From positions 1-20,417 of the IMG/VR virus record IMGVR_UViG_3300035703_001565: DNA of 20,417 nucleotides; one strand, written 5' to 3'. This document shows positions 1-20,417 of this stretch, one piece after another. The notes under the pieces are model-generated. The model had not been told where the DNA came from. It did no database searches and saw nothing but the letters and a program-made list of their open reading frames with translations. Positions within the stretch are counted from its first letter, which is position 1. Each line of letters starts with the position of its first letter. Source of the stretch: a virus. The position numbers and the translations under genes were made by a program.

Positions 1-2485
1 TTCTTGCATAAAAACCTTCAGATGGAGATCCAATTTCTCCAGGAGTTCCACCACTGAAGTTTATACTTACATCAGTAGAAACTAAATCCACCTCACCTTC
101 TGCTGGAAGATTTGTATAAAATACATCTGAAGTTGTCATCTGTTCATTAATTTTTTCTCTATCAAAATATTGATTCATTTCTTCATCAATCATATTTCTC
201 CAATTATATTTTTTAGACTCTTTTACCTTCAATTTTTTTGCTTTTTTAACTTCAGCATCAATTTCAGGATCACCAGTTTCTGGCATTGCAGAAGCACTAT
301 GTGGATCTAACTTCTTGTAATAATCTTTCTTCTTTCCATAATTTGGATGATATCCATTTACCATCTCTGGGGGAGGTTCATTAGGATAACCATCCTTTGA
401 TGGTTTGTCTGGATAATCAATTTCTGGTTTTAATCTTTTAGAAACCTTTTTAAACAAAGGATCTTTATCTGCTTGAATGGTTTCTTGTTCTTCAATTTTA
501 TTTTTAAATGGACTTTGAAAATTTGGATTCTCTTTTATCATTGCTTTTTCATGAGCAATGATATTCAACTGTTCTTGAATTCTACGATCTCTCCATCCTT
601 TCTTATTTTTATTTTCATCAACAATCATATCCCAAGCTTGTTGCCCATGACCCACTCTATCATAAATGATATTCATTCTTTCCGTTGTTTCATATCCCTG
701 CCAATAATAATCCTCAATTCTCCACCGCTGACCTTTTGCATTTCCAGAAGCAACTAAGTCATCACTTTGTCTAGATGCAGTTTTATCTGGGGTATTTTGC
801 GGAGAATACTTACCAGAGAAATTCATTTTATATTTTACTTTTGGTTGTTCCGGAAGAACATATGGTTTTTTAATTTCACGAAGAATTCTTTGGCGATTTT
901 CTGAAAGAACTTGGCCTTGAGGGTTGAATGAATTTCTTATAGTGTTATTTGTTGGAGGTGGTAGGGGAAGATTAATTGGCATATTTTTAACTTTAATTTC
1001 TTCACCAGTTTTCCATTTTTTAGGATCAGGATCAGAAGTGTTCATTTGATCAGTTCTTTGATAGACATCTGGACTAGATTTCATATCAGGTCTTTGTTGT
1101 GCGCCAAAACTAGTTGCAAAAAAATTAATTAATTCTGGAGCACCTTTAACTGATGCATCAGAATCATTAGTGAAAACATAATTATCATTAATACTGGAAA
1201 CATATTGATTACCATTTTTATCGGTTTTTATTTGACCTTTAAATGCATCGGATCTTCCAATATTATTCATAATATTATGATACTCATCGGTGTTTTTAAA
1301 ATCACCAACTCTACGATCTGGATTTGATGGTGTTGGACCTGTTCCAGGATTTAAAACCTGATTAATTTTTTCTAAATCATTTCCATTTAATCTTTCCCAC
1401 CTTTCTCTAGGAATTGTTTGCAATACATCATTCAATGCATTAGAAACATTTTGTGCATCCTGTGGTGGCAAATTAGCTACATAAGGATTATCTCGCGTAT
1501 AATTTACCGTTCCTTGTTGTTGTAATAAAAATGAACCAAAAGCTGCTCCAGCATATGCAAGAGCACTTAGAGGTTCAAAAAAATTTCCAACGGATCCAAA
1601 TAAATTTCCAAGAGCATCCTTGCCTTTCTTAAACAATTCCCAAGGGAATCCAGCGTCTTTAGCATCACCAGATTTTGGATTTCCTTGCCGAGTTCCAATA
1701 CTTGGATTTCCACCAGAACCAAATTGTCTTGGTGCCATTCCATTTCCACCATACATGTTTGGTGGACAATTAGGACAATCTGCAGGGCCCTGAGGGCGTT
1801 GTGGAACACCACCACTATAAAAATACGGTACGTTTGTTACGTAATTATCTGCAACTATTTGATCTCTAATCCATTGGACCATTTCCAATGTCATATTTTC
1901 ATTATATAAAGTGAGTCCGCTTGATGTTCCTCCCCACACTGGATAAGATCCATTCAAATTGGATTTCCATTGCCCAGAAATTCTTGCAAGGAGAACAAAC
2001 TGTCTTGTATCTTTTTGAATGTAACCAATATTAGTATATGAATCAGAAGTATGGTTGGGAACAAATCCATCAACTACTGGACCAAGGATAAATCCCCTAC
2101 TATTGGGAGGAAGATCTGAAAATACAGTTCCATCTGCACCAATTAGTCCATCAGTGCTTTTTCCAGTAGGATCATTTTCCAAATAATCTTGACTAAAATC
2201 TGTTGAAACCTGAGTTTCCCATTCTGAACCCCCATTCCAGTATCCTTTAGGTCTTACATACTCCAACTCTCCAGGAGTTCCTGGAATTCCTTCAGGCCAT
2301 GAACCATCTGCTGCAGGATAATATACAGTTCTAGGATCTTTGTCACCTAAACGAAATCCTGGTTCATTTAAAGAATAAACACCTTTAGTATTATTTGTAG
2401 GTGCTTCATTAAGACGTTTGATTTTATCATCTACTTCAGTAGATTTTAGAATACTAAGGGCTCTACTGTATCTGTTTTTCTTCAC
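1..2485 (-). CDS. Large virion structural protein (incomplete at C-terminus)
   Basis: An open frame runs from a GTG at 2485 off the left edge of the window, giving at least 828 codons. It begins MKKNRYSRALSILKSTEVDD. No in-frame ATG occurs until well inside the protein, and a TAA (the stop of the oxygenase gene) lies four codons upstream in the same frame, so GTG is the likely start; there is no good Shine-Dalgarno. The protein is rich in Asn, Gly and Pro, has a CPNC motif at residues 237-240 and one short hydrophobic stretch near 304-325. The C-terminal half is charged, with Lys-rich and Pro-rich linkers. Size and composition suit a cyanomyovirus virion protein (inference); no enzyme motif is visible. 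It could instead be a tail or baseplate accessory protein. Confidence 0.75.
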   Translation of the reverse strand, partial: MKKNRYSRALSILKSTEVDDKIKRLNEAPTNNTKGVYSLNEPGFRLGDKDPRTVYYPAADGSWPEGIPGTPGELEYVRPKGYWNGGSEWETQVSTDFSQDYLENDPTGKSTDGLIGADGTVFSDLPPNSRGFILGPVVDGFVPNHTSDSYTNIGYIQKDTRQFVLLARISGQWKSNLNGSYPVWGGTSSGLTLYNENMTLEMVQWIRDQIVADNYVTNVPYFYSGGVPQRPQGPADCPNCPPNMYGGNGMAPRQFGSGGNPSIGTRQGNPKSGDAKDAGFPWELFKKGKDALGNLFGSVGNFFEPLSALAYAGAAFGSFLLQQQGTVNYTRDNPYVANLPPQDAQNVSNALNDVLQTIPRERWERLNGNDLEKINQVLNPGTGPTPSNPDRRVGDFKNTDEYHNIMNNIGRSDAFKGQIKTDKNGNQYVSSINDNYVFTNDSDASVKGAPELINFFATSFGAQQRPDMKSSPDVYQRTDQMNTSDPDPKKWKTGEEIKVKNMPINLPLPPPTNNTIRNSFNPQGQVLSENRQRILREIKKPYVLPEQPKVKYKMNFSGKYSPQNTPDKTASRQSDDLVASGNAKGQRWRIEDYYWQGYETTERMNIIYDRVGHGQQAWDMIVDENKNKKGWRDRRIQEQLNIIAHEKAMIKENPNFQSPFKNKIEEQETIQADKDPLFKKVSKRLKPEIDYPDKPSKDGYPNEPPPEMVNGYHPNYGKKKDYYKKLDPHSASAMPETGDPEIDAEVKKAKKLKVKESKKYNWRNMIDEEMNQYFDREKINEQMTTSDVFYTNLPAEGEVDLVSTDVSINFSGGTPGEIGSPSEGFYAR

Positions 2486-2497
2486 TATTTCAACAAA

Positions 2498-3049
2498 TTA
2501 GTGGTTAGTAAAAATATTTATGAAATCAATTCCAACCGGATCTACACGAATATCACCACCAAGAAAAGCAATGTTAGCAACTCTACTGTGAGTTATGTTA
2601 GATGAAGTTGTAGTTACATCATGTACTGTGGATGGATCAATCCATATGAAACGATTTGGTTTTGGAAAAATACCATTACGATGCTCTTCTTCTACAGCAT
2701 GTATAAATTTAATTTTACCTTCCCAAGTTTCATCCCAATGCGGATGAATATAAAACACATACCCACCATTGTCAACATGTGGACCATGCATATTCCCATG
2801 CCCATAATTTTTAGGGCGAAATTGATTATAACCAAATAATTTTACAGACTCATCAAAATGAATCTGATGCAATCCAATTTCCCTTAATCTATCAAGAACT
2901 AATGTATAAGATTCTTTCCAAAGATCATCTTTAAGTTCAGCAAATTGACCATTATTATAGTTTGATGCCCTCACAACCTTTTCAGTCAGAGAATTAAACT
3001 TATCTTGTTGCAAAAAATTATCTATGAGTATTGCTGACCTGCAAGACAT
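2498..3049 (-). CDS. 2-oxoglutarate/Fe(II)-dependent oxygenase (prolyl-4-hydroxylase-like)
   Basis: This 183-aa protein carries the double-stranded beta-helix signature of Fe(II)/2OG dioxygenases: an HxD pair at H91 and D93 (HGPHVDNG), a distal His at H143 (STVHDVT) and a likely 2OG-binding Arg at R156 (HSRVANIAF). The family couples oxidation of 2-oxoglutarate to hydroxylation of a protein or small-molecule substrate; the substrate here cannot be read from sequence. Such genes are common near structural genes of T4-like cyanophages. It is divergent from the plus-strand gene at 3130, and a late-promoter-like AATAAATA sits about 25 nt upstream. The stop TAA is followed, in the same frame and four codons later, by the GTG of the large structural gene. 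Confidence 0.8.
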   Translation of the reverse strand: MSCRSAILIDNFLQQDKFNSLTEKVVRASNYNNGQFAELKDDLWKESYTLVLDRLREIGLHQIHFDESVKLFGYNQFRPKNYGHGNMHGPHVDNGGYVFYIHPHWDETWEGKIKFIHAVEEEHRNGIFPKPNRFIWIDPSTVHDVTTTSSNITHSRVANIAFLGGDIRVDPVGIDFINIFTNH

Positions 3050-3073
3050 TGTGTTTAATTGGAAGTTTTTAAA

Positions 3074-3081
3074 TATTTATT
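3074..3081 (-). promoter_or_regulatory. Late-promoter-like box for the oxygenase gene
   Basis: On the minus strand AATAAATA matches the T4-type late -10 consensus TATAAATA at seven of eight positions. It lies about 25 nt upstream of the ATG at 3049 in the divergent intergenic region. No sigma70 -35 is evident, as expected for a gp55-type late promoter. The region is generally AT-rich, so a chance match is possible. Confidence 0.4.
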
Positions 3082-3097
3082 TTAAGATACCCTTTCC

Positions 3098-3117
3098 TAA
3101 ATAGTTTCAGTGTTTAT
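3098..3117 (+). promoter_or_regulatory. Putative late promoter with extended downstream element
   Basis: The plus strand reads TAAATAGTTTCAGTGTTTAT here, 12 nt before the ATG at 3130. It matches 18 of 20 positions of the element downstream of the exact TATAAATA at 9286 on the minus strand (TAAATATCTTCAGTGTTTAT), which sits 11 nt before its own ATG. Two copies at the same distance from unrelated genes suggest a shared late promoter and 5' leader. Confidence 0.5.
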
Positions 3118-3129
3118 CACATAAGAAAA

Positions 3130-3591
3130 ATGAAAAGACTCATCTTAGCCTTTTCGTTATTCTTCGCTATTCCAGTTAATGCTGCTGAAATCACATCAAG
3201 AATTACTGATTCTATTCAATTAAGTGTACAAGGTGCAGCGGTTCAATCAACAAGAATTGGGGCTTCTTATTCTGCCTCAGGTACAAATATTCAATCTACT
3301 TCATTTGGTGGCGTAGGTGGTGCCGGAACTTATGATATCAATACAGCAGGTCAAGCATTTACTTTCTCAGAAAGTTTCAATGCTGCTGATACACCAGTCA
3401 CCACTCAGTCGGTCAGTGGTGGAGTTATTGCTTCTCCCAACCTTTATGGGGATAGTGTTACTCAGTTAGCAGGAGACAAAGGTTCTCTCGCTGGTACATT
3501 ATCACCTACAGGTGTTCCTACTGTGACTGCTGGTGGTCCTGGTACTACAGCAACGGCACAACGTAGTATTGAGCTGAGCGTATTCAAATGA
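3130..3591 (+). CDS. Secreted beta-rich protein, paralogue of the next gene
   Basis: This 153-aa protein starts with a clear Sec signal peptide (MKRLILAFSLFFAIPVNAAE, cleavage likely after residue 18-19). The mature part is rich in Gly, Ser and Thr, suggesting beta structure, and ends SIELSVFK. Residues about 43-84 (SYSASGTNIQ, then a Tyr-containing segment ending AFTFSESF) align by eye with residues 53-90 of the next gene (SYTVTGTNIN to PFQFSETY), and both end in an (I/L)SVF motif, so the two are probably tandem paralogues. The stop overlaps the next start by 4 nt (ATGA). It is the first gene of the plus-strand block behind the late-promoter element. Function is unknown; periplasmic, outer-membrane or virion location is possible. 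Confidence 0.75.
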   Translation: MKRLILAFSLFFAIPVNAAEITSRITDSIQLSVQGAAVQSTRIGASYSASGTNIQSTSFGGVGGAGTYDINTAGQAFTFSESFNAADTPVTTQSVSGGVIASPNLYGDSVTQLAGDKGSLAGTLSPTGVPTVTAGGPGTTATAQRSIELSVFK

Positions 3592-3947
3592 GACATATCC
3601 TAGCAGGTTTATTCCTGCTAGGGTTTTCTTGTCCTGCCCTAGCGGAAAGTGTTGTGCCTAATTTTACTAGGGGTACAATCAATGCGACTACAGAATCTAC
3701 TACAAAAATAATAGAAACAATTCGCCAAGTTGAATATACAACTGGCACATCATATACTGTGACTGGAACTAATATTAATATTCCTGGCACTCCACAACAA
3801 GGAGCAAATTACAGTATTATGACTCAAGGTGCTCCATTCCAGTTCAGTGAAACCTACCTCGGCCCTGGAGTGGCTAAAGAAACATGGATAGATCGCACCA
3901 CAGAAACCCAATCAACCACTACATCAATCTCTGTCTTTACACAGTAA
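3588..3947 (+). CDS. Secreted beta-rich protein, paralogue of the preceding gene
   Basis: This 119-aa protein has a Sec signal peptide (MRHILAGLFLLGFSCPALAE, cleavage likely after ALA at residue 19). The mature chain is Thr/Ser/Asn-rich and ends TTTSISVFTQ, matching the LSVF ending of the upstream paralogue. Translation is probably coupled to the preceding gene through the ATGA overlap at 3588-3591. No catalytic motif is visible. The end of the gene overlaps the apparent start of the 195-aa ORF in another frame. Confidence 0.75.
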   Translation: MRHILAGLFLLGFSCPALAESVVPNFTRGTINATTESTTKIIETIRQVEYTTGTSYTVTGTNINIPGTPQQGANYSIMTQGAPFQFSETYLGPGVAKETWIDRTTETQSTTTSISVFTQ

Positions 3948-4471
3948 TTTCATTAGGAGGAGCAGCTTATGGACAATCTGCTCCAGCGCCTAGCAATACT
4001 AACATTGCTGGTCCTAGTGCTAGTGCTACTGGGAACGTCACTAACCAAGCGGTCCAGGTCTTGCAAGGTCCATACGCAGTTAATACCTACGGATCAGGGG
4101 TTAGTTGCCAGGGGGCAACGTTCTCAGTGTCTCCATTTGCGATGAGTAGTAATAATAATAGTGATGATCCAGAATCATTCGCATCTAGAAATGGTAACTG
4201 GGGAATTTCTGCTGGATTGAATATTCCTTTAGATGGAACTTTAATGAACTTATGTAAAAAAAGAGCAGAAACTGAAATTGCTAGACAACAAGCAGAAACT
4301 GATAAAGCAAGATTGGATTTTGAACTCGTAAGATTATTAAAATGTGGTGAAGCATATAAAAATGGAATAATGTTCCATCCAGAAAGTCCATATTATAAAA
4401 TATGTGCGGATGTTGTTGTGAGATATCCAAAAGTTGAGGATGTAGTCAATGGATCTAATCGCACCAATTGA
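3884..4471 (+). CDS. Exported protein of unknown function, start uncertain
   Basis: The frame encodes up to 195 aa. A hydrophobic segment at residues 17-29 (LCLYTVISLGGAA) followed by AYG-QSAPAPSN looks like a signal peptide, preceded by a His/Arg-containing n-region. The mature part has an Ala/Ser/Gly-rich N-terminus, two Cys residues (SCQG near 77 and LCKK near 122), then a charged helical or coiled-coil segment (about 123-150) and two more Cys residues in the C-terminal part. The ATG at 3884 overlaps the previous gene by 64 nt with only a weak ribosome site. The strong AGGAGG at 3956-3961 has no ATG in this frame downstream; it faces an ATG in another frame instead. An ATT codon at 3947 is the only nearby alternative in this frame. 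The product itself looks real. Confidence 0.65.
   Translation: MDRSHHRNPINHYINLCLYTVISLGGAAYGQSAPAPSNTNIAGPSASATGNVTNQAVQVLQGPYAVNTYGSGVSCQGATFSVSPFAMSSNNNSDDPESFASRNGNWGISAGLNIPLDGTLMNLCKKRAETEIARQQAETDKARLDFELVRLLKCGEAYKNGIMFHPESPYYKICADVVVRYPKVEDVVNGSNRTN
3969..4145 (+). CDS. Possible overprinted 58-aa membrane peptide
   Basis: In a different frame from the 195-aa gene, an ATG at 3969 follows a perfect AGGAGG (3956-3961) by 7 nt. The 58-codon frame encodes MDNLLQRLAILTLLVLVLVL, one strongly hydrophobic helix, then a Lys/Arg-rich tail (TKRSRSCK) and a polar C-terminus. The Leu/Val run arises from DNA that encodes Ala/Gly/Pro/Ser repeats in the other frame, so it may be accidental. The excellent ribosome-binding site is the main argument that it is translated. 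If real it would be a single-pass membrane protein with a basic tail. Confidence 0.3.
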   Translation: MDNLLQRLAILTLLVLVLVLLGTSLTKRSRSCKVHTQLIPTDQGLVARGQRSQCLHLR

Positions 4472-5336
4472 TAATCCAAATTTAAGACCGATAATCGGAA
4501 ATAATCCGATTAACATTCCAAATTCAAACACCAATAGAATTGCTGGTCCTTCTGTAATTTCTACTATAGAAAAACCAACACTTCGTAGTGTTGAAGCACC
4601 AGTAGTTCGTGGATTGGAAGTACCTGTTATAGATACTCCAAATACTACAATTAAATATCCAGTTATTAATGTTCCAACTCAAGCAGAGTTTGATGCTGCA
4701 GTAAAATCTGAACGAGAAAAGCAACAGCAACAAGAAGAAAAACCAAAGGAAAGAGGATTACCGGATTCTACTCCTCCTCCCCAACTACCTCAAGTTGCTC
4801 AAACCCCCCCATCTCAAACTCCAACACCAATCGCAGAAATACCTGCAGATAAACCAACAACTACCCCAACCTTTACTGTCGGTGGAATCGATATTAATTT
4901 ACCTGATCCTTCTCTTGTTGCTACGGCTGGTGCTGTCGCAGTAGTCACAACTGCAGCAACAATGGCTTCAACAGCAGTTTTAAATGTTCTTAAGAATGCT
5001 GCTGAACCTATGATAAGAGAAGCAGCAAAAAATAAATTTAAAATTAAAATCAAACAGACTAAACCTGTTCTCCATTATGTTCTATCCGATGGAGGACACA
5101 TTGATATATTTGAGTACTCTGCTGAGGGTACACGTTTAGTTGCACAAACAGATAACGTAGAGCAATATATCAGAGATCAAGTAGATACGAATGCTCTCTA
5201 TGAAATAGAAAACAAAGTTATTATTGATGATGTAATGAAAAATAAATTTACAAAAGAAGGGCAAGAGAGATTTAAAGGTCTCTATGCCCCACCAAAGAAG
5301 ATTGCTAAGAAACTCTCAGCAAGATTATCCTTTTGA
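4449..5336 (+). CDS. Proline-rich protein with one membrane segment, probably virion-associated
   Basis: This 295-aa protein has an Asn/Pro/Ile/Val-rich N-terminus (1-75), a Gln/Glu/Lys run near 90-100, a Pro/Thr/Gln-rich linker (about 103-145) and a small-residue hydrophobic segment at roughly 155-182 (ATAGAVAVVTTAATMASTAV). A basic stretch (KNKFKIKIKQTK) and a folded-looking C-terminal domain follow. The start overlaps the upstream gene by 23 nt and has GAGGA about 8 nt upstream. Its 3' end overlaps the convergent minus-strand gene by 12 nt. No family with a known function is recognised; the context suggests a structural or envelope-spanning role. Confidence 0.7.
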   Translation: MDLIAPIDNPNLRPIIGNNPINIPNSNTNRIAGPSVISTIEKPTLRSVEAPVVRGLEVPVIDTPNTTIKYPVINVPTQAEFDAAVKSEREKQQQQEEKPKERGLPDSTPPPQLPQVAQTPPSQTPTPIAEIPADKPTTTPTFTVGGIDINLPDPSLVATAGAVAVVTTAATMASTAVLNVLKNAAEPMIREAAKNKFKIKIKQTKPVLHYVLSDGGHIDIFEYSAEGTRLVAQTDNVEQYIRDQVDTNALYEIENKVIIDDVMKNKFTKEGQERFKGLYAPPKKIAKKLSARLSF

Positions 5337-5531
5337 TTTATTTTTTAGTTTAAAAGCAGCATCCCCAAGAAAAGAACCTACTGCAAGAATGAGAACTTTG
5401 GAATAAGCATCACGACTTGTGCTTTCCAGTTCCACTTGACCTTCTGTTCTAATTGCAACAGATTCTACAGCAGAAATCATTAATGCTGCCCATATGATTA
5501 TGAATAATCTAACAATATTAAAATAAATCAT
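5325..5531 (-). CDS. Small membrane protein, function unknown
   Basis: This 68-aa protein has an N-terminal hydrophobic helix (about residues 4-22, RLFIIIWAALMISAV) and a second weaker one (about 46-60, VLILAVGSFLGDA), with a Lys-rich end (FKLKNKSKG). It is the last gene of the late minus-strand operon. Its start overlaps the nuclease stop by 4 nt (ATGA), and its end overlaps the convergent plus-strand gene by 12 nt. A holin-like role is conceivable, but nothing specific supports it over the other small membrane proteins of this operon. Confidence 0.6.
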   Translation of the reverse strand: MIYFNIVRLFIIIWAALMISAVESVAIRTEGQVELESTSRDAYSKVLILAVGSFLGDAAFKLKNKSKG

Positions 5532-5962
5532 TTTTGTCTTTTTGATTCTAATAAAGCAAAATCTTTTTTCTTTGTTCCTCCATCATATTCCCAACACAGT
5601 CCCTCATCAATCATCATTTGATTAACAGACTTTTTCTTATTAACTGCTGATACTTCGTTATCGCCAATAAACAAATGTCCCAAAATTCTACCGTACTTTT
5701 CAGTAGAATCTGGGAGTTCTGTTTTTACAATAATATCAGTTTGTCCTTCTAACTTTTTCTTGAGCCATTCTTTAACTTCAAGACCAAGTGCTTTTTCTTT
5801 CGCATCAGTTGTCCTGCTCTCTGGGGTATCGACACCAGCAAGACGAATTCGCTTAGTAAGAGAGATATCAAACCCCAAATCAATAGCAGCATCAATAGTG
5901 TCGCCATCTACAACTTTATATACTGATTTAATTCTATAGATATAAGGATCTTTGTCTGACAT
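5528..5962 (-). CDS. Staphylococcal-nuclease-like (TNase) endonuclease
   Basis: This 144-aa protein is a compact SNase/TNase domain. Visible signature residues are VVDGDT (D19 and D21), RIRLAGVDTPES with R40, D45, T46 and E48, and KYGRILG with R92. These match the calcium-binding Asp residues and the Arg35/Glu43/Arg87 triad of micrococcal nuclease with the correct 8-residue spacing between the first Arg and Glu. No signal peptide is evident, so a cytoplasmic role such as host DNA or RNA breakdown is likely, though virion packaging is possible. It overlaps the upstream gene by 1 nt and the downstream gene by 4 nt. Confidence 0.85.
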   Translation of the reverse strand: MSDKDPYIYRIKSVYKVVDGDTIDAAIDLGFDISLTKRIRLAGVDTPESRTTDAKEKALGLEVKEWLKKKLEGQTDIIVKTELPDSTEKYGRILGHLFIGDNEVSAVNKKKSVNQMMIDEGLCWEYDGGTKKKDFALLESKRQK

Positions 5963-6174
5963 TAGAAAGGTAATTTAAACTCTTTGGTATTTAGTTTAGG
6001 AATGGGTAATTTTTCAAATGCTTTGTTAATTTGCTTTTCTACAACAGCACCAACAAATGCTTCTGGATTATCTAGAATCTTTTGTGCTTTTTGGTAAGTA
6101 ATATAAGCACCCACACCAATTGCAGAACTAATGCCCAGACTTGTGATTGATAGAATTAGACTCAGATGTTTCAT
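5962..6174 (-). CDS. Small single-pass membrane protein
   Basis: This 70-aa protein has an N-terminal hydrophobic segment (residues 4-27, LSLILSITSLGISSAIGVGA) that could be a signal anchor, followed by an amphipathic, Lys-containing C-terminal part ending LNTKEFKLPF. A GAGGA about 8 nt upstream of the ATG supports the start, which lies within the upstream 50-aa ORF (47-nt overlap in another frame). The overlap of two membrane proteins in different frames recalls spanin pairs, but no lipobox is seen. Function is unknown. Confidence 0.6.
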   Translation of the reverse strand: MKHLSLILSITSLGISSAIGVGAYITYQKAQKILDNPEAFVGAVVEKQINKAFEKLPIPKLNTKEFKLPF

Positions 6175-6280
6175 CCTTCATTTCCTCGTTTGCTAATTTT
6201 AATATGTAGTAAATGATGTATGCAGTAAAGGCAAGTCCGCAAGATAATATTATAACAACACCCCAAGGAAACTGATCCAT
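6128..6280 (-). CDS. 50-aa single-pass membrane protein
   Basis: A short frame starts at the ATG at 6280, sharing one base with the TGA of the metalloprotease gene (TGATG), and ends at TAG 6128-6130. The peptide begins MDQFPWGVVIILSCGLAFTA, with one transmembrane helix at about residues 7-28, followed by a charged tail (LANEEMKDETSE). The stop/start overlap matches the junction style of its neighbours, supporting translation. The last 47 nt overlap the next membrane protein gene. Function is unknown; a holin, spanin-like or accessory lysis role is conceivable. Confidence 0.55.
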   Translation of the reverse strand: MDQFPWGVVIILSCGLAFTAYIIYYILKLANEEMKDETSESNSINHKSGH

Positions 6281-7026
6281 CAATATTTACCTTCTGTACA
6301 ATACTGTATTTTCTTATTTGGATAATAAGGATACAAACCATCTTGTGGTTTCATCCATCCACAACCAATTAACCATTCTTTTGTTAGTGGAGTTGGTGTT
6401 ACTTGTTCCCATAGTGGACCTTGTGCTGCCATCTCAAGATATCTAGCAGTCTGATTGAGTTGCTCTTCTGCCCAGTTAGCATCTGCTTCCCAAGGAACAG
6501 CACGACTTTGCATCATTGATTCATAGGTTAATTTAGTCATTTTCATCAACCATGCAGGAATCTCAGAATCTTGATGCACTTGAGCCATGAAGGATGTTTG
6601 CAATCCACCTCCCATAGCATCTTGAACGACGTGCCAACCTTCATGGCGAAGAGTTCCTAAGAATTCTCTTTCGTCCCTTACAAGATTTTCATTTATAAAG
6701 AAACGATTATAGTTTGGTTTGTATAAACCTACAGTTCTTGGGGTAAAATATCTTTCTGGTGCAACATAAACAGGAATTTCAAGTTTATTCAGAGCATTTA
6801 TAATTCTTACAATTTCTTCTCTGAATGGATCAAAGTCAGGATCTTTTAAAAATTCTGATTCTGTTGTTAGTTTTTCTATACCTTCAGTGCATTCTAAAAG
6901 AATCATACAACCCATTGCCTCAACACTGTAAGGTCTTACTGTAGGTTGTTTGGGTTCTAGTGAATTTGCTAATGCAGGGAATGTTAAAGTTAATGATAAT
7001 CCTATTGCTGTGAGGAATTTTTTCAT
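6280..7026 (-). CDS. Exported zinc metalloprotease (HExxH)
   Basis: This 248-aa protein begins with a Sec signal peptide (MKKFLTAIGLSLTLTFPALA, cleavage likely after residue 20). The zinc motif HEGWH is at residues 128-132 (LRHEGWHVVQDA), followed by E180 in VPWEADANWAEE, a plausible third zinc ligand of the gluzincin type. Four Cys residues (40, 46, about 222 and about 243) could form disulphides in the periplasm. The role is probably cleavage of an envelope or virion protein; the substrate is unknown. The start overlaps the upstream 66-aa gene (ATGA) and the stop overlaps the downstream 50-aa gene (TGATG). Confidence 0.75.
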   Translation of the reverse strand: MKKFLTAIGLSLTLTFPALANSLEPKQPTVRPYSVEAMGCMILLECTEGIEKLTTESEFLKDPDFDPFREEIVRIINALNKLEIPVYVAPERYFTPRTVGLYKPNYNRFFINENLVRDEREFLGTLRHEGWHVVQDAMGGGLQTSFMAQVHQDSEIPAWLMKMTKLTYESMMQSRAVPWEADANWAEEQLNQTARYLEMAAQGPLWEQVTPTPLTKEWLIGCGWMKPQDGLYPYYPNKKIQYCTEGKY

Positions 7027-7223
7027 TCATCCCACCATCCTTCTTGTTTATGAATCCAGACTTTCAAATCTTTTACATACTTCCTCAATATCTGGGCTTG
7101 TTCTTCATGCCAAAAATCACCCGTCTCCATGAAAAGACGGGTGTGATTATCTATAGCTTTGAGTATTTGGTGTATGGGAGCATTCCAACACTCCCTTTTT
7201 GGAGTGTTCCATTCTCGTGGCAT
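7023..7223 (-). CDS. 66-aa conserved-looking small protein, function unknown
   Basis: The protein is rich in Trp and His and predicted to be helical (WNAPIHQILKAIDNHTRLF, then ETGDFWHEEQAQILRKYV), with no membrane segment. The stop overlaps the metalloprotease start (ATGA), indicating a real gene. The start is less sure: the ATG at 7223 lacks a ribosome-binding site and would overlap the upstream 58-aa gene by 73 nt. The next in-frame ATG (7130) lies in the loop of a strong hairpin and would remove half of the helical region, so 7223 is preferred. Confidence 0.6.
   Translation of the reverse strand: MPREWNTPKRECWNAPIHQILKAIDNHTRLFMETGDFWHEEQAQILRKYVKDLKVWIHKQEGWWDE
7112..7143 (-). terminator. 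Intragenic terminator-like hairpin
   Basis: On the minus strand a perfect 9-bp GC-rich stem (CACCCGTCT / AGACGGGTG) with an 8-nt loop is followed by ATTTTT, the form of a Rho-independent terminator. It lies inside the 66-aa gene, 8 nt after the stop of the 58-aa gene. It could attenuate downstream transcription or be an RNA stability element. Function is not established. Confidence 0.4.
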
Positions 7224-7327
7224 GGGGTTACAAGTGAGTGTATTTCATTATATCTAAAATAATCAATTTGACATTGACCTGGACTTATCTCCATATAACC
7301 AACAATCATGAAAGCGATCAATTCCAT
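7151..7327 (-). CDS. 58-aa small protein, function unknown
   Basis: A frame opens at the ATG at 7327, which shares one base with the TAA of the lysine-rich gene (TAATG), and ends at TAG 7151-7153. It starts MELIAFMIVGYMEISPGQCQ and has two Cys residues (about 19 and 36), a short hydrophobic N-terminus and a mixed, protein-like composition. The coupled junction is the same type used across this operon. It overlaps the 66-aa ORF by 73 nt in another frame. A perfect TATAAT at 7247-7252 (minus) lies within it. Confidence 0.5.
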   Translation of the reverse strand: MELIAFMIVGYMEISPGQCQIDYFRYNEIHSLVTPCHENGTLQKGSVGMLPYTKYSKL

Positions 7328-7449
7328 TATTTTTTCTTACCACCATTTTTTGCTTTTTTAGTATTAGCATTACCAGAATTTTGCTTCTTATTATTAGAAG
7401 AACCAGCTCCACCAGAACCTTTTTTGCTTTTGTTTGCGGATTTAGACAT
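7327..7449 (-). CDS. 40-aa lysine-rich basic peptide
   Basis: The frame starts at ATG 7449, overlapping the TAA of the holin candidate by one base (TAATG), and ends at TAA 7327-7329. The peptide is low complexity: about 12 of 40 residues are Lys, the rest mostly Ser, Gly, Asn and Ala, ending GGKKK. It has no hydrophobic segment and would be strongly cationic and disordered. Possible roles include nucleic-acid or membrane-surface binding; this is guesswork. Both of its junctions are of the coupled type. Confidence 0.5.
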   Translation of the reverse strand: MSKSANKSKKGSGGAGSSNNKKQNSGNANTKKAKNGGKKK

Positions 7450-7796
7450 TATGATGCTCCTGTACGTGGTTGCACTTGACCTTCAAGAACTTCAACTCTT
7501 TCTTCAAGAGTTGGCTCTACAGAAGCAACTTCTGCAGATGGTTGCTCTGGTGATGTTTCCACTACAACTTCCTCTCTGCGTGGTTCTTCTTTTTTCTCAT
7601 CATCATCTCCACCCTTCTTCATAGTATTAATACCAAAAGTAGCAGCAGATGCTGTAAAAACAGTAGCAATAAAGGTTGGGTCCATTTTAGACAAAGCACC
7701 TGCATAACTTGCGGTGAGGAGAGCAGCAGACCAACCCAAAATAGCAATACGAATAACAGTACTCATACACTTTTCCTTTTTGTTTGGCGTTTCCAT
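7449..7796 (-). CDS. Holin candidate with two possible starts
   Basis: This 115-aa protein follows the lysozyme gene by 18 nt. It has two hydrophobic segments (about residues 14-34, VIRIAILGWSAALLTASYAGA, and 40-58, FIATVFTASAATFGI) and a long charged C-terminal tail (GGDDDEKKEEPRREE and beyond). This topology, next to an endolysin, suggests a holin. Two starts are plausible: ATG 7796 with AAGGA 4 nt upstream, and ATG 7766 (residue 11) with AAGGA about 7 nt upstream. The longer form adds a Lys-rich N-terminus, reminiscent of holin/antiholin pairs made from dual starts. No sequence family is recognised. Confidence 0.55.
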   Translation of the reverse strand: METPNKKEKCMSTVIRIAILGWSAALLTASYAGALSKMDPTFIATVFTASAATFGINTMKKGGDDDEKKEEPRREEVVVETSPEQPSAEVASVEPTLEERVEVLEGQVQPRTGAS

Positions 7797-7814
7797 TTGT
7801 TCCTTAGTTTGAGG

Positions 7815-8483
7815 TTAACCTTTTTTCCAAGCTTCACCTTCTGCTTTTCTTCTACGTGCAAGACCTGCTTCTACATTTGAACCAGGATTTCTGTAGAGGT
7901 AAAGCGCATCGGGAACCAGATCCCACTCTTTATTCTTCAGGCGTTTAGTAATAGTATTAAAGTTATCACCACCGTAAAAACCGGCACCAAGATTATAAGC
8001 AAAGCTGAGCAGAGCTCCTCTTTTTCCATCAGACATTTCCCCCCAATGTGGAATTTTACGAAGTGCTGGGAGAAACTCTTTTTTGCATTGTTCAATTAAA
8101 AGTTCATCCGCTTCTTGTTGAGTCAATGTATCACCAAGTTTGAAAGGTGATCCATCTTTCTTGCGAGTCGAACCCCAACCAATTGTAATTGGAAGTCCGC
8201 CCGTCAGAGGATCAGGATATGCCTTTAAATGACATCCTTCAAACTCCTTGATCAACTTGATGCCCATCTGTGGAACATCATCGCCACCGGTTACAGTAGC
8301 TGCAGCAGCGGCAGGGGCTGGTGCAGCACTAGTCTTTTTTCCGCGATAAATTTCTGCCCAATCAATGTTATCTTCAAGATATTTAACTGGAAGATTATCT
8401 TCCAACCACTGTACAGCTTTTACATGATTTGGATTTTTTTCGTCATAAAATTTAAAAAAGTTGTGTAGATCAATTCTTGCCAT
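7815..8483 (-). CDS. GH24 (T4-type) lysozyme with N-terminal accessory module
   Basis: This 222-aa protein has an N-terminal module (1-48, beginning MARIDLHNFFKFYD), an Ala/Pro linker (51-66) and a GH24 muramidase domain (about 72-222). The T4 lysozyme triad aligns to E82 (IKEFEG), D91 (AYPDP) and T100 (PITIGWGST). The enzyme cleaves the MurNAc-GlcNAc bond of peptidoglycan. The start has GGAGG 5 nt upstream, within the preceding 45-aa gene, which it overlaps by 14 nt. No signal peptide is seen, consistent with release by a holin, with the candidate encoded next. The N-terminal module is shared with the C39-like peptidase two genes upstream, so virion packaging is an alternative to a purely cytosolic endolysin. 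Confidence 0.88.
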   Translation of the reverse strand: MARIDLHNFFKFYDEKNPNHVKAVQWLEDNLPVKYLEDNIDWAEIYRGKKTSAAPAPAAAAATVTGGDDVPQMGIKLIKEFEGCHLKAYPDPLTGGLPITIGWGSTRKKDGSPFKLGDTLTQQEADELLIEQCKKEFLPALRKIPHWGEMSDGKRGALLSFAYNLGAGFYGGDNFNTITKRLKNKEWDLVPDALYLYRNPGSNVEAGLARRRKAEGEAWKKG

Positions 8484-8607
8484 CTTGTCCTCCGAAATAC
8501 TTTTGAAAAAGATCGTTTGCTTCTTTATGTTTCCCGTTATTTGTAAGATCCTTAATAACCTTAAGCATCTTTGCTTTGAAATTAGTCGAAGATCCTTCCC
8601 CAGCCAT
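8470..8607 (-). CDS. 45-aa soluble helical protein, unknown
   Basis: The frame extends upstream to 8670, but the ATG at 8607 is preferred: AGGAGG lies 5 nt before it, inside the end of the C39 peptidase gene (26-nt overlap). The product begins MAGEGSSTNFKAKMLKVIKD and continues as a Lys-rich amphipathic helix ending LFQKYFGGQDGKN, with no membrane segment. It sits between two cell-wall or virion enzymes with the same N-terminal module. Function is unknown. Confidence 0.55.
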   Translation of the reverse strand: MAGEGSSTNFKAKMLKVIKDLTNNGKHKEANDLFQKYFGGQDGKN

Positions 8608-9253
8608 CATTCCCTCCTGGACACCAACGGTGCTTGAGAACTGCTTTGGTGTAAATGGTCTTCTTACCATTTGTTACAGGACCAGTATAGTTATCGTTGA
8701 GGGAACCATATGGATCATTGACAAAATATCCTTTGCCATCTGGAGTCTTACCGATGACTACACACATGTGCCCACCAGTAGGTGCAGATAAAGAACCGCG
8801 ATGTAGGATACCAATAACGACAGGTTTCCCAGCATCAAGACTCTTATCAATGTCAGCAAAAGAAAGATTGTAACTAAAGTGTGACTTAACTCCATAACCT
8901 GCCAGAACCTTTGTCTGAACCGCATGGTCGGTTGTGTCACCAATAGCAAATACTTTCTTGACATATTCATCATCACCTTTAATGCTTCCTGGCTTGAGGA
9001 ATGCAAGACACATAGCACATGACGAACTGTTGCAAGTTCTATGTGCATCTCTGTAGTTATCTACTTGATTGAAGTATGGAACTGCAAGTACTTCTGGAGT
9101 TGGTGGTTTTGTTCTGAAAATACCAATCCAATCAGTCTCTGCGTCATCTAGGAATTGAGCAGGCAGGTTATCCTCTAGCCACTGAACTGCTGCTACATGA
9201 TTTGCATTACCATCATCATAAAATTTAAAAAAGTTATGAAGATCTAGGGTCAT
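8582..9253 (-). CDS. C39-like cysteine peptidase with N-terminal accessory module
   Basis: This 223-aa protein has the same N-terminal module as the lysozyme (residues 3-47, LDLHNFFKFYD and AVQWLEDNLP), a short Pro-rich linker, then a papain-fold Peptidase_C39_2-like domain from about 57 (VPYFNQVDN). The likely catalytic residues are C74 (RTCNSSSCAM), H162 (GGHMCVVIG) and D180 (VNDPYG). Such domains cleave peptides, possibly peptidoglycan stem peptides or a virion precursor protein; the substrate is inferred only. It is the first gene of the late operon, 25 nt downstream of an exact TATAAATA late promoter box. Confidence 0.7.
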   Translation of the reverse strand: MTLDLHNFFKFYDDGNANHVAAVQWLEDNLPAQFLDDAETDWIGIFRTKPPTPEVLAVPYFNQVDNYRDAHRTCNSSSCAMCLAFLKPGSIKGDDEYVKKVFAIGDTTDHAVQTKVLAGYGVKSHFSYNLSFADIDKSLDAGKPVVIGILHRGSLSAPTGGHMCVVIGKTPDGKGYFVNDPYGSLNDNYTGPVTNGKKTIYTKAVLKHRWCPGGNDGWGRIFD

Positions 9254-9264
9254 CGGACACTTCT

Positions 9265-9286
9265 ATAAACACTGAAGATATTTATA
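9265..9286 (-). promoter_or_regulatory. T4-type late promoter TATAAATA with extended element
   Basis: On the minus strand TATAAATA (9286-9279) exactly matches the T4-like late -10 consensus recognised by gp55-type sigma factors. It continues as TCTTCAGTGTTTAT to 9265, a leader segment repeated in front of the plus-strand gene at 3130. The box touches the T-tract of the terminator of the peroxiredoxin gene, so the end of one transcription unit and the start of the next are fused. It should drive the operon beginning at 9253. Confidence 0.75.
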
Positions 9287-9311
9287 AAAAAAGCGCCTTT
9301 TTAGGCGCTTT
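9285..9311 (-). terminator. Rho-independent terminator after peroxiredoxin
   Basis: A 7-bp GC-rich stem AAGCGCC / GGCGCTT with a 6-nt A/T loop is followed on the minus strand by seven T residues. It begins 8 nt beyond the peroxiredoxin stop codon and closes the redox cassette. Confidence 0.85.
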
Positions 9312-9319
9312 GATTATCT

Positions 9320-9847
9320 TCATGCAGCAACAGTTTCTCGAACTGTTTCTTTTACATATTCAAAAACAACTTCTGGAGTAGTCGCTTCGTAAGGGTCGGT
9401 GTCTGCGTTGTCCCGTTGCCCCACTTCCACGAATAGTTTTTCGATGATTCCATTATCCACGATCGCAGCATAACGCCAAGAGCGATCACCGAAACCAAGG
9501 TTGGACTTATTAACAAGCATTCCCATAGAACGTGTGAAGTAAGCATTGCCGTCTGGAATGAGTTTGACTTTCTCAATGTTCTGGTCTTGTGCCCAAGCAT
9601 TCATCACAAACCCATCATTAACAGAGATGCAATAAATGTCATCAATGCCAAGTCCAATAAAATCTTCGTACTTCTCTTCGAATCCAGGCAGTTGATAAGC
9701 AGAGCAAGTAGGAGTGAATGCACCAGGCAGACTGAAAATAACCACACGCTTACCATCAAAAAGTTCCGCAGATGTGCGAGTTACAAATTCACCAGACTCA
9801 CGAAAGGTGAATTGAACTTGAGGAACTTGATAACCTTCGCTACGCAT
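9320..9847 (-). CDS. Peroxiredoxin (Prx5/thioredoxin-fold type)
   Basis: The frame opens upstream at 9925, but the ATG at 9847 is chosen because GGAGG sits 5 nt before it and the upstream part overlaps the mini-Hlip gene. The product is about 175 aa, beginning MRSEGYQVPQVQFTFRESGE. The active-site loop FSLPGAFTPTCS holds the peroxidatic Cys (C48) with the conserved Pro/Thr of the PxxxTxxC motif, and SWRYAAIVDNG supplies the conserved Arg. It ends with an acidic/helical tail; no glutaredoxin domain is attached. It should reduce hydrogen peroxide and alkyl peroxides with a host thiol donor. In this position (with Hlips and ferredoxin) it probably limits photo-oxidative damage in the infected cell. 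An ATG at 9859 is an alternative start. Confidence 0.88.
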   Translation of the reverse strand: MRSEGYQVPQVQFTFRESGEFVTRTSAELFDGKRVVIFSLPGAFTPTCSAYQLPGFEEKYEDFIGLGIDDIYCISVNDGFVMNAWAQDQNIEKVKLIPDGNAYFTRSMGMLVNKSNLGFGDRSWRYAAIVDNGIIEKLFVEVGQRDNADTDPYEATTPEVVFEYVKETVRETVAA

Positions 9848-9860
9848 TTTAACCTCCATC

Positions 9861-9964
9861 TCACCAAATTCCGGGGATGATTTGTCCGGTAGCGGCATAG
9901 CTACCCATTGCAGCAATAATACCAATCATTGCTGCCCATCCATTAATACGTTCTGCTCTTTCGT

Positions 9965-9968
<4 letters not shown>
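9861..9968 (-). CDS. hli: Mini high-light-inducible protein (35 aa)
   Basis: A 35-codon gene lies between the 76-aa gene and peroxiredoxin, starting at ATG 9968 with AAGGAG about 8 nt upstream and overlapping the previous stop (ATGA). It is a single chlorophyll-binding-type helix: AERINGWAAMIGIIAAMGSY followed by AATGQIIPGIW, the ending typical of phage and multicopy Prochlorococcus Hlips. In the usual ExxNxR chlorophyll motif the Arg is replaced by Trp (NGW). The thylakoid protein is expected to protect photosystem II or its assembly from excess light. The stop is one base before an alternative peroxiredoxin ATG. Confidence 0.85.
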
Positions 9969-10488
<520 letters not shown>

Positions 10489-10575
10489 TTAATAAGTTTC
10501 TGAGAGTTGATTAACTGAGTGTGCCAGTAAAACAAAAAAGGCGACACTAGTTATTGTAAAGATAATTGAAGTCAT
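10489..10575 (-). CDS. Possible 28-aa single-helix membrane peptide
   Basis: A 28-codon frame fills the gap between hli and ferredoxin: ATG 10575 is 9 nt after the hli stop and TAA 10489 is 3 nt before the ferredoxin ATG. The peptide begins MTSIIFTITSVAFFVLLAHS and ends VNQLSETY: one membrane helix, the size of the small photosystem or cytochrome b6f subunits, though it matches none that I recognise. The same bases carry a near-consensus promoter, so the open frame may be accidental. Confidence 0.4.
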   Translation of the reverse strand: MTSIIFTITSVAFFVLLAHSVNQLSETY

Positions 10576-10581
10576 TGTCAA
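10553..10581 (-). promoter_or_regulatory. Sigma70-type promoter for ferredoxin genes
   Basis: On the minus strand TTGACA (10581-10576) and TACAAT (10558-10553) are separated by exactly 17 nt. They lie just downstream of the hli stop, about 68 nt before the ferredoxin ATG. This would give the ferredoxin-to-peroxiredoxin genes host-RNA-polymerase-driven (early) expression independent of hli. Confidence 0.55.
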
Positions 10582-10584
10582 GTC

Positions 10585-10794
10585 TCAAATTACACCAAAA
10601 AATAGATGACCCGTTAGTGCGTAAGAGATAAAACCAGCCACGATCCCAAGCATAGCCCAGCGACCATTAGCAGATTCGGCTCGTTCAGCATAACTTTTCA
10701 TCCCATACTTCTTTGCGTCTTCGTCGGAAATGTAAACAGGTGGTTCAATTGCCCACATATTCATTTGTCCAAATTCGTTTTTTGTTACAGTCAT
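10585..10794 (-). CDS. hli: High-light-inducible protein (Hlip)
   Basis: This 69-aa protein has a single chlorophyll-binding helix with the full motif ERAESANGRWAMLGIVAGFI, including the Glu and the Asn/Arg of ExxNxR, and a C-terminus SYALTGHLFFGVI. The N-terminal 35 residues are hydrophilic. Hlips bind chlorophyll and carotenoid, associate with photosystem II and protect it under light stress; cyanophage copies are thought to keep photosynthesis running during infection. It lies downstream of the pstS terminator and heads the redox cassette. A possible promoter is TTGTTT, 17 nt, TATACT, with an inverted repeat at the -10. Confidence 0.95.
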   Translation of the reverse strand: MTVTKNEFGQMNMWAIEPPVYISDEDAKKYGMKSYAERAESANGRWAMLGIVAGFISYALTGHLFFGVI

Positions 10795-10810
10795 AATAGA
10801 TTTGTAAAGA

Positions 10811-10824
10811 ACTGTTACAACAGT
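10811..10824. promoter_or_regulatory. Inverted repeat at the hli promoter
   Basis: A perfect dyad ACTGTT-AC-AACAGT overlaps the end of the putative -10 (TATACT, 10827-10822 on the minus strand) upstream of hli. Its position at the likely transcription start fits an operator, but no regulator is known from the sequence. Confidence 0.3.
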
Positions 10825-10841
10825 ATATAGGAAACCTAAAG

Positions 10842-10871
10842 AAAAAACAAGGGGGAAAACCCACCCTTGTT
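10842..10871 (-). terminator. Rho-independent terminator after pstS
   Basis: On the minus strand AACAAGGG and CCCTTGTT form an 8-bp stem, extended by G/C pairs around a T-rich loop, and are followed by TTTTTTC. It is about 37 nt beyond the pstS stop and separates pstS from hli. Confidence 0.85.
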
Positions 10872-10907
10872 AGAAAATGCTGACTTTAGTAAGTATAAAT
10901 GCTTACA

Positions 10908-11870
10908 TTACTGACCAATACGACCAACAGCAAGACGTGCTTTGTTCAGAATACTACCAGAAAGAGGAACATATCCAAGGTCATCAGCAATCGATTGTGC
11001 CTTAGTGCTAAGAGCATAATTCAGAGCAGCACGGATATCATCTGTCTTTGCGCCATTACCTTTCTTATAGGCAAGAATCCAAGTCAAGGTAGAAATTGGA
11101 TATGCATTTACGCCAGCAGGATTGGGATTCTCGCCAGCAAGATTAGCATCCAGAGTAATACCATTCAGAGCAGCAGAACCAGTCACGGCAGAAGGTCCAA
11201 CGAACTTACCTGCCTTGTTTTGGAGAACTGCTGCCTGAAGTTTGTTAGCACGAACAAATCCAGTGTTCACATAACCAATCGCACCAGCAGTATTCTTGAT
11301 GGTTCCAGCAACACCTTCATTACCTTTTGAGCCAACACCAGTAGGCCACTTGACTGCTTTACCAACACCAGGTTTCCAACCACCAAAAGCATCCAGAGAA
11401 TTAGTGAATGCAAAAGTAGTTCCAGAACCATCAGAACGATACACCACTTGAATAGGACCAGCGGCACAACCAAGTGCTTTCCAATCCTTAATGCGTCCAG
11501 AGAACACATCAACGGTTTGCTTCTGAGTCAGTTTTAGTTTGCAACCAGGCTTATTATAAGCAACAGCAATCGTTCCACCTACCATAGGAATTTGAACGAC
11601 ACCACGCTTCACCTGTTTTGCTTCTGATGCTTTGATCGGTTCATCAGACGCACCAAAATCGACGGTCCCAGCGATGAACTGACGAACACCAGCACCAGAA
11701 CCGACAGATTGGTAATTAACACGATTTCCAGTAGACGCAGCATAATCTTGGAACCAGCGTTGATAAATTGGTGCAGGGAAGGTGGCACCAGCACCATTCA
11801 AAGTAGATCCAGCAAGAGCGGCAGCAGGAGCGGCAACCAGACCAACAGCAATAAAATTTTTGAGTTTCAT
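10908..11870 (-). CDS. pstS: Phosphate-binding protein PstS
   Basis: This 320-aa protein has a signal peptide (MKLKNFIAVGLVAAPAAALA), the PstS opening STLNGAGATFPAPIYQRW and phosphate-contact segments VGSGAGVRQF, DFGASDEPI and YRSDGSGTTFAFTN. It is the periplasmic substrate-binding protein of the high-affinity phosphate ABC transporter; the permease and ATPase genes are absent here and would be supplied by the host. It is monocistronic, flanked by terminators, with a Pho-box-like repeat array and a -10 upstream (11905-11964). Phage pstS genes in marine cyanophages are known to be induced in phosphate-starved hosts via PhoB, which fits this arrangement. GC content is visibly higher than in the glycan genes. 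Confidence 0.97.
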   Translation of the reverse strand: MKLKNFIAVGLVAAPAAALAGSTLNGAGATFPAPIYQRWFQDYAASTGNRVNYQSVGSGAGVRQFIAGTVDFGASDEPIKASEAKQVKRGVVQIPMVGGTIAVAYNKPGCKLKLTQKQTVDVFSGRIKDWKALGCAAGPIQVVYRSDGSGTTFAFTNSLDAFGGWKPGVGKAVKWPTGVGSKGNEGVAGTIKNTAGAIGYVNTGFVRANKLQAAVLQNKAGKFVGPSAVTGSAALNGITLDANLAGENPNPAGVNAYPISTLTWILAYKKGNGAKTDDIRAALNYALSTKAQSIADDLGYVPLSGSILNKARLAVGRIGQ

Positions 11871-11904
11871 AAAAGAGTTTAGAAGTGAATTGACTTCGTA
11901 AGTA

Positions 11905-11964
11905 ATGATACTGGAAGGAAACCTTAAAGTCCACTAAGGTTTGGTTAAGGTTTTGGTTAACCAA
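11905..11964 (-). promoter_or_regulatory. Pho-box promoter of pstS
   Basis: On the minus strand four related 8-mers occur at 10-12-nt steps: GTTAACCA, CTTAACCA, CTTAGTGG and TTTAAGGT (starting at 11961, 11949, 11938 and 11928). This resembles the cyanobacterial Pho box, direct repeats of PyTTAAPyPy(T/A) with 3-nt spacers. A TATCAT -10 (11910-11905) follows about 11 nt after the array and no -35 is visible, the layout of a PhoB-activated promoter. The host PhoB would therefore control the viral pstS. Confidence 0.7.
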
Positions 11965-11994
11965 TAAAAAAGCACTCCAATCTGGAGTGCTTTT
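11964..11994 (-). terminator. Rho-independent terminator after porin
   Basis: A perfect 11-bp stem AAAGCACTCCA / TGGAGTGCTTT with a 3-nt loop is followed on the minus strand by TTTTTTATT. It is about 22 nt past the porin stop and directly abuts the Pho-box array. The symmetric A/T flanks could let it work in both directions. Confidence 0.9.
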
Positions 11995-12015
11995 ACTCAA
12001 CTTATGAGTAGTTTA

Positions 12016-13482
12016 TCAGAACTTGAAGGTAGTCTGGATTACACCACCCCAGTTAGAGGAATTGCCAGCAAGGCGCTGATTGTCACTTCCATAAATGATA
12101 GCAGGAGTGATGCTGATGTTATCAGATACTTGATACTTGTAGAAAACTTCAAGCATCGTTGCCTTCTCAAGGTCTTCACCAGTAGGGGCCTGACCGATAG
12201 CAACCCCAGCAGAGTTGCCATCAACAAACACATCTTCCCACTGAAGACCAGCAAACCAAGACTGGCTATCGGTAGCAGCACTAGGAGTACCGCTTACAGT
12301 GTTCCAACCATAACCTGCAGAGACAGAAGGAACAATACCAGACTTAGAAGGTTGCCAGTATGCATTCAGGGCATAACCATTAGAGGTTTGGCCAGGAACC
12401 AGAGTACCAGAAGAACCATCAAGACCATTATAGGTACGAACACGAGTGCCTTCAGTACCATAACGATAACCAAATGCAGCACCCCAATTAGTACCACGAT
12501 AACCAATTTGTGCGAGAGTATTCAGAGCACCAGTCTCATCAAACTCACCCTTAGAACTATCTTGACCTGCTTGGGCAACATAGTTTACACCAGCAACAAG
12601 ACCTTTCTTACCATACTGAGCACCGAAACCAGCACCAGTTGCCTTGTTATAGACGCCAGGAGTACCAGCAACAGCAAAGAAGTCAAGAATACCAGACTTA
12701 TATGCAGAAGGCATCCAGGCAATCTCAGTGTTACGAACTGCAGCACCAGCAGTCAGAGTTGCTTTGTTATTGAAAGCAGGGAACTGATAGTACAGACGGT
12801 CGATAACTACATTGTTACCAACTTCACTGGAAGTGTTGTCAGCTTTATCCAGTTTGAACAGAGAAGAACTAGAACCAAACGGATCACTGCTGAAATTAGC
12901 AGAGCGCAGACGAGTCTTGAGAAGATCTTTACCAGTAAATGAAGTATCCAGATTCAGGCGTAGATCGTAGTTGAATGCAGCATGAGTTACATCACCACCT
13001 TTGGTTTGATATTCATCGACATTACCAATTACAAAGTTTACTTCACCACGCAGTTTGGTAGTGGTGGAGAACTGAGTTGCTTCAAGTTGTCCAACTTGGG
13101 CTTCCAGTTTAGAAACAGAACCTTGAATTACAGTCAGTTCATTGCGGAACTCATCAGCAAGACGCTTTAATTCATCAGTTTGTTCAGTTACACGATCAAG
13201 GCAAGCATTTAGAAGTGCTGCTGCCTCATAACGGGTCATTGCCTTAACACCGCCATAAGTTCCGTTAGGATAACCAGCAACGCAACCATAACGCTCTACG
13301 AGGTTGCTGAGTGCCTGATAAGCCCAATCGGTAGGTTGAACATCAGACAGTTGATTGATACTTGTGACCTGTTCAGAAGAATATTGATTGACTGCTGCCA
13401 TATTAAGATCTGCCGCATTCGCAGCAACAGGAGCAACCATTCCCAGAGCAACAGGTGCAAGCATCAGTTGTTTGAGTTTCAT
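12016..13482 (-). CDS. Cyanobacterial outer-membrane porin with SLH domain
   Basis: This 488-aa protein has a signal peptide (about 1-23, ending VAANA), an SLH domain (about 45-97, DVQPTDWAYQALSNLVERYG to RYEAAALLNACLDRV) that binds peptidoglycan-linked polymer, a coiled coil (about 100-136, EQTDELKRLADEF and SKLEAQVGQL), and a long OprB/Som-type beta-barrel with alternating aromatic strands ending in Phe (GGVIQTTFKF), the outer-membrane insertion signal. It is a complete cyanobacterial-type porin, so its gene was probably taken from a host. It has its own sigma70-like promoter and terminator, and lies next to pstS, so it may raise outer-membrane permeability for phosphate or other ions in the infected cell (inference). 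It could also alter the surface against superinfecting phage. Confidence 0.9.
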   Translation of the reverse strand: MKLKQLMLAPVALGMVAPVAANAADLNMAAVNQYSSEQVTSINQLSDVQPTDWAYQALSNLVERYGCVAGYPNGTYGGVKAMTRYEAAALLNACLDRVTEQTDELKRLADEFRNELTVIQGSVSKLEAQVGQLEATQFSTTTKLRGEVNFVIGNVDEYQTKGGDVTHAAFNYDLRLNLDTSFTGKDLLKTRLRSANFSSDPFGSSSSLFKLDKADNTSSEVGNNVVIDRLYYQFPAFNNKATLTAGAAVRNTEIAWMPSAYKSGILDFFAVAGTPGVYNKATGAGFGAQYGKKGLVAGVNYVAQAGQDSSKGEFDETGALNTLAQIGYRGTNWGAAFGYRYGTEGTRVRTYNGLDGSSGTLVPGQTSNGYALNAYWQPSKSGIVPSVSAGYGWNTVSGTPSAATDSQSWFAGLQWEDVFVDGNSAGVAIGQAPTGEDLEKATMLEVFYKYQVSDNISITPAIIYGSDNQRLAGNSSNWGGVIQTTFKF

Positions 13483-13559
13483 AAAAAGTTTGTTTTAGTA
13501 CTAAACGACATACTGGGTAATAATGCAAGTGATTACGACAAGATTACCTCAGGATATGT

Positions 13560-13589
13560 ATTTTAACATTTTCTTTGGGATCATGTCAA
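13560..13589 (-). promoter_or_regulatory. Sigma70-type promoter of the porin gene
   Basis: On the minus strand TTGACA (13589-13584) and TAAAAT (13565-13560) are 18 nt apart, about 78 nt before the porin ATG. The -35 overlaps the stop codon of the GT25 gene. A 10-bp palindrome TTAGTACTAA lies in the leader (about 13496-13505). Confidence 0.6.
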
Positions 13590-14404
13590 GTGCTTTGTTG
13601 GGATGATGAGTTTTCAGTTATTCGTCCAAGATAAGGATCATAATTCATGTGATCCTTAATATTAATAGTTGCTCCAAGTTGTTGCCAATAATTAAGTAAA
13701 GCATCATGAGGTGCTTTGTGAAAGATTCCCAAATGTTCGGGATGAATTGCAGATCCCATTTCTAAGTTATAAAGAAACAGAGGAATAGTATAAGTTTTGC
13801 CAGTTTCTAAAATAGTATCTTCAGAAACTGCTCTGGGTTTTACACCATTATCCAACTTAAACTTATCACCACGAACATGATGTTTCATTAGTTTTGCAGC
13901 ATGGTGTCTGCTTATCAAGTAAATCGCAGCAGAAAAATCATTGATGAATTTTAAATGCAATTTAACATGAATATCTCCTGTACAAATTGTTGTGAGTTGG
14001 ACACAATCCCAATCATAAGGAATTTCGGCAAAAAAGTCAGTCCAAGTAAAATTCCAATACCTTACAATATCAAAATTTACATCATCCTCAAGAATCAAAC
14101 AATAATCATCATTGCTGTTTTCATAAAAATGTTTGATTGCCTTAAGATGCGACATACAACATCCCAATTCATTTTGAGAGACATTATCAGGGATTCTACC
14201 TTTCAAATGACCAGAAACATCATCTATCCTTCCATCATATCCAGAAATACGTGTATGATTTTCAATTTCCCAGTGTTTAAACTGATTTTCCATATACTCA
14301 CGACGATGAGTATCTGCATCAAGGTTTAACCAGTAAACATGAGGAACTCCTTTAAGTTTGTATGCAGACTTATTCTTGTCCATCAGTAATTCTTGTCCAG
14401 TCAT
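13586..14404 (-). CDS. GT25-family glycosyltransferase
   Basis: This protein of up to 272 aa resembles LPS glycosyltransferases of family 25: an N-terminal VYWLNLDADTHRREYMENQF segment (the usual V-x-N-L-x-x-x-x-R-R), NELGCCMSHLKAIKHF (GCxxSH) and the LILEDDV metal/nucleotide-sugar motif near residue 125. These enzymes add galactose or related sugars to lipooligosaccharide or capsule. It is the last gene of the glycan operon. The ATG at 14404 overlaps the upstream GT11 gene by 35 nt; an ATG at 14383 would reduce this to 14 nt, closer to other junctions here. Neither has a strong ribosome-binding site. Confidence 0.85.
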   Translation of the reverse strand: MTGQELLMDKNKSAYKLKGVPHVYWLNLDADTHRREYMENQFKHWEIENHTRISGYDGRIDDVSGHLKGRIPDNVSQNELGCCMSHLKAIKHFYENSNDDYCLILEDDVNFDIVRYWNFTWTDFFAEIPYDWDCVQLTTICTGDIHVKLHLKFINDFSAAIYLISRHHAAKLMKHHVRGDKFKLDNGVKPRAVSEDTILETGKTYTIPLFLYNLEMGSAIHPEHLGIFHKAPHDALLNYWQQLGATINIKDHMNYDPYLGRITENSSSQQST

Positions 14405-15194
14405 CGGGAATTAAATCTTTAGTATTGTGGTTTTTTGTATATCCAGTTTTTCCAAACCATTGAACTGGAGCAATTACTTTTTTATTTTTATTAGCAGAAA
14501 GCCATGCGCCCCACCAAGAGTACGAAGAATTTGCAATAATAAAATCCTTACAGAGAGACATTAAGCAAAGATCTACTCTATTATCTGTATTTTCCGAAAT
14601 CAAGAATCTATCATCAGAAAATAATTTTTGCACTTTACACCATTCAGGATCATCAGAAAAAACGATCACATTGCGATTATCATCAAAATATTTTAGTGCC
14701 GCTTCATAATATAGAAGGGGTAGATTGAAATGATTTTCACTGTTTGTAATATAATCTGTTCTACGTACATGTAGTGCGATAGGATTATCAACAGACTCTA
14801 TCATCTCTTTGCATGGATTTAGAATTTCATCTTTAAATGTAAAATCTTCACGAATTTCATTTTCAATATGCTTGAAATATTTTTCAGTCTGAAAATATCC
14901 AATAAGACTAACATGATCGGGACACATAGTAAAAAGTTCTTCATCAAAATGAAAAAACCTTTCTTGCACTGAAGGTGCATGTCCATTATTAAGCAGTCCA
15001 ATGTTTACATTTAAATCAAATGCATCAAAAAGTTCTGTTCTGAGTTTGTTGCCAATACCATCATCAACTTCCTGAGAGTGATTTGGAATACAAAAATCAA
15101 CTCCATTATTTTTTGCAATACCTTTGAGTGATGCATACTGGAACATCTGATTGGCAAATCTTCCCATTCGCCCAAGTGCATTAAATCCTATCAT
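14370..15194 (-). CDS. GT11 alpha-1,2-fucosyltransferase-type glycosyltransferase (copy 2)
   Basis: This 274-aa protein has the GT11 hallmarks: N-terminal GRMGRFANQMFQYASLKGIA, motif I ALHVRRTDY (HxRRxD), VIVFSDDPEWC, and near the end FIIANSSYSWWGAWLS. GT11 enzymes transfer fucose (or a similar GDP-sugar-derived residue) to beta-galactosides; the actual donor is not visible and no GDP-fucose synthesis gene is in the window. It is a paralogue of the gene at 15994, sharing NQMFQYASLxGIAKN. The start overlaps the upstream GT gene by 4 nt. Confidence 0.9.
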   Translation of the reverse strand: MIGFNALGRMGRFANQMFQYASLKGIAKNNGVDFCIPNHSQEVDDGIGNKLRTELFDAFDLNVNIGLLNNGHAPSVQERFFHFDEELFTMCPDHVSLIGYFQTEKYFKHIENEIREDFTFKDEILNPCKEMIESVDNPIALHVRRTDYITNSENHFNLPLLYYEAALKYFDDNRNVIVFSDDPEWCKVQKLFSDDRFLISENTDNRVDLCLMSLCKDFIIANSSYSWWGAWLSANKNKKVIAPVQWFGKTGYTKNHNTKDLIPDDWTRITDGQE

Positions 15195-15997
15195 TTTAAT
15201 TGCTCTTTTCTTATTTTCAGATAATCCTGATTTTCATAATAACTCACCAATTTATTTTTGTCAAATGTTTTGATAGTATTCCATAGTTGCCAATTGTTGT
15301 TAAAATTTGGATTACTAAACCAAGAATTATGTGTTCTTGCATGTTCTAAATGATAAACATAATCATGAATCCTTTCTATTCTATTGCCAAGAACACTCAT
15401 ACGATAATAAAATTCATCATCTTCGCATCCCCAAGAAATAAAGTTTTCATTCATCATATATGAGTCAATATATTTTTGGCGATTAATAAATTGAGTCCAT
15501 CCAATGGTTGAATTTGATAGAGATTTATTTAAATCTAGGATGGATATGTCTAAAGATTCTACGAATTTCTCATATATTTCCATATTATATTCTGCTTTCC
15601 ATTGATAAATTCCACAACCATAAGGATACACTACGTCTGCTTGATCATTATCAATCAAATTATACGCAATAAAATAAGAGTCTAAGGGTAAGATGCAATC
15701 AGCATCATAATTTGCAACTACTTTTGTTTCTGATGCAACTATCAAATCATTTAAGACTTTACTTTTGCAAAACAAAGAGTCATTACTTTCTTCAAACAAA
15801 TAAGTTAGATTATCAATGTTTGCATACTTTTTAATTTCAGGAATAGCTCTGAATTTAAAAGTTTCTTTATCAGAAACTTCCTTAACTATAACTTTTGCTG
15901 GAATATGCCTTAATAGGTAAGAAACAGAAGATATAATATTACGCAATCTATCTTCTGTTTCAATTCTGGTTGGAATTAAAAAAGTTAAGTCCATCAT
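15191..15997 (-). CDS. GT2/GT7-like (galactosyltransferase-type) glycosyltransferase
   Basis: This 268-aa GT-A-fold enzyme has a DxD motif in VVANYDADCILPL (near residue 96) and the Glyco_transf_7C-like signature FISWGCEDDEFYYRM (near residue 185), found in N-acetylgalactosaminyl/galactosyltransferases and predicted capsule glycosyltransferases. It begins MMDLTFLIPTRIETEDRLRN; either of the first two Met codons could be used. It lies between two GT11 paralogues with 4-nt overlaps on both sides. Donor and acceptor cannot be inferred. Confidence 0.85.
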   Translation of the reverse strand: MMDLTFLIPTRIETEDRLRNIISSVSYLLRHIPAKVIVKEVSDKETFKFRAIPEIKKYANIDNLTYLFEESNDSLFCKSKVLNDLIVASETKVVANYDADCILPLDSYFIAYNLIDNDQADVVYPYGCGIYQWKAEYNMEIYEKFVESLDISILDLNKSLSNSTIGWTQFINRQKYIDSYMMNENFISWGCEDDEFYYRMSVLGNRIERIHDYVYHLEHARTHNSWFSNPNFNNNWQLWNTIKTFDKNKLVSYYENQDYLKIRKEQLK

Positions 15998-16857
15998 ACT
16001 CTAACAACCTCACGATTAACTTTTAATGTTCTAGGAAAATAATATCCAGATGTATCTAGATGACTTAAAGCGACACCAAACCAAGGATCTGGAATATAGA
16101 CTTTTTTATCTTTACTATTTCCAAGATATGCCATCCACCAAGAGAATGTACTATTAGCAATAATAAAATCAGAACAAGAGGAACCTAGGCACATATCATG
16201 ATGTGCTTTTTCATTTTCTTCCCTTTCTTCATCATTAAATATAAAATTACTTCCAACAAAAATTTTCTTACACCACTCAATGTCATCAGATATTACAATA
16301 AACTGGCGATCTTTGCCTAGATCTTCAATACAATCAAAATAATATTTTTCATTGCAAATTGCATGGTAATCTTGAACTCTAATAAAATCTTTTCCTCTTC
16401 TAATGTTTAAACAAACGGGATTATCTGCATTATGTTTTTTATGAAAAGCATCTGCGGTTTCTAGATACTTTTCTTTAAATACAAAATCTTTTCTTATTTC
16501 TTTCTCTGCATTTTCGAAATACTTATAACTTTCAAAGTGTCCATATAGACTTGCATTATCTGGGCATTCATTAAATAATTCTTCACAAAATTCATGCTGA
16601 TGAACATCTATCTCATATCCATCAACTAAACCAAATCTACCATTTAGATGATTAAGTTCAAACAAGTGTTGTAAGTGATGATTTACAGTAACAATTTCAT
16701 CGCCAACATGTTTATGAAACCATTTTGCCTCAGAATGATCTGGGATACAATGTTCGTATCCCATATTCTTTGCAATTCCAACTAAAGAAGCATACTGAAA
16801 CATTTGGTTACCAAGTCTACCCTTGGTTCCCAGTTTATTCATTCCTATCATACTCAA
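15994..16857 (-). CDS. GT11-type glycosyltransferase (copy 1, altered motif I)
   Basis: This 287-aa protein is recognisable by GRLGNQMFQYASLVGIAKNM at the N-terminus, FIVISDDIEWCKKIF in the middle and FIIANSTFSWWMAYLG near the C-terminus, all shared with the GT11 gene at 14370. The usual HxRRxD motif reads NIRRGKDF here, with His replaced by Asn and one extra residue before the Asp, so donor specificity or activity may differ. It has a longer middle region than its paralogue. The start overlaps the cupin gene by 4 nt. Confidence 0.87.
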   Translation of the reverse strand: MSMIGMNKLGTKGRLGNQMFQYASLVGIAKNMGYEHCIPDHSEAKWFHKHVGDEIVTVNHHLQHLFELNHLNGRFGLVDGYEIDVHQHEFCEELFNECPDNASLYGHFESYKYFENAEKEIRKDFVFKEKYLETADAFHKKHNADNPVCLNIRRGKDFIRVQDYHAICNEKYYFDCIEDLGKDRQFIVISDDIEWCKKIFVGSNFIFNDEEREENEKAHHDMCLGSSCSDFIIANSTFSWWMAYLGNSKDKKVYIPDPWFGVALSHLDTSGYYFPRTLKVNREVVRV

Positions 16858-17207
16858 TCACCCTTTTCAATTCTATAACTATCTTCATCAAAATGCTTGG
16901 TTGAAAATTCAAACAACTCAGTATCCTCCAGGGCAATCATTTGATGTCTTAATCCACGATAGATATGAAACTTGTCTCCTGGGTTTAGAATAATCTCAAG
17001 AGCATATTTTAATTCGTCCTCATCACTATACTTTAAAAGTATTTTACCGGATTGAATGTAAAAAGTTTCATCTTTAAGTTTATGATAATGCCATGAACAC
17101 CTTCTATCCTTTACAAAGTAAAGAACTTTTCCACAATACTCATCACAATTTACTATCCACTTTTCAAATCCCCAACCCTTGGGAACAAATTTAATTGAAG
17201 AACTCAT
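16854..17207 (-). CDS. Cupin-fold protein, sugar-phosphate isomerase/epimerase-like
   Basis: With the ATG at 17207 the product is 117 aa (MSSSIKFVPKGWGFEKWIVN). The cupin metal site is visible: H40 and H42 (WHYHKLKDET), E47 and H88 (RGLRHQMIAL), with NPGDKFHI between. It is a single cupin domain like the C-terminal domain of type II mannose-6-phosphate isomerases or small sugar-modifying cupins. The frame extends to 17258, but the later ATG gives a 17-nt overlap with the HAD gene, the same as the junction upstream. It is likely to act on a sugar or sugar-nucleotide intermediate of the operon; the substrate is unknown. Confidence 0.75.
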   Translation of the reverse strand: MSSSIKFVPKGWGFEKWIVNCDEYCGKVLYFVKDRRCSWHYHKLKDETFYIQSGKILLKYSDEDELKYALEIILNPGDKFHIYRGLRHQMIALEDTELFEFSTKHFDEDSYRIEKGD

Positions 17208-17511
17208 TTGCATTAATTCCCTTATCATCAATGTAATAATCACCAGAGGGTTTTCCAAGCATTAGTTTGTGATATTTACATCCCCACTCATCTAATTGAT
17301 TTGTGGTTAGTTCATAAAACATTTTTCTTGCTAGGTCTGCATTGTCTCCATAGCGACCCATTCCTCTAGCTGTTAGATATACGATTGTATGTCCTTCATC
17401 GTATAGTTTATTTATTTTTTCAATATGAGAAGGAATTGATGTTGCTTCTTCATAGTTTCCATTAGAAACAGGAGTGCAAATAGTTCCGTCAATATCAACA
17501 ATATACTTCAT
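17191..17511 (-). CDS. Small HAD-superfamily phosphatase
   Basis: The start at ATG 17511 gives about 106 aa beginning MKYIVDIDGTICTP. The DxDGT nucleophile motif (D6 and D8) is followed by IVYLTARGMG (motif II Thr) and GKPSGDYYIDDKGI (motif III Lys and motif IV Asp pair). It is short for GmhB (about 190 aa) and closer to the small capsule-biosynthesis phosphatases of the EcbF/BcbF type. Its position directly after the HldE-type nucleotidyltransferase gene (17-nt overlap) suggests it may supply the phosphatase step of heptose activation. That is inference; another sugar phosphate is possible. The frame extends to 17550, but that start would lie deeper in the upstream gene. Confidence 0.8.
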   Translation of the reverse strand: MKYIVDIDGTICTPVSNGNYEEATSIPSHIEKINKLYDEGHTIVYLTARGMGRYGDNADLARKMFYELTTNQLDEWGCKYHKLMLGKPSGDYYIDDKGINANEFFN

Positions 17512-17899
17512 GAATTTTCTCAATAATTTTTGTAGTAGAATAATTACCAACGCGATTAAAGAATCTTACTTCTTTAGCAAATTGTCTTCCAACAACTTCT
17601 CCAGTTTTCCAATCACTACCAACCATAAGAATGTCGGGAGAATATAATTCAATAAGATCTTCAAGTTCGCTTTTACTTCCAAATGAAAGAACAACATCAA
17701 TATATTTTATTGATTCTAGCATAAATTTTCGAAAATACAATGAATTGATAGGTCTAGAGTTTCCTTTGTCATTTTTCACTTTTTCATCAGTATCAATACC
17801 AACTACCAACCTATCTCCAAGAGACTTGGCAACCTTAAACAATTCAATATGTCCCGGATGAAGAACATCAAAGCAACCATTTACCCATACTGTTTTCAT
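17495..17899 (-). CDS. hldE: Heptose-1-phosphate nucleotidyltransferase (HldE C-terminal domain type)
   Basis: This 134-aa protein is a complete RfaE domain II-type nucleotidyltransferase: WVNGCFDVLHPGHIELFKVA (HxGH, H14 and H17), GDRLVVGIDTDEKVK, SRPINSLYFRKFML and YSTTKIIEKI at the end, as in the C-terminal half of HldE. It is expected to join D-glycero-beta-D-manno-heptose 1-phosphate to AMP, giving ADP-heptose. The kinase half is a separate gene two positions upstream, so the E. coli-type fusion is split here with the epimerase between. The TagD-type cytidylyltransferase alternative is less likely because of the RfaE-like C-terminus. Confidence 0.85.
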   Translation of the reverse strand: MKTVWVNGCFDVLHPGHIELFKVAKSLGDRLVVGIDTDEKVKNDKGNSRPINSLYFRKFMLESIKYIDVVLSFGSKSELEDLIELYSPDILMVGSDWKTGEVVGRQFAKEVRFFNRVGNYSTTKIIEKIHEVYC

Positions 17900-18684
17900 T
17901 TCAAGTAATCCTCCACAGTCATAAATTTATAATCATCCCATTCTTTTTTAGCACACGTATAATCTTGATATTTACCTTTTAAGTGGTCTGGAAATGGAAT
18001 GTATTCTATTTCACCGTTATACTTTTTCACAACAGAGTCTGCAACATGCTGGAAACTTACAGGATTACTTGTGCCTAGATCATAAATGCCAGATTTTTTA
18101 TTGTTATTAAGGACAAGTTCAACAATATCATTAACACAAATGAAATCCCTAAAAAATTTATCAGAACCTTTAAAAAGTTTTAGTTTACCAGTTTCTTGAA
18201 TTTGTTTTGAAAACTTACTTACGGGACTAGATTGATCCCCTTTATGTTCTTCTCCTTCACCATACACATTAAAATATCGAAATCCCTGAATCAAAGGAAA
18301 TTCATTCATATGGTCTTGCACCCAGTAATCTATTGTAATCTTTGATAGTGCGTAATAATTAAGTGGATTAATGATTCCCTGCTCATTTCCATACACAGAC
18401 GCCGAAGATGCATACTTAACAGGAATATTATATTTTGCTGCTTGAGAAAATAACCACTCAGTAAAATCAATATTATGAGTAAAGATTGACTTCAAATTAG
18501 TCTCTGTAGTTGAAGATAATGCTCCCTGATGAAGAATTAACTCTACTTTATCCCAATCACGAAAATAACTTCTCCAATGCCAACTATTATTTTTTTCTAC
18601 TTCAACAACTTCTTTTCCTAATGTTTTAAGTTTGTTCAAAAACTTTTTTCCAATGAATCCCTGCGAACCGGTCAATACAATCAT
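17896..18684 (-). CDS. hldD: ADP-heptose 6-epimerase-like SDR (HldD type)
   Basis: This 262-aa extended SDR has the Rossmann motif GSQGFIG (residues 6-12), the catalytic YASSASVYG Ser, Y111 and K115 (NYYALSKI) and the substrate-side GFRYFNVYGEGEEHKGDQSS motif, which closely resembles HldD/RfaD. HldD converts ADP-D-glycero-D-manno-heptose to the L-glycero form. It is somewhat shorter than the usual 310 aa. It lies between the kinase and nucleotidyltransferase genes, with 4-nt overlaps, which strongly supports the heptose assignment. Confidence 0.85.
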   Translation of the reverse strand: MIVLTGSQGFIGKKFLNKLKTLGKEVVEVEKNNSWHWRSYFRDWDKVELILHQGALSSTTETNLKSIFTHNIDFTEWLFSQAAKYNIPVKYASSASVYGNEQGIINPLNYYALSKITIDYWVQDHMNEFPLIQGFRYFNVYGEGEEHKGDQSSPVSKFSKQIQETGKLKLFKGSDKFFRDFICVNDIVELVLNNNKKSGIYDLGTSNPVSFQHVADSVVKKYNGEIEYIPFPDHLKGKYQDYTCAKKEWDDYKFMTVEDYLK

Positions 18685-19409
18685 ATAATTGTTACTCCTT
18701 TCTGCTTTACAACCCTAGATGCACATTCATTTGCAAATTTAATACTCTCAACTATATTCTTTGTTTCGTAGTACTTAACAACAAGTGCTGCCATAAAAGA
18801 ATCACCAGCACCTGATACATCTTTTACTTCAACTTTTTTAACAGGATATCTGGTTCCTCTATATTCACATCCATTTGATCCCATAGTATGAATGATTTTA
18901 TCTTTTAAAATATCAGTCAATTTACTTTCAGAATTTTTATATTCATAATCATTAATTTTAATAAAAGCAGCACCATCAGCCCAAGATCCAAGAATTTTTT
19001 TAGTGTCAATAAAGACATTGGAATGATTAGAGCATATTTGTTTAATATCATTTTCAGATAAAAATCCTTTATCATAATCAGAAATTACAATAATTTCGTG
19101 ATCATAATCAATTAATGACAAATCAATTTTAGGAATTTTCTGTGTTGTGTCTACACGAAAAAATGTATGATTACTAGACTCGTGGACATATCTAGTCTTT
19201 GTAATTTCATACCAATTATCATTAGTAATGATATTACAATCTCTAATTAAACTTTGAATGTTTCTTTGAACATTCTTTGCCATACCAGGATTTTCGGATT
19301 GATCTTTAATATTCAGAACAGGAACAGGAACATCTGGACAGAGACGAAGTGCATCGCAGTACACAAAAACATCTCTAGAACTCTCACCTATAACTAATAT
19401 TTTTTTCAC
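18681..19409 (-). CDS. hldE: PfkB-family heptose-7-phosphate kinase (HldE N-terminal domain type)
   Basis: This 242-aa ribokinase-fold protein starts ILVIGESSRDVFVYCDALRL, aligning to the HldE opening VVGDVMLDRY, with a divergent GGAANVA motif (ENPGMAKNV). The active-site SGAGDSFMAALV (catalytic Asp) lies near residue 205. It should phosphorylate D-glycero-D-manno-heptose 7-phosphate at C1. It is about 70 residues shorter than typical RfaE domain I, with losses in the middle, so activity should be tested rather than assumed. The gene overlaps both neighbours by 4 nt. Confidence 0.82.
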   Translation of the reverse strand: MKKILVIGESSRDVFVYCDALRLCPDVPVPVLNIKDQSENPGMAKNVQRNIQSLIRDCNIITNDNWYEITKTRYVHESSNHTFFRVDTTQKIPKIDLSLIDYDHEIIVISDYDKGFLSENDIKQICSNHSNVFIDTKKILGSWADGAAFIKINDYEYKNSESKLTDILKDKIIHTMGSNGCEYRGTRYPVKKVEVKDVSGAGDSFMAALVVKYYETKNIVESIKFANECASRVVKQKGVTII

Positions 19410-20254
19410 GACTCACCAATGTAAGGTTTATAGAAGTGCATAATATCCTCCGGAGAATGAGGTAGAAAATAACAATAAAGATAACCAGGATTATTTTTCA
19501 AGTTACTTTTAATATTTTTATCATGTGTTTTCATATATATTTTTTCTTTAGATAGTCTTTTTGAAGCCAAAATACCACAAAAAGAATCGCATCCTGCATA
19601 ATAATCGCAATATGCAACTAAGTCAACAATTAGTTTTATATCTGGATTTACAAGAAGTTCAAAGTTTGATAAAGGAACGTGAATATCATGGTCAGATATG
19701 ACTACAACATTTTTTCTTGTTCTATTTGAAAGGTCTTCTACAAAATTCCAATCACTGGAATCTATGGTAGCAATATCATTTCTAGGTCTTGTGGACGTTG
19801 GATAATGAAAAAGAATATAGTCACTGTAAGGAGGTTCCTTTGCATTTCTAATAAAAGAAGAACCAAAATAAAATTGTTCAATATTTACTTTGGATTTTAC
19901 ATCATTACAAACATGAAAAAATCTTTCCATTACATTGATAACTTGGACCTCTTCATTTTGAATTCCAAACAGTTTTAATCCTACTTCAAAGTTAGGATGA
20001 AAATCGGGTCTAAAATGCCAAAAAGGCACAGCAACAGGATCAAGTGTTGCCATTGCCTTTTTACCTTTTTCATCATTTATCTCATGATGATTCTTTAAAT
20101 TTGGATACTCTGGATTATTCTCAAAAAGAGGAATTAAATTTGAACCAAATCTAGAAGCCCAATAAATTTCAGTAATACTTTCCTTTTCTTCAGGTGACAT
20201 GACAGCATCAAGTGCCATCATGTCACCAATTCCTGTTGAAATATATGTTTTCAT
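19406..20254 (-). CDS. GT9-like glycosyltransferase (heptosyltransferase-type), tentative
   Basis: This 282-aa protein begins MKTYISTGIGDMMALDAVMS, a GxGD loop as in GT-B heptosyltransferases. Its C-terminal part has FHYPTSTRPRND, VVVISDHD and LIVDLVAYCDYYAGCDSFCGILASKRL, comparable to the GT9 acceptor-side pattern (A-x-x-D-x-x-x-x-x-D-S-x-x-x-x-x-A). A heptosyltransferase beside genes for making ADP-heptose is a logical partner. The similarity is weak by eye and other GT-B enzymes remain possible. It shares one base with the preceding stop (TGATG) and overlaps the kinase gene by 4 nt. Confidence 0.6.
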   Translation of the reverse strand: MKTYISTGIGDMMALDAVMSPEEKESITEIYWASRFGSNLIPLFENNPEYPNLKNHHEINDEKGKKAMATLDPVAVPFWHFRPDFHPNFEVGLKLFGIQNEEVQVINVMERFFHVCNDVKSKVNIEQFYFGSSFIRNAKEPPYSDYILFHYPTSTRPRNDIATIDSSDWNFVEDLSNRTRKNVVVISDHDIHVPLSNFELLVNPDIKLIVDLVAYCDYYAGCDSFCGILASKRLSKEKIYMKTHDKNIKSNLKNNPGYLYCYFLPHSPEDIMHFYKPYIGES

Positions 20255-20417
20255 CAGTGGAATTTTTTATGTTCAACTATCATTACAGGCCCATCACTGT
20301 CCTTAGCATATCTATACATATCCAATGCTTCTTCTGGAGTTTGTGGATCTAGAACAGGGAAGTCTACCAGTTCTTGGAAAACTTTTGTGAAGTCCTGAGA
20401 GTGAGTAGGGCCAGAAT
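20254..20417 (-). CDS. Thiamine-diphosphate enzyme, E1-beta/transketolase-like (C-terminal end only)
   Basis: The frame enters from the right edge and ends at TGA 20254-20256. The 53 visible residues contain SGPTHSQDF, VLDPQTPEEALDMYRYAKDS and GPVMIVEHKKFH. This is the pattern of the pyrimidine-binding domain of 2-oxoacid dehydrogenase E1-beta subunits and transketolase-like proteins (GxxHSQ, then P-x-T-P-x-x-A, then P-V-x-x-x-E-H). It ends about where the Pyr domain ends, so it lacks the transketolase C-terminal domain. It is likely an enzyme making or modifying a sugar or keto-acid precursor for the glycan operon, perhaps with a partner subunit upstream. The rest of the gene is not in the window. 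Confidence 0.65.
   Translation of the reverse strand, partial: SGPTHSQDFTKVFQELVDFPVLDPQTPEEALDMYRYAKDSDGPVMIVEHKKFH

Follow-up and report, generated by a model that had tools for sequence, protein, structure and literature searches.

A porin gene beside pstS in cyanophages: a probable host-derived phosphate-acquisition cassette

A porin gene paired with pstS

The pstS genes of phages are explained as supporting phosphate supply, yet phosphate must first pass the outer membrane. A locus in which a porin gene lies just upstream of pstS raises the question of whether some phages carry the outer-membrane step too, and our analysis suggests that they do, apparently as a captured host unit whose viral porin has lost a site for a host small RNA. 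The locus lies in the window, the 20,417-base virus record analysed here, whose gene content (hli, ferredoxin, peroxiredoxin, endolysin and sugar genes) is that of a cyanophage. All elements of the porin–pstS finding are on the minus strand, as are a GT25 glycosyltransferase gene upstream (13586..14404; Pfam PF01755, phrog_2835) and hli, ferredoxin, small ORF and peroxiredoxin genes downstream (9320..10794; Pfam and phrog matches), the order of which recurs in relatives.

The porin gene (12016..13482) encodes a 488-residue protein predicted with Pfam and AlphaFold2 to combine an SLH domain, a helical stalk and a 16-strand OprB-type barrel. Pfam places OprB at residues 102–464 and SLH at residues 46–88 (27.1 bits; cut-off 20.8), and a profile search matches residues 22–136 to the SLH region of OmpM1 (8bym, E 3.5e-19). 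In the AlphaFold2 model there are 16 strands besides a long helix; the barrel strands span residues 141–487, confidence is low for residues 1–88, and the structure matches OprB (4gey) at Z 25.9. Together the SLH domain and complete OprB-type barrel identify the predicted protein as a cyanobacterial SLH-OprB (Som-type) porin. Pattern scans, whose load over the whole region is at shuffle level (8 promoters against 5.5, 2 terminators against 2.6), give this gene a sigma-70-like promoter of its own (TTGACA-18-TAAAAT, 11 of 12 matches; 13560..13589) and place a terminator-like stem-loop between porin and pstS (11968..11994, read from 11994), at a position that by eye is the same in most relatives. 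The initial annotation of a complete porin with its own promoter and terminator just upstream of pstS is borne out. Across 22 phage porins dN/dS is 0.153, and 0.144 for the barrel; such purifying selection speaks for a working pore.

Pairing with pstS was surveyed in IMG/VR by keeping the best 80 of 250 relatives for a PstS query and the best 80 of 335 for a porin query, and both sets represent nearest relatives only. In 76 of the best 80 pstS contigs a porin gene lies upstream on the same strand, within 700 bp in 68 cases and at 1.38 to 1.82 kb in eight; the other four (L188, L192, L194 and L218) have less than 1.1 kb of upstream sequence, where the contig ends. The pairing proposed in the initial annotation is no peculiarity of one record: porin and pstS are adjacent in many related phages, and the pairing mirrors an arrangement in hosts. 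Among the best 80 of 335 porin loci pstS follows in 24, is absent from 48 and cannot be judged in eight, absence being called over at least 700 bp of downstream sequence, so that a more distant pstS may be missed. Nine porin-bearing records were scanned whole for pstS; one (that of L048) has the gene, beside the porin, and the other eight, the complete S-SRM01 among them, contain none. Pairing in 76/80 against 24/72 loci indicates that pstS accompanies the porin and that the porin does not require pstS; being commoner without pstS than with it, the porin must be useful alone.

The porin occupies two unrelated genomic homes. In home A the unit lies between the GT25 glycosyltransferase gene and the hli/ferredoxin/peroxiredoxin genes, as in the window; in the second it lies between tRNA-Gly and tRNA-Val. 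In both homes pstS is optional: of the untruncated loci among the best 80 of 335, 13 of 38 in home A and 11 of 32 in the second have it, and two porin loci without pstS have no clear home.

These counts bear in both directions on a rival account, in which the porin serves general maintenance of the outer membrane, taking the place of host porins during infection, and has no special phosphate tie, pstS being a separate insertion. Such a role would fit the 48 of 72 judgeable loci (best 80 of 335) in which the porin lacks an adjacent pstS and the complete S-SRM01 genome, which has the porin and no pstS at all, and is harder to reconcile with a porin upstream of 76 of 80 pstS genes (best 80 of 250), the other four contigs ending there. 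The charge of the barrel gives no sign of anion selectivity, which also suits a maintenance gene: net barrel charge is −3 in the window porin, and averages −1.4 over 82 phage porins, −2.1 over the 9 host porins linked to pstS and −4.6 over 110 further ones from hosts. Net charge is not positive and carries no such signal; we rejected an argument for phosphate specificity from this measure, and a phosphate preference or selectivity of the porin is no more than a possibility.

S-SRM01 (Kyanoviridae; source, a Singapore reservoir) is the nearest named phage with a window-type porin. Among 50,697 named phage records it alone (two records) gave a full-length porin match, at 71%; pstS is present in 101 of these records. 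In S-CREM1 and S-PM2 (S-PM2 hits H12–H14) the match is confined to the SLH/stalk part, and the S-CREM1 protein concerned (L002:3935-4813; 292 residues) is annotated as an iron uptake porin. As an isolated phage with the porin and without pstS, S-SRM01 offers a ready model. The word 'porin' is absent from the S-SRM01 paper, although the sequence record annotates one, and the passages of the literature found by searching for cyanophage together with porin describe no cyanophage-encoded porin, which does not prove absence.

Pho-box-like sites and the two promoters

The pstS gene (10908..11870) encodes a 320-residue phosphate-binding protein (Pfam PBP_like_2; phrog_5385, E 4.7e-129). Its −10 element, read from the sequence as TATCAT (11905..11910) and TATNAT-like in relatives, lies 10 nt past the last of a series of Pho-box-like repeats (11921..11961). 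On the minus strand these read GTTAACCA from 11961, CTTAACCA from 11949, CTTAGTGG from 11938 and TTTAAGGT from 11928, in steps of 12, 11 and 10 nt, and matrix score and conservation single out a strong core, CTTAACCA-AAC-CTTAGTGG (11949..11931). The middle two are kept throughout the relatives; most of these have a degraded first repeat, and many retain the last. The initial annotation had described four Pho-box repeats at about 11-nt steps before the TATCAT element; the repeats and their position are confirmed from the sequence, but only the middle two stand in exact 11-nt register and are conserved throughout.

We scored these sites with a Pho matrix derived from 23 sites known in cyanobacteria (PMC1906773 Table 1). 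Of the 40,798 window positions the two-box site takes second place, with a score of 11.5 (p of about 0.004 per 100 nt); the three-box score of 7.0 does not stand out (p 0.027 per 100 nt). Before its −10 element the window pstS promoter has two CTTAACCT-like 8-nt repeats in tandem, spaced at 11 nt, and it follows the published three-box rule for cyanobacterial Pho boxes only loosely. Single-sequence statistics fail as sole proof of a Pho box, as 71.5% of 200 whole-window shuffles contain an equally good two-box site. Conservation among relatives is what places the promoter beyond chance: in 60 distinct pstS upstream sequences, which represent 99 mutually related and not independent loci with the window included, every one of the 60 reaches a score of 8 and 57 reach 10, compared with 18.7% and 6.8% of shuffles, and YTTAACYW-N3-YTTADW is kept in 57 of the 60 while the flanks differ. 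These data support a conserved Pho-box-like pstS promoter as a candidate PhoB target. Passages of a study of S-PM2d caution that by-eye box predictions are not reliable for PhoB binding (PMC10976474). PhoB-like regulators occur in all eight hosts searched, none above the curated PhoB cut-off. In two host genomes the best PhoB-like regulator shares a contig with the porin–pstS pair, about 13–16 kb away on contig C4 of G002 and 6 kb away on contig C31 of G004.

The porin promoter differs. Upstream of the window porin the Pho score is 3.2, no better than background, no porin among 76 evaluable pstS-bearing loci scores 10 or more, and porins of pstS-linked host loci reach at most 6.2. The joint PhoB control of porin and pstS envisaged in the initial annotation finds no support in these scores and was rejected for the window porin, and a strong, non-Pho porin promoter in the window is as expected of a maintenance gene. 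A Pho-box-like porin promoter does occur in 15 of 46 evaluable loci without adjacent pstS, which argues against a role in maintenance only; in one of them (L023) it reads CTTAACCAAATCTTAGTTGACA, almost the pstS box, into which a −35 element has grown. Counted as distinct upstream sequences, 7 of 31 porins without pstS have a Pho box, against 0 of 46 with pstS (Fisher p 0.001, uncorrected for kinship) and 0 of 7 from truncated loci. One of the two genes, rather than both, thus seems to be the target of phosphate control, the box appearing on the porin only where pstS is absent.

Host layout and probable origin

The same arrangement exists in cyanobacteria. Of 412 host porins the 80 most similar were kept, from 79 loci, and nine of these loci, from Cyanobium and Synechococcus (L087, L089-L095 and L098), carry the closest porins followed by pstS on one strand. 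In all nine the order is porin, terminator (a terminator-like stem judged by eye), Pho box and pstS, so that host and phage loci are alike in element order and in having the Pho box on pstS and not on the porin. The box before host pstS ranks first to third within its locus in eight of the nine, and eleventh in L089. Six host loci (L090-L093, L095 and L098) also have, by eye, palindrome-like TGTGTTCTGGAACACA repeats about 100–160 nt before the porin, possibly a regulator site. Phage and pstS-linked host proteins share about 57–59% identity for the porin and 58–69% for PstS.

In a quick porin tree of 42 phage and 113 host sequences, the phage porins form one clade (support 98). All nine pstS-linked host porins fall in a 15-row group (support 87) beside that clade (junction 80), and both lie inside a 60-row clade supported at 100, with 94 other host porins outside. 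The sequence nearest the phage clade, L085, is a porin at 66% on a contig binned as Microbacteriaceae, another phylum, with an hli-like gene downstream; it is probably a mis-binned phage contig. A PstS tree, made without one distant sequence (L272), likewise unites the phage proteins (100/99) within a 49-row group that holds all nine porin-linked host PstS, together with eight unlinked host and three marine phage PstS, and in this tree porin-linked and unlinked host PstS are not separated. With so mixed a group, capture of porin and pstS from a host as one unit is likely, not proven.

The shared host layout and the position of the phage porins beside pstS-linked host porins make a phosphate-acquisition cassette of host, picocyanobacterial origin the most likely explanation, and we think it probable for cyanophages related to freshwater S-SRM01. 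The word 'freshwater' refers to the source of S-SRM01 and to the Cyanobium and Synechococcus strains with porin–pstS, which we take to live in fresh water. Grouping of the phage porins with pstS-linked rather than other host porins also counts against the maintenance gene, and with the evidence from pairing and promoters it leaves that account rather unlikely. Porin and pstS might instead be neighbours merely by hitch-hiking in accessory-gene islands with gene turnover: both homes are variable, and a porin tree of 102 rows implies 24 changes of home and 15 of pstS presence, counts that may be inflated on so shallow a tree. In both of two unrelated homes pstS depends on the porin and not the reverse; this and the identical order in host loci speak against hitch-hiking, which seems to us a poor prospect. 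Outer-membrane porins commonly serve as phage receptors, and the porin in home A adjoins sugar-transfer genes, but the suggestion that it alters or masks a surface receptor and excludes other phages, its place beside pstS being incidental, is very improbable, as the porin has no hypervariable stretch (dN/dS 0.06 to 0.27 in 30-codon windows; 22 sequences) and both the pstS pairing and the host layout would go unexplained.

Porin leaders and comparison with known systems

Host and phage porin leaders differ in a site complementary to the small RNA Yfr1. GTGAGG, which complements Yfr1 CUCCUCACAC, lies within 60 nt before the start in 91 of 103 distinct host leaders (9/9 pstS-linked and 82/94 others; several of the 12 other-host leaders without it look like wrong start calls) and in 0 of 55 distinct phage leaders, and is absent from the 60 nt upstream of the window porin. 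Yfr1 itself was found in all 12 host genomes searched. Predicted duplexes with Yfr1 have medians of −19.3 kcal/mol for linked host, −17.8 kcal/mol for other host and −1.9 kcal/mol for phage leaders, compared with −4.1 kcal/mol for shuffled phage leaders; at −2.3 kcal/mol the window leader does not qualify as a Yfr1 target. In Prochlorococcus two porin mRNAs are Yfr1 targets, and in Nostoc Yfr1 represses 10 of 11 confirmed targets, including the porin alr0834 (passages of PMC6778093 and PMC6974561). We infer that phage porin mRNA escapes repression by Yfr1. The phage leaders are AT-rich with no obvious Shine–Dalgarno sequence, so loss of the site could be a mere by-product. Within 130 nt past the porin stop, CCTCAC, the Yfr1 motif core, occurs in 63 of 103 distinct host porins (host loci L085-L163) and 1 of 55 phage porins; in hosts it could be a sponge, an sRNA or a partner for the GTGTGAGG of the leader.

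The window leader (13498..13552, minus strand), which has no Yfr1-complementary site, appears from covariation and a model match to fold into a hairpin whose loop is conserved; GTCGTTTAGTAC follows the hairpin. A hairpin and conserved loop followed by GTCSTWTAGWAC recur in many phage porin leaders, including those of the window and S-SRM01, and the GTCSTWTAGWAC motif is found in 64 of 85 distinct phage leaders. By text pattern these 85 comprise 31 of this class, 26 of another hairpin class and 28 of neither; the window leader fell in the last group and was added by hand to the alignment, which holds 27 leaders picked from one class. Two-sided changes affect 11 of 12 proposed pairs (26 distinct leaders), and 75.8% of leader cells can pair, compared with 67.4% in shuffled alignments (0/500 reach the observed value) and at most 42.5% when the structure is slid; RNAalifold alone gives weak support (−1.39 kcal/mol). 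Searched against 70 loci, a model of the 27 leaders has 28 matches with E no higher than 0.1; every one lies immediately upstream of a porin, 14 belong to the building set and several others are near-copies. On 13 whole records the model gives one match in four and none in nine. Within the records searched the hairpin is seen solely before porins. The window leader scores 60.6 bits, itself being one of the building rows. Immediately downstream, the first 24 porin codons (13410-13482) show unusual synonymous constraint: across 22 sequences pS is 0.11 there, compared with 0.39 overall, which would fit a second role for this stretch of RNA or DNA.

If these elements work as their sequences suggest, low phosphate in the infected cell would lead host PhoB to bind the Pho box and drive phage pstS, while the porin would be expressed from its own sigma-70-type promoter as an mRNA with a leader hairpin and no grip for Yfr1. 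The porin would hold the outer membrane open to phosphate, which PstS would capture and pass to host PstCAB. Some relatives that lack pstS would have the Pho box on the porin instead. More tentatively, the pair may be a virus-borne phosphate uptake unit that reaches across outer membrane and periplasm. Its porin would have shed the site for Yfr1, a conserved cyanobacterial sRNA, and acquired a structured leader of its own, which would leave the outer membrane permeable to phosphate even as Yfr1 continues to act on host porin mRNAs; the DUF680 protein encoded before marine phage pstS would then play a corresponding part.

Like the window, the marine cyanophage cluster DUF680 (PhCOG173)-pstS(-phoA) combines a phage pstS gene with a site resembling a Pho box; it differs in having no porin and in placing the box before the DUF680 gene, whereas the window box directly precedes pstS. 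Box scores before the DUF680 gene are 15.1 in P-SSM2, 14.7 in S-SM1, 14.7 in Syn19 and 9.7 in S-SSM7, an unnamed gene before pstS in Bellamy carries a box-like site (12.4), and the sequence directly before pstS scores 0.6 to 5.2 in seven marine phages. P-SSM4 has no DUF680-like gene preceding pstS, and S-SKS1 has a phrog_417 gene, as in P-SSM2, between tRNA-Gly and pstS, without a box; in following tRNA-Gly the S-SKS1 unit resembles the second home of the porin. In passages of the sources, Pho boxes before PhCOG173, the DUF680 protein, are already reported (PMC9146016) and P-SSM2 pstS is cited as PhoBR-controlled (PMC10976474). In marine cyanophages phrog_417 (DUF680/PhCOG173) thus takes the porin's place before pstS (L241:2065-2421 and L246:1967-2341). 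The position of the porin suggests a possible role for this otherwise unexplained DUF680 protein.

Pseudomonas OprP and OprO are 16-strand barrels like the window porin model, which matches them at Z 23.0 (318 aligned, rmsd 4.4) and Z 23.2 (303 aligned, rmsd 3.3), respectively. The likeness is unspecific, with OprB at Z 25.9 and general porins at Z 21 to 23, and we rejected fold as decisive for a phosphate function. The E. coli porin PhoE is itself PhoB-controlled; the window porin lacks a Pho box, belongs to a different family and has an SLH domain. The two are alike in that PhoE, of the Pho regulon, is thought to serve phosphate uptake (passages of PMC12260270), as the window porin may. In a viral glnK-amtB-ompL locus, too, a gene for a nutrient transporter neighbours one for an outer-membrane porin; that locus differs in concerning ammonium, in coming from a putative Bacteroidetes virus and in having an unrelated porin and a host-like PII regulator gene (passages of PMC8115048). 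Porins of marine Synechococcus WH8102 respond to phosphate in proteomes (passages of PMC3865332).

Rfam at gathering thresholds gives no match within the window. In porin-bearing phage contigs it places abiF RNA (RF03085), above its gathering score, at the head of tRNA clusters (L016:3190-3226 and L072:2868-2904), and wcaG RNA (RF01761; 61.7 bits) at L016:12235-12332. Elsewhere in the window (7815-9253, minus strand), adjoining lysis-type genes for a C39-like peptidase and a lysozyme are alike at the N terminus (LHNFFKFYD...) and match different halves of one 405-residue family, phrog_3617, suggesting a split or duplicated endolysin.

Follow-up and report, generated by a model that had tools for sequence, protein, structure and literature searches.

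A T4-like cyanophage cassette for a candidate heptose-type nucleotide sugar, in which a cupin and a small HAD protein may stand in for GmhA and GmhB

Results

The window analysed here, 20,417 nucleotides of IMG/VR virus record IMGVR_UViG_3300035703_001565, carries a minus-strand cassette of HldE1-like PfkB kinase, HldD-like epimerase and HldE2-like nucleotidyltransferase genes, whose proposed product is an activated sugar of the manno-heptose type for attachment to a surface glycan (probability roughly 0.5). Adjacent genes share 4-bp overlaps, and the order runs from a GT-B-fold protein through the kinase and hldD to the nucleotidyltransferase, with hldD separating the two HldE-like genes (Table 1). 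An earlier note on this DNA had described these genes as one overlapping operon with the HldE-like halves as separate genes, and both observations hold, with TIGR02198, TIGR02197 and TIGR02199 as the best models. The interval it gave, 17495-20254, contains real genes but is too short, as the operon also takes in a small HAD phosphatase, a cupin and the 3' end of a gene for a thiamine-diphosphate (TPP) enzyme; its ADP-heptose reading is incomplete. The evidence supports a nucleotide-sugar pathway of heptose type in a T4-like cyanophage in which kinase and nucleotidyltransferase are encoded apart. The same gene families are already annotated in P-SSM2, S-SM2, S-SSM7, S-CAM1 and others, and in P-SSM2, P-SSM5, S-CAM1 and others the nucleotidyltransferase, kinase, HAD, cupin and HldD genes are adjacent. 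The marine habitat previously assumed for this phage is unproven; the nearest near-identity DNA matches of the window are Synechococcus phages DSL-LC03 and DSL-LC02 (~81-83%).

Table 1. Cassette genes and downstream glycosyltransferase genes in the window.
Feature	Position	Strand	Evidence
Compact TPP enzyme, C-terminal 53 residues and stop; gene runs off contig	20254..20415	-	S-SM2 SSM2_198
GT-B-fold protein, candidate (heptosyl)transferase	19406..20254	-	AlphaFold model, mean pLDDT 80.5
Stand-alone HldE1-like PfkB sugar-phosphate kinase, 242 aa, GTG start	18681..19409	-	TIGR02198 rfaE_dom_I 2e-30
HldD-like NDP-heptose 6-epimerase, 262 aa	17896..18684	-	TIGR02197 heptose_epim 5e-62; 1eq2 5e-41
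HldE2-like nucleotidyltransferase, 134 aa	17495..17899	-	TIGR02199 rfaE_dom_II 8e-35, then TagD 4e-22
Small HAD phosphatase, 106 aa	17191..17511	-	9iqw 1.6e-21; EcbF-BcbF 5e-12
Cupin, 117 aa, putative aldose-ketose isomerase	16854..17207	-	Fold model mean pLDDT 93.5; metal ligands
GT11 glycosyltransferase	15994..16857	-	PF01531 2e-25
GT7-like (Glyco_transf_7C) glycosyltransferase	15191..15997	-	PF02709 6e-7
GT11 glycosyltransferase	14370..15194	-	PF01531 3e-26
GT25 glycosyltransferase	13586..14404	-	PF01755 3e-10

All three heptose-type enzymes score below the curated equivalog cut-offs of their best NCBIfam models (106 versus 345 bits for the kinase, 210 versus 275 for the epimerase and 120 versus 181.5 for the nucleotidyltransferase), which counts against a heptose route. 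However, the kinase domain and HldD of a complete Prochlorococcus operon also fall short, suggesting that the low scores mainly reflect distance from the reference taxa. The epimerase residues Tyr111, Lys115 and Lys148 align with the catalytic Tyr140, Lys144 and Lys178 of E. coli HldD and are invariant in 11 sequences. The kinase profile matches the Burkholderia cenocepacia heptose-7-phosphate kinase 4e84 (1.2e-21), and the GAGD active-site motif of the kinase and the HxGH motif of the nucleotidyltransferase are invariant among aligned sequences. In a PDB profile search CTP enzymes were closest to the nucleotidyltransferase, so its product could be CDP-linked.

The description of the two genes as a split HldE needs revision. 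The kinase is ~70 residues shorter than HldE1, and in the kinase tree, where long branches make fine placement unsure, phage-type kinases group with stand-alone kinases and apart from picocyanobacterial HldE (100/98 support on both sides), so the two genes do not stem from a recent division of a host's HldE.

The cupin is present in all 31 kinase-bearing phage records (~16 distinct phages), and 66 of 80 viral loci with the cupin have a heptose-type kinase within ~6 kb. In SynMITS9220M01, Bellamy and AG-345-E15 it sits between an HddA-type heptose-7-phosphate kinase and an HddC-like transferase, so its association with heptose pathways holds for two kinase families that are unrelated to each other. 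Each of these patterns favours a heptose route. The association is not exclusive, as eight of the 80 loci are in other contexts with no recognised heptose kinase, and this weighs on the other side. Structurally, the best Foldseek match is D-lyxose isomerase 7nzp (2e-9), and the fold lies near D-lyxose/D-mannose and phosphomannose isomerases, with a complete metal site whose ligands (His40, His42, Glu47 and His88) are invariant. Together with the retained HldD catalytic residues, this also favours the route, although the fold is a common one on which CapF, Pac13 and KdgF score equally high, and profile E-values to sugar isomerases reach only ~1e-3 to 1e-4.

The earlier note had suggested looking for gmhA upstream of the window; in relatives, a zinc alcohol dehydrogenase and the TPP enzyme are encoded there. 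PF13580 gave no match in 27 records, including the complete genomes of S-SM2, P-TIM68, S-SSM7 and Sf-FS3, and TIGR00441 none in 12 of a second set of 13 phage records (the two sets overlap, with P-SSM5 in both), the exception being one SIS protein in a separate module. This absence rests on relatives, the window itself being a fragment. In three Prochlorococcus genomes with heptose-operon genes, gmhA was found in two and the cupin in none, which again favours a heptose route in the phages.

The small HAD, the sole HAD of the window cassette, is EcbF/BcbF-like; it matches a capsule biosynthesis protein (9iqw), gave no match to a GmhB model, and conserves the DxD, T, K and D motifs. Its PHROG label of phosphoheptose isomerase is probably wrong, as it has no SIS domain and its HAD motifs are intact. 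From these homologies we infer that it may take the place of GmhB.

The TPP-enzyme tail shows 79% identity to its S-SM2 counterpart over 53 residues. Full-length relatives match E1_dh and Transket_pyr and are of a fused E1-alpha/E1-beta type, and in them the zinc alcohol dehydrogenase gene comes first. We do not interpret this protein as the E1 of a pyruvate dehydrogenase complex, because the compact enzyme of a relative has no match to the Transketolase_C domain and no lipoyl-E2 gene is annotated among its neighbours in S-SM2 or P-TIM68. The slot between dehydrogenase and kinase holds the compact fused E1, a split transketolase N/pyr pair (loci L012 and L020) or an E1-alpha/beta pair (L013 and L014). 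The family is shared by cyanophages, Patescibacteria, SAR11 and some Prochlorococcus; ADP- or GDP-heptose genes are co-located in 32 of its 45 cellular loci, often adjoined by dehydratase-, RmlC- and Fcl-like genes. Neither gmhA nor cupin was found in Patescibacterial genomes with the dehydrogenase-TPP-kinase arrangement, which may be incomplete, and these genomes speak against the proposed route.

The first gene of the order had been called a GT9-like transferase. The GT-B fold is borne out by fold searches (heptosyltransferase WaaC, Z 8.6 over 217 residues; GT9 protein 3tov, Z 8.1), but UDP-GlcNAc 2-epimerases tie with WaaC at Z 8.8-9.4 and profile searches gave no Pfam, NCBIfam or PHROG match, so a firm GT9 assignment is not warranted.

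Heptose genes are less surprising in a picocyanobacterial phage than previously thought. Marine Synechococcus LPS is reported in reviews to lack heptose (PMC4515613, PMC4390846), and an HldE2-like domain occurs in only eight of 251 host-family genomes (a count that does not cover gmhA). However, such genes are already annotated in cyanophages, including the heptose-LPS genes listed for SynMITS9220M01 in a 2020 announcement (PMC7378029), and the possibility that hosts carry the same operon is partly borne out by the three Prochlorococcus genomes, all single-cell genomes. Two of these have gmhA, gmhB, hldE and hldD together, and some Prochlorococcus encode these four genes next to the dehydrogenase and TPP-enzyme genes that the phages also have, which weakens the claim that the cassette is unexpected.

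Discussion

The proteins are identified by homology, and the order of steps and their substrates are our proposal. The cupin would isomerise a phosphorylated C7 ketose to manno-heptose 7-phosphate (the job of GmhA), the simplest candidate substrate being sedoheptulose 7-phosphate drawn from the host's Calvin cycle or pentose pathway; the PfkB kinase would phosphorylate C1; the small HAD would remove the 7-phosphate (the job of GmhB); the HldE2-like enzyme would attach the nucleotide, ADP if HldD homology is a guide; and HldD would invert C6. Assembly of a glycan, which probably alters the infected-cell surface, would then fall to the GT-B protein together with the GT11, GT7-like and GT25 enzymes encoded downstream. 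In this subfamily, the dehydrogenase and TPP enzyme could add a step that either supplies the ketose phosphate or attaches a branch of two carbons. This route is favoured because five activities map one-to-one onto five neighbouring gene families. We also suggest, tentatively, that the cupin represents a hitherto overlooked class of sedoheptulose-7-phosphate isomerase replacing GmhA in both HldE- and HddA-type pathways, and that the dehydrogenase and TPP enzyme divert the pathway to an undescribed sugar.

Other readings place the emphasis elsewhere. A rather doubtful one, which extends the heptose route rather than excluding it, has the five core genes only preparing a heptose to which an extra two-carbon unit is added, the dehydrogenase making a keto group, the TPP enzyme attaching the branch and a reductase finishing the product. 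That the TPP slot is kept despite three different enzymes, and that most cellular loci of the family lie with heptose genes, often near dehydratase-, RmlC- and Fcl-like genes, is consistent with such a product, and E1 pairs adding two-carbon branches to sugars have been proposed (AviB1/AviB2 and Pau11/Pau12; PMC4753412), the AviB/Pau/YerE systems being the only precedent that our search for branched sugars found. However, the phage cassette shows no 4,6-dehydratase, there is no known acceptor, co-location within polysaccharide islands may be coincidence, and a transketolase-type enzyme in the slot fits ketose-phosphate supply equally well.

It is unlikely that the cassette is simply an incomplete ADP-heptose pathway that depends on the host for GmhA and GmhB, as the earlier note implied, with cupin and HAD acting elsewhere: a few Prochlorococcus genomes do have gmhA and gmhB, but HldE2-like domains are rare among host-family genomes, and the cupin and HAD genes adjoin the kinase almost always. 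We consider it very unlikely that the heptose label is only a family resemblance and that the product is a different activated sugar, such as a CDP- or ADP-linked C5/C6 sugar or polyol. The sub-cut-off scores, the nearness of the nucleotidyltransferase to CTP enzymes and the short kinase would all fit, yet HldD is by far the best epimerase model, with its catalytic residues kept, and HddA-type kinases replace the PfkB kinase next to the cupin in three phages.

If the heptose route is correct, widespread cyanophages encode a complete activated-heptose pathway that their hosts mostly do not have; its isomerase is labelled a dioxygenase by annotation pipelines, and its phosphatase an isomerase. 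The LPS-type genes long noted in cyanophages would then have a defined, testable product, and attention would be drawn to a TPP enzyme family tied to heptose genes in very different microbes. Our literature search found no paper linking a cupin to GmhA function, and the proposed replacement of GmhA and GmhB by cupin and HAD, as well as the TPP-enzyme link, appear to be new.

Compared with the canonical ADP-L-glycero-D-manno-heptose pathway (GmhA, HldE, GmhB and HldD), the cassette has a homologous kinase, nucleotidyltransferase and epimerase and an equal number of steps, but it has a cupin and small HAD instead of GmhA and GmhB orthologues, a separate and shortened kinase, and an additional TPP enzyme and alcohol dehydrogenase. 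The T4-GC 304-308 clusters of T4-like cyanophages (P-SSM2, S-SM2 and S-SSM7) comprise the same families, although their annotation is piecemeal: the HAD is labelled phosphoheptose isomerase, and the cupin cysteine dioxygenase. The GDP-heptose pathway (GmhA, HddA, GmhB and HddC) follows the same logic and is the one whose HddA and HddC homologues flank the cupin in three phages, but it uses a GHMP kinase and another nucleotidyltransferase, whereas the window is of the PfkB/HldE type. The phage cupin has its fold, its three-His-one-Glu metal site and an N-x-x-x-YC-x-K segment in common with cupin D-lyxose/D-mannose isomerase and cupin phosphomannose isomerase; identity is ~25%, however, and the phage protein is shorter than D-lyxose isomerase and its isomerase role putative. 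AviB1/AviB2 and Pau11/Pau12, which are E1-like, likewise place a TPP-type enzyme within a nucleotide-sugar cluster, whereas the phage TPP enzyme is compact and fused, and its link is to heptose kinases.

Gene content and order of the cassette

The window, the entire 20,417-bp virus record, is nearest in DNA to Synechococcus phages and carries T4-like cyanophage genes. The coordinates and gene calls of the earlier note were correct, but its interval (17495-20254), right for the genes inside it, omits the HAD, the cupin and the TPP-enzyme fragment. Cassette genes overlap end to end from that fragment through the glycosyltransferases.

Coordinates of cassette genes, in transcription order, and of other genes of the window
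Feature	Position	Strand	Evidence or remark
TPP (thiamine-diphosphate) enzyme, partial	20254-20415	-	first in transcription order
GT-B protein	19406-20254	-
HldE1-like kinase	18681-19409	-
HldD	17896-18684	-
HldE2-like nucleotidyltransferase	17495-17899	-
Small HAD	17191-17511	-
Cupin	16854-17207	-
Four glycosyltransferases	below cupin, down to 13586	-	last in transcription order
Porin, SLH and OprB domains	12016-13482	-	PF04966 1e-10
PstS-like phosphate-binding protein	10908-11870	-	PF12849 2e-42
Ferredoxin	10192-10485
Peroxiredoxin	9320-9904	-	Redoxin PF08534 8e-26; near ferredoxin
C39-like peptidase	8582-9253	-
Phage lysozyme	7815-8483	-

The virus-borne porin, an outer-membrane protein of cyanobacterial type, adjoins the PstS-like gene, and together they suggest nutrient uptake during infection. 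The peptidase and lysozyme proteins have a common N-terminal segment (DLHNFFKFYD...NHV.AVQWLEDNLP).

HldD is the firmest of the enzyme calls (TIGR02197 5e-62 versus 4e-9 for GalE; PDB 1eq2 5e-41), with residues 111, 115 and 148 aligning to the catalytic Tyr140, Lys144 and Lys178 of the E. coli enzyme. The kinase was best modeled by HldE1 (2e-30 versus 4e-11 for ribokinase), and the B. cenocepacia heptose-7-phosphate kinase was the sole match to its profile at E <1e-10. The nucleotidyltransferase was best modeled by HldE2 (8e-35 versus 4e-22 for TagD), but its PDB neighbors are CTP enzymes, so the HldE2 match does not fix its nucleotide. Every family score of these three proteins fell under the curated cut-off, as did those of HldD and the kinase domain in a complete Prochlorococcus operon.

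Candidates for the missing steps

The earlier note proposed looking for gmhA upstream; instead, the region upstream of the kinase in the window's relatives encodes a zinc alcohol dehydrogenase and a TPP enzyme. gmhA orthologues were absent from the relatives searched: none occurred in 27 records, and in a second set, of 13 phage records, 12 had none. The one exception, SynMITS9220M01, has a second GHMP kinase followed by an adjoining SIS-domain isomerase (14574-16021 of its locus L083), a cupin-less, heptose-like module separate from its HddA-cupin-HddC module.

The cupin gene adjoins the HAD and kinase in nearly all cassettes and was present in 31/31 kinase-bearing phage records, a 32nd kinase match being a bacterial contig from Salmonella. 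The cupin occurs without this kinase in four records (SynMITS9220M01, Bellamy twice and AG-345-E15), and in all three of these phages HddA-like and HddC-like genes flank it. In a separate viral-contig scan, of the 80 best-scoring of 565 cupin loci, 66 lay within about 6 kb of a heptose-type kinase (63 PfkB-type, 3 HddA-type), 6 were truncated or contained only other core genes and 8 were in other contexts; near-duplicates are included, so these counts are of loci rather than independent events. Four loci (L159, L161, L162 and L164) hold the same cupin family with no recognized heptose gene, and in L164 the cupin is surrounded not by what looks like a glycan cluster but by genes resembling those for phage structural proteins or terminase.

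The cupin model (mean pLDDT 93.5) had a D-lyxose/D-mannose isomerase as its top Foldseek match and scored Z 15.1 against phosphomannose isomerases, with CapF, Pac13 and KdgF scoring equally; its four metal ligands were invariant in 13 sequences. The step required here, from a ketose phosphate to the manno-aldose phosphate, is of the type that such isomerases catalyze. We infer that the cupin acts as the isomerase and the HAD as the phosphatase of a five-step route, which would yield an activated heptose-type sugar for use on a surface glycan. The PHROG labels of these genes, also found in RefSeq phage records, appear wrong (phrog_1238, 'phosphoheptose isomerase', on the HAD; phrog_7851, 'cysteine dioxygenase', on the cupin). 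The earlier note's observation is confirmed and its interpretation, a near-complete ADP-heptose pathway, is supported in part.

Hosts and origin

According to reviews, heptose is generally absent from cyanobacterial LPS, including that of Synechococcus WH8102 and CC9311 (PMC4515613, PMC4390846). The Prochlorococcus single-cell genome AG-402-K14 encodes gmhA, gmhB, fused hldE and hldD beside the genes for the alcohol dehydrogenase and the TPP enzyme, and metK and other chromosomal genes share this contig; by profile, AG-402-G06 has the full set and AG-402-G19 part. Such hosts are rare in our sample of 251 host-family genomes (HldE2-like domain at E <1e-20 in 8, TPP enzyme in 1). In the kinase tree, the phage kinase clusters with those of Patescibacteria and a Chlamydiae bin, not with Prochlorococcus HldE, and some of the contigs in this bacterial group may be mis-binned. 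A 'Bifidobacterium breve' bin (L030), itself probably mis-binned, holds a complete nucleotidyltransferase-cupin-dehydrogenase-TPP-kinase-HldD-HAD cassette.

Comparison with known systems

Clusters of this kind in P-SSM2 and S-SM2 are already labeled heptose kinase/adenyltransferase, nucleotide-sugar epimerase and the like, and heptose-LPS genes are listed for SynMITS9220M01 (PMC7378029). Our literature search, which reached few subscription papers, found no account of a cupin and a HAD replacing the usual enzymes, nor of the link to a TPP enzyme.

The analysis establishes gene content, order, conservation and co-occurrence. The closest relative of the window, L008 (kinase identity 92%), reads dehydrogenase, TPP enzyme, GT-B protein, kinase, HldD, nucleotidyltransferase, HAD, cupin and the same four glycosyltransferases; in other contigs the TPP slot is taken by either a split transketolase (L012 and L020) or a pair of E1-alpha/beta genes (L013 and L014). 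Among 45 loci of the TPP-enzyme family in cellular genomes, 32 also contain genes for ADP- or GDP-heptose. In a Chloroflexi locus (L050), the TPP enzyme comes directly after gmhA, with HddC- and HddA-type genes nearby. Such linkage may reflect either supply of the ketose phosphate, which is common to both heptose routes, or addition of a two-carbon branch to the sugar, the role proposed for AviB1/AviB2 and Pau11/Pau12 (PMC4753412).
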